Position numbers and translations under genes: made by a program. Source: Flammeovirgaceae bacterium 311 (GTDB lineage: Bacteria; Bacteroidota; Bacteroidia; Cytophagales; Cyclobacteriaceae). From it: 64,000 bases of DNA. The stretch spans positions 4,555,001 through 4,619,000 of the forward strand of contig CP004371.1 of assembly GCA_000597885.1 (NCBI GenBank). The letters are read 5' to 3'. This document shows, one piece after another, positions 1 to 64,000 of the stretch (position 1 is its first letter; each line of letters begins with the position of its first letter). The notes under the pieces are model-generated. The model saw nothing but the letters and a program-made list of their open reading frames with translations, searched no databases and was not told the DNA's origin.

Positions 1-938
1 AGGAACTCGATTATGACAATGCGCGCTTTTTAGGCAACCTGGACTGGGCGCAGCAGGGCCGCAGCCACGATGCAGCCCTGCTGATGTATACCGACAGCAC
101 CGGCTTTGCCTTGCATGTGGGGGCTGCTTTTAACCAAAATGTACCACTGGAGCCTGTTAAGCTTAACAGCACCTTTTATGGCGGTATCGATAATTACAAA
201 ACCATGCAGTACCTCTGGCTGCACAAAGACTGGACCGGAGGCAAGCTATCGGCCCTGCTGTTTAACGACGGGCGCCAGCGGAGCAGCGACAGCCTGATGT
301 TTTACCGCCAGACCTATGGGGTGCTTGGGGAGCGTAAGCTGGGAAAGCTTAAACTGGGTGCCGAGCTCTACTTTCAGGGGGGTAAAGATCCTGCCGGCAA
401 TACAGTGCAGGCCTGGCTGGCTGCTGCCAATGCTACCCTTGCCAGTAAAATAGCACCGCTTACGCTAGGGGCAGATTTCCTCTCCGGCTCCGAGCCCGGC
501 GATGAAAAGAACAGGGCTTTTGTGCCCCTGTATGGAACCAATCATGCCTTCTACGGCCTCATGGATTACTTCTATGTAGGCAATAACCACGGGCAGGGTG
601 GCCGCACAGCAGGTCTGGTAGATGTATACCTGAAAACGAGCTTTAAGCTGGGAAATAAAGGAGCGCTGCTGGCACACTTCCACCATTTCGAATCGCCGGT
701 ATCGGTTTACAGTCCTGTTGAGGCAGAAGGTACTGTATCCTCCCGGCTGGGAGAAGAAATTGACCTGATCTATAACCTGAATGTAGCTCCTGATTTTAAC
801 CTGAAGCTGGGCTATTCGCAGTTGTATGCCACCTCTTCTATGGAATTACTAAAGGGAAAGCAGGGGAGCAGCTTTAATCAGTGGGCCTGGCTTATGCTCA
901 CCTTCAAACCGGTACTGTTCAAATCAAATCCCTCATAA
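1..938 (+). CDS. outer-membrane beta-barrel (alginate-export-like porin), 5' truncated
   Basis: The frame is open from base 3, so the gene starts before the window and only its last 311 codons are seen. The first possible start at 84 is internal. The protein shows alternating hydrophobic/polar strands rich in Tyr, Phe and Gly (for example KLGAELYFQGG and LKLGYSQLYA) and ends in an aromatic-containing strand, as expected for a beta-barrel of the alginate-export type. It precedes a NarK-type transporter by 73 bases on the same strand, so by context it may be the outer-membrane channel for nitrate or nitrite. That role is inference. The family call is moderately sure, because the signal peptide and N-terminus are missing. 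Confidence 0.6.
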   Translation, partial: ELDYDNARFLGNLDWAQQGRSHDAALLMYTDSTGFALHVGAAFNQNVPLEPVKLNSTFYGGIDNYKTMQYLWLHKDWTGGKLSALLFNDGRQRSSDSLMFYRQTYGVLGERKLGKLKLGAELYFQGGKDPAGNTVQAWLAAANATLASKIAPLTLGADFLSGSEPGDEKNRAFVPLYGTNHAFYGLMDYFYVGNNHGQGGRTAGLVDVYLKTSFKLGNKGALLAHFHHFESPVSVYSPVEAEGTVSSRLGEEIDLIYNLNVAPDFNLKLGYSQLYATSSMELLKGKQGSSFNQWAWLMLTFKPVLFKSNPS

Positions 939-1011
939 ATATTTTTTTACCTGGCTCTCCGGGAAGGGCCACTGATCATTTTTTCCAACATAAACCTAAA
1001 GCAACACAATC

Positions 1012-2370
1012 ATGAATGCTCTTAAAGGAAAAGCAACCTCTATCAAACTATTCAGCCTTAAGTCGATACAGATGCGTACTTTCCACTTATCCTGGTTTGC
1101 GTTTTTCCTGTGCTTCTTTGGCTGGTTCGGTATTGCGCCGCTCATGGCTGTAGTGCGCGATGAACTTGCGCTTACCAAAGCCGAAATAGGAAATATTATT
1201 ATTGCATCAGTTGCGGTTACCATTATTGCCCGCCTGCTGATTGGCTGGCTGTGCGATAAAATTGGTCCGCGGATCTCCTATACGCTGGTGCTGATCCTGG
1301 GATCCATTCCGGTGATGTTCATCGGCTTTAGCAACAGCTACGAAAGCTTTTTGCTCTTCAGGCTGGCCATTGGTGTGATCGGAGCCTCCTTTGTGATTAC
1401 CCAGTACCATACCACCATGATGTTTGCTCCCAACGTAGTAGGCACTGCCAATGCTACCACGGCTGGCTGGGGTAACTTGGGTGGAGGGGTAACGCAAATG
1501 GTAATGCCACTCATTTTTGCCGGATTTGTGGGCCTGGGTTTTTTAGATGCACAGGCCTGGCGCCTGGCCATGGTTGTGCCTGGTATAGCCATGATCATCT
1601 GCGGTATTCTCTATTATTTCTATACTACAGATTATCCGCATGGCAATAAATCAGATGTTAAAATAACTCTTGGCCAGAAAAAGAAAGAAAGTGTACCCTT
1701 TTGGAAGGCCGCTGCCGATATCAGGGTTTGGGCCCTGTTTGTAATCTACGGCGCCTGCTTTGGCATTGAGCTGACCATCAATAATATTGCTGCAATTTAT
1801 TATCATGATTTCTTTCAGCTGGACCTGGCTACTGCAGGATTGATAGCAGGTCTGTTCGGACTCATGAACATTTTTGCCCGTACACTTGGCGGATTTTTTG
1901 GCGACAAAGCAGGTCTGCGCTGGGGTCTTTCCGGCAGGGTATGGTTTTTAGGCATCATCATCCTGCTGGAGGGATTTGCGCTCATGCTCTTCTCTCAAAT
2001 GACGGTGCTTCCCCTTTCTATTGCGGCCATGATTGGCTTTAGCCTCTGTGTGCAAATGGCCGAAGGTGCTACCTTCTCGGTAGTGCCATTTATCAACAAA
2101 AAGGCCATGGGCACTGTAGCGGGTATTGTGGGTGCTGGTGGTAATGCCGGTGCTGTAGCGGCAGGCTTTCTCTTCAAGGTAGAGAGCCTCTCTTATCCCG
2201 AAGCGCTGTTTATCATTGGTATTGTAGTAGCTATTACATCTGTTCTGACCTTACTGGTGCGTTTTACACCTGCCATGGAAAAAGAAGCACAGGCAGAAAT
2301 GGATTACCTGATGGGGGAACAAAAAGTGGAAAAATCAAGAGCGCTTGTGTATGAGCCCAGTGAGGCATAA
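1012..2370 (+). CDS. narK: NarK/NrtP-type nitrate/nitrite MFS transporter
   Basis: This is a 452-residue inner-membrane major facilitator with about 12 hydrophobic helices. It moves nitrate in, or exchanges nitrate and nitrite, across the inner membrane. Two family-specific nitrate-signature loops are visible: GWGNLGGG at residues 152-159 and GAGGNAGA at 374-381. The MFS motif after TM2 reads GWLCDKIGPR. The N-terminal 25 residues are polar and cytoplasmic. It lies 73 bases after the porin-like gene and 171 bases before the nitrate reductase, with a strong hairpin in that second gap. The direction of transport cannot be read from the sequence, but the assimilatory context points to uptake. 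Confidence 0.9.
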   Translation: MNALKGKATSIKLFSLKSIQMRTFHLSWFAFFLCFFGWFGIAPLMAVVRDELALTKAEIGNIIIASVAVTIIARLLIGWLCDKIGPRISYTLVLILGSIPVMFIGFSNSYESFLLFRLAIGVIGASFVITQYHTTMMFAPNVVGTANATTAGWGNLGGGVTQMVMPLIFAGFVGLGFLDAQAWRLAMVVPGIAMIICGILYYFYTTDYPHGNKSDVKITLGQKKKESVPFWKAAADIRVWALFVIYGACFGIELTINNIAAIYYHDFFQLDLATAGLIAGLFGLMNIFARTLGGFFGDKAGLRWGLSGRVWFLGIIILLEGFALMLFSQMTVLPLSIAAMIGFSLCVQMAEGATFSVVPFINKKAMGTVAGIVGAGGNAGAVAAGFLFKVESLSYPEALFIIGIVVAITSVLTLLVRFTPAMEKEAQAEMDYLMGEQKVEKSRALVYEPSEA

Positions 2371-2398
2371 GCAGCTGATATAGTAGGAGCTGGTATTG

Positions 2399-2436
2399 CT
2401 ATTGCCGCATGTTCTGAAAAGCACATGCGGCAATAG
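2399..2436 (+). other. 14-bp perfect hairpin between narK and nitrate reductase
   Basis: CTATTGCCGCATGT (2399-2412) and ACATGCGGCAATAG (2423-2436) pair perfectly around a 10-base loop. No T-run follows, so it is not a standard intrinsic terminator. It may stabilise the narK mRNA end or act as an attenuator or protein-binding site that sets expression of the reductase below the transporter. Confidence 0.5.
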
Positions 2437-2541
2437 TTGATTAAAAAGATATCAACAAGGCTGCCGGAGAGTCTCTGCTTAAAGGCAAAAGCCCTAACAC
2501 TTTTAAACAGGCGTTGCTGCCGGTTTTATAAAATTTAAACC

Positions 2542-5500
2542 ATGTCGCAGAACATACAACATAAACAAACCTACACCAGCACCTGCTGCTATTGCGGCGT
2601 AGGCTGTGGGGTAGTGGTCTCTAAAGAGAAAGACGGAACGGTAACAGTAGAGGGCGATAAGGACCATCCTGTAAATAGGGGTATGTTGTGCAGCAAGGGC
2701 CTAAATCTACAGTACACGGTGAATGATAAAAGCGACCGGCTGCTCTACCCGCAAATGCGCTACAACAAAAACATGCCGCTGCAAAGGGTTAGCTGGGATA
2801 GTGCCCTGCACCGGACTGCTGCCGTGTTTAAAACCTTTATTGATAAATACGGGCCTGAGTCTGTTGCTTTTTATGCCTCCGGCCAGTGCCTTACCGAGGA
2901 ATATTATGTAATCAACAAACTTATTAAGGGCTTTATTGGCAGCAACAACATCGATACCAACTCTCGCCTGTGTATGAGCAGTGCGGTAGCCGGCTACAAA
3001 ATGGCCCTGGGAGAAGATAGTGTGCCCATTTGCTATGATGATATTGAGCTGGCCGACTGCTTTTATGTAACAGGGGCAAACCCTGCCTGGTGCCATCCTA
3101 TTCTCTGGAAGCGGGTAGAAGCTCACAAAGCAGCCAATCCGGAGGTGAAAATTGTAGTAGTAGATCCCCGCGCCACCGACAGCTGCTCTATTGCCGACCT
3201 GCACCTGCAGCTTACCCCCGGTACCGATGTGGTGCTGAACTATGCCATTGGCCGGCTGCTGATCGAGAACGGCGATATAGACTGGAATTTTATCAAACAC
3301 CACTGCCAGGGTTTTGAGCAGTACCAGGATGAGGTGTTTAAGCAAACATTGGCAGAAGCAGCGCAGATCTGTGGCCTGCGCGAAGACGATATTCGCCTGG
3401 CAGCCCGCTATATTGGCAATGCCAGAGGATTTATCTCTATGTGGACCATGGGCCTCAACCAGAGTGCGGTAGGAGTAGACAAAAATTTAAGCTTACTCAA
3501 CATTAGCCTCATTACCGGCCACATTGGCAAGCCAGGATCGGGCCCTTTCTCCCTGACCGGGCAACCCAATGCCATGGGTGGCCGCGAGGTAGGCGGACTC
3601 TCCAACCTGCTGGCTGCACACCGCAACCTGAACGACCCCGCCCACCGGGCAGAGGTGCAGCAGTTCTGGGGTGGCACTACCATTTCCGAAAAACCAGGAC
3701 TTACCGCAACAGAAATGTTCGAAGCCCTGAACGATGGCCGCTTAAAAGCTATCTGGATCCTGTGCTCCAACCCCCTTACCAGTCTGCCCAATGCGCGCAT
3801 GGCCGAAGAAGGCCTGAAGAAAGCTAAGTTTGTGGTGGTGCAGGAGATCAGCAATAAGCCCGAAACCCTGAAGTATGCCGATGTAATACTGCCAGCCGCT
3901 GCCTGGACGGAAAAGGAGGGCACCATGACCAATTCCGAGCGGCGCATCAGCTACATGAGCAAGATTACTGAGCCGCCCGGCGAAGCCCTGCCCGATGCGG
4001 AGATCATCTGCCGCTTTGCCCAAAAAATGGGCTTCAGGGGATTCGATTTTCCCGGCTTTGCCGATATTTATCAGGAACATACCCGCCTCACTGCCGGTAC
4101 CAATATTGATGTGAGCGGTGTGAGCTACGAGTTGCTGAAAGTGAAGAAAACACTGCAGTGGCCGTACAGGAGCGGGCAGGAGGGTGACGGAACCAAACGC
4201 CTGTTCACCGATAAAATTTTCTATACTCCCAGCAAAAAAGCCCGGCTGCATGCGCCCCCGGTGGTGTTCCGGAGTGAGCAGCCTAACGCAGATTTTCCGC
4301 TTATTCTCACCACCGGCCGTATTCGCGATCAGTGGCACACCATGAGCAAGACCGGCAAGGTAAACAAGCTCAAAAAACACATCAGCCAGTCGTTTCTAGA
4401 GATACACCCGGCCGATGCCGAAGCGCTGCAGATTGGCGAAAACGATGTGGTGGTGGTAAGCTCCCGCAGGGGAGAGGTGCGGGTAAAGGCAAAGCTTTCT
4501 GCCAGCATTAAGCGGGGTGTTGTTTTTCTGCCCATGCACTGGGGTAAAATTTTAGGCAGCGACCTGAACCGTGCCAACAATGTAACCTCCGATCTGCTGG
4601 ACCCCATCTCCAAAGAGCCTGATTTTAAATACTGTGCGGTAAAGGTAGAGAAGTACAGAAAGCCTTTTCAGCGCATTGTGGTCATTGGTGCCGGTGCAGG
4701 TGCCTATGGCTTTGTAAAATCTTATCGCGAGATCAACCCCAACGACCAGATTACAATCTTCAGCAAAGAAGACTTTCCATTCTACAACCGGGTAATGCTG
4801 CCCGACTACATCAGTGGGCAGCAGCAGTGGGAACAGCTGGTGAAGATGAAAGACTCTGAAGAACCCCAGTACAACATACAGCTGCTGCGCGGGGTGAGTG
4901 TGGAAAAGATAGATCGTAGCCAAAAATATGTAATTGACTCGCGCGGCAACAGAACGGACTATGATGTGCTGCTGATGGCTACCGGCAGCCGTGCGGCAGT
5001 ACCCCGGCATGTGCCTTCCCTGCCTGGCATCTTTACCATGCGCAGTCGCAACGATGCAGATAATTTTAAAAATCACCTGCCGGAGAATGCTCATGTAGTA
5101 ATCGTGGGTGGTGGCCTTTTGGGGCTTGAGATGGCCGCGTCCCTGAGGGAGATAGGCGTAAAGATCACCATTATTCAGCGTGTTTCCCGCTTCCTGGACC
5201 GTCAGCTCGATGTGCTTGGGAGCCAGCTGCTGCACGAGGAAATGGTAGACCAGGGCTGCGATATTTACTACGATGATGAAGTGCAGCTCTATTACGGCCG
5301 CTCCCGCCTCACTGGAGTTGGCTTAAAAAGCGGCCGGCGCATAGACTGCGATGCCATGATCATTGCCATTGGTACCGTGCCTAACCTGGAGCTGGCCCGC
5401 GATTGCGGCCTGGACTGCAAGCGGGGCGTGCTGGTAAACGAGCGCCTGCAAACCAGCGATCCCGATGTATTTGCCATTGGCGAAATAGCAGAGTTTGAAG

Positions 5501-6069
5501 GTATTCTGTATGGCATAACAGCTGCAGCCGAGCAGCAGGCCGAAGTGGTGGCCCAGTACCTGAACGGCGATATTGCCAGCTACTACGAAGGCAGCACCTT
5601 TATGAACATTATCAAAATTCATGGCTTCGACCTGTGCAGCATTGGTCTGCCCGAATGTCCGGATGAGGTTAACTATGAGGAGGTGGTGTTCATCGATAAG
5701 GCCAAGCGCTATTATAAGAAATGCATTATTCACCAGGACAGGCTGGTTGGCGCAATCCTGATTGGTGATAAATCGGAGTTCCTGGAGTTCCGCGACCTTA
5801 TCTCCAACCGGGTGGAGCTAAGCGAAAAACGCCTGCAGCTATTGCGGAGCGGTGCAAAATCGGAACCCGTGCTGGGCAAGCTGGTGTGCAGCTGCAACAA
5901 TGTAGGCAGCGACAACATTCGCAACAAGATAGCAGAAGGTAACTGCAGTGATCTTAAGACCCTCTGCGCTCAAACCGGTGCTGGTACTGGCTGCGGTTCC
6001 TGCCGGCCCGAGGTAAAAAAGATACTGAATGAAAGCCTGGAGGCGCTGGCTGTGGCAAAGGTGGTGTAA
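2542..6069 (+). CDS. nasA: assimilatory nitrate reductase fused to FAD/NAD(P)H oxidoreductase and BFD-like [2Fe-2S] domain
   Basis: This 1175-residue cytoplasmic protein reduces nitrate to nitrite. Residues 1-700 are a molybdopterin oxidoreductase: the N-terminal [4Fe-4S] ligands are C15, C18, C22 and C50, a molybdenum-ligand cysteine is likely C144 (SRLCMSSA), and a dinucleotide-binding domain contains TTGRIRDQWHTMSKTGK. Residues about 711-1090 form an NirB/NasB-like pyridine nucleotide-disulphide oxidoreductase, with an FAD motif starting RIVVIGAGAGAYG at 711 and an NAD(P)-binding glycine motif near 854. Residues 1114-1160 are a BFD-like domain with cysteines 1116, 1118, 1151 and 1154. Many bacteria carry these parts on two genes (NasA and NasB/NasC). 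Here the whole electron path from NAD(P)H to Mo appears to be on one chain. No twin-arginine signal is present. Confidence 0.92.
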   Translation: MSQNIQHKQTYTSTCCYCGVGCGVVVSKEKDGTVTVEGDKDHPVNRGMLCSKGLNLQYTVNDKSDRLLYPQMRYNKNMPLQRVSWDSALHRTAAVFKTFIDKYGPESVAFYASGQCLTEEYYVINKLIKGFIGSNNIDTNSRLCMSSAVAGYKMALGEDSVPICYDDIELADCFYVTGANPAWCHPILWKRVEAHKAANPEVKIVVVDPRATDSCSIADLHLQLTPGTDVVLNYAIGRLLIENGDIDWNFIKHHCQGFEQYQDEVFKQTLAEAAQICGLREDDIRLAARYIGNARGFISMWTMGLNQSAVGVDKNLSLLNISLITGHIGKPGSGPFSLTGQPNAMGGREVGGLSNLLAAHRNLNDPAHRAEVQQFWGGTTISEKPGLTATEMFEALNDGRLKAIWILCSNPLTSLPNARMAEEGLKKAKFVVVQEISNKPETLKYADVILPAAAWTEKEGTMTNSERRISYMSKITEPPGEALPDAEIICRFAQKMGFRGFDFPGFADIYQEHTRLTAGTNIDVSGVSYELLKVKKTLQWPYRSGQEGDGTKRLFTDKIFYTPSKKARLHAPPVVFRSEQPNADFPLILTTGRIRDQWHTMSKTGKVNKLKKHISQSFLEIHPADAEALQIGENDVVVVSSRRGEVRVKAKLSASIKRGVVFLPMHWGKILGSDLNRANNVTSDLLDPISKEPDFKYCAVKVEKYRKPFQRIVVIGAGAGAYGFVKSYREINPNDQITIFSKEDFPFYNRVMLPDYISGQQQWEQLVKMKDSEEPQYNIQLLRGVSVEKIDRSQKYVIDSRGNRTDYDVLLMATGSRAAVPRHVPSLPGIFTMRSRNDADNFKNHLPENAHVVIVGGGLLGLEMAASLREIGVKITIIQRVSRFLDRQLDVLGSQLLHEEMVDQGCDIYYDDEVQLYYGRSRLTGVGLKSGRRIDCDAMIIAIGTVPNLELARDCGLDCKRGVLVNERLQTSDPDVFAIGEIAEFEGILYGITAAAEQQAEVVAQYLNGDIASYYEGSTFMNIIKIHGFDLCSIGLPECPDEVNYEEVVFIDKAKRYYKKCIIHQDRLVGAILIGDKSEFLEFRDLISNRVELSEKRLQLLRSGAKSEPVLGKLVCSCNNVGSDNIRNKIAEGNCSDLKTLCAQTGAGTGCGSCRPEVKKILNESLEALAVAKVV

Positions 6070-6159
6070 GCGCCTAATGCTTCATTATAGCGAATGCTGA
6101 CTGAATTGATACGTGCCGCTGGCACTACTGTCAGCCCCAATATTTAAAATCAGACCACC

Positions 6160-7656
6160 ATGACAACCAACACCTATACCATAAAGATCAACCTTCCGGG
6201 CGGCATTGTGCCGGCGGGAGATTTTTACCAGATCCTGCAGGCAGCAGAAAAAGCAGGGGTCCATTATCTGCGCATTGGTAACAGGCAACAACTGTTTTTA
6301 GAGGTAGCCCCGGAACGGCTGCAGGGGCTTAGTGAGGAACTTGTCAGGGCCAACATCATCTTTGAGCTGAATGCCGATGAGCACCCCAATATCCTTAGCT
6401 CTTATGTTACTGAAGATGTTTTTTACCACGCCAACTGGCTGCGGGAAGGGGTATATAAAGATATTCTGGACGGTTTCGATTACCGGCCGCAGCTAAAGAT
6501 CAACCTGGTGGATAGCAGCCAGACCTTTGTGCCCTTCTTTACCGGTAACCTGAATTTTATTGCCTCGGATACCAGCAATTACTGGTTCCTCTATATCCGC
6601 TTTCCAAAAACCAATATTATTTACAGCTGGCCTTCCCTGGTGTATTCAGAAGATATTCCCGGCCTTAGCAGCCTGGTAGAACGCATTATTTTTGCGCACA
6701 AGGATAAGTTTTACGATCAGCCCGGCATTAACGGAACCTACCTGCACGATATTGTGAGTGCTGCAGGTAACTTTGTACTGCAGCCCATCGAAAACCCACT
6801 AAAGCTGCCCGATTTTACCCTTCCCTATTACGAAGGCTTTAACCGTTACGATCATAAGCTGTGGCTTGGAATTTACCGGCGCGATGAGCTTTTTTCGCTT
6901 TCGTTCCTGAAAGACCTTTGCAAAGTAAGCCTGCAAACACGTATAGGCCAGCTCTACACCACTCCCTGGAAGTCGCTGATTGTAAAAGGCATTGGCATGG
7001 CAGAGCGGCATTTGTGGGATGGGGTACTGGGTAAGCACCGTATCAATGTGCGTCATGCCTCGAACGAACTAAACTGGCAGATAGAAGACCGCTGCGAGTT
7101 TGGCCTGAAGCTGAAAACTGACCTGGTAAACAAATTTAACGAGGAAGATGTACGCACCTACCGTCTTTGCTTTGCCATTAAAACACAGCCCAAAACCGGC
7201 CTGTTTGGTTCTATCATCATCAGGACTCATCATACCGTAACGGCCGGTACAGATCCGGAGCAGGAGCTTTTTGAGATCTTGTACACCCGCGATTTCAATC
7301 CTAATTCAAAAGAATTTATCTGCTTTAAAAAAGAGGTGACAAAAGAAGCGCTTAGTGAAACTTTAATAGAATTGTGTAACTTTTACTATGAATTAAAGAA
7401 TGAGCCTGATTTCCTGCTGAATCCCGTCTATGTGGAAACCGAAAAGGGAGTAGAGCAGCAGCCATTGCAGCAGGTTTATCAGTGCAAATATTGCTTTACC
7501 ATTTATAGTGATAAATTTGGAGATCCTTTATATAATATTGCAGCGGGTACTGCTTTTGAAGCCCTGGAAACATACCAATGTCCAACCTGCGAGGCTCCTA
7601 AAGAAGATTTTAGACCCGTGCAGGCGCCACAACCTAATTTAATCTATGAACCCTGA
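6160..7656 (+). CDS. rubredoxin-domain protein with nitrite/sulfite-reductase ferredoxin-like half-domain
   Basis: This 498-residue cytoplasmic protein is unusual. Residues about 8-70 (PGGIVPAGDFYQILQAAEKA onward) resemble the ferredoxin-like half-domain of siroheme nitrite and sulfite reductases. The C-terminus is a rubredoxin with C442-x2-C445 and C474-x2-C477. I see no paired cysteine motifs for a siroheme/[4Fe-4S] centre in the middle region, so it is probably not a classical nitrite reductase. It sits 90 bases after the nitrate reductase and its stop overlaps the start of the next gene by 11 bases, so it is part of the operon. A role as an electron carrier to, or an atypical component of, nitrite reduction is inference from context. 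Confidence 0.75.
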   Translation: MTTNTYTIKINLPGGIVPAGDFYQILQAAEKAGVHYLRIGNRQQLFLEVAPERLQGLSEELVRANIIFELNADEHPNILSSYVTEDVFYHANWLREGVYKDILDGFDYRPQLKINLVDSSQTFVPFFTGNLNFIASDTSNYWFLYIRFPKTNIIYSWPSLVYSEDIPGLSSLVERIIFAHKDKFYDQPGINGTYLHDIVSAAGNFVLQPIENPLKLPDFTLPYYEGFNRYDHKLWLGIYRRDELFSLSFLKDLCKVSLQTRIGQLYTTPWKSLIVKGIGMAERHLWDGVLGKHRINVRHASNELNWQIEDRCEFGLKLKTDLVNKFNEEDVRTYRLCFAIKTQPKTGLFGSIIIRTHHTVTAGTDPEQELFEILYTRDFNPNSKEFICFKKEVTKEALSETLIELCNFYYELKNEPDFLLNPVYVETEKGVEQQPLQQVYQCKYCFTIYSDKFGDPLYNIAAGTAFEALETYQCPTCEAPKEDFRPVQAPQPNLIYEP

Positions 7657-8380
7657 TCTGCTGATCGCCCTTTCCCTGCTGATTGTTGGCTTTTTATATG
7701 CATCGGTAGGGCATGGGGGTGCAAGTGGATATTTAGCAGTATTATCTTTGTTTGCAGTGCCGGTACTGCTGTACAAGCCCCTTATTCTGGTGCTTAACAT
7801 GGTAGTGGCTGGTATTGGCTTTATACAATTTTACCGGGCAGGCTATTTTCGCTGGGACCGCTGCTGGCCCTTTCTGATTAGCTCCATTCCACTGGCGTTT
7901 ATAGGATCAATGGTAAAACTGCCGGAGGGGAACTTTCACCTGCTGTTGGGAATTGCATTAGTGGTGCCTCTTATTCGCCTGCTGGGCTTTGGCCCCCGGG
8001 AGCAGGATCAGGCGCAGCCGGTAAACCTGGCCCTGGCCCTCCTGCTGGGCGGCATGATGGGATTCATGGCCGGGCTTTTAAACATAGGCGGCGGCATTTT
8101 CTTAAGTCCTGTTCTTATATTACTGGCCTGGGCAAATGCCAAGGAAGCAGCTGCCGTAAGCAGCTTGTTTATTGTGTTAAATTCTTTAGCGGGCCTGTTG
8201 GGAAACACAGGGCAGGGGTTTGAGCTTACCTATGCTACAGGGCTCTGGTTTGTAGCTGCCGTAGCAGGAGGGGCTGCAGGGGCCTGGTTTGGCAGCCACC
8301 GCTTTGCCATGCCAACGGTACGCTTTCTGCTAAGCACAGTGCTTTTGCTTGCTTCCGTTAAATTAATTTTCTTTATGTGA
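7646..8380 (+). CDS. sulfite exporter TauE/SafE-family membrane permease
   Basis: This 244-residue protein has about eight hydrophobic segments and the TauE/SafE repeats: a first half with VGFLYASVGHGGASGY and a second half with GFMAGLLNIGGGIFLSP. The family moves sulfite, sulfonates or related anions across the inner membrane. Its start overlaps the previous gene by 11 bases and its stop overlaps the moaA start, so it is translationally coupled on both sides. In a nitrate operon a plausible substrate is nitrite, or a sulfur or molybdenum oxyanion, but the sequence does not decide this. Confidence 0.85.
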   Translation: MNPDLLIALSLLIVGFLYASVGHGGASGYLAVLSLFAVPVLLYKPLILVLNMVVAGIGFIQFYRAGYFRWDRCWPFLISSIPLAFIGSMVKLPEGNFHLLLGIALVVPLIRLLGFGPREQDQAQPVNLALALLLGGMMGFMAGLLNIGGGIFLSPVLILLAWANAKEAAAVSSLFIVLNSLAGLLGNTGQGFELTYATGLWFVAAVAGGAAGAWFGSHRFAMPTVRFLLSTVLLLASVKLIFFM

Positions 8381-9327
8381 TGCACGATATAATAGACCAG
8401 TACGGAAGAACTTTTAAGACACTTAGGGTTAGCCTTTTAAGTGCCTGCAACCTGGGCTGTGTGTATTGCACCCTGGGTGAAAATACTGATATGTTCAAAA
8501 AGGCTCAGGCACCGGTACAAAATTTTCTGGATCACATTTCCAAACTACATAAAGAACTGGACCTGGAAACCATCAGGCTTACAGGTGGAGAACCACTGCT
8601 TTACCACGATCTTCCCCTGCTGGTGGAAGGCATCAGGGCCATGGGCATTCCCGATATCAAAATTACCACCAATGGATTTATGCTGGAGCGCCTGGCAAAA
8701 TCCCTGAAAGCAGCAGGCCTTCAGTCGGTAAACGTTTCTCTGGATGCAGCAGATGAAGCTACTTTTTACCGCATGAGCAAGCGCCGTGGCCTGCAGAAGG
8801 TGCTTAACGGCATAGATGCAGCCCTGGAGGCAGGGCTGGAGGTGAAAATCAATACAGTGATCATGCGTGATCTGAACGACGACCAGATCCTGCCACTGGC
8901 ACAATATGCTTTCTCTAAAAATATTCAGATCCGCTTTTTGGAGGTAATGGCCATGGGCCACCTGCACCAGCACGCCGATCAGTATTTATATACACAGGAG
9001 GAAGTGCTGGCCCATATGTCGGGTGCATATTCCTTTAAGCCGGAGGTGAGAAAAAGCTCGGCAACTGCCAACTACTGGCGCACTTCAGAAGGCCACAGCT
9101 TTGGCATGATTGCCAATGAGAGCCAGCCTTTCTGCCACGACTGCAACCGCCTTCGGCTGGATGCGCAGGGTAATATATACGGCTGCCTGAGCAGCAACAA
9201 TCCCATCACCATCAAAGGTTTAGATAGTCGGGAAGAGCTGAGAAATAGCTTAAACCAGGCGCTTTTACAAAAACAAACATTAAAGTTTACCGGCAGCGAA
9301 TTAAGCATGCTGGAGATTGGGGGGTAA
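8380..9327 (+). CDS. moaA: GTP 3',8-cyclase MoaA
   Basis: This radical-SAM enzyme starts molybdenum cofactor synthesis by converting GTP to 3',8-cyclo-GTP. The N-terminal cluster is C23-x3-C27-x2-C30 (CNLGCVYC), the SAM-binding strand has TGGEPLL, and the C-terminal cluster is C-x2-C-x13-C (CHDCNRL then YGC). It ends in Gly-Gly, the conserved MoaA tail needed for the cyclase reaction. I place the start at the ATG at 8380, which forms TGATG with the preceding stop; a GTG one codon upstream (8377) is the alternative. At 315 residues it is near the usual length. The cofactor feeds the nitrate reductase upstream. Confidence 0.95.
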   Translation: MHDIIDQYGRTFKTLRVSLLSACNLGCVYCTLGENTDMFKKAQAPVQNFLDHISKLHKELDLETIRLTGGEPLLYHDLPLLVEGIRAMGIPDIKITTNGFMLERLAKSLKAAGLQSVNVSLDAADEATFYRMSKRRGLQKVLNGIDAALEAGLEVKINTVIMRDLNDDQILPLAQYAFSKNIQIRFLEVMAMGHLHQHADQYLYTQEEVLAHMSGAYSFKPEVRKSSATANYWRTSEGHSFGMIANESQPFCHDCNRLRLDAQGNIYGCLSSNNPITIKGLDSREELRNSLNQALLQKQTLKFTGSELSMLEIGG

Positions 9328-9364
9328 ATTTTTACCCATCTTGTAGAAGATTAAAGCAATCAGG

Positions 9365-9386
9365 GGCGCAAGCGGAAACTTGCGCC
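9365..9386 (+). other. GC-rich hairpin between moaA and moaD
   Basis: GGCGCAAG (9365-9372) pairs with CTTGCGCC (9379-9386) around a 6-base loop. No T-run follows. It lies in the 87-base gap between moaA and moaD and could be a processing or attenuation site. It is too short to be a Moco riboswitch. Confidence 0.4.
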
Positions 9387-9414
9387 GGTACCAGGGAAAG
9401 AACAAATCTAAAAT

Positions 9415-9648
9415 ATGAAAGTACAGGTTTTTGCATCATTGAAAGAGCATTTTGAGCAGGAGTTTGAATTAGCGGAGCCTATACAAACTGTAGAAGCCCT
9501 TAAAACATATTTAGCTGCAAAGAATGGTGCAGCGGGAGGAATCCTTAGTGTTTGCCGCTTTGCTGTTGACGATACCTTTGTAAAAGATGATTACAGGCTG
9601 CAGAAAGAGGATACCATCAGTATTTTGCCTCCCAGCAGTGGCGGCTGA
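9415..9648 (+). CDS. moaD: molybdopterin synthase sulfur carrier subunit MoaD
   Basis: This 77-residue ubiquitin-fold protein ends in PPSSGG. The C-terminal Gly-Gly is the residue pair that becomes thiocarboxylated and donates sulfur to precursor Z (cPMP). Length and tail match the MoaD/ThiS family, and the position directly before moaE decides for MoaD over ThiS. It would be activated by a MoeB-type enzyme, which is not in this window. Confidence 0.92.
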   Translation: MKVQVFASLKEHFEQEFELAEPIQTVEALKTYLAAKNGAAGGILSVCRFAVDDTFVKDDYRLQKEDTISILPPSSGG

Positions 9649-9719
9649 TGGTGTATTGAAGAGATAACAGCTGAAGACATCCTAAATTTTGATTTTTTTT
9701 ACTCCTGATTCTATTATCA

Positions 9720-10199
9720 ATGACCACACCGTATTTATCCGCTACTTCTCTTGATCTCGTAGGCCTGCTGGCTTCGGCTCACCATCCGCAGGCAGGGGCT
9801 GTTGTTCTTTTCAGCGGAGATGTCCGGGATAATAATTTGGGCAAGTCGGTAGATTATCTGGCATATGAGGCTCATGAATCCATGGCCGCTAAAATGATTG
9901 CCCAGGTGCTGGAAGAAGCTAAAAATCGCTGGAATCTTAGCATAGCCCTTGCCCAGCACCGAACAGGCAAAGTTGGGGTGGGAGAATCGGCCGTGGTGGT
10001 CATTACCGCATCGCCCCACCGAAAAGAAGCCTATGCAGCCAATCGTTATATCATTGATTTTATCAAGCACGAAGTACCCATCTGGAAATGTGAGTATTTT
10101 ACTGATGGCACCTATAAATGGGGTGGCAACTGCAATTGCCAGGAGATAACGGGCGATGCCAACAAACATATCTACGAATTTGATCAGCCCCACGCATAA
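9720..10199 (+). CDS. moaE: molybdopterin synthase catalytic subunit MoaE
   Basis: This 159-residue large subunit of molybdopterin synthase binds the MoaD tail and converts cPMP to molybdopterin. Family landmarks are the FSGDVRDNN segment near residue 33, the SPHRKEAY segment with the conserved His-Arg, and the lysine-rich KHEVPIWKCEYF segment that lines the active site. It follows moaD by 71 bases and precedes the SelW-like gene by 14 bases. Confidence 0.94.
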   Translation: MTTPYLSATSLDLVGLLASAHHPQAGAVVLFSGDVRDNNLGKSVDYLAYEAHESMAAKMIAQVLEEAKNRWNLSIALAQHRTGKVGVGESAVVVITASPHRKEAYAANRYIIDFIKHEVPIWKCEYFTDGTYKWGGNCNCQEITGDANKHIYEFDQPHA

Positions 10200-10213
10200 C
10201 CTACATTGGCTGC

Positions 10214-10492
10214 ATGAAACCAACAGTAACGATAGAATATTGCCCCAAATGCGGCTGGATGCTGCGTGCTGCCTACATGGCCCAGGAACTGTTAACAACC
10301 TTTACGGATGATGTATACGGTGTCCTCATTCAGCCCAGCGAAGTAAGCGGCCGATTCAATATCAGGGTAAATAACGAATCTATATTCGATCGCAAGGAAG
10401 CAGGCAGGTTTCCGGAAATAAAAGAGCTTAAGCAGCTGGTACGTGACAAAGTAAACCCCGATAAAAGCCTGGGTCATTCCGATAAGAAATAG
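10214..10492 (+). CDS. SelT/SelW/SelH (Rdx) family protein
   Basis: This 92-residue protein has a short thioredoxin-like fold with an N-terminal beta strand ending in the redox motif CPKCGW (residues 9-14). In selenoprotein W the second motif cysteine is selenocysteine; here both are cysteine. It follows moaE by only 14 bases and precedes mobA by about 100, so it is inside the Moco block. The biochemical role of bacterial Rdx proteins is poorly known. A redox or sulfur-handling role for the cofactor or nitrate pathway is inference only. Confidence 0.85.
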   Translation: MKPTVTIEYCPKCGWMLRAAYMAQELLTTFTDDVYGVLIQPSEVSGRFNIRVNNESIFDRKEAGRFPEIKELKQLVRDKVNPDKSLGHSDKK

Positions 10493-10593
10493 TTTTTGGT
10501 GTAAAGCTTAGTAGCCCTGAAGAATGGGTAATGGGTTAAGTAACTACTGCTTAGCTGCCGTTATCATGTATTTTTTTATCCTGGTATTTCAGA

Positions 10594-11217
10594 ATGACAA
10601 CATTTAATCTTTTACTCCGCGCACAGGAATCTTATTTAAAAACTCCTTTACTGGGAGTGGTGCTATGTGGAGGAGAGAGTAAGCGGATGGGACGTGATAA
10701 AGGGCTGATGCCAATTGGGGATTCCTGCTGGGCTAAACACGTGGCCGACAAGCTGGAGTCCCTGCAGTTACCGGTAGTAGTATCGGTAAACGGCGCACAA
10801 CTAAATACCTATAGCAAAATTTTTGCCCGGGAGCAGCTGGTGATCGATGCTGTTTCGGTTTCGGGCCCCCTGAATGGTCTGCTAAGTGTACACCAGCAAT
10901 ACGAGCACTGGGACCTGCTGCTGATGGCCTGCGACATGGTCAATATGCAGTTTAACACCCTCTTCAGCCTTATCCGTATTTACCAGGCAAGTACGCTGGC
11001 TGATTTTTATGTGTATCAGGAAGAAAGTTTTGCAGAACCTTTTGGTGGTATTTACACCGGCCGGGGCCTAAGAAAAGTAGCAAAACTGGTGGAAGATAAG
11101 CGTTTGAAGAACTATAGCCTGCGGAGCATTTTAGAGCAGGGCAGAACCAAGAAAGTGCCTATTTCCAGCCGTATTTCCTTTACAAACTATAACAGTGGCA
11201 GCAACAATCAAGAATGA
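10594..11217 (+). CDS. mobA: molybdenum cofactor guanylyltransferase MobA
   Basis: This 207-residue nucleotidyltransferase has the family signature GVVLCGGESKRMGRDKG near residues 21-37, which binds GTP. It attaches GMP to molybdopterin to give the dinucleotide form used by DMSO-reductase-family enzymes such as the nitrate reductase at 2542. A second landmark is LLMACDMVN, which carries the metal-binding aspartate. The N-terminus has about 18 extra residues before the signature compared with compact family members. It is the last gene of the nitrate/Moco block. Confidence 0.9.
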   Translation: MTTFNLLLRAQESYLKTPLLGVVLCGGESKRMGRDKGLMPIGDSCWAKHVADKLESLQLPVVVSVNGAQLNTYSKIFAREQLVIDAVSVSGPLNGLLSVHQQYEHWDLLLMACDMVNMQFNTLFSLIRIYQASTLADFYVYQEESFAEPFGGIYTGRGLRKVAKLVEDKRLKNYSLRSILEQGRTKKVPISSRISFTNYNSGSNNQE

Positions 11218-11305
11218 TGCTGCCTTTTAGATGCACCTGCCAGGCAGCTGTATGTCGAGATTTGGCTTTACCAGCTCACAAGAACGAGGAGCATTAAATA
11301 TTAAT

Positions 11306-11346
11306 TGCAACTGTGTTGCATCAAAGTCAAGCCTTGTCTATCTTTG
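11306..11346 (+). promoter_or_regulatory. merC-like gene promoter with overlapping palindromic operator
   Basis: A perfect inverted repeat TGCAAC-TGT-GTTGCA lies at 11306-11320. Its right arm contains the TTG (11316-11318) of a Bacteroidota-type promoter, followed after 20 bases by TATCTTTG at 11339-11346. A repressor bound to the palindrome would block sigma-factor contact. A Fur-family metal regulator such as Zur is a reasonable guess, since MerC-domain genes are often metal-controlled, but the regulator is not in this window. Confidence 0.6.
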
Positions 11347-11373
11347 CCGTATAATCAAGTAAACTTTTTGCTA

Positions 11374-11820
11374 ATGCGGCCCCGGTTTGTCTCTTTACAT
11401 TTGGATGCAATTGGATTTTTTGCCTCACTTTTATGTGCATTGCACTGTGCGCTATTGCCCTTACTTTTGATGCTGTTGCCCCTGGCGCAACACTCTATTC
11501 CGGAAGATTTTATAACTGAAGGTATAATGCTGGCAGGCAGTTTTCTGATAGCAGCCATTTCTTTGCGGCTATCTTATGTAAAGCACCGCCGAAAAGGCGT
11601 ATTACTGGTTATGTTATGCGGATTTAGCCTGTTATTAGCAGGAGTATTAGCTGCGCCTACAGCTGTTCTGGAGCTGCTTATGACCAGCAGTGGGGGAAGC
11701 ATGGTTGCCCTGGGGCACTATCTTAACTGGCGCTGTAGCCATAAAAACAAAGAAGCTAAATTACCTGCTGCAGAAACTTCAGCTGCTGCTGTTACACTTT
11801 CCGCAGCAGCCTGCCGATAA
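11374..11820 (+). CDS. MerC-domain small membrane protein
   Basis: This 148-residue membrane protein has four hydrophobic segments and the MerC-like start LDAIGFFASLLCALHCALLP, with cysteines in TM1 (LLCALHC) as in mercury/metal transport MerC proteins. Many Bacteroidota MerC-domain proteins are small and of unknown substrate. I choose the ATG at 11374 rather than 11305, because a TAnnTTTG promoter at 11339-11346 lies between the two. The C-terminus is a lysine-rich and then Ala/Ser-rich cytoplasmic tail. The gene is convergent with the hydroxylase gene at 11968. Confidence 0.75.
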   Translation: MRPRFVSLHLDAIGFFASLLCALHCALLPLLLMLLPLAQHSIPEDFITEGIMLAGSFLIAAISLRLSYVKHRRKGVLLVMLCGFSLLLAGVLAAPTAVLELLMTSSGGSMVALGHYLNWRCSHKNKEAKLPAAETSAAAVTLSAAACR

Positions 11821-11967
11821 CATTTGCTATGCGGCCGCTACTGAACTCCACCAGCATGCTGCCATTTCTGCCTCTGATGCACTTGCCATCCTTTCGCATA
11901 ACAGCAAAACAAAGTTTACCTTTCAGTGCTGGATCTGTCTGGCGGTCGCCCAGGTAAATATACTTTC

Positions 11968-12777
11968 TCATGCAGGGGCAGTTGCAAAGGGCATTTTCAG
12001 CAGTTTGTCTGCTGCCAGATGCCGGCGCACATAGGGAACTCCAATTTCTATGCTTTCCTGCGGAACATCCAGCCTGAGGGTGCCATGCAGCCGGTCCCAA
12101 AAGTTGAAAATTACTGAAAAGTTGCTGTTGGTTTCCTGTTCTACTACCGAATGGTGGATGCCGTGCATGCGTGGTGTAACAACTAGCTTTGCCAGCTGAC
12201 TATCTGTTTGTTTTGGGAGGCGCAGGTTGCTGTGGTGAAAGTTGTTGGCCAGTTCAAAAAATACCTCATACACCAGCGTTGCCTTTGGCGAAGCACCAAA
12301 AAGTAATAAAAGCCCTCCTTTAAAGGGCACAGAAGTAAACAGCTCACCTACATGAAAGCGCAGTGCGGTGCTTACATCCATATCCAGATCGGAGTGGTGC
12401 ACCTGGTGAAACCGCCACATGAGGGGCCAGCGATGGTTAAGCCTGTGCCAGATATAATTGGTCCAGTCCAGTGCGGCAAAGGCCAGTGCATCCTTCAACA
12501 ACTGCGGGGCTCTTAGGTGGTGCAGCAGGCCAATCCTGTGTTGCTGGCCCAGCCTTGCAGCCTGCACCATGGCTGGTATGAGGATAAGCCGGAGCACCGG
12601 TACGGCAGTGCTTACAATGGCTGCATTGGTTTTAAGCCGCTCCTGCAGCGGCCTATTTTGCTTTCGCAGGGCATAGCGTTTCTCCAGTACAAACAGCACT
12701 CCCACAGCAAGCGCTATAAAGGGTGTACCTTTAAAATCATAGAGACGGCGTATAAGGGTGGATGTACTATACTTCAT
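11968..12777 (-). CDS. sterol desaturase/fatty acid hydroxylase family protein
   Basis: This 269-residue integral membrane di-iron enzyme shows the histidine clusters of the family: WHRLNH, FHQVHHSD and HGIHHS, plus the later FWDRLHGT segment. These bind the di-iron centre that hydroxylates or desaturates a lipid or carotenoid. The N-terminus has two hydrophobic stretches. The start is the ATG at 12777 (MKYSTSTL); a TTG 24 bases upstream is possible but unlikely. The substrate cannot be told from sequence. No terminator was recognised in the 147 bases separating it from the MerC-like gene. Confidence 0.85.
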   Translation of the reverse strand: MKYSTSTLIRRLYDFKGTPFIALAVGVLFVLEKRYALRKQNRPLQERLKTNAAIVSTAVPVLRLILIPAMVQAARLGQQHRIGLLHHLRAPQLLKDALAFAALDWTNYIWHRLNHRWPLMWRFHQVHHSDLDMDVSTALRFHVGELFTSVPFKGGLLLLFGASPKATLVYEVFFELANNFHHSNLRLPKQTDSQLAKLVVTPRMHGIHHSVVEQETNSNFSVIFNFWDRLHGTLRLDVPQESIEIGVPYVRRHLAADKLLKMPFATAPA

Positions 12778-12871
12778 TTGTAATACTACCGCATCAGGCA
12801 AGGCTATGTATTAGGCTGCCAGATATCTTGCCATTGTGCTAAGCCCGGGCGGTTTAAATCCATACAGCGCC

Positions 12872-14554
12872 TTATATCACATCAAACTGTGGAGTGAGTC
12901 TTTTATCCAACTCATACAGGTCTTCGCGGAAGTTTATGTTTCCGTTATCATCCACAAATGATGTAAGGTATAAAATATAAACAGGAACATCCTGCTCCAG
13001 GCTTACCACATCACGGTTTGTGTTGTTCATCTTACTTCTCACTTCCTGCCTGTTGTATTGTGGAAAAAGCCAGTCGGCCAGCCAGGCGGGTTCTTCTACA
13101 CGGATACAGCCATGGCTGAAAGCGCGGGTATATTCATCAAACAGATGATCTGCGGGAGTATCGTGCAGGTAAATTGCATAATCGTTGGGAAACATAAACT
13201 TTACCCTTCCCAAAGAATTCCAGGGTCCCGGTTTCTGGCGAATGCGGTAATTGCGCAGGTTATCCCAGTCTATCTCCGAAGGATTGATAATTTTGGCGTC
13301 ACTTCCCCAGCCATCAAGCACTTCGTAGTGTCTTTGGCTCAGGTAGCCAGGGTTATTTCTGGCTTTGGGCCAGATTTCATCTGTGGCAATGCTGTTCGGA
13401 ACATTCCAGTAAGGAGAGAATACAGCATACTGAATTTTATCACTGAAAATAGGAGTGGAGTTCATTTGTTTACCAACCACCACCTTCATGGTTTTAATTT
13501 TTTCTCCGTCTTCCACTACCTGCAGTTTGTACTCAGGCAGGTTTACCAGTACATAGGTAGGTGGCATGTCTCCGGAAGAAAACCAGCGTATGCGGTCCAG
13601 GTTCAGCGCAATTTGCTTCAGGCGCGTTTCGGCGGGTACATTCATGGCTTCTATTACTTCGCTGGTTATGGCAGGCTGTACCTCTAATCCCATACGCAGC
13701 TGAAAATTATTCACTGCCGATACAAGAGAGGAATCATAAACGGCAGGATTTGTCCATTCAGCCGGCCCGCTTGTAAGATCGCCACTGAGGTGTAGCCGCT
13801 GGCGGATTGTTTCTACCCGCTGGCTAGAATCTCCAGGTTGTAGTTCTCCGGTGCCATCAATTTTAGGCCAGCCTCCATTTTTGGCAATTTCAGTATAAGT
13901 TTCAATGTACTGCTGCAACTTTTCATACTGGTCAAAGCGGGGCCTGAAGTAATCCAGGGAGGCGTTTACATCTCCGTTATCTACTGCTTCCTGAAGATGG
14001 GTATAGAGGGTATCCGGAGCTTCAGGCTTGATATGCCACGATTTGTAGAAATTGCCGGGTTTTACTTTGCCGGTGGCAATAACATCTGCAAGCTTTAAAT
14101 AGGTGGCAGAAAGCAGTATATCCAGTTTAGCGCCGGTTTCTGCACTATTTTCCTGTTGCGCCTGCTGCATAAGGGTTTGAATGGTGTCTATTGGATAGGA
14201 AGCCGGGTTTAGCCCTTCCTGATCAATGTTTTGGGTGATCTTTACCAGGCGGGATGCAGTGCTGGCATTCCAGGCAGGGATGAAGTTCCGTTTACTGTAG
14301 AAAGTAAAAATATCTTCGGCCACCCCCTCTTCATTTATTTTGGGGAGGTCTGTTTTCAGTTCCGTAGAATCAACCCACTGCTCAATGATCCTGCCGGCTT
14401 CCTCCTTAGAGTATTGAAAGCTAATTCCTGTATTTTCTTCACCATTGCCGTTGCTTTGTTTTACAGCAGCCTGCCGGCTGTTATCACTATCATTACAGGC
14501 AGTCATCAAGTATAAAGGCAATATCAGCAGGAGGTAGTATATTAATCTGTTCAT
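12872..14554 (-). CDS. L,D-transpeptidase lipoprotein (YcbB-like)
   Basis: This 560-residue envelope protein starts at MNRLIYYL with a lipoprotein signal ending LMTAC. The order is a YcbB-like scaffold region (about 60-290), a peptidoglycan-binding region (about 240-310, with QRLHLSGDLTSG and NFQLRMGLEV), and a YkuD catalytic domain. The active-site segment is HDTP followed by AFSHGCIRV, with the nucleophile at C483. The enzyme would make 3-3 crosslinks in peptidoglycan or attach proteins to it in the periplasm. The start at 14554 is chosen for the signal peptide; an upstream in-frame start at 14626 would bury it. Confidence 0.9.
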   Translation of the reverse strand: MNRLIYYLLLILPLYLMTACNDSDNSRQAAVKQSNGNGEENTGISFQYSKEEAGRIIEQWVDSTELKTDLPKINEEGVAEDIFTFYSKRNFIPAWNASTASRLVKITQNIDQEGLNPASYPIDTIQTLMQQAQQENSAETGAKLDILLSATYLKLADVIATGKVKPGNFYKSWHIKPEAPDTLYTHLQEAVDNGDVNASLDYFRPRFDQYEKLQQYIETYTEIAKNGGWPKIDGTGELQPGDSSQRVETIRQRLHLSGDLTSGPAEWTNPAVYDSSLVSAVNNFQLRMGLEVQPAITSEVIEAMNVPAETRLKQIALNLDRIRWFSSGDMPPTYVLVNLPEYKLQVVEDGEKIKTMKVVVGKQMNSTPIFSDKIQYAVFSPYWNVPNSIATDEIWPKARNNPGYLSQRHYEVLDGWGSDAKIINPSEIDWDNLRNYRIRQKPGPWNSLGRVKFMFPNDYAIYLHDTPADHLFDEYTRAFSHGCIRVEEPAWLADWLFPQYNRQEVRSKMNNTNRDVVSLEQDVPVYILYLTSFVDDNGNINFREDLYELDKRLTPQFDVI

Positions 14555-14627
14555 CTTTTTCAATGTCTGTTTTAAAGCAAAGGAGTTAACAGTTTTATAT
14601 TTTTTCCTTTGCTGGTGAGGCAGCAAA

Positions 14628-14664
14628 CAAGCTGAACTCCAATCTGTTATCAGAGTTCAGCTTG
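14628..14664 (-). terminator. hairpin after the SDR gene
   Basis: CAAGCTGAACTC (14628-14639) pairs with GAGTTCAGCTTG (14653-14664) around 13 bases. On the minus strand it is followed by TTTG, a weak T-run. It lies between the SDR stop and the L,D-transpeptidase start and probably separates the two units. Confidence 0.5.
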
Positions 14665-14689
14665 CGGAGCCTCTAAGTAGGTTGTTTAT

Positions 14690-15688
14690 CTATTTATTAA
14701 ATACAATGCCTGCAATAATAACGCCGGCTAAAACAGCTGCAGCTGCCGCTGGCACAGACTGGTGGCGGCCCATCCAGCCTACTATACTTTTTTCCTTTGA
14801 TTTTTCATCAAAACGGCCATGTGAGCCAAAGTTGCCCGGCGCTGGTTCAAAGAGGTTATCAAGGGGATTTTTGTCCTTGGGCTCGTCTGATTGCTGGCCT
14901 TTGTAGCCATTTTTTGCCAGCACCCAATCTCCTACCATGGGCAGTATTTTATTGCCAAGTACAGCCTGCAGGGTAGGGAAACCTACTTTATATTCACGTT
15001 CCGGATGATAAGCTGCATGGTATACGCTTCGGGCAGCTGCCTCGGGCTGATAAATGGTACCCATCGGGCGTGGCTTGTTAGGCATTCTGTTGCGCATCCA
15101 GTCAAACTGGGGTGTGTTCATGGCAGGCATTTGTACCATGGTGATCTGAACGTTACTCTTGTCGTGGAGAAGCTCAGACCGGAGGGAGTCATAAAAGCCC
15201 TGGGTGGCATGTTTGGCACCACAATAGGCCGATTGCAGGGGAATGCCCCGGTAAGCCAGAGCGGAGCCAACATATACAATGCATCCTTTATCACGGGGTA
15301 ACATATACTTAAGTGCCGCCAGGGTTCCGAAAACCTGCCCCAGATAGGTAACATCTGTTACACGTTTGTATTCTTCCGGCTTCATTTCCTTTACAGGACT
15401 TAGCACGCCTACCATGGCATTGTTTACCCAAACGTCAATGGGGCCCAGCTTTTCTTCTACTTCAGCGGCAATCCGCTCCATAGCTTCTGCATCGGCAACA
15501 TCTGCAGAAAAGGTAAGGGCCTGCGCACCATGACTTTCTGCTTCCTGTTTTGCCTGCTCCAGACGTTCCTTTCCACGGGCAATCAGTGCCACCTTGGCAC
15601 CATTTTTAGCAAACTCCATGGCAATTGCCCTGCCCAGGCCTGCTGAGGCCCCGGTTACTACTACTACATCTTGTTTTCTTTCTTCCAT
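14690..15688 (-). CDS. SDR-family NAD(P)-dependent oxidoreductase with C-terminal membrane segment
   Basis: This 332-residue short-chain dehydrogenase has the Rossmann motif TGASAGLGRA near the N-terminus, the NNAMVG motif, and catalytic Ser/Tyr/Lys in GSALAYRG and SAYCGAKHA. The core is about 250 residues; the remainder ends with a hydrophobic segment (AAAAAVLAGVIIAGIVF) that would anchor it in the membrane. The start at MEERKQD (15688) is preferred because it begins just before the first beta strand. It follows the membrane protein gene at 15703 by 14 bases, so the two form an operon. Confidence 0.88.
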   Translation of the reverse strand: MEERKQDVVVVTGASAGLGRAIAMEFAKNGAKVALIARGKERLEQAKQEAESHGAQALTFSADVADAEAMERIAAEVEEKLGPIDVWVNNAMVGVLSPVKEMKPEEYKRVTDVTYLGQVFGTLAALKYMLPRDKGCIVYVGSALAYRGIPLQSAYCGAKHATQGFYDSLRSELLHDKSNVQITMVQMPAMNTPQFDWMRNRMPNKPRPMGTIYQPEAAARSVYHAAYHPEREYKVGFPTLQAVLGNKILPMVGDWVLAKNGYKGQQSDEPKDKNPLDNLFEPAPGNFGSHGRFDEKSKEKSIVGWMGRHQSVPAAAAAVLAGVIIAGIVFNK

Positions 15689-15702
15689 AATATGTTCAAT
15701 GC

Positions 15703-16284
15703 TTAGGAAAATATATTCCACTTTCTTTTTTTACTGTAGCTGCCTGCCGGCATGGCATCATACACTGCGCCTGCGGCTGCGGCATATACTGCATGGTGCA
15801 GTATATCGGTAGCTAATTGTTCTCCGGGCCATTTTGTAACTGGTTTTGCAGCCCCGGCAGCAGGCAACATCACCAGGGCGGTGCCCCACACAAGCCCAAA
15901 ATGGATGAGGCTTGCAGGTGCTCCCCGTAAACCGGCCAGATCAAGTGCTCCTCTGGCAATGCCCCAGCTGGTGCCATAGGCAAAGTGGATCAGCTGACTG
16001 AACTGTTCTTTGTTTGCCTCTACTTTTTCCTCCAGCTTTTCTTCCTGCTGGTCATTATTATCCTCGGCTTTGGCTGCTTCAAGGTCTGCTACGCCTCTGG
16101 GTTCTACCCCAAGTGTTTTACCGGCTACTTTCATGGGTGCATCACTGCTGCCCCGGCCTGTTATTTTCATTTCAATCATCTGCGAAATGGTAATAGCAAC
16201 GGTGCCGGCTAAACCGGCAAGCAGCCCCCGGCCTATGGCGCCGCCGGCTTTAGAGAGAGAAATAAAAAAAACATTATTAGCCAT
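15703..16284 (-). CDS. hypothetical membrane protein, DUF1440/YagU-like layout
   Basis: I do not recognise this 193-residue protein firmly. It has a hydrophobic N-terminal segment (GRGLLAGLAGTVAITISQ), a charged acidic middle with a predicted coiled coil (about residues 70-95), then two or three hydrophobic stretches rich in Ala and Gly. The layout resembles YagU/DUF1440 inner-membrane proteins, but no diagnostic motif is visible. It is co-transcribed with the SDR gene 14 bases downstream, so it may serve the same membrane-associated step. Confidence 0.6.
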   Translation of the reverse strand: MANNVFFISLSKAGGAIGRGLLAGLAGTVAITISQMIEMKITGRGSSDAPMKVAGKTLGVEPRGVADLEAAKAEDNNDQQEEKLEEKVEANKEQFSQLIHFAYGTSWGIARGALDLAGLRGAPASLIHFGLVWGTALVMLPAAGAAKPVTKWPGEQLATDILHHAVYAAAAGAVYDAMPAGSYSKKRKWNIFS

Positions 16285-16562
16285 TATAGTGATAAGTTTT
16301 GGTTGCTACTGAAAAGTTTGTGGTGCTTATCTAATCTAATCAGGTAGTTGCAGCAGCTGTTTAGTGTTTAGTATTGCACCTAGTATTGAAACGCGATCCG
16401 GGGATTTTGGTTAGAAGAGTAGGGATGGCTTGTTCATTTTCCTGCTCATGAGTTTGAACAGTTTGCCCAACTGCAGCGTCTGGAGCAGCCTGGTTAATGA
16501 GGGTAACAGCACTGTAAAACAGAGGTAGTGGCAAACAAGGTGCCAATGCCCCGTGAAGAGGT

Positions 16563-18305
16563 TTAAGCTTCCGGCTTATCAAAACGTTCCCTTTTATAAT
16601 CGATCAGCGTGCCAATGAGCGATGCATGCACAAAGGTCTGCGGCAGGTTGCCCAGCCATTCTCCAGTGTCGGGATCTGCCTCTTCGGGCATAATGCCCAC
16701 ATCATTCATAAAAGCCAGAATCGCCTCCAGCGTTGCTTCCACTTTTTGCCAGTCCCTTCGCATTACCCAGTACTGTGCTACCCACAGGCTGCCTGCCAGA
16801 AAAACACCTTCTTCTTTGGCATCAAAATCAATTAGCTGGCGGCGGTACAAATGCTTGTAGCAGTAGTCGCGTTCCAGAGCAGCAATGGTTTTGAGCATTT
16901 CTGGCGCTTCGGCATCCACAAACCCCCAGATGGGAATCAGCACGGCGCTCACGTCAACCGTCTGGGCTCCTGCATAAGCTGCATAGGCTCCTTCCCGGGT
17001 CAGGCAGTTTTCCTGAATAAATTTCCTGATCTCCTTCGCAGCTCGTTGCCAGCGGTTTTTTTCCTGTTCGTCCCGGCTGTGTTTAGAGATATACTCCAGG
17101 CTGCAGGCGGCTATTACTTTGCTGGAGGTAAAATGCTCTTTAGAATTTTCTTCCCACATGCCATGGTCGGGGTCCTGCCAGTGTGCCGTGATATGATCTG
17201 CCAGCATGCTGATGGTATCCCAGTGTTCGCGGGTATCAAACGCATTATAAATAACCTTTGCAGCAATCAGTACATTGCTGTTAGCATCCAGCTGTAACTG
17301 GTGGTTAGCGTTGTTGCCAATTCTGACTGGCCTGCTGTTGCGGTAACCCTGCAGCGGTATTTCTTCTTCATGCGGTGCCGGTTGTTCATCCAGCGTAAAA
17401 AAGGGTACTACGGGCTCCTTCAGCCGGCGCATGGCCGAGCAGATAAAGCTAAGAAACTGCCTTTCTTCCACGCCATCGCTGCCTGCGCGGGTTAGGGCGC
17501 TCACAATCATGGCCGCATCCCGCAGCCATACGAAACGATAGTCGTAGTTACGCTGACCTCCCAAAACTTCGGGTAAAGAGGTGGTGGCTGCCGCTATGAT
17601 GCCACCATTGGTGTGGAAGGTAAGCATGCGCAGCAGCCGCAGAGAATTTCGTACCTCCTGCTCGTAAGGGCCGGTGTAGGTAATATGGCTGGCTACCTCT
17701 GCCCAGTTTTTAAGGGTTTGGTTGTAAGATTCCTCTATAATGTTTTCATGGCATCTGAATGATTTTTCGGCCAGTGCAAACCAGGCCTTTTCACCCTTTG
17801 GAATGCTGCAGACAATGACATCTCCCTTTATTTCCAGAGGATGAGAGGCGTAGAGGTGCAGGGTGTAATCTATGCTGGCATGTCTGCTATCTTTTAGTGC
17901 AAGTACAGGTTTGCTGCGGGCATAGTTGGGGCGGGGGCTAAGGGTGAGAGAAACAGGTACAGGTGCGGCAGAAAGCCTGCGGCAGATGCCGTAGAACCTC
18001 CCGTTTAAGGGCATCCAGTCTTCCAGCGTAAGGGTGCCGGCAGGTCCTGTAAACAGCGTCTGCAGTATGGCGCTGTCGTCTATATACGCCCGTTTTTTGA
18101 ATTCGATTCCTTCGGTACTGAGCTGCCAGCTCCCGCCCTTTTCAGGATCCAGCAACTGAGCTAACAGGGCTGGTTTATCGAACCTGCCGGGGCAGTACCA
18201 TACTATATTTCCCTGCTGATCCAGCAGGGCACAGCTTCTTCTGTCGCCAATGAGCGCCAGTTCATGTAAAGGAACAAAGGCTGTAGAGGGTGGAGCTGAT
18301 TTCAT
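16563..18305 (-). CDS. glycoside hydrolase family 15 protein (glucoamylase/trehalase-like)
   Basis: This 580-residue protein has an N-terminal beta-sandwich domain (about 1-210) starting at LALIGDRRSCALLDQQGNIV, and a C-terminal (alpha/alpha)6 barrel with QRNYDYRFVWLRDAAM near residue 260. The acidic PEEADPDTGEWLGN segment near the C-terminus matches the second catalytic-acid region of GH15. There is no signal peptide, so it acts in the cytoplasm on an alpha-glucoside such as trehalose or a malto-oligosaccharide. The gene stands alone, facing the exported-protein gene at 18649 across a shared 343-base intergenic region. Confidence 0.88.
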   Translation of the reverse strand: MKSAPPSTAFVPLHELALIGDRRSCALLDQQGNIVWYCPGRFDKPALLAQLLDPEKGGSWQLSTEGIEFKKRAYIDDSAILQTLFTGPAGTLTLEDWMPLNGRFYGICRRLSAAPVPVSLTLSPRPNYARSKPVLALKDSRHASIDYTLHLYASHPLEIKGDVIVCSIPKGEKAWFALAEKSFRCHENIIEESYNQTLKNWAEVASHITYTGPYEQEVRNSLRLLRMLTFHTNGGIIAAATTSLPEVLGGQRNYDYRFVWLRDAAMIVSALTRAGSDGVEERQFLSFICSAMRRLKEPVVPFFTLDEQPAPHEEEIPLQGYRNSRPVRIGNNANHQLQLDANSNVLIAAKVIYNAFDTREHWDTISMLADHITAHWQDPDHGMWEENSKEHFTSSKVIAACSLEYISKHSRDEQEKNRWQRAAKEIRKFIQENCLTREGAYAAYAGAQTVDVSAVLIPIWGFVDAEAPEMLKTIAALERDYCYKHLYRRQLIDFDAKEEGVFLAGSLWVAQYWVMRRDWQKVEATLEAILAFMNDVGIMPEEADPDTGEWLGNLPQTFVHASLIGTLIDYKRERFDKPEA

Positions 18306-18648
18306 TGTTAAGGTAAGGCTCAGGACAAAATAGATACAGAATAGAACCAGTTCCTGCTCCGTTTGTTAAGCCGGGCACAAGGATGGGTGAGATCAGGTTC
18401 AGCTGTCAATAAGGCTGGTGAGACCCTGAAATTCAGGTGTAATAAAAATGTAAGGTTTAGCTTAAATTCCACACTTTTTAGATGAATATCTCTACATCTG
18501 TGGAGCTATTCCTCAACCAATTAATTTAGCTGAAAGGCTTAAAAAGTGCGATTTTGAGCAATAAACGGGGTTTTAGAAGGTGTTATTTCTTTTGGCACGG
18601 TCTTTTCCTATAACCTTGGTACAATACATATTAAAATTGACAAATTAC
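18306..18648. other. divergent intergenic region (343 bases)
   Basis: This region separates the GH15 gene (-) from the small exported protein gene (+). The right part holds the sigma-54-like promoter at 18593-18607. Otherwise it is A/T-rich, with no further motif recognised. Confidence 0.5.
18593..18607 (+). promoter_or_regulatory. sigma-54-like promoter
   Basis: TGGCAC (18593-18598), five bases, then TTTC (18604-18607) matches the TGGCAC-N5-TTGC consensus except for one base in the -12 element. The G after TGGCAC also fits the extended consensus. The predicted transcript starts near 18619, about 30 bases before the ATG at 18649. A sigma-54 response regulator is the next gene downstream (19416). 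Confidence 0.55.
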
Positions 18649-19221
18649 ATGAAAAAGACCTTATTAACTTTCGTAGCAGTAGCATTTGGATCATGTGTAG
18701 CCTTTGCTCAGACTACCCCGGTTGAAGGAGAACAAACCAATACAGATACTGAGCAATCCATCACTATAGACAGAATGTCTGACAGCCCTGAAAATGCAGA
18801 GGCAGGACGTCGGGTTATCAACATTGAGGAGCTGCCTGAGTCAGTGCAGCGCTCATTAAAATCTGGTGAGTTCAAAGACTGGCAGGTTGTTGCCGTAACA
18901 GAACTTCAGGCTAACGCAAATAGCCAGAAACAAAATCTGTCTAATGTAGAAGGTGAATCAGCAGATCAGGCTGGTACTGAAAATGCAGCAGTGCATTACG
19001 AAGTAGAGCTGGTATCGGCAGACATGCAGGATGAAATCCAGGATTCGCAGGAACAAACAGAGGAAATTGCAGAAGATGCTGCTGAAGAAGGTGTAGTAGC
19101 TGAAGAGACCATGGTAGCTGTTAAAGTGCCAGGTGTTGTACTTCGCTACGACCAGGACGGTAAGCTTCTTTCTCGCGTAGATCGTACTACTGAGAATACA
19201 CCTGCAGGAAACGAAGAGTAA
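18649..19221 (+). CDS. exported acidic protein with PepSY-like region
   Basis: This 190-residue protein starts with a clear signal peptide (MKKTLLTFVAVAFGS then CVAFAQ). The mature part is very acidic and rich in Glu, Gln and Asp. A PepSY-like pattern is visible: LPESVQRSLKSGEFKDWQVV in the first half, a YEVELV strand, an acidic insert, then VVLRYDQDGKLLSRV. PepSY-like proteins are small periplasmic proteins of uncertain role, often stress-linked. The upstream start at 18580 is rejected because the sigma-54-like promoter lies after it. A strong terminator follows at 19336-19360. Confidence 0.7.
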   Translation: MKKTLLTFVAVAFGSCVAFAQTTPVEGEQTNTDTEQSITIDRMSDSPENAEAGRRVINIEELPESVQRSLKSGEFKDWQVVAVTELQANANSQKQNLSNVEGESADQAGTENAAVHYEVELVSADMQDEIQDSQEQTEEIAEDAAEEGVVAEETMVAVKVPGVVLRYDQDGKLLSRVDRTTENTPAGNEE

Positions 19222-19335
19222 GTTAACAATTCTTTAGATTCTGAACACAGATCGCTCAATGTCAGCGCCTGAGGACCCCATAACCTATTTTTTCAGGTAA
19301 CGGTATTTTTTCAACTTTTGATTATGACCAAGAAT

Positions 19336-19368
19336 GCGGAGTGCAGCAGTAGCACTCCGCTTTTTTTT
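19336..19368 (+). terminator. intrinsic terminator
   Basis: GCGGAGTGC (19336-19344) and GCACTCCGC (19352-19360) form a perfect 9-bp stem with a 7-base loop, followed by eight T. It ends the exported-protein transcript, so the response regulator at 19416 needs its own promoter. Confidence 0.92.
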
Positions 19369-19415
19369 GTACGGCATAATTTGTACCTTAACCCTGTTTA
19401 GCCTTTTTTTATAGA

Positions 19416-20774
19416 ATGAACCACGTTCTGGTAGTAGATGATGATCCGATGTTCCGCCTTATGCTGCGGACTTTTTTAAATAAAAACCAGTTTACCGTAA
19501 CAGAAGCAGCTACTGGTAAAGAGGGAATGAAGCAGGTGCGCGAAGGTTCCTTCGATATCGTACTTACTGACCTGCGGCTTCCTGATCATGATGGAATAGA
19601 CTTGCTGCAGGAATCCAGAAACCTGCATCCTCAGACACCGGTTATTTTAATGACCAGCTTTGGAGATATCAAGACTGCTGTCAGGGCCATGAAGCTGGGT
19701 GCATATGAGTATGTTACCAAGCCGGTTAATCCTGATGAAATACTCATGACCATACAGGCTGCCCTGAAAAGAGCTCAGGATAATGGTGCAGCTGCTGATG
19801 AGCTTGAGTTTGTGCAGGGGCAGTCTGAAGCAGCGGAGCAGATCCGCGAATTTATTGAACTGGTGGGCCCAACCCGTATGTCGGTGCTTATACAGGGAGA
19901 AAGCGGTACTGGCAAAGAATACATTGCTAAAATGATCCACATGAACAGCAAGCGTAGCCAGCGTCCGTTTGTAGCCGTAGATTGTGGCACTCTTACCAAA
20001 GACCTTGCTGCCAGTGAGCTGTTTGGCCACCTGAAGGGTTCCTTTACCGGCGCCTATGCCGATAAAAAGGGGCAATTTCAGGAGGCGCATACCGGCACCC
20101 TTTTTCTTGATGAGGTAGGTAATTTACCTTATGAGGTGCAGGTAAAACTATTACGTGCCCTGCAGGAACGTAAGGTTCGGCAGCTGGGAAGTAATACCGA
20201 TCATGAGGTAGATGTTCGTATTGTAGCGGCCACCAATGAAAACCTGCTCCAGGCAGTGGAAGAAGGCCGTTTCAGGGAAGACCTTTACCATAGGCTTAAT
20301 GAATTTGGAATTTCTGCTCCGGCTTTACGTGAGCGCGCACCCGATATTGAATTGTTTGCAAGGCATTTCCTTAAAAATGCAAATCAGGAGCTGGAAAAAG
20401 AAGTAAGTGGCTTTGACCGTGAAGTGCTCGATATCTTTAAAAACTATAGCTGGCCCGGCAACCTGAGGGAGCTGAAAAATACAGTGAAAAGAGCAGTACT
20501 GCTTACCCGCAGCACCACGATCAGCCAGGAGCAGCTGCCCGAAGAGCTTATTTTACAGGCACAGGCAGCAGAAGCAGAGCCATCTGTACAGCCCGCTGTA
20601 AGCGGAGGCAGCAGCACAGTAGACCTGAAGGCCATAGCCGAACATAACGAACGGGAGATGATCCGGAAGGCACTGCAGCAGGCTAATTTTAATAAATCGA
20701 AAGCTGCACGCCTGCTGAACATCGATCGTAAAACCCTTTACAATAAGCTAAAGCTCTATAACATGGAAGTTTAG
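19416..20774 (+). CDS. sigma-54-dependent response regulator (NtrC family)
   Basis: This 452-residue regulator has a receiver domain (1-120, phosphoacceptor D52 in LTDLRLPDHDG), a central AAA+ domain (about 140-375) with Walker A GESGTGKEY, the GSFTGA sigma-54 contact loop and Walker B TLFLDEVGN, and a Fis-type helix-turn-helix at the C-terminus (NKSKAARLLNIDRKTLYNKL). It opens sigma-54 promoters when phosphorylated. A likely local target is the sigma-54-like promoter at 18593. Its likely partner kinase is the hybrid kinase encoded convergently at 20919-23519; that pairing is inferred from position. Confidence 0.94.
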   Translation: MNHVLVVDDDPMFRLMLRTFLNKNQFTVTEAATGKEGMKQVREGSFDIVLTDLRLPDHDGIDLLQESRNLHPQTPVILMTSFGDIKTAVRAMKLGAYEYVTKPVNPDEILMTIQAALKRAQDNGAAADELEFVQGQSEAAEQIREFIELVGPTRMSVLIQGESGTGKEYIAKMIHMNSKRSQRPFVAVDCGTLTKDLAASELFGHLKGSFTGAYADKKGQFQEAHTGTLFLDEVGNLPYEVQVKLLRALQERKVRQLGSNTDHEVDVRIVAATNENLLQAVEEGRFREDLYHRLNEFGISAPALRERAPDIELFARHFLKNANQELEKEVSGFDREVLDIFKNYSWPGNLRELKNTVKRAVLLTRSTTISQEQLPEELILQAQAAEAEPSVQPAVSGGSSTVDLKAIAEHNEREMIRKALQQANFNKSKAARLLNIDRKTLYNKLKLYNMEV

Positions 20775-20788
20775 TTTAATAAAGAGCT

Positions 20789-20860
20789 ACTTATAAAATA
20801 GAACAGCCAGGCTAATGCAGCCTGGCTGTTCTATTTTACTGGTTGTTCTATTTTATAAGT
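20789..20860. terminator. bidirectional terminator with duplicated 3' arm
   Basis: AAAATAGAACAGCCAGGCT (20795-20813) pairs perfectly with 20819-20837, a 19-bp stem with a 5-base loop. A second copy of the arm, TGTTCTATTTTATAAGT (20844-20860), can pair with ACTTATAAAATAGAACA (20789-20805) instead. The structure sits between the convergent response regulator and hybrid kinase genes. Confidence 0.85.
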
Positions 20861-20918
20861 ATAGCCGCTCACTCGTTAAAAGCGCAGGGAGTTTGTTCCA
20901 GTGCTCGCAGCCCAACCC

Positions 20919-23519
20919 TTAGCCGGCTGCACCGGCCGGCTCCTGTAGCTCAGCTTGTACAAAGGATATAATCTTTTCAGCTTCCAGCCTGAATGCAGCT
21001 ACCCAGCCGGTACGTATTTCTGCAGAGGCCTCTTCCAGCTCCATACGTCGCAGTAACTTGGCAGCCTTTTCAGCTTTGAACTGTTTAACAGAAGGGAACA
21101 TTTTATGGGCCAGCTCTTTCAGCTGTTTCCAGTCTTCCTGCTGGCAGTACTGTTCCATGAGCGCCAGGTATTCCTTTGTATTATCCACAAATGTGGAAAG
21201 CATTAGCTTGAGCGCCTCTGGATCGCCACCGGAGTATTTCTGATACATTTCCAGGCTATACTCACTTTGCAGCGAAGCCGGTGTTGCTGCCGTTGCTTTT
21301 TTAGCTGACTCTGTTGCGGAATTAACTGCCTTTGCTGCAGGTGTGGATTTTACATCTTTCCATACAGTAGCCAGTAACTGCAATAGCTCGCTCTCCTGGA
21401 AAGGCTTGAGTAAGTAAGCCGTCATGCCCAGCTCCAGGTAACGGTCCAGGTCTGACTTCATGGCATTTGCAGTAACTGCTACTACAGGTATCTGGCTGTT
21501 TATACCGGTTAACTGCCGTACTTTTTCCAGCAACTGCAGGCCGCTCATGCCCGGCATGTTCATATCGGTGAGTACCAGGTCGTAATTATTGGTCCCCAGC
21601 TTGTTAAGGGCTTCCTGGCCACTACTTGCCACTTCGGTAGGGATATGCCACTTCTGCAAAATGGTTTTCAGCAGGAGCACGTTCAGTGGGTCGTCATCAA
21701 CCACTAATACCTGCAGGCTATGCCATGAAGCAGGAATCAGCTCCGGCTTACTAATGATAGAAACCTGTTCTACAGGCCTGCCTTTAGGATAAGGAATTGT
21801 GATGTAAAACACAGTGCCCCTGCCTTCGCGGCTTCGCACACTTATTTCGCCACCCTGCAGGTCTATCAGTTTTTTTGTAATGGCCAGTCCAAGGCCGCTG
21901 CCGCCATAACGGCGGGTAATGGAAGGGTCGGCCTGAGTAAAACTTTCAAAAATCTGTTTGATTTTTTCGGCTGCTATACCAATACCAGAATCAGAAACGG
22001 TGATATCTACCAGGTATTTGCCAAACCCGTTATCACGCACACGGCATTTTAATTTTACTGCACCACTATCGGTAAACTTCACGGCATTGCCCAGTAAATT
22101 ATACAGGATCTGCTGAAGCCTGAACGGATCACCCTTCAGGTAAGCCGGTGCCAGCGGCAGGTCTGGTTTGAATACCAGTCCTTTTTCGGTTGCTCTGCCT
22201 TCAATGAGTTCAGTTGTCTGGTGCAACAGCTGTAGGAGGTCAAAATCGAGCTTTTCAAACCTGATCTGGCCTGCCTCAATTTTGCTCATATCCAAAATGT
22301 CGTTAACCGTAGCCAGCAGAAAATCAGAGGAGAAACGAATAGCCTCTACCTGCTTGCGCTGCTGGGGGGGGAGTGTTTGCTGCCGGAGCTGCTCCGAAAA
22401 GCCAACAATAGCGTTAAGCGGTGTTCTGATTTCATGGCTCATATTAGCCAGAAACTGCTCTTTTACCTGGCGTAGCTGCTCTTCTTTGTAACGGGCTTTT
22501 TCCAGCTGTGCCTTCAGGAAGTTGGCGCGGCTAATATCGCGGATTACAAGGGTAACAAACACAAAGCTGGTAAGCAGGCCTGTACAGCTAATCAGGAATA
22601 TGATAAGGGAGGCTTCATCTACCATTACCTGTGCCTTTCGGATACGGTTGTTGGAGATAGCTGTTTCTTCCTGATCCATCAGGTGAATAATTCTCCTGAT
22701 CTGCTCCATTACCACCTGATCGAAGGCCAGTAGCTGTAGTTCCTGCTGGCTAAGCTGCCTGCGGTTGCTGGTTTCTTCTCTTTGTATTTCGCGCAGTACC
22801 TTGCGCATTCCGCTAATGAGCGAGTCGGCCACTGGCTTTGCCAGCACAATGGTATCTACGCTTACTTCTTTGGTGGTAGTAACAAGGCTGCTGTCGCCCA
22901 TGGTCACCACAGGAGTTCTTTTATCCCGGGCAAATATTTTATTGAGTATACCCTTTTTTTCCACCTTCTCCATGCGCACTATTGGGGGTGGTGGCAAATC
23001 ACGTTTTACTTCCCGCTCTATTTTTTTCAGGGTGGTGTTTACTGATACCGGATCTTTGGCCTGATCATTCAGGCGCTTTAATGCCTTATCAGTAAAAACC
23101 GGCCTGTCGAGCTGAGTTTTTAAAACGGTAAAAGAGTTTAAACCTTCTACTTTTTTATTGATAAGCGTGGTGAGGGTATCGAGCCTTCTTTGCCAGCGCT
23201 CATCCTGATTTGCTTTCTTAAGGGAATTTAGCTGCTTGTATACATCGGCAGTATTTTCTTCATAAGCCCTTAAATAAGCATTATCCTGGGTAAGGCTATA
23301 AGCGCGCAAGTGGCTTTCGGAGTCGGAAAGGCTGGTTAAAAGCTGGCTCAGGTGCACAGGCATGGCATTAGGCTTTGCCAGGGTTTCGGCAGAGCGTGAG
23401 ATTTGCCTGAAACTGGTAATGGCAAAATATAAAGCAACCACCAGACCAATGGTGAGCAGACCAAAGGCTAAAAACACTTTTACCTTGGTTGATTTTGTAA
23501 TGCTTCCGAATGTAGCCAA
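20919..23519 (-). CDS. membrane hybrid sensor histidine kinase (sensor-HisKA-HATPase-REC-HPt)
   Basis: This 866-residue kinase has TM1 at about 15-37, a mostly helical periplasmic sensor of roughly 260 residues resembling CHASE3 in its first half, TM2 near 305-325, HisKA with H362 (MSHEIRTPLNA), an HATPase domain with GNAVKF, DSGIGI and GGSGLGLAI, a receiver near 595-710 (LVVDDDPLN, VLTDMNMPGM), and a C-terminal HPt domain (ELAHKMFPSVKQF). The start codon is TTG at 23519; the next in-frame Met lies after TM1, so TTG is needed to keep the anchor. The kinase likely signals through the sigma-54 regulator at 19416. Confidence 0.9.
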   Translation of the reverse strand: MATFGSITKSTKVKVFLAFGLLTIGLVVALYFAITSFRQISRSAETLAKPNAMPVHLSQLLTSLSDSESHLRAYSLTQDNAYLRAYEENTADVYKQLNSLKKANQDERWQRRLDTLTTLINKKVEGLNSFTVLKTQLDRPVFTDKALKRLNDQAKDPVSVNTTLKKIEREVKRDLPPPPIVRMEKVEKKGILNKIFARDKRTPVVTMGDSSLVTTTKEVSVDTIVLAKPVADSLISGMRKVLREIQREETSNRRQLSQQELQLLAFDQVVMEQIRRIIHLMDQEETAISNNRIRKAQVMVDEASLIIFLISCTGLLTSFVFVTLVIRDISRANFLKAQLEKARYKEEQLRQVKEQFLANMSHEIRTPLNAIVGFSEQLRQQTLPPQQRKQVEAIRFSSDFLLATVNDILDMSKIEAGQIRFEKLDFDLLQLLHQTTELIEGRATEKGLVFKPDLPLAPAYLKGDPFRLQQILYNLLGNAVKFTDSGAVKLKCRVRDNGFGKYLVDITVSDSGIGIAAEKIKQIFESFTQADPSITRRYGGSGLGLAITKKLIDLQGGEISVRSREGRGTVFYITIPYPKGRPVEQVSIISKPELIPASWHSLQVLVVDDDPLNVLLLKTILQKWHIPTEVASSGQEALNKLGTNNYDLVLTDMNMPGMSGLQLLEKVRQLTGINSQIPVVAVTANAMKSDLDRYLELGMTAYLLKPFQESELLQLLATVWKDVKSTPAAKAVNSATESAKKATAATPASLQSEYSLEMYQKYSGGDPEALKLMLSTFVDNTKEYLALMEQYCQQEDWKQLKELAHKMFPSVKQFKAEKAAKLLRRMELEEASAEIRTGWVAAFRLEAEKIISFVQAELQEPAGAAG

Positions 23520-23675
23520 TAGATTTTCTTAATTTTCTTATCAACGAAAAGTTACAAAAAATCATTCACACAAAGGCGCTCTATTAGTATCTAATACAGA
23601 TTGTGCTGTCAGAAACACAATATAAGCCAGTAGGTAATCTATAAGGCAGAAGCTGTTAGCCGCTGCCTTACCAGA

Positions 23676-25190
23676 TTATTTTTTGTTGTACAGATTTTTT
23701 CCGGCTGCTTCATACTTATCTCCCCCTATCCAGAAAGGGGCCTTGGGTGAGCCGGCAATTTTTTCTGCTGCAAAAATATAAGAATGTATATAACGCGTTA
23801 CATAGCTGAAATTGATGCCTTCAGCTTCATCGGCGGGTTGGTGGTAGTATTGCATAAGTGCTGCATCGAAGGCGGTAATGCCCATGCTGTAGGTAGGCGA
23901 TGGAATGCCTGCTTTGGCAAAATGTACATTGTCTGAACGGTCGAAGAGATTCTGCTGCGGCACAGGATCCTGTATTGCCTGCAGCCCGAAAGCCTGCGCA
24001 GCTGCCTGCAAATCGGCTTCTGCTTCGGTACGCTCCAGGCCAATCACTGTAACTTTGGTGGTGTCGTTATAGCCTGCACCATCGATGTTCAGGTTAAATA
24101 TAATCTGGCTCAGGGGTACAGGAGTGTGCTCTGCAAACCAGCGGCTTCCCAAAAGCCCTTTTTCTTCTGCGGTCCAGGCTGCTATAATGATGGAACGTTT
24201 TGGCGGATGTTTGGAAAAATACTGTGCGGCCATCAGCAGCGCAGTAACGCCCACGGCATTGTCGCGGGCACCATTGTAGATGCTGTCGCCATTTACGGCA
24301 CGCCCTATGCCAACATGATCATAATGAGCAGAGAGTAGCACATATTCTTCCTTTAGCTGCGGATCGCTGCCTTCTACTACGGCCAGTATGTTGGAACTGT
24401 ACAGGGTTTGCTCTTCCTTCCCCGATATACTAAAAGTAACTTGTGGCTGCTTTTTATTCTTCAGGCTCTGCAGCAGGTTATTACTAAGATCGTTTACCCA
24501 GATAAGCGGAAAAGTAGAAGGAGGTGATGATGCATTACTGCTGGCCAGCTGAAATTTGCTACCCATCAGGTAGGGAGTAAGCTGTTTCCAGGATGTTTGC
24601 TGGTTTTGATAAATCTCTATAAGGCCCAGAGCGCCAAGCTCCTGCAGTCTTTTTTGCTTATCTGCACTTGCCGTTAGCTGTGCCTGTGGACTTGCACCTG
24701 CTTCTGTTCCGGCTTTTGCAATTACCCATTTTCCTTTTATCTGATTAGATTTAATTTCTGCTTCGGTGCCCCACTCCATGACCACTACCGTGCCCTGCAA
24801 TTTGCCATTCTGCCCCTGGCGGACTACAAATTCTTCATCTAAAGTAAAATCCTGGTCACCAATTTTTAAGCTGCCCTGCCGTGGGGGCTGAGATTGCTGA
24901 AAGGGTACGCGCTGCCGGTAACCTTCCATGTTGGGCAGGGTGTTCAGGTTCCAGGCCTGAAAGTATGTTGCCAGGTACTGTGCTGCAAGCTCAATTCCCC
25001 TGGTGCCAACATCTCGTCCTTCCAGTTCATCAGAGGCCAGAAAGCGAATATGCATCTCTACCTCTGGTTGTTCTATTTGATTTGAAATGCTGGCAGGAGT
25101 AGTTGTTGCCTGTGCATAGAGCTGCGTACCGCCGGATAGGAGTAAAAAAGCAGCCAGCAGGGGTAGGCGGAATATATAGGTTCTGATCAT
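23676..25190 (-). CDS. M28-family aminopeptidase, exported
   Basis: This 504-residue zinc peptidase has an N-terminal signal peptide (FLLLSGGTQLYAQA), a PA-type insert (about 110-250), and an M28 catalytic core with the metal ligands in SAHYDHVG, GARDNAVG, TAEEKGLLG and the closing HQPADE segment. It would remove N-terminal residues from peptides in the periplasm or outside the cell. It is a lone gene: the M2 peptidase upstream has its own terminator. Confidence 0.9.
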   Translation of the reverse strand: MIRTYIFRLPLLAAFLLLSGGTQLYAQATTTPASISNQIEQPEVEMHIRFLASDELEGRDVGTRGIELAAQYLATYFQAWNLNTLPNMEGYRQRVPFQQSQPPRQGSLKIGDQDFTLDEEFVVRQGQNGKLQGTVVVMEWGTEAEIKSNQIKGKWVIAKAGTEAGASPQAQLTASADKQKRLQELGALGLIEIYQNQQTSWKQLTPYLMGSKFQLASSNASSPPSTFPLIWVNDLSNNLLQSLKNKKQPQVTFSISGKEEQTLYSSNILAVVEGSDPQLKEEYVLLSAHYDHVGIGRAVNGDSIYNGARDNAVGVTALLMAAQYFSKHPPKRSIIIAAWTAEEKGLLGSRWFAEHTPVPLSQIIFNLNIDGAGYNDTTKVTVIGLERTEAEADLQAAAQAFGLQAIQDPVPQQNLFDRSDNVHFAKAGIPSPTYSMGITAFDAALMQYYHQPADEAEGINFSYVTRYIHSYIFAAEKIAGSPKAPFWIGGDKYEAAGKNLYNKK

Positions 25191-25280
25191 AACTAATTTT
25201 AGAGTTCTAAAGAGATGTAACGCTGAAAAAGCAGCTGTCTGGTACCAGAACAGCCATTAAATGTGGGTGTTGATGAAAAA

Positions 25281-25307
25281 AGCTGCCGGATCATGATTCC
25301 GGCAGCT
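25281..25307 (-). terminator. intrinsic terminator after the M2 peptidase
   Basis: AGCTGCCGGA (25281-25290) pairs with TCCGGCAGCT (25298-25307) around a 7-base loop. On the minus strand the stem is followed by TTTTTTCATC. It terminates the M2-family gene. Confidence 0.85.
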
Positions 25308-25335
25308 AATTACTCTTTACAGTGCAGTACCAGGT

Positions 25336-27159
25336 CTAGATTGTTTCGGGCAGTGTGTGGGTGCGGCCCTTGTTTACTTCTTTCAGGTACTCCATGAGTG
25401 GTTCAAAATAGCTGAGCATGGCTTTTGCGCTTAAGTCTTCGCCGGTTGTTTCCTTTAATAGCTCACGCCAGTCGCGGGTAGCGCCAGGGCGCAGCAGATC
25501 TTTCAAAAAGTCGCCAACTTCTTCTTTTCCATAGTAGTTGGTGCTGCGCGGGTCCTGGTTAAGAATGTTACGGGCTACATGGTCGTGCAGCTGGAACAGC
25601 AGTGCATAGCTGATGGCATAGTCGTAGTATTGGGCGGCATCGTTATTAATGTGGGTTTTAGAAGCGGCATCGGTATACTCTTCGCCGCGCACAGCGGGCG
25701 GCACCATACCCTGGTACTTTTCTGCCAGCTCCCACCAGCGCTTGTTGAGCTGGTCTGCAGGTAAATCATTTGCATACAGATCCAGCTCAAAATGTGTCAT
25801 TACCCCTGCAGAGAAGGGGATGAACACAATGTAGTTGAGGGCTTCTTTGAGCAGTGCCTGTGTTTCATTGGTTTTTGTGTTGGGGTCAATAAGCCCCAGC
25901 CCCGCAATAAAAGGCTTTTGCATGGCGGCAAGTCCCATCATGCTGCCAACAGCCTCATGAAAGGCGCGGTTAGCCCCACCACGCAGCAGCGGGGGTACAT
26001 CCTGGTTGGTGTAGCTGATGTAGTAGTAAATGTGCCCCAGTTCATGGTGGGTGGTTTCGTACCATTCTTCATTTGGTATTACACTCTGCAGGGCGCGCAC
26101 ATCTTCTTCAAGATCCATATGCCAGGCCGAGGCATGGTTGTTTTTTTTATAGGCTGCATCGGCAGGAGCGGGGTAAAGGCTGCTTTTTTCCCAGAAAGAC
26201 TGCGGCAGCGGCTGAAAGCCCAGGCTGATGTAGAAGCGTTCGGCCTGTTTTACCAGCCATTCAGGCCCTTTTTCCTCGAGTACAGGCGCCAGGTTTATGC
26301 CTTCTACCTCTACCATAGGGCTCCAGTCCTGCCCCCAGCGGTTTGGTAGCCAGTGGGCGGGCAGCATGCGGGGTACCTCCTGCACGCCATAGCGATTGGC
26401 CAGCTCGTAGCGGGCATAGGTGTGCAGCTCCCGGTACAGGGGCCAGATGTCGCGTATCAGCTGCTGGTTTAACGCAATCATTTCCTCGCTCGTCATGCCA
26501 TAGTCGCTCACCTGGTAGGCAAAGTAGTTATCATAGCCCAGCGCTTCTACAGTTTGGTTACGCAAGCGGCGCAGGTTCAGCAGACCTTCACGCAGGTTGG
26601 TGCCAACCTCTTTAGAGGCGGTCCAGGCATTCAGGCGGCTGTCCAGGTTCATGGTGCCCTTCAGGATGTTGTCGATGTCGTTGGTACTTACCGGCTGGTT
26701 ATCCACCTTAAAATCGTAGCCAAATAAGAGTTCGGTTTGCTGTGCCTCTGCTTTGATACGTTCATTTACCAGAGCCTCAACCGTAGCGGGGTTGTTGGCT
26801 GCATTGTACAGGATTGTTTGCAGCTGTTTTACCTGCAGCGGGCGCAGCAGTGCCTGCTGCTCCAGCAGTTCCCTTGCTTTTTCTATATTTTCGGTGCTGC
26901 CGGTAAAGCGGGCAAAAGCCTCGTTTGCCTGCTGTACATTCCAGGCGTTGGTGGTATCTCCCGGCACAATGCGGGTATTAGAGGCCCATTCGGCCTCGGC
27001 AGATCTGTAGTAAAGCTGTTTATATTCCCGGGTGTACTCGTCCAGGAATCGCTGTGCCTGCAACTGAACCTCACTCTCTGTTGTACTGGTTTCAGAAGGC
27101 GACTGGGAGCAGGCAAAGGAGCCGGCCGTCAGCGCGAGCAGTAGAAAAAATTTTTTCAT
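25336..27159 (-). CDS. M2-family (ACE-like) peptidyl-dipeptidase lipoprotein
   Basis: This 607-residue zinc metallopeptidase starts at MKKFFLLLALTAGSF with the lipobox cysteine right after (SFAC), so it is lipid-anchored in the envelope. The zinc motif is TTHHELGHIYYY, with the third ligand Glu in AFHEAVGSMM. Family members remove C-terminal dipeptides from oligopeptides. An upstream in-frame start at 27303 would add 48 residues before the signal and overlap the divergent amidoligase gene, so 27159 is preferred. Confidence 0.9.
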   Translation of the reverse strand: MKKFFLLLALTAGSFACSQSPSETSTTESEVQLQAQRFLDEYTREYKQLYYRSAEAEWASNTRIVPGDTTNAWNVQQANEAFARFTGSTENIEKARELLEQQALLRPLQVKQLQTILYNAANNPATVEALVNERIKAEAQQTELLFGYDFKVDNQPVSTNDIDNILKGTMNLDSRLNAWTASKEVGTNLREGLLNLRRLRNQTVEALGYDNYFAYQVSDYGMTSEEMIALNQQLIRDIWPLYRELHTYARYELANRYGVQEVPRMLPAHWLPNRWGQDWSPMVEVEGINLAPVLEEKGPEWLVKQAERFYISLGFQPLPQSFWEKSSLYPAPADAAYKKNNHASAWHMDLEEDVRALQSVIPNEEWYETTHHELGHIYYYISYTNQDVPPLLRGGANRAFHEAVGSMMGLAAMQKPFIAGLGLIDPNTKTNETQALLKEALNYIVFIPFSAGVMTHFELDLYANDLPADQLNKRWWELAEKYQGMVPPAVRGEEYTDAASKTHINNDAAQYYDYAISYALLFQLHDHVARNILNQDPRSTNYYGKEEVGDFLKDLLRPGATRDWRELLKETTGEDLSAKAMLSYFEPLMEYLKEVNKGRTHTLPETI

Positions 27160-27288
27160 AAGTAATGGGTAAATCCTAATATTGCTAATGTACAGAAAAC
27201 TACTTAAAGGTTTAACAGTTGCAACTCTTGAGAAGGGATGGCGTATTTTTAAGTACTTTCTGTTGGCAGAGGCGAATTTTTTAAAATT

Positions 27289-28299
27289 ATGGGATTCATA
27301 CAACCTAAAAGATTACATAACTCCAAAGGGGAGGTTAGAAAAGTAGGAATTGAGATAGAGTTTGGTAATGTGCCGATTGAAAAAACGGCCAATATTATCA
27401 TAGAACTCTATGGCGGGCAGCTTAAGCGGGAAAATCGCTTTATGCAAAAGGTTGAGAATACCAGCCTGGGCGATTTTTCAATAGAAATGGATGCCCGCCT
27501 GCTTACGGAAAAAGCTTACCTGAAACCGCTGCAGAAGCTTAACATTGACATCAGTAAAATACAGATGGGCGATTCAAGCCTTGAATCGGGTCTGGAGGAT
27601 ATGCTGGAGGGCGTGGTAAGCCTGGTGGTACCCTATGAGATAGGTACGCCACCGGTGCCCATTACAGAGCTACATCAGCTGGAGCGCCTGCGGGAGAGCC
27701 TGTTCAGGCATGAGGCAAAAGGCACCCGTGCATTTCCTACCAATATTTTTGGAACTCATTTAAATCCCGAAATTCCGGATGAGGAGGCGGGTACTATTTT
27801 AAATTACCTGCGTGCTTTTCTGCTGGTCTATCCCTGGATGTTGCGCAGTGCGGAAATAGACCTTGCCCGCAGATTGTCTCCTTATATTGATCCCTTTCCG
27901 GACGCCTATGCAGAATTAATTCTGCAGCCGGATTATAAACCGGATATTGACAAGCTGATCGATGATTATCATAAACATAATCCCGACCGTAACCGGCCGC
28001 TGGATATGTACCCGCTTTTTGCCTATTTAAAAAAGGATAAGGTAGCACAATACGATGATATGGGTATTGTAAAAGAAAGACCCACCTTTCACTACAGACT
28101 ACCCAACAGCCAGATTGAAGAAGCAGACTGGTCGCTGGAAAAAGTATGGAATAATTGGGTGGTGATAGAAAACCTTGCCGAAGACAAAGAAAAACTAGAG
28201 GAATTGGCCAGCCAGTACTTAAGCATGAGAAAAGATACTTTCATTGGCTTTAATGGCAGATGGGCCAAACAAACAGATAAATGGCTATCATTAGAATAA
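27289..28299 (+). CDS. putative amidoligase (carboxylate-amine ligase, PF12224-type)
   Basis: This 336-residue protein has the family signature GIEIEF at residues 20-25 after a short basic N-terminus, followed by a helical and strand pattern consistent with the glutamine-synthetase-like amidoligase fold. A conserved histidine segment is FGTHLNPEIP near 150. These enzymes are predicted to join a carboxylate to an amine using ATP, for peptide tagging or unusual metabolites. The stop overlaps the start of the amidotransferase gene by 19 bases, a tight two-gene operon. The association of amidoligases with class-I glutamine amidotransferases was described by comparative genomics (Iyer and colleagues). 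The substrate is unknown. Confidence 0.75.
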   Translation: MGFIQPKRLHNSKGEVRKVGIEIEFGNVPIEKTANIIIELYGGQLKRENRFMQKVENTSLGDFSIEMDARLLTEKAYLKPLQKLNIDISKIQMGDSSLESGLEDMLEGVVSLVVPYEIGTPPVPITELHQLERLRESLFRHEAKGTRAFPTNIFGTHLNPEIPDEEAGTILNYLRAFLLVYPWMLRSAEIDLARRLSPYIDPFPDAYAELILQPDYKPDIDKLIDDYHKHNPDRNRPLDMYPLFAYLKKDKVAQYDDMGIVKERPTFHYRLPNSQIEEADWSLEKVWNNWVVIENLAEDKEKLEELASQYLSMRKDTFIGFNGRWAKQTDKWLSLE

Positions 28300-29219
28300 A
28301 CAGAACTACTCCTACAATTGGCGTAACCGGCCCCGACAGGGGCGGCGGTATGGCCTGGTTTTTTACTGCACTGGCCGTAAGGCTGGCCGGAGGAAAGCCG
28401 GTACGCATTACACCCTCGCGGCCACGAACTGCAGATGGTCTGCAGGCGCTCATCATTGGTGGTGGTGCCGACGTTGATCCGGACGCTTATCAGCAGGATC
28501 ATGTAGTGCAGGAGTATCTGAATCAAACACTGAATCATCCGCGTAAAACCTGGCTGCAGCGTATTGGCCGCTTTGCCCGCATGGCGTACTACCCGGCCCT
28601 GTTCTTTATGCGCAAGCTTTTGAGCCGCTCTAAAGGCAGAGGCTGGTCGCTCGATAAAGCCAGGGACCATCTGGAGTTTCAGCTTATAGACCAGGCAGTA
28701 AAAAAAGGGCTGCCTGTACTGGGTATATGCAGAGGTTCGCAGCTCATGAATGTCTATTTTGGCGGAACCCTTCACCAGGACATTAATACGTTTTATAGCG
28801 AGGAGCCAAATCCTTCCAGCGTATTTCCAGTTAAGAAAGTATATATAAAGAAGGGCAGCAGGCTGGCTGGCGTGGTCGGACAGCATCATCTCAGGGTAAA
28901 TGCCCTTCATAAACAGGCGGTTAAAGATCCGGGCACAGGAGTGGAAATAGTGGCCCGGGAACCAAATAAGGTGGTGCAGGGCATTGAGCTACCCGGGTCT
29001 CCTTTTATGATAGGCGTGCAGTGGCACCCGGAGTATTTGCCCCAGCGCAGGCAGCACCGCCGCATATTTAAAGCTATCATAGAAGCGGCCAAGAATGTTC
29101 AAAGCCAGATTGAAGCACCGGATATGCACGAAGCTTTGTCCAGCCCTGTTGCCCAAAGGCTGCAGGTACTGGAGACCAGTGAAGAGCCGGGAGCACTGGA
29201 GCAGGGTTACAATACTTAG
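28281..29219 (+). CDS. class-I glutamine amidotransferase / gamma-glutamyl-GABA hydrolase family (C26)
   Basis: This 312-residue protein has the triad of class-I amidotransferases: nucleophile C150 in LGICRGSQLMN, and H249 with E251 in GVQWHPEY. C26 hydrolases cleave gamma-glutamyl amides, as in PuuD. An insert between about 75 and 135, rich in basic residues, is larger than in compact family members. The start overlaps the amidoligase gene, so the two are translationally coupled. Together they could form and then trim gamma-glutamyl or other amide links, or supply ammonia; this is inference. Confidence 0.85.
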   Translation: MAIIRINRTTPTIGVTGPDRGGGMAWFFTALAVRLAGGKPVRITPSRPRTADGLQALIIGGGADVDPDAYQQDHVVQEYLNQTLNHPRKTWLQRIGRFARMAYYPALFFMRKLLSRSKGRGWSLDKARDHLEFQLIDQAVKKGLPVLGICRGSQLMNVYFGGTLHQDINTFYSEEPNPSSVFPVKKVYIKKGSRLAGVVGQHHLRVNALHKQAVKDPGTGVEIVAREPNKVVQGIELPGSPFMIGVQWHPEYLPQRRQHRRIFKAIIEAAKNVQSQIEAPDMHEALSSPVAQRLQVLETSEEPGALEQGYNT

Positions 29220-29290
29220 TAGTTAACACAGTAGAACGGCTGATGGATTTTGCCTAACTTACTGTAGCCACTACCCCTGTTCAATTTTTT

Positions 29291-31993
29291 ATGAAACTCA
29301 ACATATTTGTTATACTGGCACTATCAGGCCTGTTCGCATGCACCCAAGTAGGTATGGAATCATCACAATCATTTTCAGATCGGGAACTTTATCAATCAGG
29401 TACTTTTACAGTTTATGGCGACAGGGTAACACAGGGTTTATACGAAGCTGTAGCGCTTACGCCTACCTCTATGATTTCTAACTACCAAAGCCCTGCTAAC
29501 GACAAGCACAGCCGCGGTATAAGTTTTAAGTTCAGTTTGAACGGAAAAGACAATGAACTGCCCGTGGGCGAAAACCATTTTATGGTGCTGTATCCGGAGC
29601 GTAGAGAGGTGGTGAGCCCGGTGATCACATTTGGCCAGCGCCATACCGATACTACATCGGTGCCTAAAGATAATTTTCTGGAGCCCAATACAGTTTTTCG
29701 CATCAGGCTGGATATGCGCCCGGTACTGCAGGAGTTTGAAGATCATGGGTTTTATACCGATTATGCCGGTAACCGGGTGTACAAGCAGGATTTTAAGGGT
29801 GTATATATAGCCGGAGATGCTGAACCACTAAGCTGGGATTTTGAGAACTTACCCTCCCGGGCCGGTATGCAGCTGACTGACACCCATGATAACGGGATTT
29901 ATGAAACTACCATTATTTTAAATCAGTATAGCCCCCAGGACTTTGTAGCACATCGCTGGGAGCTGAAGGAAGATATATCCAAATATCCTCAGTTCAGCTC
30001 TAACCTGCCACTTATTGATGCCCTGTATAACCTATCGCTGGAGGAGATTATACTGAATATTGAGAAAAACAAGACTTTCCGCACAGGAAAGGAATGGGAA
30101 GGCGTCTGGACCCGCGACATCAGCTATAGCCTTGTTTTAGGACTGGCGGCCATAGAACCGGAAATTTCCAGGAACAGCCTGATGGCAAAGGTCCGGAATG
30201 GCCGTATTATCCAGGATACCGGCACTGGCGGTTCCTGGCCGGTATCTACCGACCGTACCACCTGGGCACTGGCCGCCTGGGAGGTATATGCAGTAACCGG
30301 CGATGAGGGCTGGCTGCGGGAGGCTTACAATATTATTAAAAAGACGGTAGAGGAAGACCTGCAGGTTGCCTTTAACGAAGAAACAGGTTTGTTCAAGGGA
30401 GAATCCAGTTTTTTAGACTGGCGCATCCAGAGCTATCCGCGCTGGATGGGACCCGTGTCCATCTTTGTCAGTGAAAGCCTGGGTACCAATGTTGTGCATT
30501 ACGAAACTTACCGGATTTTAACCCGCATGGCCCAGATTTTGGGAGAGCCTGCAGCGCGTTGGCAGCAGGTGGCCGAAACTGTTAAAAAAGGAATTAATGA
30601 GCAGCTATGGGTGCCTGACAGGGGGTTCTACGGGCAGTTCTTATACGGCAATACCTACCTGGTGCAATCTCCCCGCGCCGAAACGCTGGGCGAAGCGCTG
30701 AGCATTCTCTATGGGGTAGCAGATGAGCAGCAGGCAGCTTCTGTTGTAAGCAGCATGCCGGTTACCAGGTTTGGGACTACCTCTATTTATCCGCAAATAC
30801 CTGATGTGCCTCCTTACCATAACCATGGTATATGGCCCTTTGTGCAGGCTTTCTGGAACTGGGCTGCAGCTGAGGTTAAAAACGAGCAGGCGCTCCAGCA
30901 TGGGTTGGGGGCATTGTACCGCTCAACTGCGCTCTTTCTTACCAATAAAGAAAATTTAGTAGCCAACAGCGGCGATTATAAAGGAACCGAAATAAACTCC
31001 GACCGCCAGTTATGGAGTGTGGCAGGTAACCTGGCCATGGTATACCGTATTTTTTATGGCATGCGCTTTGAGCCAGCGGGCCTCCGGCTAACACCAGCGG
31101 TACCTCAGGCTTATGCCGACAGCCGCACACTTAGTAATTTTCGCTACCGGAATGCCATACTTACCTTAGAGCTATCGGGCTGGGGAAACGAAATTGCAGA
31201 GGTGCTGCTGGATGGCGAGCGCCTGAAGGAAGCCCTGATACCTGCTGACCTGCAGGGCGAGCACCGGGTGGAGATCCGTTTGGCAAATAACAGCTTTAAC
31301 AGCCAGCCTTACAATCTTACCGCCAATCATACTTCTTTGCCTACCCCGCAGGTTCAGTTTAGCCAGCAAAGCCTCACCTGGATGCCTGTAGAAGGTGCAG
31401 TGGCTTACCAGGTATGGCGCAATGGCAGTATGGTAGAGCAGGTAGAAGAAGGCCCCTATAAACTTCCGGAATCTATGGATCAGTATGCAGAGTATATGGT
31501 GGCTGCTGTTGATTCTGCCGGATGGCCTTCTTATTTAAGTGAGCCGCTAAGTGTGGTAACACATGACCGTATTCAGCTGATTGAGGCCGAGCAGATTGTT
31601 CCTACTTCCAGTTTATCTTATGAAGGCTTTAGTGGCAAAGGTTTTATTGAGCTAACAAAAACGGATAATACCAGCCTAAGCTTTATGGTAGAAGCCCCCG
31701 CCGATGGGAAGTATTTGTTGGATTTGCACTTCAGCAACGGTAGCGGACCAGTCAATACAGATAATAAGGCAGCCATACGAAGCCTGTATGTTGGAGATAC
31801 TTATGCAGGTTCCCTGGTAATGCCTCAGCTGGGCCGTGACGAGTGGTCTAACTGGGCTTTCAGCAATCCCTTAAAAATAGAGCTGAAGCAGGGCAAAAAT
31901 GAGCTGCACCTGCGTTTTATGCCTTGGAATGAGAACATGAATGTAGAAGTAAACAGGGCAATGCTCGATTTTGTAAGGCTGATTCGTTTGTAA
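29291..31993 (+). CDS. lipoprotein glycosidase, (alpha/alpha)6-barrel type, with C-terminal CBM-like domain
   Basis: This 900-residue protein begins with a lipoprotein signal (FVILALSGLFAC). The N-terminal 230 residues are beta-rich. Residues about 250-620 form a six-hairpin glycosidase-like domain with GVWTRDISYS, SWPVSTDRTTWALAAWEVY and NHGIWPFVQAFWNWA segments, as in glucoamylase-like and GH63-like clans. The C-terminus (about 755-900) starts IQLIEAEQI and resembles a CBM6/35-type carbohydrate-binding module; an Ig/FN-like stretch lies between. It likely degrades an external polysaccharide at the cell surface. The exact GH family is not decided. Confidence 0.7.
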   Translation: MKLNIFVILALSGLFACTQVGMESSQSFSDRELYQSGTFTVYGDRVTQGLYEAVALTPTSMISNYQSPANDKHSRGISFKFSLNGKDNELPVGENHFMVLYPERREVVSPVITFGQRHTDTTSVPKDNFLEPNTVFRIRLDMRPVLQEFEDHGFYTDYAGNRVYKQDFKGVYIAGDAEPLSWDFENLPSRAGMQLTDTHDNGIYETTIILNQYSPQDFVAHRWELKEDISKYPQFSSNLPLIDALYNLSLEEIILNIEKNKTFRTGKEWEGVWTRDISYSLVLGLAAIEPEISRNSLMAKVRNGRIIQDTGTGGSWPVSTDRTTWALAAWEVYAVTGDEGWLREAYNIIKKTVEEDLQVAFNEETGLFKGESSFLDWRIQSYPRWMGPVSIFVSESLGTNVVHYETYRILTRMAQILGEPAARWQQVAETVKKGINEQLWVPDRGFYGQFLYGNTYLVQSPRAETLGEALSILYGVADEQQAASVVSSMPVTRFGTTSIYPQIPDVPPYHNHGIWPFVQAFWNWAAAEVKNEQALQHGLGALYRSTALFLTNKENLVANSGDYKGTEINSDRQLWSVAGNLAMVYRIFYGMRFEPAGLRLTPAVPQAYADSRTLSNFRYRNAILTLELSGWGNEIAEVLLDGERLKEALIPADLQGEHRVEIRLANNSFNSQPYNLTANHTSLPTPQVQFSQQSLTWMPVEGAVAYQVWRNGSMVEQVEEGPYKLPESMDQYAEYMVAAVDSAGWPSYLSEPLSVVTHDRIQLIEAEQIVPTSSLSYEGFSGKGFIELTKTDNTSLSFMVEAPADGKYLLDLHFSNGSGPVNTDNKAAIRSLYVGDTYAGSLVMPQLGRDEWSNWAFSNPLKIELKQGKNELHLRFMPWNENMNVEVNRAMLDFVRLIRL

Positions 31994-32112
31994 GGTTTGT
32001 AAAAAGCAGCTGCGTTCTGCCTCAGGAGTGCAATAAAGTGCTGGTTTCAAAGCCTTAATTACACTGCCAATGTTCGCAGGCAGTAAATTAGTAGCGCATA
32101 TGGAGAGAAAAA

Positions 32113-32139
32113 AAAGCCGGCACTGCCTGTGCCGGCTTT
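32113..32139. terminator. bidirectional intrinsic terminator
   Basis: AAAGCCGGCAC (32113-32123) pairs with GTGCCGGCTTT (32129-32139) around a 5-base loop. A-runs on the left and T/A-rich sequence on the right let it work for both converging genes (31993 + and 32147 -). Confidence 0.85.
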
Positions 32140-32146
32140 AAAACTT

Positions 32147-35100
32147 TTAAGATCTGCTTGGCAGCGTGGCTTGTTTGCTCAGCCATTCCTGCAGTTGAAG
32201 AATAACCTTATCCAGACAGTTAATAAAATTTTCGACCACGATCCATCCATCAGGCGATTGCATTTCGCTTAGCTCTATTTTTTCGAGCCTGCGTACCGTT
32301 TGCCGCTGACAGCGGATATCAAATAGATCGATACTTGGTTTTAAGCGGTGGGCAATATCTCTTAAATTTGCTACCTCTCCCTGTTCCAGGCAGTTGCGGA
32401 GCGTACTTAGTTGTTCGCTGCAGGTTTTAATGAACAGGTTAACCATTCGCTCTACAAAGGCAGCATTGTTGTTGCTTTGCTGATAGAGTTTTTGGAGGCT
32501 GTAAAGCTGTTCTGCTGTTTTTACCGTTTCAGCAGAAACTGCATCAGCATGTAATGCAGCTGTGGTAACAAGTGGTTTTGGTCCGGTATCAGTGCCGGGC
32601 CGCGACACATACTGCATCACCTTCTGGAAAAGATCCTCTGGTTCAAAAGGCTTGCTGATATAGTCGGTCATACCGGCGGCTACAACTTTTTGCCTGATAC
32701 CTGGCAGGGCATTGGCAGTAAGTGCAATGATGGGCAGATCGGCTAGGCCTAATTCTTCGCGCACATAACGGGTAGCCTCTATGCCATCCATTTCCGGCAT
32801 GTGCAGGTCCATAAGCACAACATCGTAATGCTTGTCTTTTATTTTGCCGATGGCCTGCAATCCATTTTCTGCTATGTCCGGGTGCATACCCCAGATTTCA
32901 AAAAATTGTACCAGCACCAGCATGTTCAGGGGGTTATCTTCTACCAGCAGGAGCGAAGCCTGCTGCAGGTCTTGCTGGGGAGTGGCCTGTTCTGTTTGTA
33001 TAGGCGGTGCGGGTAATTTTTCATCTACTATATCAAATGCTAATTCAAAGCTGAAATCACTGCCTTTGCCAACGATGCTCTTTACCTCAATTTTGCTGCC
33101 CAGTAAATCCAGCAGGCGTTTTATGATAGCAAGGCCTAAACCTGTACCTCCATACTGATGCTTGTTGCTTAAGTGAACCTGGGTAAAGGCTTCAAATATA
33201 CTGGTGAGTGATTCTTTTGGAATACCTATGCCTGTATCACTCACCCTGAACTTTAACAGGCTGCTGGTACTGCTTTTTTTCAGCACCTTAATGCTAAGCC
33301 TTACCTGGCCACTGTGGGTAAACTTAATTGCATTATCCAGCAGGTTGTTCAGAATCTGGGTTAGGCGGGTGGAGTCGCCTACTATGCTTGCAGGCACCTC
33401 TTCGTCAATACTCAGCTCCAGGCCTATACCTTTTTCATCAGCTTTCAGGCTAAGCGATTTTTGCAGACTGTTGCATAGCTTGCGCAGGTTGAATGAATTT
33501 TTTTCTATGACTATTTTGCCAGATTCAATTTTGTTGAAGTCAAGGATATCGTTGATCAGTGACAGCAGGTTCTCTCCGGAGAACGTGAGCATGCGCAGGT
33601 TTTCTTCCTGATCCGGGCGGGGGTTCTGGCGTATGAGCAGGTGCGAAATACCCAACATGGCATTAAGGGGGGTTCTGATCTCGTGACTCATCACAGACAG
33701 GAACTGTGCTTTTGCCTGTGAAGCATTTTCTGCCAGCTCCTTGGCTTTTATCAGCTTGTCCTTTGTGATCTGCTGTTCCGTAACATCGGTAAGGGTACCA
33801 CTAAGTCCTTCGGACTGGCCCCATTTACCTTCAATCAGGCGGGCAAATACTTCAACATAGCGAATGCTGCCGTCTTTCACCTGCAGGCGCATTACCTGGC
33901 GGCAAAAATCAATCTTATGCTCAAAGAGCAGAATCTGTAAAGCTTTAAACTCATTCTGATCTTCGGGTGGCATGTAACTGATGAGGCTCTTACCCAAACT
34001 TTCTTCAGGACTATAACCGGTAATCTCCTGCCATGCCGGGTTTAAAAAGCTTAGCCTGTTGCTGGCATCGGCCTGAAAAATAATTTCTGTCAGGTTATCA
34101 ACCAGTGAGCGGTACTTTTCTTCACTCTGCAGTACTTTATATTCTGCCTGCTGGCGTTCGAATATGTTGCCAATCAGGTTGGCGAAAGTTCTTAGTAATT
34201 CAACGTCGGCAGATTCCCACTGGCGGTGCCGGGCACAATCATCGAAGCCCACAAAGCCTCTTAGCTCATCCTGCACATAGAAAGGCATGATCATGAGTGA
34301 TTTTACACCTTTCTTGCTCAGCAAGCCCTGTACAACCGGAGAGATATTACTTAGGTCTGAGGCAATAATGCCCTGTTTCTTTAAAGTTTTTTGAAAGGTT
34401 TGAAGTGCTGAGTAGGGAACATTCTGCAGTTCTTCTATGAGAGGGGCTGTACCGGTTCTGCACCACTCAAAGGTATTGGAGGCAAACACGCCATCAGAAG
34501 AGTTTTCAAACACATATACCCTGGATACACCTGAATGCTTTCCGATAATGCCAATTGCATCCTGTATGGGCTGCTCAAAATCTTCGGCCACAGAGTTGAA
34601 CATAAACGAAATCCGGGAAAGGATTTTCATCTGTTCCAGACTATTAAGAAGCTTTTGTTCTGATTCTATGCGGTGCGTAAGGTCGGTGGTGGCACCAACC
34701 AGGCGGATTACCTCTCCCTGATCGCTGCGCAGCACTACACAACGGGACATCATATGCCGCCATGTTCCGTTCCGGTGCTTTATCCTAAACTCATAGCTAA
34801 GCTTATATTTGGGTACATCCGGGACATTCAGGAAAATCTGCTCAAGCTTTATCATATCTTCCGGATGCACAAAGCGACTAAAGTTTTCATACTTATTTTC
34901 CAGCTCATCATCCTCATAGCCAATCAAAGCTTTCCATTGGGGAGAGAGGTAAACGCTTCCGCACAACAGGTCCCAATCCCAAAGTCCGTCGCTCATGCCC
35001 TCCATGGCAAGCTGAAAACGTTCTTCACTTTCTCTGAGCTGCCTTTCTGTGAGCCTGAGATCTGTTACATCCAGCGAGGTGCCATACATACGGCTTGGCT

Positions 35101-35899
35101 CACCATGAACAGATTCGGTTTTTACAGTGGTATATAAATGGCGTATGCTTCCGTCTTTTCTGATAATGCGCAGTTCGAATTGTGCATAGCCAGTTTCCAT
35201 GGCCTGAGCTACTCCCTGATGTGCGCCCGGTAAATCTTCAGGGTGTACAAACTGAAAAAAGTCTCCGCCGTCAGGTTCAGTTGTACTGGGGTCTATACCA
35301 TACTGGCGAAAGAGCTGTGGTGACCAGCTAAAGGTTGCGTCATGCAGGTTAAACTCCCAGCGGCCCAGGTTACCCAGCTCCTGGGCTTCCAACAGGGCTT
35401 CCTGACTTTTGTGTATATGTGCCTGGTTTTGTATTTGCTGGGTAATATCTCTGGCCAGAATGTTTACATATCCATAAGGCTCTACAGCACTGAACTGCAC
35501 CGACCAGTTGCGCTCATTTAATGTAAATTCAGCTACATGAGGACTGTTGTCTATAATGGCTTTGTCTATGGATTCCTGAAAAATAGGAGGGTAGGGAGAT
35601 CCTTCCTGAATACCCAGGCTGGGAGCCCAGTGTTGCTTATAGGCATTGTTGGTATAGGTGATAATACCATAGCGGCTAATGCGCATTACCGGATCAGGAA
35701 TTTCTTCGGGCAAACGTGCAAGTATTTCACCCTCTTCAATGCGGGTGCGCACTTCCTGCTCCAGCTGTTCGTTCAGCTTCAGCAGTTCCTGATTAGAGGC
35801 GTAAAGCGCTGCAGATTTTTCCTCAATAATCTGCTCAGCTGCTTTGCGGGCCTGCTGTTCCTGCTCCAGTGCTTTTTTTAATATTTCCAGTTCGCTCAT
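32147..35899 (-). CDS. cytoplasmic multi-PAS/GAF hybrid histidine kinase
   Basis: This 1250-residue kinase has no membrane segments. The order is an N-terminal coiled coil (1-55), three PAS domains (about 60-160, 170-285, 290-415), a GAF domain (about 425-600, with LMIMPFYVQDELRGFVGFD), a fourth PAS (about 605-730), HisKA with H739 (MSHEIRTPLNAM), HATPase (DNAIKF, DTGIGI, GGTGLGLAI), a receiver (LLLVEDNPLN, VLMDLHMPEMDG) and an HPt domain (DIAHRLKPSIDLF). It senses an intracellular cue, perhaps redox or a ligand. The sigma-54 regulator at 36183 lies directly upstream on the same strand and is its probable partner. Confidence 0.92.
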   Translation of the reverse strand: MSELEILKKALEQEQQARKAAEQIIEEKSAALYASNQELLKLNEQLEQEVRTRIEEGEILARLPEEIPDPVMRISRYGIITYTNNAYKQHWAPSLGIQEGSPYPPIFQESIDKAIIDNSPHVAEFTLNERNWSVQFSAVEPYGYVNILARDITQQIQNQAHIHKSQEALLEAQELGNLGRWEFNLHDATFSWSPQLFRQYGIDPSTTEPDGGDFFQFVHPEDLPGAHQGVAQAMETGYAQFELRIIRKDGSIRHLYTTVKTESVHGEPSRMYGTSLDVTDLRLTERQLRESEERFQLAMEGMSDGLWDWDLLCGSVYLSPQWKALIGYEDDELENKYENFSRFVHPEDMIKLEQIFLNVPDVPKYKLSYEFRIKHRNGTWRHMMSRCVVLRSDQGEVIRLVGATTDLTHRIESEQKLLNSLEQMKILSRISFMFNSVAEDFEQPIQDAIGIIGKHSGVSRVYVFENSSDGVFASNTFEWCRTGTAPLIEELQNVPYSALQTFQKTLKKQGIIASDLSNISPVVQGLLSKKGVKSLMIMPFYVQDELRGFVGFDDCARHRQWESADVELLRTFANLIGNIFERQQAEYKVLQSEEKYRSLVDNLTEIIFQADASNRLSFLNPAWQEITGYSPEESLGKSLISYMPPEDQNEFKALQILLFEHKIDFCRQVMRLQVKDGSIRYVEVFARLIEGKWGQSEGLSGTLTDVTEQQITKDKLIKAKELAENASQAKAQFLSVMSHEIRTPLNAMLGISHLLIRQNPRPDQEENLRMLTFSGENLLSLINDILDFNKIESGKIVIEKNSFNLRKLCNSLQKSLSLKADEKGIGLELSIDEEVPASIVGDSTRLTQILNNLLDNAIKFTHSGQVRLSIKVLKKSSTSSLLKFRVSDTGIGIPKESLTSIFEAFTQVHLSNKHQYGGTGLGLAIIKRLLDLLGSKIEVKSIVGKGSDFSFELAFDIVDEKLPAPPIQTEQATPQQDLQQASLLLVEDNPLNMLVLVQFFEIWGMHPDIAENGLQAIGKIKDKHYDVVLMDLHMPEMDGIEATRYVREELGLADLPIIALTANALPGIRQKVVAAGMTDYISKPFEPEDLFQKVMQYVSRPGTDTGPKPLVTTAALHADAVSAETVKTAEQLYSLQKLYQQSNNNAAFVERMVNLFIKTCSEQLSTLRNCLEQGEVANLRDIAHRLKPSIDLFDIRCQRQTVRRLEKIELSEMQSPDGWIVVENFINCLDKVILQLQEWLSKQATLPSRS

Positions 35900-36182
35900 C
35901 CTTGTTGTTGTTCTTCTCTGCCTAAAAATATGAAAAGCACTTTGCCATCCCGCATTACCAGATTATGGCAGTTGTTTTTTTACTTTGATCCAGTGGCTGC
36001 ATATTGTTCATTGAAGGCAGCCTTAATACAGCCTTTAATAATCCGGCTATCATGTTTTTAAGCCTCATGCAGCAGTTCCCTGAATTCAGTATGTTATCCA
36101 GTATGTGGTTGATAAGTAATTGATTTTCAGCTAACAAGTAAATGTATTGTTAAAGTTCGGGAGAATCCGGAGAAAATACAAA
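35900..36182. other. intergenic gap between regulator and hybrid kinase (283 bases)
   Basis: The gap between the sigma-54 regulator stop and the hybrid kinase start is A/T-rich. A short open frame at 35955-36137 has no family features. I see no clear terminator, so co-transcription of regulator and kinase remains possible. Confidence 0.4.
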
Positions 36183-37517
36183 CTACAGCTCTTTATCCTG
36201 CAGCAGGCGATAAATGGTGGATTTACCTACCTGCAGCTTTTTGGCCACCTGCAATACATTCTGATCATAACGATCCAGGTAGCGGCGTATGATGCGGTTT
36301 GTATATTCTTTTAAAGAAAGTTCTTCAGTTAAAAGTGCATCCAGGGGAGAGGAATGCATTAACTGTATATGCTCGCTTTCCAGCATATTGCCATCACTCA
36401 TAACGCATGCCAGCTCTGCAACAGCTTTTAACTCCCTTACATTACCTGGCCATGGATAATCCATCAGTTTTCGTTGTGCATCGGGGCTTAAACTCAGGGG
36501 CTGCAGTCCATTGTCCTGGCAGTAGCTCTTTATGAAATGTTTGGCAAGCAACAGAATATCTGTGTTTCTTTCGCGTAGTGGCGGCAGGTGAATAGGCAGG
36601 CCCAGCAGCCTGTAGTATAAATCTTCTCTGAAACGACCCGCCCGTACCTCTTCTCCAAGGTTTTTGTGGGTTGCCACCAGCAGGCGTACATCTACAGAAA
36701 CAGGTTTGTTGCTGCCAACACGCTTTATCTCCATTTCCTGCAGGGCCCTTAATAATTTGGATTGCATGGCAATATCCATGTCGGCAATCTCATCCAGAAA
36801 AAGAGAACCTCCGTGTGCTTCTTCGAATAAGCCAATTCTCCGGGCATCGGCGCCTGTAAAAGATCCCTTCTCATGCCCAAAAAGTTCGCTTTCTATCAGA
36901 TCTTTAGGAATGGCAGAAATATTTACTGCCACAAAGGGTTTACTGCGGCGTGCGGAGTTATAGTGAATGGCTTTGGCCACCAGCTCCTTACCGGTACCTG
37001 TTTCGCCGGTAACAGAAACGGTTATTTTACTTTTGGCAGCCTTTTCAATAATAGAAAAGGTTTTGCGGATGGCAGGGCTGTTGCCTACAATGGAGCTGTC
37101 GATGCTGTATTTTCTGCCCACCTCTTCCTGCAGGTGGTGGATCGTTTTCTGCAGGCCTTCCTGGTGGCGCAGGTTTGTAAGGCTTATCCAGAGCCGGTCC
37201 CGGGTATCATCGTCTTTAACAATATAATCCGTAGCACCCATTTTCAGCAGGCTGATGGCCGTCTGAATATTTTCCTGCCCTGAAATAATAATGACCCGCA
37301 TCTCCGGGTTTGCTGCTTTTATTTTTTTAAGCACCTCTTCCCCGCTTAAATCCGGCAGGGAGTAATCCAGGCAAATCACAGAAGGGTTTAAGTACAGGTG
37401 GTTCAGGCACTCACGGCCTGTTCCGTAGCGGTGTACCTCATCTTCGGGATTTTGCGACAAATGATAGGCCAGCAACTCGGCATAGAACGGATCATCCTCT
37501 ACTATAAATATGCGCAT
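36183..37517 (-). CDS. sigma-54-dependent response regulator (NtrC family)
   Basis: This 444-residue regulator has a receiver domain with phosphoacceptor D51 (ICLDYSLPDLSG), a AAA+ domain with Walker A GETGTGKELV, the GSFTGA loop, Walker B SLFLDEIAD and the R-finger region, and a C-terminal Fis-type helix-turn-helix (VAKKLQVGKSTIYRLL). It is upstream of the PAS-rich hybrid kinase on the same strand. With the gene at 19416 it gives two sigma-54 activators within 18 kb. Confidence 0.94.
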   Translation of the reverse strand: MRIFIVEDDPFYAELLAYHLSQNPEDEVHRYGTGRECLNHLYLNPSVICLDYSLPDLSGEEVLKKIKAANPEMRVIIISGQENIQTAISLLKMGATDYIVKDDDTRDRLWISLTNLRHQEGLQKTIHHLQEEVGRKYSIDSSIVGNSPAIRKTFSIIEKAAKSKITVSVTGETGTGKELVAKAIHYNSARRSKPFVAVNISAIPKDLIESELFGHEKGSFTGADARRIGLFEEAHGGSLFLDEIADMDIAMQSKLLRALQEMEIKRVGSNKPVSVDVRLLVATHKNLGEEVRAGRFREDLYYRLLGLPIHLPPLRERNTDILLLAKHFIKSYCQDNGLQPLSLSPDAQRKLMDYPWPGNVRELKAVAELACVMSDGNMLESEHIQLMHSSPLDALLTEELSLKEYTNRIIRRYLDRYDQNVLQVAKKLQVGKSTIYRLLQDKEL

Positions 37518-37556
37518 ATTCCCAAAGATACAAAATTTCCAGATTTGGGAAATGAT

Positions 37557-38066
37557 TTAAGCATCTCCCCGTGGTGGATAATTTTCATCGATGATATAAT
37601 CGAAGGCCTGTAGCATGTCTTTGATGTTGGGTCTGCCAAAAGGCATGCTTTGTACAATAATGCTGTAAAGCGTATTGTCAGGTTTTACAATTAGTACAGC
37701 AGGTTCGAAGAATAGCTCAGGCTCATGCTGTTTAATACCCCTGGAGATAAAAAGCCCCAACGCTCTGGCTTCTTCTACAGGATAATCATAGCCAATTGGC
37801 AGGCGGTCGGTGTGCCATTCGCTTTGCGACTGCCGGGCTTTCTCAAGGGTGTTGGAGCTTAAAGCTAATACATTGATTCCCCTGGCTTCGAACTCGCTCA
37901 GATGGGTGCTTAAGCTGTTCAGGTAAAAGCGGCAAACAGGGCAGTGATGGCCCCTGTAAAAAATCAGAAGTGTAAATTGCCTGGGTGTCTGAGTATAAAG
38001 GTCCCAGTTTCCACCGCTGAGCAGCGGTATGTGAATATTTGGTACTAATTGATTGGGCTTCAGCAT
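37557..38066 (-). CDS. peroxiredoxin-like (AhpC/TSA fold) protein
   Basis: This 169-residue thioredoxin-fold protein has the active-site segment FYRGHHCPVCRFYL with a CPVC pair, where AhpC/TSA relatives place the peroxidatic cysteine. There is no signal peptide, so it is cytoplasmic. The start is set at MLKPNQLVP (38066); an upstream in-frame start would add a lysine/arginine-rich stretch with no domain. It is probably a thiol peroxidase or disulphide reductase. The regulator gene (ending leftward at 36183) starts 40 bases after this gene's stop. Confidence 0.8.
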   Translation of the reverse strand: MLKPNQLVPNIHIPLLSGGNWDLYTQTPRQFTLLIFYRGHHCPVCRFYLNSLSTHLSEFEARGINVLALSSNTLEKARQSQSEWHTDRLPIGYDYPVEEARALGLFISRGIKQHEPELFFEPAVLIVKPDNTLYSIIVQSMPFGRPNIKDMLQAFDYIIDENYPPRGDA

Positions 38067-38214
38067 TATAATCCTGAATATTCTTATATAATAAATAAAC
38101 TTTCTGTTGTGCTTCTTTATTATTTTACGTAATTTTCTTCTATAGAGATGATTGGAGACGGCCAGGCCGTTGGAGGGGAGTTCACGACTACCGTTAGCAC
38201 CCACTCGCCAATTT

Positions 38215-38243
38215 ACCAAGGGCTGCTTTAGGCGGCCCTTGGT
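38215..38243 (-). terminator. hairpin between uvsE and peroxiredoxin-like gene
   Basis: ACCAAGGGC (38215-38223) pairs with GCCCTTGGT (38235-38243) around 11 bases. No good T-run follows on the minus strand, so it is a weak terminator or mRNA end structure for uvsE. Confidence 0.45.
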
Positions 38244-38266
38244 GATTTATAGGGGTTTTATTCTTA

Positions 38267-39220
38267 TCAAAAAGGGGTGGGCAGGCTGTTAAACAGGTTT
38301 TCCTCCAGCTCACCTTCCTGTTCCTTCTCCCTGTAGCGGATCAACGCACACTCTTTTTGCTTTGCCTCCAGCATCACATCAAAATTAAGTCCGTAGTCGG
38401 GTATTTCGTGTTCTATAAAATCTGCATGCGCCCGTATCAATTTTTTTTCGGTGAATGATTTTGGCTCTGAATAATGCACCACAGGAATAATACCGGCAGG
38501 CCAGGTGCTGGTGGCGATGCGAATTGCCTCTTCTTCACTTAAACCTCCGGAATGGCAGTAATGGTGATGAAAATCAAAAACCAATGGAATGCCAATAGAC
38601 TTATGGATGCCCTCGTAGAGGTCGCCGGTGTGAAACATACTGCCTTTATCGTCATTTTCTACCGTGAGGCGGGATTGGGTGCCATCTGAAAGTCTCTCAA
38701 AATTTCTGCAGAAGTTGTCCATTGCTTTTTGCTTTTCGCCCTGCAGGGTGGTGCCTATGTGTATGTTTATCTTATTAAAGGGGCTTTGGCTCAGGCCCAT
38801 CAGGTCCATGATCTGGCTATGCTGGTTAAGCTCCTTAATGGTTTTAGTTACCACATTTTCGTTTTCAGAAGCCAGCACATTAAAAGGCCCCGGATGATAG
38901 CTAAGGCGCTGTTCGTATGCTGCAGCGAGAGTGCCAATGTGGGTCAGCTGTGCGCCAATGGCATCGAACTGGGGCAGTGCCTCTATTTCATATTCGCTCA
39001 TCCAGGGAAACATATCGCTGCTAAGCCTGTAAAAGCGTATCCCGTGCTGATGATTCCAGCTGATAACCCCGGCGAGATCTTGCAGATTTTGCTGTATCAG
39101 CTCCCCGGCATAATGGACTCCCTTCTCCAGAAAAGTTTTGCGGATCATGCCCCGGTTTACAGAAAATTTTTTATTCGAAAGTGTTTGATTCAGGCATGCA
39201 TAGCCTATTCTGTGTATCAT
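38267..39220 (-). CDS. uvsE: UV DNA damage endonuclease UvsE
   Basis: This 317-residue TIM-barrel nuclease has UVDE landmarks: RIGYACLN at the start, FYRLSSDMFPW, NIHIGTT, LTVENDDKG and VFDFHHHYCH with the metal-binding histidines. It nicks DNA 5' to UV photoproducts as an alternative to nucleotide excision repair, in the cytoplasm. The gene is alone on its strand with its own hairpin. Confidence 0.94.
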   Translation of the reverse strand: MIHRIGYACLNQTLSNKKFSVNRGMIRKTFLEKGVHYAGELIQQNLQDLAGVISWNHQHGIRFYRLSSDMFPWMSEYEIEALPQFDAIGAQLTHIGTLAAAYEQRLSYHPGPFNVLASENENVVTKTIKELNQHSQIMDLMGLSQSPFNKINIHIGTTLQGEKQKAMDNFCRNFERLSDGTQSRLTVENDDKGSMFHTGDLYEGIHKSIGIPLVFDFHHHYCHSGGLSEEEAIRIATSTWPAGIIPVVHYSEPKSFTEKKLIRAHADFIEHEIPDYGLNFDVMLEAKQKECALIRYREKEQEGELEENLFNSLPTPF

Positions 39221-39674
39221 AGATATTGAAAATCAGAGGGTTAAGTTATGGCGCCGGCTGCTTAAAAAAGATGTTAATTTTTTTCGGACTGGCGTAACCT
39301 TTAGTTGCAAGCAGCAGTATACTATAACGTGTTTCATGGATGGCCAACTAGGTGGCTCCCATAAAACAATTTTTTAAGCTTAACCGATTTTTTTAGCGAT
39401 AGTTATTTTGCTTTATTTTTTAAACAATATTTTTTCAACGAAAGCAATAGATTTTTTTTCTTAAGATAGATGTGTTTAGTAGTGTGCGTTGGTTACTAAA
39501 TGCAAAGCTTTTTTGGACTTTTAAGCCTCTCTCCCCTCGGGTTAGAGGCTTTCTTTTGCTCTTTACTTTTTAGAATCTGATGTGCCGGCGCCTGCCGCCT
39601 GAACTTAGCCGGTGATGTTGTAAACCATCGTTCCCTGCCCGGGTTAAGAGAATACATTTTTAAATTATTTAGCT
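39221..39674. other. 454-base non-coding region with two RNA-like hairpins
   Basis: I see no gene here. It contains TTTAGTA (39475-39481) pairing with TACTAAA (39494-39500), then AAGCCTCT (39523-39530) pairing with AGAGGCTT (39544-39551) and TTCTTTT, an intrinsic-terminator shape. No coding frame ends at the terminator. This suggests a small RNA or a long 5' leader for the flavin reductase gene at 39675. A TTATTTTG element near 39404-39411 is a loose promoter match. Confidence 0.45.
39523..39557 (+). terminator. terminator-like hairpin without an upstream gene
   Basis: An 8-bp stem (39523-39530 with 39544-39551) and a small inner CCC/GGG pair are followed by TTCTTTT. The only + strand gene that could use it is absent, so it likely ends a non-coding transcript. 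Confidence 0.6.
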
Positions 39675-40211
39675 ATGAAACGAGACATGGAGCGTACGGT
39701 AGGCAAACACGATCCGCTTGCCATCGCACTTAAAAAAATCTCCTACGGATTTTATATTCTTACCACACGCCAGGACGGCGAAAAACTAAGCCAGCGCACA
39801 GAAGACTATTATGCTGCTGGCCTGGTGAGCTGGGTTACGCAATGTTCTTTTGATCCGCCTATGATATCGGTGGCGGTACAAAAGCAGAGCGATTTAAATG
39901 AAACCATCTCAAAAAGCAGGGTATTTGCCCTGAATGTATTGGGTAAAGCAGATCTGCCCATGATCAGCCCTTTTTCAAAAAAAACAGCCGTAGAGCCTGG
40001 CAGGCTAAACGGCTATGCTTTTGAAGAAGGGCAAACAGGCGCGCCTGTATTTAAATCAGTGCCTGCTTATCTGGAGTGCCGGGTAAAAGAAATCATTCAT
40101 TCGCAGGCAGACCATGTAATTATTCTGGGAGAGGTAGTGCATGTGGAGGTAATGAACGCCGATGCAGAACCCCTCATAGAATGGGAAACCGAATACCATT
40201 ACGGCGGATAA
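39675..40211 (+). CDS. flavin reductase family protein (FMN-binding split barrel)
   Basis: This 178-residue protein has the flavin-reductase-like split-barrel pattern: SYGFYILTTR at the N-terminus, AAGLVSWVTQCSFDPPMISV, FALNVLG and LECRVKEIIHSQADHVIILG. It binds FMN and would transfer electrons from NAD(P)H to flavin or a partner oxygenase in the cytoplasm. The ATG at 39675 is used; Met5 is an alternative. The gene stands alone after a long non-coding region. Confidence 0.82.
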   Translation: MKRDMERTVGKHDPLAIALKKISYGFYILTTRQDGEKLSQRTEDYYAAGLVSWVTQCSFDPPMISVAVQKQSDLNETISKSRVFALNVLGKADLPMISPFSKKTAVEPGRLNGYAFEEGQTGAPVFKSVPAYLECRVKEIIHSQADHVIILGEVVHVEVMNADAEPLIEWETEYHYGG

Positions 40212-40238
40212 GTGTTACCGTACTGCTAGGGTGTTCAA

Positions 40239-40640
40239 CTATTCACCGTGCATGTTGCGGCTGAGCATTCGTTTCAATAAACGATCAAGTCCAATTAATA
40301 TTACCAGTGAGATTGACAGTACCGCCATGGTTGGTAAAGCAGCCGGTGAGTTGCCCAGCCAGCTAAGGCTGCTGTTAAGCCACTGCTGCATGGTAAGATA
40401 CCAGGCTGCCGTAGATTGGCCGGCACTACCATTCATGTTGTAAAGTAACAAAGCCAGTACCACAAGCAGGCCAAGGAGCGAACCGGCAACTTTAAGCGAA
40501 AGCAGCGGTTTCTTTAATGCCTCCGATAGCGGACTATGCTGTGGCAGGTTTTGCATGATAAAGTCTGAGAAGCCCTCCGGGGCTTCTTTTTTGCTTTCTT
40601 GCCAGAATTGGCGTAGCATATCGTCAGGAAGCTGTTTCAT
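40239..40640 (-). CDS. small membrane protein coupled to ECF sigma factor (possible anti-sigma)
   Basis: This 133-residue protein has a polar N-terminus of about 45 residues and two membrane helices (SLLGLLVVLALLLYN; TMAVLSISLVILIGL). The stop of the sigma gene and its start share ATGA, a 4-base overlap. That position and layout are typical of anti-sigma factors or their membrane partners, but no zinc-binding HxxxCxxC motif is present, so it is not of the ZAS type. The function is inferred from context only. Confidence 0.65.
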   Translation of the reverse strand: MKQLPDDMLRQFWQESKKEAPEGFSDFIMQNLPQHSPLSEALKKPLLSLKVAGSLLGLLVVLALLLYNMNGSAGQSTAAWYLTMQQWLNSSLSWLGNSPAALPTMAVLSISLVILIGLDRLLKRMLSRNMHGE

Positions 40641-41200
40641 AGGGCTTCTTTTGCTTCTTGGTTTAGTAAAGCATTCAGGATGTTATAAAGTTTTTTTCGT
40701 GCCCGGTGCATCCGCACTTTCACCGTGTTTTTGTCCAGGTCACTGATTTCGGCAGTTTCATCCATAGAAACCTCCTCTAAGTAGTATAACGAAAGCAGCA
40801 GGCGATCGTTCTCATCCAGACGGGCCAGGGCAAGGTGCAGATATTTGCTCCTTTCCTGCTGGCTCATATTGTCGGGCTGGCTGTCGTCTACCTGTTCGTC
40901 TGAGGCCATGTGATGGGCTTCTTCCAGTGGTACTGCACGTTTTTTCCGTCGGGCTTTCCCCAGTGCCATATTAGAAGCAATGCGGTAAAGCCATGTAGAA
41001 AACTTACTGTCTTCACGAAAGCTGCCCAGCACCTGGTACACCTTTATAAAGGTTTCCTGGGCTGCATCCTTGGCCTCATCCTCATCCAGCAGTATTTTAT
41101 AGCAAAGGTTGTATACCATGTCCTGGTAGCGTTCTACAAGGGCACGGTATGCTTCGGCCTTTCCGGCTCGCACCATCCGTATGAGGAGATCATCAGTCAT
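40637..41200 (-). CDS. ECF-type RNA polymerase sigma factor
   Basis: This 187-residue sigma-70-family protein has region 2 (YQDMVYNLCYKILLDEDEAK, with AQETFIKVY and FSTWLYRIASN) and region 4 (RLLLSLYYLEEVSMDETAEI, then KNTVKVRMHRARKKL). It directs RNA polymerase to a small stress or envelope regulon. The overlapping downstream membrane protein is its probable regulator. Its own promoter would lie in the A/T-rich 41201-41300 stretch, where I see no clear consensus. Confidence 0.93.
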   Translation of the reverse strand: MTDDLLIRMVRAGKAEAYRALVERYQDMVYNLCYKILLDEDEAKDAAQETFIKVYQVLGSFREDSKFSTWLYRIASNMALGKARRKKRAVPLEEAHHMASDEQVDDSQPDNMSQQERSKYLHLALARLDENDRLLLSLYYLEEVSMDETAEISDLDKNTVKVRMHRARKKLYNILNALLNQEAKEAL

Positions 41201-41465
41201 TCGTACTCCTTAGATGCAACCACTGCCACGCTGGTTACCGAAATTTAAGAATATTTTTTGAACAGCCTCCCGGCACAACGGCATTTCTGTAAGGGGCTGA
41301 ATTTACTTTCTTTAGTTCATTTGGCTGTATATGTGTATGAAATAGCAAAACTCCCTGCCCGCTGCAATGAGCAGTTCGGGTATTACAATTCAGTGTATAT
41401 AGGGTATAGTATATGACACATTATTTGCTTGCTCCAGCGCATATCAAACGTTACAACATTAATGA

Positions 41466-41800
41466 GCCGGAGAAGATAATCTATCATTCAAGAATATAAT
41501 TTCGCAGTTGGTATCAATATCGCTGGTATCCGGGGTTGGTACAGACTCTAAAGCCGTGGCCTACGGCAGTAACTGCGCAGATTTTTCTTTTATTGCCGGG
41601 GGTATTGTGCCGGGTATTCTTATTCTGGCGCCTGATTTTCCGGAGAATAACGAGGAATGTTCGCTTTTCTGGGGCGAAAATGAGCATGGGATTAATGTGG
41701 GGGCAGCTATATCTTTTTGGTAAATGCCGCCAATGAGCTGCTCTATAGCAGTACTGCCACAGGTATACCCGTGAAGGCAAAAACAAAAGGATCAAAATAA
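41466..41800 (+). pseudogene. decayed C-terminal fragment of a larger (glycoside-hydrolase-like?) protein
   Basis: An open stretch from 41466 reads GGIVPGILILAPDFPENN then LFWGENEHGINVGAA and ends at a TAA (41721-41723). After one missing T in a T5 run (41714-41718) the other frame continues with LVNAANELLYSS to a natural stop at 41800. Such GGxVPG...FPEN...FWGENE...LVNAxNELL endings look like the C-terminus of large secreted glycosidases of the GH9 kind, though I am not certain of the family. No upstream catalytic part remains. A terminator follows at 41852. Confidence 0.5.
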
Positions 41801-41851
41801 TTTCCTGCCTGTGCAGAAATATCTGTGCCTGGCTGAGCAGGCACAAAAGAG

Positions 41852-41882
41852 CCTTCAGGACTTTGGTTCTGAAGGTTTTTTT
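41852..41882 (+). terminator. intrinsic terminator
   Basis: CCTTCAG (41852-41858) pairs with CTGAAGG (41869-41875), followed by seven T. It probably once ended the decayed gene upstream and insulates the DUF6249-like gene at 42003. Confidence 0.8.
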
Positions 41883-42002
41883 GATTTTAAGGGAGCCTGT
41901 TCATCCTGATTCCTCTTAATTTGTAAAATATTTTTTCATGCCTTGTAACCAGGTATATACTCTGCGCATCAAATGGGCAAATAACACAAAAACATTAAGG
42001 TC

Positions 42003-42341
42003 ATGTTAGTAAGTATATTAGTTCCCATCTCTCTTTTTATTTCTGTAGCGGTTATACTTTATACACTTATACAGTCGCGAAACCGTGAGCGTATGGCTAT
42101 GATAGAAAAAGGATACGATGCAAGTCTCCTGCAGGGTAGGCCGGATGCACGCACAGGTAAATTCACAGCCCTTAAAGTAGGGATTGTTGCCATTGGAATC
42201 GGTCTGGGCTTTCTGGTAGGCAATATTTTAGAAACTTTTACCAGAATGAACGATGAGGTTGCCTACTTCTCAATGATTTCACTTTTTGGTGGTATTGGTC
42301 TGATCGTGTACTACATGCTTGTAAGAAATAAAGATTATTAA
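42003..42341 (+). CDS. DUF6249-like small membrane protein
   Basis: This 112-residue protein has three hydrophobic segments (ISLFISVAVILYTLIQ; LKVGIVAIGIGLGFLVG; FSMISLFGGIGLIVYYML) and a charged cytoplasmic loop with RERMAMIEKGYD. This matches the layout of DUF6249-type Bacteroidota membrane proteins, which have no known function. A terminator follows at 42374-42408 directly before the next gene. Confidence 0.7.
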   Translation: MLVSILVPISLFISVAVILYTLIQSRNRERMAMIEKGYDASLLQGRPDARTGKFTALKVGIVAIGIGLGFLVGNILETFTRMNDEVAYFSMISLFGGIGLIVYYMLVRNKDY

Positions 42342-42373
42342 TTCTAAAGCTTTCTTCTCTGCTGCAAACATTC

Positions 42374-42415
42374 GGGCAGGCAATCTGAGTTGTATCAGAG
42401 GCCTGCCCATTTTTA
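42374..42415 (+). terminator. intrinsic terminator
   Basis: GGGCAGGC (42374-42381) pairs with GCCTGCCC (42401-42408) around 19 bases and is followed by ATTTTTA. It ends the DUF6249-like gene only a few bases before the next start codon at 42419. Confidence 0.75.
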
Positions 42416-42418
42416 ATT

Positions 42419-44080
42419 ATGAAGCAACCTATTATTCTGGCGCTCGATGATGACGAACAGGTTTTACGTGCGGTAGCGCGAGACCTGCGCAAGCGTTATA
42501 AAGATTACAGGATCATCAGTACCGAATCTGCCGGAGAAGCGCTGGAAGCACTCGAGGAGATTAAGAAAAAAAAGCATACCATAGCACTTTTTGTGGTAGA
42601 CCAGCGCATGCCCGAAATGCTGGGCGTTGATTTTCTGAAAAAAGCACTTCCCCAGTTTCCCGATGCAAAGCGGGTGCTGCTCACTGCCTATTCCGATACC
42701 GAAGCGGCTATCCGGGCAATCAATGAAGTGAAACTTGATTACTATTTTGTAAAACCCTGGGATCCGCCTGAGGAAAAGCTCTATCCGGTGCTGGATGGCC
42801 TGCTGGAAGACTGGCAGAGCAGTTACCGGCCGCCATACCAGGGTATCCAGATAATCGGCTACCAGTTTTCACCAAAATCGCATGAGCTTAAAGATTTTCT
42901 GGCAGGTAACCTGGTGCCTTATAAGTGGCTAGATGCTGAAAGCAGTAAAAAGGCCCGGCAGCTGATAGAAGAACATGGTTGTGGCAATCAGCAGCTGCCA
43001 CTGGTAATTTTTAATGATGGCAGCGGCTTGTGTAACCCCGATCCCAAGGAAGTAGCAAAAAAAATAGGGCTTCAGCTGCAGCCAAATGCTAATCTGTATG
43101 ATGTTGTAATTGTAGGCGGCGGGCCTGCCGGATTGGCGGCAGCCGTTTATGGCGCCTCTGAGGGATTACGAACCCTGCTGATAGAAAAAAGAGCTCCGGG
43201 CGGACAGGCGGGCACCAGCAGCCGGATAGAAAACTACCTGGGCTTCCCCAATGGATTGAGCGGTGCTGAATTAACCCGCAGGGCTGTTTCACAGGCTACA
43301 CGCTTTGGTACTGAAATACTGGCCCCCCAAGAGGTGGCAGAAATTGAAGTGCAGGAGGGTGGTTATAAACTATTAACCCTCAGTGATGGCAGCGAGGTGA
43401 AAACACGCAGTGTGATTATTACCACCGGGGTGGATTATAAAAAGCTGATGGTAGACGGACTGGAGGCCTATAACGGGGCAGGTGTTTACTATGGTGCTGC
43501 CATGACCGAAGCAAACTCCTGCAGCCAGCGCAAGGTTTTTATTGTAGGAGGAGGCAATTCTGCCGGGCAGGCAGCTGTGTACCTGTCTGGATTTGCAAAA
43601 GAGGTGGTTATTCTCATCCGGAATGAATCATTAGAAGAAACCATGTCTCATTACCTGATTGAACAGCTCGATGAACTGGCGAATGTGCAGCTTTGGCCAC
43701 ATACGGAAGTGGTGGGAGCAGAAGGAGAAGATAAGCTGGAAAAGCTTCATCTCTATAACAACCAGCGCGATGAAAAATGGAAAGAAGAAGCAGAAGCGCT
43801 ATTTATTTTTATTGGTGCCAGCCCCTATACAGCCTGGTTGCCCATCAATATTTTGAAAAACGAAGAAGGTTATATTGAAACCGGAGCAGATCTGAAGCGC
43901 TACAAAGATTATAGCAAATTCTGGAAAGAAGACCGTGATCCTTTTCTGCTGGAAACCTGTGGACCAGGCATTTTTGCCGCAGGCGATGTACGTGCCGGTG
44001 CTATGAACCGCATTGCTTCTGCAGTAGGCGAGGGGGCCATGGCAATCAAGTTTGTGCACCAATATTTAAGCGATCAATAA
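42419..44080 (+). CDS. receiver domain fused to thioredoxin-reductase-like flavoprotein
   Basis: This 553-residue cytoplasmic fusion has an N-terminal receiver domain (1-130) with acidic pocket D10-D12, phosphoacceptor D61 (VVDQRMPEM) and a lysine in FVKPWD. Residues about 145-220 look thioredoxin/glutaredoxin-like. From 225 on it is a thioredoxin-reductase-like domain with FAD motif GGGPAG (233-238), GGQAGTSSRIENYLGFP, and an NADPH motif GGGNSAGQAA near 380. The redox CxxC expected just before that second motif is missing (the segment reads AAMTEANSC). It may link phospho-signalling to NADPH/flavin redox chemistry. The fusion is known in genomes, but its role is not established. Confidence 0.9.
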   Translation: MKQPIILALDDDEQVLRAVARDLRKRYKDYRIISTESAGEALEALEEIKKKKHTIALFVVDQRMPEMLGVDFLKKALPQFPDAKRVLLTAYSDTEAAIRAINEVKLDYYFVKPWDPPEEKLYPVLDGLLEDWQSSYRPPYQGIQIIGYQFSPKSHELKDFLAGNLVPYKWLDAESSKKARQLIEEHGCGNQQLPLVIFNDGSGLCNPDPKEVAKKIGLQLQPNANLYDVVIVGGGPAGLAAAVYGASEGLRTLLIEKRAPGGQAGTSSRIENYLGFPNGLSGAELTRRAVSQATRFGTEILAPQEVAEIEVQEGGYKLLTLSDGSEVKTRSVIITTGVDYKKLMVDGLEAYNGAGVYYGAAMTEANSCSQRKVFIVGGGNSAGQAAVYLSGFAKEVVILIRNESLEETMSHYLIEQLDELANVQLWPHTEVVGAEGEDKLEKLHLYNNQRDEKWKEEAEALFIFIGASPYTAWLPINILKNEEGYIETGADLKRYKDYSKFWKEDRDPFLLETCGPGIFAAGDVRAGAMNRIASAVGEGAMAIKFVHQYLSDQ

Positions 44081-44096
44081 GGGGCCTGTACCAAAC

Positions 44097-44111
44097 TGGC
44101 ACGCTTTTCGT
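44097..44111 (+). promoter_or_regulatory. possible sigma-54-like promoter
   Basis: TGGCAC (44097-44102), five bases, then TCGT (44108-44111). The -24 element is perfect but the -12 element has two mismatches to TTGC, so this is a weaker candidate than 18593. It would give a leader of about 105 bases before the exported protein gene at 44227. Confidence 0.3.
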
Positions 44112-44226
44112 TCTCTATGCTACAGTTGCTTCTTCGGCAACCAGCTGTCGGTACATTCTCCCGTAAGGAAATCTGATTGGGCAGCGCATTGTATTATAAT
44201 CTATTTTTTCAAGACTACAGGTGATT

Positions 44227-44784
44227 ATGAAGAAGACTATATTGAGCATGGCAGTGTGCTTGTTAGGAGTTACTGCTTTGCAGGCGCAGGTGGGGCAGAC
44301 TTTTCCGGACTTAAAAGCAGAAACAGCAGAAGGTAAAACACTACAGCTGCCTGCTGCAGCAAAAGGAAAATTTACCCTGTTAGGGCTTGCATCCTCTACC
44401 AGGAGCGAAAAAGCCCTGCAAAGCTGGTTCGAGCCAGTGTATACCCGTTTTATGGATGATAGAAGCAATGCCGGCCTTTTTGCCGATTTTGCCTACGACG
44501 TAAACGTTTACTTTGTACCCATGTTTACCGGTGCTAACAAAGTAGCGGCAGGCCCTGCCCGCAAAAAAATGTTAAAGGAGGTCGATGCTGATTTGCACAA
44601 ACATGTGCTTTTTTATGTAGGCGAACTGGGTCTTTATGAAAATCAGTTAGGCATGACCAATAAAGATGAGCCTTACTTTTTTGTACTGGATGAGAGCGGG
44701 AAAATCGTGTATGCTACCCGGGGCGCTTATTCGGAGAAAAAAATGGAACAGGTAGAAGACATTCTTAGTGAAGATGATTGGTAA
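44227..44784 (+). CDS. exported thioredoxin-fold-like protein without cysteines, paralog 1
   Basis: This 185-residue protein starts at MKKTILSMAVCLLG with a signal peptide ending ALQAQ. The mature part follows the thioredoxin/AhpC-like order: GQTFPDLKAETAEGK (N-terminal strand), FTLLGLASSTRSEKALQSWF where the CxxC would be, and YFFVLDESGKIVYATRG near the end. There is no cysteine in the mature protein. It is about half identical by eye to the gene at 44833, including VYFVPMFTG, KVAAGPARKK and DEPYFFVLD. A GTG six bases upstream is a possible earlier start. Periplasmic, function unknown; a chaperone or assembly role like ATP10-type proteins is a guess. Confidence 0.75.
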   Translation: MKKTILSMAVCLLGVTALQAQVGQTFPDLKAETAEGKTLQLPAAAKGKFTLLGLASSTRSEKALQSWFEPVYTRFMDDRSNAGLFADFAYDVNVYFVPMFTGANKVAAGPARKKMLKEVDADLHKHVLFYVGELGLYENQLGMTNKDEPYFFVLDESGKIVYATRGAYSEKKMEQVEDILSEDDW

Positions 44785-44832
44785 TAAACCGCTATTTTAG
44801 GACTTTCAAATAATTTCCTGAAGGATAAAACA

Positions 44833-45387
44833 ATGAAGAAAATTGTATTGGGTTTAGTACTGTTCATGCTTTGCATGGCAGGTGCACAAGCGCAGGTGGG
44901 GCAGAATTTCCCTGCTCTGGAAGGCGAAACCGCAGAAGGCGAAACGCTTATGCTGCCTGATGGCGTGCAGGGAAAGTATACCCTGCTGGGGCTGGCCTTT
45001 TCTAAAAAGAGCGATGATGCCCTACAAACCTGGTTTCAGCCTGTGTACAGCCAGTTTATCAGAAAACCGGAAAGTGGCGGCCTGTTCGAAGATTTTGGCT
45101 ATGATGTAAATGTTTACTTTGTACCCATGTTTACAGGCGTAAATAAAGTGGCGGCAGGTCCTGCCCGTAAAAAAACTTTAAAAAATGTTGACCCCGAACT
45201 GCACCCTCACATCCTTTTTTATGTTGGGGAACTGGCAACCTACCGCGATCAGCTGGGACTGAAAGAAAAGGATGAACCTTATTTCTTTGTGCTGGATCAG
45301 CAGGGGAAGATTGTATATGCCACCTCTGGTGCCTATACAAAGAAAAAAATGGAGCAGGTAGATAGTATCTTAAGTCGGGAAGATTAA
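44833..45387 (+). CDS. exported thioredoxin-fold-like protein without cysteines, paralog 2
   Basis: This 184-residue tandem duplicate of the gene at 44227 has a signal peptide (MKKIVLGLVLFMLCM then AGAQAQ), the same VGQNFPALEGETAEGE start, GYDVNVYFVPMFTGVNKVAA, and DEPYFFVLDQQGKIVYATSG. Cysteines occur only in the signal peptide. The gap to paralog 1 is 48 bases, and the CAP-domain gene follows by 50 bases, so the three exported proteins probably share a transcript. Confidence 0.75.
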   Translation: MKKIVLGLVLFMLCMAGAQAQVGQNFPALEGETAEGETLMLPDGVQGKYTLLGLAFSKKSDDALQTWFQPVYSQFIRKPESGGLFEDFGYDVNVYFVPMFTGVNKVAAGPARKKTLKNVDPELHPHILFYVGELATYRDQLGLKEKDEPYFFVLDQQGKIVYATSGAYTKKKMEQVDSILSRED

Positions 45388-45437
45388 CTGACAGAACATA
45401 TTGATTGCTCATAAAAGCAAATTTGTGAAAGAAAGCT

Positions 45438-46016
45438 ATGAAGGGAAGAATTGTAAAATTAGTATTAGTGGCAGTGCTGGTGTTATCAGGTTTTGGAGCC
45501 ATGGCACAAAGCAAAAGCAAACGTCCGTTAGATCCGCAGAAGTTCGATGCGGCGCTGCTGGAAGAGCTTATTGTGCAAAGGATTGACAGCCTGCGGAAAG
45601 CGCATAAAAAAGCCAGTTTTGGCAATGACACAGTGCTGAAAAAAGCAGCTGCCGATCATGCAATGTACCTGGCAAAGAAGGGCACCCTTTCCCATTTTCA
45701 GGAGAAGGGTAAACGTTACAACCCGCAAGACAGGGTAATTTATTACGGAGGCAAAGGTTACTATGCCGGCGAAAATGTTGCCGAACATCCGGTGCAGGTA
45801 CTATTGCACAAAATAAAGGGGCAGCGCTTCGAGAAGGTTACTACCTACGAGCAGTCTGCAGAGCTTTTTGTGCTGCAGTGGGCCACCTCTAAGCCGCACA
45901 TGGAAAACCTGATGCGGGATAATTATGACCTGACGGGAATTGCCGTATCAATGGATAAAAAGACCGGGCGCATCTATGCCGTGCAGGTGTTTTCTCCTAA
46001 GCCACAGGTACAGTAA
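45438..46016 (+). CDS. CAP/SCP-domain exported protein
   Basis: This 192-residue protein has a signal peptide (LVLVAVLVLSGFGAMAQ) and a CAP domain with the helical HAMYLAKKGTLSHFQEKG segment, GYYAGENVAEHP and a closing HMENLMRDNYDLTGIAVS. The His/Glu positions of the CAP cavity are present. Bacterial CAP proteins are extracytoplasmic with few known functions. It follows the cysteine-free thioredoxin-like pair and ends before a small terminator at 46042. Confidence 0.85.
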   Translation: MKGRIVKLVLVAVLVLSGFGAMAQSKSKRPLDPQKFDAALLEELIVQRIDSLRKAHKKASFGNDTVLKKAAADHAMYLAKKGTLSHFQEKGKRYNPQDRVIYYGGKGYYAGENVAEHPVQVLLHKIKGQRFEKVTTYEQSAELFVLQWATSKPHMENLMRDNYDLTGIAVSMDKKTGRIYAVQVFSPKPQVQ

Positions 46017-46041
46017 AATTATTGAAGATGTTCATTGAAAT

Positions 46042-46078
46042 CCTCTGCTGATGATTAAATTGGCAGGGGATTTTTATT
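46042..46078 (+). terminator. terminator after the CAP-domain gene
   Basis: CCTCTGC (46042-46048) pairs with GCAGGGG (46063-46069), with one G-T pair, then TTTTTATTT. Confidence 0.65.
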
Positions 46079-46136
46079 TGCGGAAGAATAGGAGCTTTTG
46101 TTAAAAATATTTGTATAAATACATACCAAAAAAGAA

Positions 46137-46175
46137 AAAGCTATACTTCCTGCCAAAGGCATTCCGTATAGCTTT
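46137..46175. other. long two-part hairpin
   Basis: AAAGCTATAC (46137-46146) pairs with GTATAGCTTT (46166-46175); inside, after a symmetric TTCC/TTCC internal loop, TGCC pairs with GGCA around AAA. On the minus strand it is followed by a T-rich run, on the plus strand by pyrimidines. It could be a leader structure or small RNA 5' of the PRPP synthase gene, or a minus-strand terminator. Confidence 0.45.
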
Positions 46176-46339
46176 CCTCTCTCTCCTCAACCAAAGATTT
46201 TTATATCCCTTGATCTAATAGCTATAACGCAAAGCTTTTCGGGAGGTTCGTTTCTGATGTAAAAATTTTTAATATTTTTTTATATTACCTAATTTATAGG
46301 TATACCGTTAACTTTATTTTGGAATATTCCTGTAAAATC

Positions 46340-47281
46340 ATGATAAACAAACCTTTCAAAATTTTCGCCACAAGTTCTGCGCAGCAACTTGGAGCCACCA
46401 TTGCCAGTGAACTAAGTCAGGAACTTGGCAATTTTCATTCGGAGACATTCTCTGATGGCGAAAAATTTGTAAGTTTTGGCGAAAGCATCCGGGGCAGGCT
46501 GGTCTTTATAGTTTCGCAGATCAACATGCCTTATGAAAATCTCTTTGAGCTTTTCCTGGCCATCGATGCGGCCCGCAGGTCTTCGGCCGAGCAGGTTATT
46601 GCAGTTTTGCCTTATTTGCCCCATAGCAGACAGGAGCGCAAGGGAAATGTACGAACAGCCATTGCTTCCCGCCTGGTAGCAGACCTGATGCAGCAGTCCG
46701 GAGCCGACAGGGTTATGACACTTGATCTTCATACAGGCTCCATCGAAGGCTTTTTCAAAATTCCGGTAGACCACCTTTTCATGAGCCAGATCTACATCAG
46801 GCATATTCAGGAACTTGGCCTGCCCAACCTTTGCCTTTGCAGTCCCGATTTTGGTGGCTTAAAGCGTATTAAGCTCTACAAGCAAGCCCTCAACTGCGAT
46901 ATGGCCGTAATTCATAAGGAACGCCTTAAGCCAAACCAGGTAAGTCACATGGAAATTATCGGAGATGTAGCAGATAAACATGTGGTACTGATCGATGACC
47001 TTATTGATACCGCCGGCACCATCTGCACTGCCGCCGATTTGCTCATGGAGCAGGGCGCAGCATCAGTAAGGGCCTATTGTACCCATGGTATTTTCAGTGG
47101 CGCAGCCCTGCAGCGTATCGAAGCTTCTGCCCTGGAGCGGGTGTATGTGAGCGATTCGGTAAATTACGTGCAGCAGGATGGTAAGATTGAATTAGTGAGC
47201 TGCGGCCATCTGATTGCCCAGGCCATCAAGCGCCTGCTGGAAAACGGCAGCCTTATGGAAATAGCCAATCATGGCATCTAG
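46340..47281 (+). CDS. prs: ribose-phosphate pyrophosphokinase, divergent
   Basis: This 313-residue cytoplasmic enzyme makes PRPP from ribose-5-phosphate and ATP for purine, pyrimidine, His and Trp synthesis. The PRPP loop is VVLIDDLIDTAGTIC near residue 216, and the LDLHTGSIEGFF segment matches the family. The ATP-binding flexible loop reads LPYLPHSRQERKGNVRTAI, clearly different from the usual YARQDRK/PR-type loop. The start at 46340 (MINKPFK) gives the normal N-terminus. Because of the loop it may be a paralog with altered regulation rather than the main Prs. Confidence 0.88.
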   Translation: MINKPFKIFATSSAQQLGATIASELSQELGNFHSETFSDGEKFVSFGESIRGRLVFIVSQINMPYENLFELFLAIDAARRSSAEQVIAVLPYLPHSRQERKGNVRTAIASRLVADLMQQSGADRVMTLDLHTGSIEGFFKIPVDHLFMSQIYIRHIQELGLPNLCLCSPDFGGLKRIKLYKQALNCDMAVIHKERLKPNQVSHMEIIGDVADKHVVLIDDLIDTAGTICTAADLLMEQGAASVRAYCTHGIFSGAALQRIEASALERVYVSDSVNYVQQDGKIELVSCGHLIAQAIKRLLENGSLMEIANHGI

Positions 47282-47329
47282 TAAGAGAGTTTGATTCGCT
47301 GATGGGTGAGAATTAAGGTCTGAAAGTAG

Positions 47330-48343
47330 CTATTTTCCCAGAATCCGGCTTCCGTAAGCTTTTAGGTACTCCTTGTCGGGGCGCCAGTTAAATTCTCTTT
47401 GCCCGATTTTAAGTGTGCCATTGGTGGGGTGGAGGGTGTAAACAAAAACAAACTGGCCCCGCCCATCCTGCCAACCATTAAACTGCCCAAAGCGCTGGTC
47501 ATTTATCAACACGGCTGCCCCGCAGGCTGTATCCGGCTCTGCGGTATAATAGCCTTTGGTTACATACAAAAGCTTTTGCAGCTTTTCGTTTTCCAGGTAG
47601 GGCGTCAATAGCTCTTTTTGCTGGGGCAGGTAGGTAAAGTCAACCTTTTTGCTGCTGTCCAGAATAGAATAAAAGCCATTGTAGAAGCCCTCATTTGCCT
47701 TAGCCGTGCCCGACCAGAATAAAATATTGAAAGGAGTGGCCTTGGTAATTATGCTTTCTGCCCTAACCCCCTGCGCTGCCAGGTTTCTCCGTAAAACACC
47801 TTCGGCTATTTGCTGAAACACCAGTGACAGCCCCAGGTAGGCAGTGCTAACGCCCAGGCTCCACCAGAGTAAGCTGCGTCTTCGGCTGCTCTCTTTGGGG
47901 TAAAAAGCTGCTATGACAAGCAGAGTCAGAAACGGCAGTGTATAAAGCGGATCAATCACGAAAATATTATAGAAAGCTACGCCATAGCTGCTGAAGGGCC
48001 AGAACAACTGGGTGCCCCAGGAGGTAAAGCTGTCAAGCAGGGCGTGGGTAACAAAGCCCAGGAAAAACAGCCAGAACCACTGCTGCCAGCTGGCCCTGCC
48101 CTGCCATCGGTGGAGCAGGCTTGCCAGCAATGGCGATACTACAACAGCAAAGAGCAGGCTGTGGGTTAAGCTGCGGTGAAAGGTAAGCTCGCCTACTGTA
48201 TCCAGAAAGGGATTCGCCAGCACATCCAAATCAGGAATAGTGCCTGCAATAGCGCCCCAAAGTAGCGCCCTGTTGCCCAGCTGCTTCCCGGCCACGGCTT
48301 CTCCAACCGCAGCACCCAGTACTATTTGTGTAAGTGAATCCAA
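47330..48343 (-). CDS. membrane-bound metal-dependent hydrolase (YdjM family)
   Basis: This 337-residue protein has the MDSLTQIVLGAAVGE start typical of the YdjM/PF04307 family, the IPDLD metal-binding motif, FHRSLTHSLLF, and later VTHALLDSFTSWG, the usual His/Asp ligand segments. About five membrane helices fill the first 190 residues; the remainder is a soluble domain. The start codon is TTG at 48343, fixed by the conserved N-terminus. The substrate of this family is unknown (it is related to phospholipase C-like metal sites). Confidence 0.85.
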   Translation of the reverse strand: MDSLTQIVLGAAVGEAVAGKQLGNRALLWGAIAGTIPDLDVLANPFLDTVGELTFHRSLTHSLLFAVVVSPLLASLLHRWQGRASWQQWFWLFFLGFVTHALLDSFTSWGTQLFWPFSSYGVAFYNIFVIDPLYTLPFLTLLVIAAFYPKESSRRRSLLWWSLGVSTAYLGLSLVFQQIAEGVLRRNLAAQGVRAESIITKATPFNILFWSGTAKANEGFYNGFYSILDSSKKVDFTYLPQQKELLTPYLENEKLQKLLYVTKGYYTAEPDTACGAAVLINDQRFGQFNGWQDGRGQFVFVYTLHPTNGTLKIGQREFNWRPDKEYLKAYGSRILGK

Positions 48344-48400
48344 AAGTTTGTTTCTACAGTATTCTTAAAAGAGTATTTCATTTTACACTCATTCACGCAC

Positions 48401-49816
48401 TCATTCTAAATTCTTATCCAGCAGGTAAAGCAGGGAAGTCATAGCGGCTGCACCTAGTTCCAGCTCCCGCTTGTTTACCTTTTCAAAAGTATCTTCGGCA
48501 GTGTGGTGGATGTCGAAATAACGCTGGGTGTCGGGGCGATAGCCAATCAGAATGGTGCCCTGTGGCTTTAGGGGGCCTATGTCGGCGCCACTACCGCCTG
48601 CCTTAAACTCATTTACCTGGTAATTTTCGAAAAGAGGGGCAAAAGCTGCAATGGTGGCAACTGCTTCCTCCCCGGCATCAATGGTAAAGCCTATGGGCGT
48701 AAAACCGCCATTATCCGACTCAATGGCTGCTATATGTTCTTCCTTTTTACGGACAGCTTCTTCGGCATATTTTCTGCCTCCGCGCAGTCCGTTCTCTTCA
48801 TTCATGAATAATACTGCCCTTATGGTATGGCGGGGCAAATACTCTAAAGATCTGAGAATGCGTAGAGCTTCGATGGATTGTACCACACCGGTGCCATCGT
48901 CGTGGGCACCCTCGCCAACATCCCATGAGTCGAGGTGGCCGCCAATGGTGATAATCTTGTTAGGAAATTCGCTGCCCTTAATTTCGCCAATCACATTATA
49001 AGACAAAGCATCGGGTAGGGAGCGGCTGTGGGTTTCAATATAAATTTTCTGGGTTTTTCCATTTTTAAGATTTTTGGCAAGCATTTCAGCATCCAGTGTG
49101 CTGATGGCCAGAGCAGGGATAGGTTGTACGCCTTCTTCGAATCTGGTGGTGCCAGTGTGGGGTACATGATCCATTGCCGTGGTTACAGAGCGAACCAGGG
49201 CTCCCACAGCGCCTAATTTAGCGGCTCGAGAAGGGCCGTTCACCCGGTAGGCAGATGCTTCACCATAGGCCTGGCCGGTTTTAATGTGTAGTGGGTTCAT
49301 GGCAAAATTGTAAAACACAATTTTGCCTTCCACTCCTTTTCGGCCTAGTTGTTCAAGTTCCTCAAAGTTGTTAACCATCACCAGCTGAGCAGTTACTCCT
49401 TTGGAGCCGGTACCCGGGCTGCCACCTAAGGCAAGGGCATGTAAATTTGTAGCTTTTTCTTTACCACTCCCCAATAGCATAACTTTCTCAGATTTGCCTC
49501 GTTCCCAGTGAGGTACACTTACTTCTTGTAGCCAGACCGTATCAAACTGAAGCTCCTGCATTACTTGCTGCCCCCATTTTACAGCCTTATCTGCATTGGC
49601 TGATCCACTTAACCGATGTCCGATGTTCTTGGTCAGCTGCCTCAATAATTCATAGCTGTGGCCGTTTACAAGAGCCGAATCATACACTTGCCTGATAAAG
49701 GTTTCATCTGCCGTTTGTGCCTGTGAGGAGCGGGGGCTAAGGGCAATAGCAATCGAAAGTGCAGTGATAAATAAAAATGGTCTTTTTCTAAGAAAAGTTG
49801 AAGTTTTATATTTCAT
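48401..49816 (-). CDS. M28B carboxypeptidase Q-like exported peptidase
   Basis: This 471-residue zinc peptidase has a signal peptide (FLFITALSIAIALSP to SQAQ), a PA insert (about 130-260), and M28 metal ligands in GGHLDSWDVG, HDDGTGV, NEENGLRGG, ESDNGG and HHTAEDTF. It resembles plasma glutamate carboxypeptidase (CPQ) and would cleave dipeptides or C-terminal residues in the periplasm. It is separated from the YdjM-like gene by 57 bases on the same strand, possibly co-transcribed. Confidence 0.9.
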   Translation of the reverse strand: MKYKTSTFLRKRPFLFITALSIAIALSPRSSQAQTADETFIRQVYDSALVNGHSYELLRQLTKNIGHRLSGSANADKAVKWGQQVMQELQFDTVWLQEVSVPHWERGKSEKVMLLGSGKEKATNLHALALGGSPGTGSKGVTAQLVMVNNFEELEQLGRKGVEGKIVFYNFAMNPLHIKTGQAYGEASAYRVNGPSRAAKLGAVGALVRSVTTAMDHVPHTGTTRFEEGVQPIPALAISTLDAEMLAKNLKNGKTQKIYIETHSRSLPDALSYNVIGEIKGSEFPNKIITIGGHLDSWDVGEGAHDDGTGVVQSIEALRILRSLEYLPRHTIRAVLFMNEENGLRGGRKYAEEAVRKKEEHIAAIESDNGGFTPIGFTIDAGEEAVATIAAFAPLFENYQVNEFKAGGSGADIGPLKPQGTILIGYRPDTQRYFDIHHTAEDTFEKVNKRELELGAAAMTSLLYLLDKNLE

Positions 49817-50109
49817 TTAGAAGATTATTTTGTAATATTCGTAACAATTAGGCATAAGAAGAGAAGGATGCCTAGTGTAAGCAGCCAATCTATACAAGCC
49901 GAAAGAAAGCAATTTTTGGATAATTTTCCATGGTACCTGTCGTTCACTAGTGATAAAAGGCTAAGGATAAAGCGCTTAATTTTTTTGTGTGTTAATTGTC
50001 ATTGAACATATTTGAGAATATATTGCATCGATTTTGCAACAAACTTCTCTGATTTGAGTATTTGAATATATAATTATACTTAATAGGGGTGTATGGTGGC
50101 CTAATTTTT
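49817..50109. other. intergenic region upstream of AraC regulator (293 bases)
   Basis: A/T-rich divergent region between the carboxypeptidase gene (-) and the AraC regulator (+). No confident promoter or operator was identified. Confidence 0.4.
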
Positions 50110-50673
50110 ATGAACGAGGAGATTGTATACATCAATAATATGAGCTCACCACGTGATATTTTACTGGTGAGTCAGGCACTTGAACATTTAGGGCTTCGGG
50201 TAAAGGAAATAGAAATTGGAGCAGCTGCTTATATGAATCCCGAGGAAGTAGAGCGGGGAATTATAGGCAAGGCCCTGGAAAATATAGGCTATGCCCTGGT
50301 TGATCCCGAAGCTAAGCTTTTCACAGAGCGGATCAGAAGCCTTATTTCTGCATTTATAGACGACATGCTTCGCAGGCCTCAGCACATTTCTCTGGAAGAG
50401 TATCTGGAGCAGGAATGTAAAGAAAGCTTTGGCTTTATCTGCCAGCGTTTTCAAACCATTTCCGGACAGCGCTTACGCACTTATTATAAAAGAATGCGGA
50501 TAGAGCGCGCAAAGATATTACTGAACCATTCATTAACATTGCAGGAAATAGCTGCTAAGCTCGATTTCAAGAGCGCTAAACATTTAGCACGTACATTTAA
50601 AGAAGTAACCGGGCAGGCGGCTTCTGCTTACATAAAGCGACAGTTGTTAACAAGCATGCAGAAAATAGTATGA
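50110..50673 (+). CDS. AraC-type regulator with HMA-like N-terminus lacking metal-binding cysteines
   Basis: This 187-residue regulator has a C-terminal AraC helix-turn-helix (RIERAKILLNHSLTLQEIAA, then FKSAKHLARTFKEVTG). The N-terminal 65 residues follow the heavy-metal-associated fold seen in Bacteroidota AraC metal regulators (a first strand ending in NM-x-C-x-R-C), but here the motif reads NNMSSPRDILLVSQALEHLG, so both cysteines are replaced. It may sense another cue or have lost sensing. The start at 50110 gives the compact HMA beginning; 50089 is an upstream alternative. The next gene overlaps its stop, so the lipoprotein is coupled to it. Confidence 0.8.
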   Translation: MNEEIVYINNMSSPRDILLVSQALEHLGLRVKEIEIGAAAYMNPEEVERGIIGKALENIGYALVDPEAKLFTERIRSLISAFIDDMLRRPQHISLEEYLEQECKESFGFICQRFQTISGQRLRTYYKRMRIERAKILLNHSLTLQEIAAKLDFKSAKHLARTFKEVTGQAASAYIKRQLLTSMQKIV

Positions 50674-51170
50674 TGCGCAATTATGGGTGGGTGTTGCTGA
50701 CTGCATTTGCCCTTGTTGTCAATGCCTGTAATGATAATAAAACAGAGCAGGAAGTTGTAGTTGTGGAGGAACCTCCTGTACCCCTTGTTGATTCTGTACA
50801 GCTCCAGGTAGAAGCTTATGAACAGCAGCTGAGCAAGGCAGAAGAAGATATAGGAAGAACCATACGGCAGCTAAACCGCCTGAGTGCCCAGTTGGAAGAT
50901 AGTATTAACGGAACCCGCGTACCTCCACAAATTCAGGAGGAAACTATCGATAACTACCGTAATAAGCTTTATGAAGTAAAGCAGGTACAGCAAACCCTGT
51001 TACAGTGGCAGGAAAGGGAAACGCCGCCTGCTGATTCACTAAGTACGCTTCAGCGCAAAGAATATCTCGAAGCGCAGTTGCACCAGCTGGAACAGCTCAT
51101 GCAGGAAACCAGAAATGTTCGTCTTGAGGCCAATCAGGCCATGCAGGAGTCTGACCGGGATGAATATTAG
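50670..51170 (+). CDS. coiled-coil lipoprotein
   Basis: This 166-residue protein has a lipoprotein signal (LLTAFALVVNAC at about 10-21), an acidic linker, and long heptad-rich helices from about 45 onward (QVEAYEQQLSKAEEDIGRT to the end). It overlaps the AraC gene stop by 1-4 bases (ATG at 50670 or 50673). It is probably an envelope protein whose expression follows the regulator. I do not recognise a family beyond the coiled-coil shape. Confidence 0.65.
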   Translation: MMRNYGWVLLTAFALVVNACNDNKTEQEVVVVEEPPVPLVDSVQLQVEAYEQQLSKAEEDIGRTIRQLNRLSAQLEDSINGTRVPPQIQEETIDNYRNKLYEVKQVQQTLLQWQERETPPADSLSTLQRKEYLEAQLHQLEQLMQETRNVRLEANQAMQESDRDEY

Positions 51171-51206
51171 CAGGAAGTTAAGAATCCTATCATTTGCCTT
51201 TAAGGC

Positions 51207-51236
51207 AAAAGCTGCTTCTACAGAAGCAGCTTTTTT
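51207..51236 (+). terminator. intrinsic terminator
   Basis: AAAAGCTGCTTC (51207-51218) pairs with GAAGCAGC then TTTT (51223-51234) around TACA, followed by more T. A short TTTGCC/GGCAAA stem overlaps its left side. It ends the AraC-lipoprotein transcript. Confidence 0.9.
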
Positions 51237-51327
51237 ATTTGCTTAGCAGGTTAAAACACTGGAGAAATGGTTCACATACCACAGGCTGTTGCTTTGCAGC
51301 CGGGGGAACTGCAGAAGACCAGAAGCG

Positions 51328-51816
51328 CTACTCCTTTTCTTTACAATTCTTAAGCATTGCCTCTGCTTCCTGTACACCAAGAAATCCGCCTTCATTCCCC
51401 CAGCTGTTAAGAATGTAAGTGGCAATTTCTGCAATGTCCAGCGCCTGAAGCTGGGGGCTGGCAGGCATTACGCCGTTGTAGGTAATGCCGTTCACAACCA
51501 CTTCTCCCTGCTGGCCATGCTTGATGACGCAAACAACCCGTTCCCTGTTTTCCAGAAAATCTGCCCCCGCCAGGGGAGGAATAAGCTGGGCAAGGCCACT
51601 GCCATCGTTCTGATGGCACCCAATGCAATGCTTTTTGTAGAGCATTCGCCCATGGGTCCAGTACTGCTTAAACTTCATTTCCGCAGGCCTGTCTAAGTCC
51701 TCGGGAACAGAGGGTCCGGAGCTTTGCTGTTGCTCCTGATTGCCGGAATCTACGGAGCAGGCTGTAAAACCTGATAGACACAAAAGAAGCAATACAATAT
51801 ATTGATGTAGGGGCAT
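51328..51816 (-). CDS. cytochrome c lipoprotein
   Basis: This 162-residue class-I cytochrome c has a lipoprotein signal (LLLLCLSGFTAC), a haem-binding motif CIGCH near residue 63 and a likely axial Met in NGVMPAS. It would carry electrons in the periplasm, tied to the SCO1-like gene 69 bases upstream. Together with SCO1 this suggests respiratory copper-oxidase assembly or an associated redox chain. Confidence 0.9.
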   Translation of the reverse strand: MPLHQYIVLLLLCLSGFTACSVDSGNQEQQQSSGPSVPEDLDRPAEMKFKQYWTHGRMLYKKHCIGCHQNDGSGLAQLIPPLAGADFLENRERVVCVIKHGQQGEVVVNGITYNGVMPASPQLQALDIAEIATYILNSWGNEGGFLGVQEAEAMLKNCKEKE

Positions 51817-51885
51817 AGGTTTAATAGGGTAAGCGTGTGAACCTTTGGAACTTCAGTTCAGGCTGCTGGAAATTGTAGGGCAAGT

Positions 51886-52500
51886 CTAGTTTAATAACTT
51901 ATCAATATCCAGCATTAATTTATCTACTTCGGCCGGATCGGTACCATCATACACACCGCGAATGCGCCCCTTGCCATCAATCAGGATGAAAGCACCGCTA
52001 TGCAGCACGCCACCGGGTGCTTTTTCATCTTTCTGTGCTGTTACAAAATATCTCTTCTCTCCCAGGGCATACACATCGGTTATTCCGCCTGTCAGAAAGT
52101 GCCAGTTGCTTTCGTCAGCTACGCCCAGCCTGTTGGCATATTCCTTTAGTACCGGTACAGTATCGTAGTCGGGGTCTATGCTGTGGGAAAGAATCATGAA
52201 ATCGGATTTGTTGCCGTACCTGCCATACACCCTTAGCATTTCTTTGGCCATGGGTATACAGATACTGGGGCAGGTGGTAAAGATAAAGTCAGCCACGTAC
52301 ACCTTGCCTGCTACGGTATCGTCCGTGATCAGAACGCTGTCCTGGTTATAAAAAGCAAATTCGCCTATGGTATGATAAAGGGTGTCGGTATCAGTAATGG
52401 TGGTTTCGCCATATACAGGCAGCTCATCCTTTGGTTGTTCCTGTTCACTACAGGCAAAGGCAGCCAAGGTTAACAGTATCAGCAGCAGTGGCTTTTTCAT
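51886..52500 (-). CDS. SCO1/SenC-family copper chaperone lipoprotein
   Basis: This 204-residue thioredoxin-fold protein has a lipoprotein signal (LLILLTLAAFAC), the copper-binding CPSIC (C-x3-C) after FTT, and the third ligand histidine in GVLHSGAFILID. It delivers copper to the CuA site of cytochrome oxidase, or acts as a thiol reductase for it, in the periplasm. It overlaps the HemJ gene by 4 bases (ATGA), so it is in the haem/cytochrome operon. Confidence 0.92.
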   Translation of the reverse strand: MKKPLLLILLTLAAFACSEQEQPKDELPVYGETTITDTDTLYHTIGEFAFYNQDSVLITDDTVAGKVYVADFIFTTCPSICIPMAKEMLRVYGRYGNKSDFMILSHSIDPDYDTVPVLKEYANRLGVADESNWHFLTGGITDVYALGEKRYFVTAQKDEKAPGGVLHSGAFILIDGKGRIRGVYDGTDPAEVDKLMLDIDKLLN

Positions 52501-53042
52501 TCTTTCGCTTCCCGTATTTTCTTATATAACGTAATCGCCAGCATCAGTAGTACTGTAAACACAACCAGCCCAAGCAGGCCCCATAGCACACTTACCATGT
52601 TTTTAAGAATTACCAGAAAAACAATGGCAAACAGCAGTATGGTAGATACCTCATTCCAGAACCTGAGTTTTTGGCTGCTCCAGACCTGCTCACCGCGCTG
52701 TAGTTTTTTAAACATGCCATGGCAGGCCAGGTGGTAGAGGTAGAGGATTGCTACAAAGCCAATTTTAATCCACAGCCAGTCAGGCATAATATACTGGTAG
52801 TTGGATGTAAAGATCAGGCTTAAGCCCATGCCCAGGGTTATAATGGCAGATGGCCAGGTAATGCCATACCAGAGCAGGCGGGTCCAGCGCTGCAGCTTTT
52901 CCAGTAAAATGCTGCGTGCTGGTTCGGCTTCCTTTTCATACACCTCCATGGTATAAATAAACAGGCGGGGTGTATAAAAAAGACCTGCAAACCAGGTTAC
53001 TATAAAAATAATATGTAGTGCTTTGATGTACAAAAATGCCAT
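52497..53042 (-). CDS. hemJ: protoporphyrinogen oxidase HemJ-like (CopD family)
   Basis: This 181-residue membrane protein has the HemJ start LYIKALHIIFIVTWFAGLFY with the conserved His, then RLFIYTMEVYEKEAEP, and four hydrophobic helices. HemJ oxidises protoporphyrinogen IX to protoporphyrin IX in haem synthesis. The start at 53042 is chosen because HemJ proteins begin with this helix and a TACCTTTG promoter (53049-53056, minus strand) lies just upstream. It heads the HemJ-SCO1-cytochrome c operon. Confidence 0.85.
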   Translation of the reverse strand: MAFLYIKALHIIFIVTWFAGLFYTPRLFIYTMEVYEKEAEPARSILLEKLQRWTRLLWYGITWPSAIITLGMGLSLIFTSNYQYIMPDWLWIKIGFVAILYLYHLACHGMFKKLQRGEQVWSSQKLRFWNEVSTILLFAIVFLVILKNMVSVLWGLLGLVVFTVLLMLAITLYKKIREAKE

Positions 53043-53048
53043 ATACCG

Positions 53049-53078
53049 CAAAGGTACAACCGAAACAGCCATGAACAA
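53049..53078 (-). promoter_or_regulatory. Bacteroidota-type promoter of hemJ
   Basis: On the minus strand, TTG (53078-53076) and TACCTTTG (53056-53049) are separated by 19 bases. The predicted transcript start falls at or next to the ATG at 53042, so the mRNA may be leaderless. Confidence 0.5.
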
Positions 53079-53292
53079 ATGTTCTCTGCCCGGTACCGGA
53101 AATATCATGAGCAGCCTGTTAAAGCCAGCTTATAATGATCTTATACCTGGGAAACTAAAACTCATTCACCCCCGGACTTGACCCTATAATTTAAGGTTTG
53201 TAATTTTTGGACATGAAATTTGCCGGGCTTGTTCAATGCTGCTATACATAAGCCTGGTTTTGTGCGTTAAAACAACACAAACATTTCGAGCG

Positions 53293-54729
53293 ATGCGATT
53301 TTTACTTAAATCTCTTCTGTTGCCTTTTGGTGCCGGTTTGGCTGGCGCTGCTGTATATGTAAACTTATTTATGGCTACACCGCTGGCGCATTTATCAGGC
53401 GATCAGCAACAGCAGCTGGTCATGCCTGTACACCAGGCAAATAACTGGCAGCAGGTCAGGGTAACTGCCGAACCTACTGCATTTGCCGAGGCGGCTCGTC
53501 GCAGCACTAATTCTGTTGTGTTTGTAAAAACACTTTCCGGCGATGAGTATGCCCCGACCAGCTATTTCGATTTACTCTTTGGCCGCCGTAGTGGTGCCGT
53601 AGCCAGCTCAGGCTCCGGAGTAATCTATTCTGAAGATGGCTATATAATTACTAATAACCATGTGGTAGAAGGTGCTAAAGTGGTAGAAGTAGTGCACCAG
53701 CGGCGAACCTATAAAGCTGCAGTGGTGGGTACCGACCCTGCTACAGACCTGGCGGTACTAAAGGTGGAAGCCGGCGCTCTGCCTGCTATCACACTGGGCC
53801 GGTCTGCAACTGTAGAGGTGGGAGAGTGGGCCCTGGCTGTTGGTAATCCCTTTAATCTTACCTCAACGGTAACGGCGGGAATTGTTTCTGCCAAGGGGCG
53901 GGAGATTAGCTTTGGTAAAGGCCTGTTCCCGCTGGAAAGCTTTATACAAACCGATGCTGCCATTAACCCTGGTAATAGTGGCGGTGCATTGGTGAATAGT
54001 CGCGGGGAGCTTATAGGCATCAATACAGCTATTCTTAGCCAGACTGGCTCTTATGCAGGCTACGGCTTTGCCGTTCCGGTAGATGTGGTACGTAAAGTCG
54101 TGGAAGACCTCATTCAGTATGGCGAGGTCCAGAAAGCATTTGTGGGTGCCGAGGTAATTGACCTGGACCTGAACAAAGCGGCCGAGCTGAATGTAAAAGC
54201 AGACAGAGGCGTGGTGGTGAGCCATATACCGCAGGATGGCGCTGCAGCCCGTGCCGGACTTAAAGCAGGCGATGTGATTACGCGGATTAATGATATTCCG
54301 GTAGAGAGCAGGGGGCAATTCGATGAAATTATCAGCTACTACAGCCCCGGGGATAATATTACTGTCGGATATATACGGCGCAACCAGCCGCAGCAGGCAA
54401 CGCTTACACTTACCAACCGCGAGGGAGGTACCTCAATTTTACGCAGAGAGGTATTCACCTCAGAATCCCTGGGTGCAGATCTGGAAAAGGTAAGCATGGT
54501 AGAGCGCAATGTACTCAACATTAAGCAGGGAGTGCGGGTAACTAATATTCGCCGTGGTTTTATGCGTAGGCTGGGTATACAGGAGGGATTCGTAATAACT
54601 AGCATCAACGAAACGCCCATCGAAGATCCGGAGAAGCTTGTAAGCATTCTTTCAAAATTAAGGGGGCGTGTTATTATAGAGGGGGTTAATACAAAAGGAG
54701 TGAAGGGCTACTATCAATATTATTTTTAA
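53293..54729 (+). CDS. DegQ/HtrA-like trypsin-like serine protease with two PDZ domains
   Basis: This 478-residue periplasmic protease and chaperone has an N-terminal hydrophobic signal segment (LLLPFGAGLAGAAVY). The trypsin-like domain has the triad H123 (NNHVVEG), D152 (TDLAVLKV) and S229 (GNSGGALV). Two PDZ domains follow (about 300-380 and 400-475). It degrades or refolds damaged envelope proteins. The start at 53293 (MRFLLKS) is preferred to 53236 because it precedes the signal. A terminator follows at 54811. Confidence 0.94.
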   Translation: MRFLLKSLLLPFGAGLAGAAVYVNLFMATPLAHLSGDQQQQLVMPVHQANNWQQVRVTAEPTAFAEAARRSTNSVVFVKTLSGDEYAPTSYFDLLFGRRSGAVASSGSGVIYSEDGYIITNNHVVEGAKVVEVVHQRRTYKAAVVGTDPATDLAVLKVEAGALPAITLGRSATVEVGEWALAVGNPFNLTSTVTAGIVSAKGREISFGKGLFPLESFIQTDAAINPGNSGGALVNSRGELIGINTAILSQTGSYAGYGFAVPVDVVRKVVEDLIQYGEVQKAFVGAEVIDLDLNKAAELNVKADRGVVVSHIPQDGAAARAGLKAGDVITRINDIPVESRGQFDEIISYYSPGDNITVGYIRRNQPQQATLTLTNREGGTSILRREVFTSESLGADLEKVSMVERNVLNIKQGVRVTNIRRGFMRRLGIQEGFVITSINETPIEDPEKLVSILSKLRGRVIIEGVNTKGVKGYYQYYF

Positions 54730-54810
54730 ACCAGCAGCTCTTTTTCAATTCCAGATTACATTTTAAGGGTTAGCGGTAAAAGATGATCCTCTTTCGCTGC
54801 ACCATATCAG

Positions 54811-54838
54811 GCAGCCTCCGGGCTGCTCTTTTTGTTTT
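54811..54838 (+). terminator. intrinsic terminator
   Basis: GCAGCC (54811-54816) pairs with GGCTGC (54821-54826) around TCCG, followed by a T-rich run. It ends the DegQ-like gene. Confidence 0.8.
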
Positions 54839-54913
54839 CAGACCTCATGCTGCTCTGTTCAACTTGGTTACTTGGTGGGCAGGGGTTAGATAACTTACTT
54901 AACAATTATTTTA

Positions 54914-54966
54914 TTTAGAATAATTCTAAACAAGTTTGCATTTGCAGCAGGCGAAGAATATGTTTG
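54914..54966 (+). promoter_or_regulatory. Fur-box-like palindrome and promoter of the siderophore receptor gene
   Basis: TTTAGAAT-A-ATTCTAAA is a perfect 17-bp palindrome at 54914-54930. It lies just before a TTG (54936-54938), 20 bases, and TATGTTTG (54959-54966). This matches the expected place of a Fur operator that shuts the receptor off when iron is plentiful. The Fur identity is inferred from the downstream genes. Confidence 0.6.
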
Positions 54967-54996
54967 TGTCATTATTTGTAACTAGTCTAAATAAGA

Positions 54997-57435
54997 ATGC
55001 AATTTTTATCACTCCCTCAATTAATTTTCCTTTTCATATTTATACTGGCCCAGTTTATACTGCCATCAGGACTTCATGCTCAGCAGGTTAATCAATGGGG
55101 TTCAGTAGAAGGACAGGTAATAAGTACTGACAGTCTGCCCCGGGAACTGGTTGCCATCAGGCTGAAGAACGCGCAGTTAGGCACTACTTCCGATGCCGGC
55201 GGTATTTTTAAAATTGCACACGTACCAGCCGGTATCTATCAGTTAGAGGCTACACTGGTAGGTTATACCAAAATAAACAGAGAGATTCTGGTAAATGCAG
55301 GTGAAACAACCTACCTGAAGCTGGTTGTAAATGAAAACCTGGAGCAGCTGCAGGTAGTAGAGGTTTTTGGCGTGCCGGATAAACAACCTGAAAAACTCTC
55401 CTCTATTACGCGTTTACCCCTGAAGCCAAGCGACCAGATTCAGAGCATCTCCATTATTTCTGATGAACTGATCAAAAAGCAGGGTGCCTTAACCATAACA
55501 GACGCTACCCGCAATGTGCCCGGCATCTACTCTTTTTCTACCTATGGTAACAAGCGGGAGAGCTTATCTTCCAGAGGATTCAGAGGAATACCTGTGCTCA
55601 AAAACGGAGTACGCGTAAATTCAGACTTTCGCGGACTGGGCTTTATTACTGATATGGAAGGGGTGGAGAGTATTCAGGTGATCAAGGGTGCAAATGCCAT
55701 TACCCAGGGAGGCAGCTATGATATAGGCAGTGCAGGTGGTGTGGTAAATATTGTAACCAAAACACCAAAGTTTGAGCAGGGGGGATACGCCGCCTTACGC
55801 GTTGGCAGCTGGGAGCAGGTAAGGCCAAGTTTTGATGTGTATGGTGCCATGAACGATTCCAAAACAGTTGCTTTCAGGTTGAACGGTGCCTACGAACGGG
55901 CTAATAGCTACCGTACGGGTGTTTCACTCAGCAAAGTATATGTAAACCCCTCGCTGGAGTGGCGACCTAATGATAAAACCAGCCTGACACTGGAGATGGA
56001 TTACCTCAACGACAGCCGTACGCCAGATGTTGGCACCATTGCTTTTACAAACACCGAATACTCTATTTATGACTTGTCCTTCGATAAATTCCTGGGTTTT
56101 GAAACCGACCGCACCAATACTCTTAATACTACTTATGCTGCCCGTCTGAACAGAACACTTACCGATAATCTTTCCGTGCGGGCTGCTTATTTCCATTCTT
56201 CTCTGGATGTACAGGATCTCTATACCAGCTTATCTACTGGCAACAGGAACAATCCACTGCCTGGCTATACCCGCCAGCGGGCACTGGCTCAGTCGGGTCG
56301 GTTGGATAATAATTCTGTTGTGCAGTTTGATCTTGTTGGGCAGGATGTGGTAACTGGTCCCCTGCAGCATACTTTTCAGGTAGGGGCCGATATTTCTACC
56401 TTCAGGCTTGAAACACCCACCTACGCAGCTACTATTATTGATACTATTAATGTGTACGAGGGCATCAGTAACCGCTTGCCAGGATCAGCGCCAGCCTCTA
56501 AACTTGTCTCAACAACCAGCAGTAATGGCACCCGCCTGGGCCTGATGGCACAGGATGTGATTACCCTTAGCCAATGGGCAAAAGCAACACTTGGGATTCG
56601 CTTCAGCACCCAGGAGAGTAGTAGTTCAGCTACTGCCGAGGTAGTACAGGGAGAAGGTTTTACCCCCCTGGCAGGTTTAATTGTAACACCGGTAAAAGGC
56701 CTGAACCTCTTTGCTTCCTACACCAATACCTTTAACCCAAGAAGTGCCTCACGCCTTGATAAAGATGGAAATGAGCTGGGTAATGAGCGTATAGACCAGA
56801 TAGAAGCAGGCATCAAGTCAGACTGGTTCCATAACCGTCTGCGCTTTAACCTCACCCTTTATAAAATCAATAATAAAAACATGAACCTGCAGGCTGTGGA
56901 GCTGGATGCGAATGGTGTGCTGGTGTACCTGCCTTATTATATTCAGGGTGGCAACGATGAGCGCAAAGGTTTAGAAGTAGAGTTACTGGGCCGTGTGCTG
57001 GAAAACTTTGAGGTGGTGGCAGGCTACAGCTATATCGATGCACAGTACAAAGAGCATACTACCTATGTGGAGGGATCTGCTCCCTTAAATACACCTAAAC
57101 ATACAGCCAACCTGTGGACTAATTATACCGTACAAACAGGCTACTTTAAGGGATTAACACTGGGGGCCGGTGCTTACTATATCGGTGAGCGCCCTATGAA
57201 CGACTGGACAAAAGACCAGGTAGAGTATCATGGCATTACCCCTGGCTTAAAACCCTTCAACATAAAAGACTATACACTTGTTAATGCCTCTGTGGCTTAC
57301 CAGGTCAAGGATGTGAGTGTACGCCTGTTATTCAACAACATCTTCGACGAAGTGGGATACAATGCCTATCGCACCAGTTTTATCAATCCGGTAGATCCGC
57401 GTAACTTTGCAGGCGTGCTTACTTACAGGTTTTGA
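54997..57435 (+). CDS. TonB-dependent siderophore receptor with carboxypeptidase-regulatory-like domain
   Basis: This 812-residue outer-membrane receptor has a signal peptide (LIFLFIFILAQFILPSG to HAQ), a CarboxypepD_reg-like domain (about 38-115), a TonB plug (about 130-250, with SSRGFRG and IQVIKGANAITQGG), and a 22-strand barrel ending AGVLTYRF with the terminal Phe. It imports iron-siderophore complexes using TonB energy. The palindrome upstream suggests Fur control. The PepSY-TM gene at 57528 follows by 92 bases, likely the same iron regulon. Confidence 0.92.
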   Translation: MQFLSLPQLIFLFIFILAQFILPSGLHAQQVNQWGSVEGQVISTDSLPRELVAIRLKNAQLGTTSDAGGIFKIAHVPAGIYQLEATLVGYTKINREILVNAGETTYLKLVVNENLEQLQVVEVFGVPDKQPEKLSSITRLPLKPSDQIQSISIISDELIKKQGALTITDATRNVPGIYSFSTYGNKRESLSSRGFRGIPVLKNGVRVNSDFRGLGFITDMEGVESIQVIKGANAITQGGSYDIGSAGGVVNIVTKTPKFEQGGYAALRVGSWEQVRPSFDVYGAMNDSKTVAFRLNGAYERANSYRTGVSLSKVYVNPSLEWRPNDKTSLTLEMDYLNDSRTPDVGTIAFTNTEYSIYDLSFDKFLGFETDRTNTLNTTYAARLNRTLTDNLSVRAAYFHSSLDVQDLYTSLSTGNRNNPLPGYTRQRALAQSGRLDNNSVVQFDLVGQDVVTGPLQHTFQVGADISTFRLETPTYAATIIDTINVYEGISNRLPGSAPASKLVSTTSSNGTRLGLMAQDVITLSQWAKATLGIRFSTQESSSSATAEVVQGEGFTPLAGLIVTPVKGLNLFASYTNTFNPRSASRLDKDGNELGNERIDQIEAGIKSDWFHNRLRFNLTLYKINNKNMNLQAVELDANGVLVYLPYYIQGGNDERKGLEVELLGRVLENFEVVAGYSYIDAQYKEHTTYVEGSAPLNTPKHTANLWTNYTVQTGYFKGLTLGAGAYYIGERPMNDWTKDQVEYHGITPGLKPFNIKDYTLVNASVAYQVKDVSVRLLFNNIFDEVGYNAYRTSFINPVDPRNFAGVLTYRF

Positions 57436-57461
57436 TGAATAATATTTAAAGTAATTAAGTG

Positions 57462-57495
57462 CTGCCGGTGTAAGATCGGCAGTCTCTTTATTTTC
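57462..57495 (+). terminator. weak terminator or attenuator
   Basis: CTGCCG (57462-57467) pairs with CGGCAG (57477-57482) around 9 bases, then a T-rich stretch. It lies between the receptor and the PepSY-TM gene and may reduce, not stop, read-through. Confidence 0.5.
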
Positions 57496-57527
57496 TTAAA
57501 AGCACAAAAAGATATTACAGTATCAGC

Positions 57528-58700
57528 ATGAAAGAGAAGTATAGCCTAAGAAAACTTTTTAACGACCTGCACCTCTGGATGGGGATTGGAAGTGGCATTA
57601 TTCTTTTTGTGGTTTGCCTTACCGGTACCCTCTATACCTTTAGAACAGAGGTGGAAGAGGTTCTGGAGCCTTCAAAATATCATGTAACCGTATCACAACA
57701 GGCAGAGCGTCTGGCTCCTGAACTTATTATTGAAAAAGTAAAGGAGGAAGTGGGTGGCAAAGTGCTGGCTATAGAGGTTCCGCTCGACAGGAGCAGGGCT
57801 TATCAGGTAATTGTTAAAAAATCGGCAGAGGAACGCAGGGGTACCCCATACTATGTAAACCCTTACACCGCCGAAATTCTAGGCACTTCTGAGGGGCCTG
57901 CCACAGAATTTTTCATGAGTGTTTTCAAGCTGCACCGCTGGTTGCTGCTCGATTCTGAAGTTGGAAGGCCTATTGTAGGCGGGGCTACCATCGTCTTTGT
58001 GCTGCTGATCCTGTCTGGTCTGGTGCTGTGGTGGCCTAAAAAACTTAAAAACTGGAAACAGGGGTTCAAGGTAAAAGCAACTGCAAACTGGAAGCGCGTT
58101 AACCACGACCTGCACAATACCCTTGGTTTTTACTCTTTTTTGCTGCTGCTGCTCATGGCGCTTACAGGCCTTTGCTGGTCGTTTGAGTGGTACAGAGATG
58201 GTCTTGGCACTGTAATAGGAACAGAAGTATTTGGTGGCAGGGGCGGTAAGCCTGTGGCTACAGTACCTCCGGCAGAAGAATCAGAAGAATTTTCACTCAC
58301 AGAAATCATGATTCTGGCAGATAGTGAGCTGCCCTATGAGGGAGATTACCGTATCACTCCCCGGGAAGATTCCAGCGCAACGGTGGTGCTAAGCAAATAC
58401 AGAACCGGCTTTTTTGCACTTTCAGCCTCAGACAAAGTTCAGATAAACCAGTATACCGGCGATGTACTGCAGGTAGAGCGCTTTGCAGATAAGCCTATCA
58501 ATCAGCAGATAGCCTCCTCTATCAAGCCACTGCATACTGGCGAAATATTTGGCACCTTTTCTAAAATCTTATACTTTATTGCCTGCCTGATAGGCACCAG
58601 CTTGCCTGTTACCGGCACCATTATCTGGATTAACAAGCTTAGAAAAGGATCTGTAAAAGCTAAGAAAGCAGCAGCTCAGGAAGTAGCCGTAGCACGTTAA
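57528..58700 (+). CDS. PepSY-associated TM-helix protein (iron-regulated, possible ferric-reductase type)
   Basis: This 390-residue inner-membrane protein has a first helix in WMGIGSGIILFVVCLTGTLY, PepSY-like periplasmic segments, later helices in IVFVLLILSGLVLWWPKK and FLLLLLMALTGLCWSFEWY, and a last helix near 345-370. Histidines at helix ends (LHLW, LHRWLL, LHNTLG) could bind haem. Members are found beside TonB siderophore receptors and are proposed to reduce iron; that role is inference. An imperfectly understood 12-13 bp hairpin lies downstream at 58799. Confidence 0.8.
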   Translation: MKEKYSLRKLFNDLHLWMGIGSGIILFVVCLTGTLYTFRTEVEEVLEPSKYHVTVSQQAERLAPELIIEKVKEEVGGKVLAIEVPLDRSRAYQVIVKKSAEERRGTPYYVNPYTAEILGTSEGPATEFFMSVFKLHRWLLLDSEVGRPIVGGATIVFVLLILSGLVLWWPKKLKNWKQGFKVKATANWKRVNHDLHNTLGFYSFLLLLLMALTGLCWSFEWYRDGLGTVIGTEVFGGRGGKPVATVPPAEESEEFSLTEIMILADSELPYEGDYRITPREDSSATVVLSKYRTGFFALSASDKVQINQYTGDVLQVERFADKPINQQIASSIKPLHTGEIFGTFSKILYFIACLIGTSLPVTGTIIWINKLRKGSVKAKKAAAQEVAVAR

Positions 58701-58798
58701 AGAGCCTGTTAATTTGATCTGGTAGCAGCCTTTACAGTAACATATTGCAGCCAAGAGAAAAACAGCAGTGGCAGTTAGGCCGTACTTCTATATGGTCG

Positions 58799-58845
58799 GC
58801 TTCCTGAAAGCCAACCCATGCAGGTTTAATTAGCTTTCAGGAAGC
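58799..58845. repeat. 13-bp inverted repeat
   Basis: GCTTCCTGAAAGC (58799-58811) and GCTTTCAGGAAGC (58833-58845) form a perfect stem around 21 bases. There is no T-run, so it is a transcript-end structure or a DNA site rather than a standard terminator. Confidence 0.55.
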
Positions 58846-58938
58846 TGCTGAGGTCGTGTATCTAAGTAGTATGATAACAGGTGGCGCTTTTTGCGCTACG
58901 CTGTTTTTTGTTTTTATAAGAAGAGGAAATTTTTTAAG

Positions 58939-60012
58939 ATGAATTCAAAGGCACTTTTTAGTCCGTTTACCATTAAAAAGGTTCAGTTCAGAAACAGAAT
59001 AGCAGTTTCGCCCATGTGTCAGTACTCAAGCCAGGATGGCTTTGCAAACGACTGGCACCTGGTTCACCTGGGGAGCAGGGCAGTAGGGGGTGCCGGGCTT
59101 GTTATTTTTGAGGCCTCTGCTGTTACATCAGAGGGCCGTATTACTCCTGATGATCTGGGAATCTGGAAAGATGAACATATCCCGGGGCTGCAAAGAATTG
59201 TAACATTCATAAAGAGCCAGGGAGCTGTAGCAGGCATACAGCTGGCACATGCCGGCAGGAAAGCAAGCCACCAGAGCCCCTGGAAGGGAGGTAAAATAAT
59301 TTTGCCGGCAGATGGCGGCTGGGAAACCCTTGCCCCCAGTGCTATTCCATTTCAGGAAGATGAACCTGCTCCTGCAGCCCTAAGCACTGAGGGCATCAGG
59401 GAGGTTATTAACAGCTTCAGACAGGCAGCCAAAAGAGCACTGCAGGCTGGCTTCGAGGTAATTGAACTCCATGCAGCACACGGTTATCTGATGCATGAAT
59501 TTTTATCTCCGTTAAGCAATGTTCGAACAGATGAATGGGGCGGCTCTTTTGAGAACCGGGCCCGTTTACTGCAGGAGGTGGTAGCGGCTGTACAGGAGGT
59601 TTGGCCCGAAGAGCTACCGCTTTTTGTAAGAATATCTGCTACCGACTGGACCAAAGGTGGCTGGGATGCCGATGACTCTGTTGCTTTAGCAGTACTTTTG
59701 AAAGCAAAGGGGGTGGACCTGATCGATTGCTCCACAGGGGGCAATGTTCCTAAAGCATCTATTCCGGTAGCACCCTGTTATCAGGTGCAGTTTGCGGAAA
59801 AAATTAAGAAAGAAACCGGCATTTGTACTGCTGCCGTAGGCATGATCACCACCCCGCAGCAAGCCGAAACCATCATTGCTACAGAACAGGCAGATATGGT
59901 GCTGCTGGCAAGGGAGTTTTTAAGAGATCCTTACTTTCCTTTGCATGCAGCCCGTGAGTTTAGTGCTGATGTGGTGTGGCCTGTACAGTATGAGCGGGCA
60001 AAGCCCAGGTAA
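58939..60012 (+). CDS. OYE-family NADH:flavin oxidoreductase (YqjM-like)
   Basis: This 357-residue TIM-barrel flavoprotein has SPMCQYSSQDG near residue 24 (the YqjM cysteine position), QLAHAGRKAS, and ELHAAHGYLMHEFLSPLSN with the substrate-binding histidines. It uses NAD(P)H and FMN to reduce activated C=C bonds in the cytoplasm. The start at 58939 (MNSKALFSP) gives the typical OYE beginning; 58891 would add an unstructured basic stretch. The gene is monocistronic. Confidence 0.9.
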   Translation: MNSKALFSPFTIKKVQFRNRIAVSPMCQYSSQDGFANDWHLVHLGSRAVGGAGLVIFEASAVTSEGRITPDDLGIWKDEHIPGLQRIVTFIKSQGAVAGIQLAHAGRKASHQSPWKGGKIILPADGGWETLAPSAIPFQEDEPAPAALSTEGIREVINSFRQAAKRALQAGFEVIELHAAHGYLMHEFLSPLSNVRTDEWGGSFENRARLLQEVVAAVQEVWPEELPLFVRISATDWTKGGWDADDSVALAVLLKAKGVDLIDCSTGGNVPKASIPVAPCYQVQFAEKIKKETGICTAAVGMITTPQQAETIIATEQADMVLLAREFLRDPYFPLHAAREFSADVVWPVQYERAKPR

Positions 60013-60154
60013 AGCATGGTTTGATGCAGTGGTGAATATCACACGATAAAAAGTTACCTTGCATGTACCTGCATGAGGGGTTGTTTCTTGTGAGGTATGT
60101 CCTTTTATTTTCTTTCGGCCACTCTTCCGGCCAGGTTGTTATTGCTGAAGTTTA

Positions 60155-62344
60155 ATGGAAATGGGTAATCAGGTACGGGAAATTCAATATTTTTTTTCCG
60201 GTCAGCATTTCTCCGATGGCTTACGGGTTACTGTAGGTATTTTATTGCCTGCCCTTGTATTTACCTGGTTTGGCCAGCTGGAGCTTGGGGTACTGCTTTC
60301 TATTGGTGCGCTAAGCGTTAGCATTTCGGATTTCCCGGGGCCGCCCGTGCATAAGCGCAATGGCATGCTCTTTTGCTGCCTGTGTATTTTTGTAGTAGCC
60401 TTTATTACAGGCTTTGCCCGTCTGCACCCCTGGCTCATGGGCCTGGAGGTGCTGTTGTTCTGCTTCTTTTTCTCCATGCTTGCTGTTTATGGCAACAGAG
60501 CTGCTGCCATTGGTACAGCAGCTCTGCTGGTAATGGTACTCCTGGTAGATGAGCCGCAGCAGCCTTCCGAAGTCCCCCTTTACAGCGGTCTGGTATTGGC
60601 AGGAGGGGTATGGTACATGCTGCTAAGCCTGCTGGTTTACCAGATCAGGCCTTATAAGCCGGTACAGTATGCCCTTGGTGAATGCGTAAGAGAAGTGGCC
60701 CGCTTCCTGAACCTAAAGGCCCATTTTTACAGCTCCGGCGAAGATCTGGACGATAGTTACCAGAAGGTAGTGGCCCAGCAGATTGTGGTGAATGAAAAAC
60801 AGGAAGCAGTACGGGAGCTGCTTTTCAAAAGCAGGCTGCTGGTGAAGGAATCTACCAATACCAGCCGCAGGCTGCTGCTCATTTTTGTAGAGGTGGTAGA
60901 CCTATTTGAGCAGGTAATGCTCATCCACTACGATTATGCCTCTTTAAGAGAAAGGTTTGAGCAAAGCGGGGTGCTTAACAGCATTGCAGGGGTAATCAGG
61001 GCAATTGCTTCTGAATTAGACGGTCTGGGTCTGGCCATACAGTCGAATACCCGTTACAGAAGAGAGCTTGACCTGAAAGTACAGCTGGAGGAGCTTAAAA
61101 GGCGCATTGATAGCTTACATGTTACTCTTGCAGGTTCAGGTGCTGGCTCAATAGATGCAGGTGAAAGTACATTGGTATTAAAAAAGGTGCTGATTAACCT
61201 CAGAAGTATCACGGAGCGCTTTCATGGAATAATTGCAGTGATGCATAGCGAAACCCAGGAGCCAATCAGTAAAGTAAATCTGGAATATGGGCGCTTTGTA
61301 AGCCATCAGAAGTTTGACCGTAAAACTTTCATTGATAACCTGTCGCTGAACTCTTCAATCTTCAAGCATTCCACCAGGGTGGCACTGGTGTGCCTCTTTG
61401 GCTTTGTACTTACTAAACTGCTGCCGTATGGCGAACACAGCTACTGGGTGCTGCTTACTATTATCGTTATTTTGAAACCAGCTTTCAGTATTACCAAAGA
61501 GCGAAATTACCAGCGTTTGGTGGGTACTGTGATAGGAGGCATTGTTGGTTTTTGTATTCTGCTGCTTATCAAAGACCCGCTGGTGCTGTTTTGTATGCTG
61601 GTAGTGCTTATGATAGGCACCTTCAGCTTTATCAGATTCAATTATGTAGTAAGCGTAAGCTTCATGACACCCTTTATCCTGATCATTTTCAGTTTTCTGG
61701 GGGCAGATAATCTTAACCTGGTGCAGGAGCGAATTATCGATACCCTGCTGGGTTCTGCTATTGCTTTTACGGCCAGCTACCTGATTTTTCCAAACTGGGA
61801 ATCGGCCCAGCTGCAACGGTATATGACTGAAGTGGTGGCGGCCAATGAAAACTATCTTAGAAAACTTGCAGATCGGCTAAAGGGCAGGAATATTGAAACG
61901 GCAGATTACAAACTGGCCAGAAAGGATGTATACGTTAGTTCGGCTAACCTTTCTGCGGCATTTCAGCGCATGCTGTCAGAGCCGCGGAGTAAGCAAAAAA
62001 ACAGTAAAGAGGTGCACCGATTTGTAGTGCTGAACCATATTTTATCATCTAACATTGCTACGGTTGCCCTTGCCTTATCGGCCGGTGCGCAGCAGCAAGT
62101 TTCATCGGATAGTTTACGATCTGTCAGGCGTTCGCTACGAGTGCTTCAAAACACCAGGGAAAAACTTTCGGCCACTGTTGCCGGAGAGTCCCTGCCGGAA
62201 GAAAACCAGCTGCAGGAACTGCCGGGAGATGATGATCATGCAGCTCCTGCAACAGTAGATTCTGAAGATAAGCTGCTTAAAGAGCAATTAGGATTTATTT
62301 ACAGAATCAGCTCCGATATACGTAAAAGCATAGATGCTGTATAG
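60155..62344 (+). CDS. FUSC-family (YccS/YhfK-like) inner-membrane protein
   Basis: This 729-residue protein has two membrane bundles: six helices at about 20-165 (VTVGILLPALVFTWFGQ onward) and a second set at about 405-540 (VALVCLFGFVLTKLLPYGEH onward). A cytoplasmic helical region lies between them, and a C-terminal tail of about 190 residues has two helices and an acidic end. YccS and aromatic-acid-exporter proteins share this layout and are thought to export toxic aromatic or other compounds. The start at 60155 is used; Met3 at 60161 is possible. Confidence 0.85.
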   Translation: MEMGNQVREIQYFFSGQHFSDGLRVTVGILLPALVFTWFGQLELGVLLSIGALSVSISDFPGPPVHKRNGMLFCCLCIFVVAFITGFARLHPWLMGLEVLLFCFFFSMLAVYGNRAAAIGTAALLVMVLLVDEPQQPSEVPLYSGLVLAGGVWYMLLSLLVYQIRPYKPVQYALGECVREVARFLNLKAHFYSSGEDLDDSYQKVVAQQIVVNEKQEAVRELLFKSRLLVKESTNTSRRLLLIFVEVVDLFEQVMLIHYDYASLRERFEQSGVLNSIAGVIRAIASELDGLGLAIQSNTRYRRELDLKVQLEELKRRIDSLHVTLAGSGAGSIDAGESTLVLKKVLINLRSITERFHGIIAVMHSETQEPISKVNLEYGRFVSHQKFDRKTFIDNLSLNSSIFKHSTRVALVCLFGFVLTKLLPYGEHSYWVLLTIIVILKPAFSITKERNYQRLVGTVIGGIVGFCILLLIKDPLVLFCMLVVLMIGTFSFIRFNYVVSVSFMTPFILIIFSFLGADNLNLVQERIIDTLLGSAIAFTASYLIFPNWESAQLQRYMTEVVAANENYLRKLADRLKGRNIETADYKLARKDVYVSSANLSAAFQRMLSEPRSKQKNSKEVHRFVVLNHILSSNIATVALALSAGAQQQVSSDSLRSVRRSLRVLQNTREKLSATVAGESLPEENQLQELPGDDDHAAPATVDSEDKLLKEQLGFIYRISSDIRKSIDAV

Positions 62345-62430
62345 TATTATGATACTTTGTGTTTTAGAGACACAGATAGAACAATAGGCCAGGCTGTTAA
62401 CTTTCAGGCACTCTATTCGTATTTCAGAAT

Positions 62431-62681
62431 ATGAAGTTAAGAGAAGAACTTATCACTAAACTAAGCAAGACCTACGAGCCTGCTGCCATGGTGCACATGC
62501 ACTACAAAGGCAAAGATTTAGCCTTCAAACCGATAAAGATGGAAACCCAGTGATGCTGTTTATCGGGAAAGAAGATGAGGAGGGTACTGTGAAAGGCGAG
62601 CGTTACGCCCGCACCTTAAAAAAAGATGCTGCCGGAAATGTGATATAAGACCACTGGGAGCTAAAGGGAAAAGCTACTTAA
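62431..62681 (+). pseudogene. frameshifted small conserved gene
   Basis: The reading frame begins MKLREELITKLSKTYEPA and would continue DKDGNPVMLFIGKEDEEG, then GERYARTLKKDAAGNV and DHWELKGKAT to a stop at 62681, but two lesions interrupt it. One A is missing in the run before CCGAT (near 62527-62531), shifting the frame. A TAA at 62646 replaces a probable Lys codon (AAA). The protein resembles a small Cytophagales family of unknown function. Either the gene is decayed or a homopolymer error was made in the assembly. Confidence 0.7.
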
Positions 62682-62700
62682 ATATTTAGTGCATAAAAAA

Positions 62701-62733
62701 AAACAGCTCCGGTTCAAACTGGAGCTGTTTTTA
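62701..62733. terminator. bidirectional intrinsic terminator
   Basis: AAACAGCTCC (62701-62710) pairs with GGAGCTGTTT (62721-62730), extended by further pairing of the inner GGTT with ACT. It is flanked by A-runs and T-runs, so it can serve both the small decayed gene (+) and the SPW protein gene (-). Confidence 0.85.
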
Positions 62734-62810
62734 TATACGAAAGTGTTTATGTTTCGTGGAAAACGTAATTCTGGTACTAAAGTACAGCTTACGTAAAGTT
62801 CTCTGTTCTA

Positions 62811-63347
62811 TTATTTTAAACGATCGCGGTCAGCGCGCTCACGTTCTGTAGGAACACGAGTATCGGTATTAGAACCCATTGCTGGCCTGTCTACTGGTCT
62901 GTTAGTACTGTTGTCTACAATTGTAGCATTAGTACGGCTGGTACTGTTGGTTCCTGTAGCAGTACGCGTATCTGCATTGTTAGCAGTATGATGAGGATGT
63001 GTATCAGGTACTGTTTTAGTTAACAGACCAGAGCCTATTTCAGCAATACCTAAAATCAGGTGCGGTAAGTACACATATTCATCGAAGTTAAATAACCAGG
63101 GCGAAACTGCAAGAAAAGCACCACCCAGTACATCCAGCCACAGGTGAGTAGGCATGGAAATCTTGCGTGCTATACTTAATTCATAATCGGTAAACAGGCT
63201 GTAAAGTATAACGCCTGCACCCAGGATTACAGGGATCCAGGTTTCGGCTCCTCCTCGGTTAAAATCTAAAATCCAGGGAGAGGCTATCAATAATAAACCC
63301 ATTAGATAATCCAGCATCCCGTGTATTCGTGTTGGTATGAATCTCAT
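62811..63347 (-). CDS. SPW-repeat membrane protein with hydrophilic tail
   Basis: This 178-residue protein has four membrane helices with two SPW repeats (IASPWILDFNRGG near 22 and AVSPWLFNFDEYV near 82). A long Thr/Asn/Arg-rich tail from about 112 has no fold and would lie in the cytoplasm or periplasm. SPW proteins are small inner-membrane proteins of unknown function. The start ATG at 63347 is clear. Confidence 0.85.
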   Translation of the reverse strand: MRFIPTRIHGMLDYLMGLLLIASPWILDFNRGGAETWIPVILGAGVILYSLFTDYELSIARKISMPTHLWLDVLGGAFLAVSPWLFNFDEYVYLPHLILGIAEIGSGLLTKTVPDTHPHHTANNADTRTATGTNSTSRTNATIVDNSTNRPVDRPAMGSNTDTRVPTERERADRDRLK

Positions 63348-63660
63348 AACTCTAAAAAATTAAATTACACATAAAAAATACTTGTGTTGAAACTGTTTAT
63401 TATACGGATTTGCCAGATAAAGTTTTTGTTGGTAACAAAAAATTCAAAAAAAGCATGTGTATAACATATAGAAAAAGAGAGGTTTACGGGTTGATAATGA
63501 TGTTAGGGTGAAGTTTTCAGAATTGATAATTCAGTATTTAGATGGTCCTTATATGTCTTATTTGTTCCAAGGTTGGCAGGTGCTGGTGTGCTGGAAATGA
63601 CGAGCCTCATCATGGACTTTGTGAATGATGCAGATGTTAATATTTTAGGCTGTACTGTCT

Positions 63661-63676
63661 GAGAGAGAGAGAGAGA
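63661..63676. repeat. (GA)8 microsatellite
   Basis: Eight GA dinucleotides in a row, in non-coding DNA. Slippage-prone but not in a coding or promoter context that I can identify. Confidence 0.9.
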
Positions 63677-63700
63677 TAGCAGTACGGCTCTTGTGTGTAA

Positions 63701-63759
63701 CTATGCTATATAAGTATTATGATACATATGATACAATTATATATATATATATAGCATAG
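63701..63759. repeat. 12-bp inverted repeat around an AT-rich loop
   Basis: CTATGCTATATA (63701-63712) and TATATAGCATAG (63748-63759) are perfect inverted copies around 35 A/T-rich bases that include (TA)8. This may be a cruciform, a regulatory site or a transcript structure. Confidence 0.6.
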
Positions 63760-64000
63760 TCAGCATAACAGATAGCGTTAGGTACCGCATATACTGCATA
63801 TTGCTGAAGCCACTTCTGCTACATGATGAAGGTTTTTGGGAGTAAAGAGCTGCTCTTAATTTTAGCATTAAGCATGGAAGGGCAGTAAATTTTAAAAAAA
63901 TGATCTTGAGATTGTTGTAACAAATCAATATTTTATGCGTACCTTGCTATGGATTGACAAGGATTATTTTTGACATGCAGTTTGGCCTTATCCTCTAATG

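Follow-up and report, generated by a model that had tools for sequence, protein, structure and literature searches.

A predicted amidoligase and a class-I amidotransferase protein with a clade-specific insert as a putative two-gene module of Bacteroidota

Within a stretch of 64,000 nt (the window), the gene of a predicted amidoligase overlaps that of a peptidase C26/class-I glutamine amidotransferase (GATase) protein. In Bacteroidota, the two genes occur together almost without exception, and the second protein has an insert in front of its catalytic Cys. We tentatively regard the two proteins, called AM and GA here, as one module, in which a ligase would make a gamma-glutamyl amide and a gamma-glutamyl hydrolase would cut it, and we give this reading slightly less than an even chance. 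An orphan pair of predicted enzymes thereby becomes a module of two co-travelling genes that can be tested; its features are as follows.

27289 to 28299, + strand: AM, Amidoligase_2 (PF12224), 336 aa (ORF, Pfam profile, alignment of 24 homologues)
28281 to 29219, + strand: GA, peptidase C26/class-I GATase protein (PF07722), 312 aa (ORF, Pfam profile, solved relatives)
28281 to 28299, + strand: end of AM and start of GA, 19 shared bases (both ORFs)
28533 to 28646, + strand: GA insert, approximately residues 85 to 122, amphipathic here, with Pro105 and the invariant Arg111 (alignment, hydropathy)
28728 to 28730, + strand: predicted catalytic Cys150 of GA, in GICRG (sequence, homologues)
29025 to 29033, + strand: His249 to Glu251 of GA, within WHPEY (sequence, homologues)

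The preliminary description had proposed that the gene at 27289 codes for an amidoligase, and a check for placement outside that family put it inside: PF12224 matched AM in full length with 196.7 bits (cut-off 22; profile positions 2 to 245 of 245; Pfam scan). Up to an E-value of 0.01, AM matched no further family of Pfam and none of NCBIfam, and the Pfam scan returned no Gln-synt_C match. The GIEIEF motif contains E22 and E24, and both residues belong to the columns that are invariant in the 24 aligned homologues, which also include G43, G61, D68, P115, E117, N159, Y227, R234, D239, R264, H268, R270, W281 and E294. The acidic ExE strand (E22 and E24) and the downstream H268, R270 and E294, conserved in PF12224, presumably have a catalytic role. 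Comparisons of AM with GCS2 and glutamine synthetase (GS) alignments using hhalign gave non-significant E-values of 0.11 to 0.36 (0.51 to 0.63 for controls against GA). No solved structure related to AM was found, and its AlphaFold2 model, computed from an alignment of only 2 sequences, reached a pLDDT of 41. AM is the single PF12224 match in its own genome of 6.67 Mb, and the AM of Cesiribacter sp. SM1 is 88% identical to it in the best segment. Searches of phage records (tblastn, E 1e-3) returned no AM match, none of the viral contigs encodes an AM relative, and PADLOC reported nothing.

GA matched PF07722 with 147.1 bits (cut-off 20.5), only profile positions 85 to 219 of 219 being covered, and PF00117 with 59 bits in the Pfam scan. 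Its earlier assignment as a C26/class-I amidotransferase with C150, H249 and E251 was thus borne out, and this triad is unchanged in all 33 paired homologues. In profile comparisons, the closest solved relative was Lin1909 (134.6 bits), for which no function is named. It was followed by 7d4r, 7d50 and 7d53 (104 to 109 bits), labelled 'probable glutamine amidotransferase' by their depositors and which we take to be the gamma-glutamylpolyamine hydrolase SpuA, and by the gamma-glutamyl-GABA hydrolase PuuD (6vtv, 93.4 bits). The glutaminase subunits of GMP synthases scored approximately 45 bits, below the C26 proteins (93 to 135 bits). With the equivalog model of PuuD, GA obtained 66.4 bits, far under the cut-off of 266. 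The AlphaFold2 model of GA, also from an alignment of only 2 sequences, had a pLDDT of 33.

PF12224 was searched for in 59 genomes of relatives, 395 of the phylum and 390 of the order, the own genome being counted in each set, and 7, 33 and 38 of them, respectively, were positive. We distinguished long-type matches of ~810 to 835 bases, to which AM belongs, from short-type matches of ~565 to 635 bases; partial matches (in G128, G408 and G538, and two fragments in G513) were assigned to neither class. Long-type AMs were found in 31 phylum genomes (own included), 4 relatives and 15 order genomes, 50 in all, and GA adjoins AM in 49 of them. This count comprises 33 of 35 long-type loci judged by whole ORFs, a 34th (L075), in which GA is cut by the contig end and still visible, and 15 of 15 new loci of the order. 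Adjacency of the two genes is therefore not peculiar to this genome. The sole exception is G144 (locus L078), where AM stands by itself and a distant C26 protein is encoded on another contig. Conversely, a GA profile search of the 395 phylum genomes (E 1e-20, up to 6 candidates scored per genome) yielded full-length matches of 330 to 425 bits in 30 genomes, all 30 of which have a long-type AM. The next match had 137 bits and covered the C-terminal part only. The hypergeometric P of 3e-44 for this co-occurrence takes no account of how the 31 genomes (11 genera) are related and was not used as evidence. AM and GA trees of 48 sequences each agree in four deep groups (17, 3, 8 and 20 rows), every one of which is supported in both trees; the branching within groups differs in places. 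Based on the co-occurrence and the shared deep groups, the pair looks inherited as a unit.

The 19-base overlap reported earlier for the window is real and is not a singularity of this genome, since 31 of 33 measured pairs overlap and the other two are gapped by 21 and 49 bases, with ORF starts chosen mechanically. In the window, the overlap would couple the translation of AM and GA. The surroundings of the pair in the window are the following.

25336 to 27303, − strand: M2 peptidase, angiotensin-converting-enzyme-like (Pfam), lipoprotein-like if the start is ATG 27159
27160 to 27288, no strand: intergenic stretch, possibly a divergent promoter region if the M2 gene starts at ATG 27159 and not at the mechanically chosen TTG 27303 (gene starts)
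29291 to 31993, + strand: protein related to six-hairpin glycosidases (Pfam), its start lipoprotein-like, 71 bp downstream of GA

Neither of these directly flanking genes codes for an ATP-grasp protein (Pfam scan) or a transporter, in agreement with the preliminary description. We clustered the neighbours of the pair in 35 loci and scanned representatives only against Pfam. No third gene is an immediate neighbour of the pair in two or more of the four deep groups, and the recurring neighbours reflect within-genus synteny or are members of large families. The six-hairpin glycosidase gene adjoins the pair in all three genomes examined of the window's genus (L064 to L066) and in none of the 32 other clustered loci; in L066, the M2 peptidase relative is broken into two ORFs. 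In L045, L048, L050, L061 and L082, all of genus g148, AM is preceded at a distance of 29 to 78 nt by a penicillin acylase gene of the same orientation (identified in one locus by a Pfam scan and in four by clustering), and in L077 a HipA-like gene shares 4 bases with AM. The penicillin acylase, the HipA-like gene and the glycosidase were set aside as module members, each being lineage-specific.

All 49 AM-paired GAs of Bacteroidota have an insert of 33 to 44 residues in front of the catalytic Cys. The GG.D (oxyanion segment) and G.CRG motifs are separated by 77 to 88 residues in 33 of 33 paired GAs and by 85 to 88 residues in the 15 further GAs of the order, the insert of L075 being read by eye. 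Unpaired C26 proteins have spacings of 43 to 49 residues and no insert (19 measurable of 20); this sample represents 20 of 111 places, namely 19 of the 21 best-scoring ones and that of G144. Five alphaproteobacterial relatives, three of them AM-paired, have a spacing of 44 and no insert, and profile alignments, whose N-terminal parts score weakly, leave no room for it in PuuD, Lin1909 and 7d4r/7d50/7d53. Within the insert, Arg111 is kept in 33 of 33 aligned GAs and Pro105 in 30.

Outside Cytophagales, the insert contains the most hydrophobic 17-residue stretch of GA in 28 of 28 proteins (means of 1.68 to 2.70), which makes a membrane-dipping helix plausible there. In Cytophagales, the order of the window, membrane insertion is unsupported, because hydrophobicity peaks in the insert in just 3 of 20 GAs and the best 17-residue mean of the window insert is 0.70. 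The latter segment is basic and amphipathic, and a docking arm, or a helix lying on the surface, suits it better than membrane dipping. Whatever the chemistry, the insert of GA might be a docking arm, in contact with AM or a second GA and not with the membrane, a real possibility although we lean slightly against it. Its presence in all AM-paired Bacteroidota GAs and in 0 of 19 measurable unpaired C26 proteins, the conservation of Arg111 and Pro105, and the hydrophobicity of the Cytophagales inserts, mostly too weak for membrane entry (17 of 20), all point in this direction. Against docking stand the 3 of 3 AM-paired alphaproteobacterial GAs that lack the insert, and its strong hydrophobicity in 28 of 28 GAs outside Cytophagales.

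The pairing itself is not new: Iyer and colleagues reportedly predicted in 2009 that PF12224 proteins pair with a GATase-like thiol peptidase, which the Pfam description of PF12224 presumably states as well. The Bacteroidota insert is new here. Within the open-licence literature searched, neither the insert nor the near-obligate co-occurrence seems to have been described, and the matches listed included no studied Bacteroidota AM-GA pair, insert or substrate. AM matches were also found in 11 plasmid records, of which 9 were examined (8 of these annotated). GA adjoins AM in three of the nine plasmid stretches, all from Rhodobacterales (GA-model search, up to 6 kb of flank). These three distinct examples have the same two families adjacent, like the Amidoligase_2/GATase pairs of Proteobacteria. 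Their AMs are 31 to 37% identical to that of the window, and their GAs lack the insert, unlike Bacteroidota GAs. In the six other stretches (Rhodovastum, two Microvirga, two Azospirillum and Indioceanicola), the GA model had no match within up to 6 kb of flank. Thus, based on these six stretches and G144, AM does not always need GA.

From the families, catalytic residues, co-occurrence, overlap and insert described above, we read a chemistry, its direction, a membrane contact and a substrate type as follows. AM, predicted to be glutamine-synthetase-like and dependent on ATP and Mg, would link an amine to a carboxylate, which is most likely that at the gamma position of glutamate. With its intact Cys-His-Glu triad, GA would hydrolyse the gamma-glutamyl amide made by AM or a related one, and the pair would set the level of this amide or pass a protected amine along. 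The insert would be an arm acquired by Bacteroidota GAs, immediately in front of the segment with the active-site Cys. In members outside Cytophagales, this hydrophobic arm would dip into the membrane and place the reaction there, which would favour an amine-bearing lipid, a lipid-linked intermediate or a hydrophobic amine. The Cytophagales arm would either dock on AM or, at most, lie along the surface of the membrane. A more specific version is in our view improbable: a membrane-docked Bacteroidota module in which a membrane lipid, or an intermediate linked to a lipid, receives a gamma-glutamyl group on its amine from AM and loses it through GA. If true, such membrane-docked editing would be an undescribed reversible lipid modification. 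The clade-specific insert gives a concrete handle on the substrate, through complex formation, the membrane fraction and lipid extracts. The preliminary description had suggested a peptide, a cell-wall fragment or a polyamine as target, and the evidence singles out none of these.

A gamma-glutamylcyclotransferase is no ammonia donor. We favour making and cutting over ammonia donation because of the C26-type relatives of GA and because PF12224 genes are found beside those of enzymes acting on gamma-glutamyl bonds. In Tn6164, an amidoligase gene lies beside an AIG2/GGCT-like gene (PMC3485107), and Phage-ZRK32 has an amidoligase, a GATase, a glutathione synthase and a gamma-glutamylcyclotransferase (PMC10945688). 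The partners of the short PF12224 class are weak evidence, as this class is remote from AM. A precedent for the proposed chemistry is AtdA1/AtdA2, by which gamma-glutamylanilide is made and then hydrolysed (PMC11335346); a gamma-glutamylanilide synthase with a GAT-like hydrolase also figures in a review (PMC4539516). According to the former source, AtdA1/AtdA2 and NpaA1/NpaA2 are GS-like ligases and GAT-like hydrolases encoded side by side, like AM and GA; they differ from the latter in that Gln-synt_C does not match AM and neither gene flanking the AM-GA pair codes for a dioxygenase. Thus, the earlier proposal that such pairs build and trim amides is partly upheld, by the C26 relatives including PuuD and by the analogy with aniline degradation, and it has a GA that donates ammonia as its rival.

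PuuA/PuuD and SpuI/SpuA are polyamine gamma-glutamylation pathways. The AM-GA pair resembles them in that PuuD (6vtv) and 7d4r/7d50/7d53 are among the solved relatives of GA. It differs in that AM, with PF12224 as its sole Pfam match, is not a classical GS-family ligase like PuuA, and that GA falls under the PuuD cut-off and has an insert for which PuuD and 7d4r have no room in the profile alignments, weak as these are at the N-terminus. Several observations count against our make-and-cut reading: the weak hydrophobicity of the insert in most Cytophagales GAs, the 3 of 3 AM-paired alphaproteobacterial GAs without insert, the absence across deep groups of a third gene hinting at the substrate, the near-strict, overlapping pairing, which also fits a two-subunit amidotransferase, and a GS fold of AM that neither the hhalign comparisons nor the model of low pLDDT confirmed.

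In such an enzyme, GA would hydrolyse glutamine and channel ammonia to AM, which would amidate a carboxylate, as GatD-MurT does on lipid II. We consider this possible, though less likely than making and cutting. The gene overlap, the near-perfect co-occurrence and the class-I GATase match of GA with its triad agree with it, and a lipid-linked substrate would also suit a hydrophobic GA arm. However, GA is closer to C26 proteins, PuuD included, than to glutaminase subunits, AM occurs without GA in G144 and six of nine alphaproteobacterial plasmid stretches, and a GATase subunit is not known to us for any enzyme of the GS fold. MurT/GatD, the lipid II amidotransferase, is itself made of a ligase and a class-I GATase and shares this logic with the pair, but AM and GA have no Mur ligase domain, and the Pfam matches of GA are PF07722 and PF00117. 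Lastly, pupylation-like peptide tagging of proteins is very improbable: the family of AM is said to include peptide ligases (a 2009 prediction by Iyer), but among the neighbours clustered in 35 loci, representatives of which were scanned against Pfam, no gene of a small tag, a protease or an ATP-grasp protein was shared by long-type pairs of different groups, the window pair lacks the adjacent ATP-grasp gene of ATP-grasp/GS tagging systems, and a conserved small partner was found beside the short PF12224 class only.

The short class was considered as a source of AM orthologues and rejected, as none of the 15 loci examined matches the AM or GA model at E 1e-8; 8 further short matches from the order search are outside that count. 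Two short-type amidoligases match phage amidoligase families. A conserved protein of ~78 aa is encoded directly downstream of the short amidoligase in 14 of the 15 loci (L157 to L169 and L012) and is missing in L013. Two examples, located with a profile model, are given below.

L157, 2260 to 2490, + strand: ~78 aa protein
L161, 1101 to 1334, − strand: ~78 aa protein

The model was built from 7 loci and gave 7 independent matches (E 1e-17 to 4e-28) and none in the 50 long-type loci. Five members had no Pfam match over the cut-off, and four had no PHROG match. This protein could be a tag, a substrate or a subunit. Another arrangement was found on a plasmid of Phenylobacterium zucineum HLK1 (L096, 2662 to 4765), which codes for a C26 protein with 37% identity to GA and no insert. 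An ATP-grasp gene lies 4 bp upstream of it, in the place of the amidoligase, an apparent swap of ligase type beside a C26 protein.
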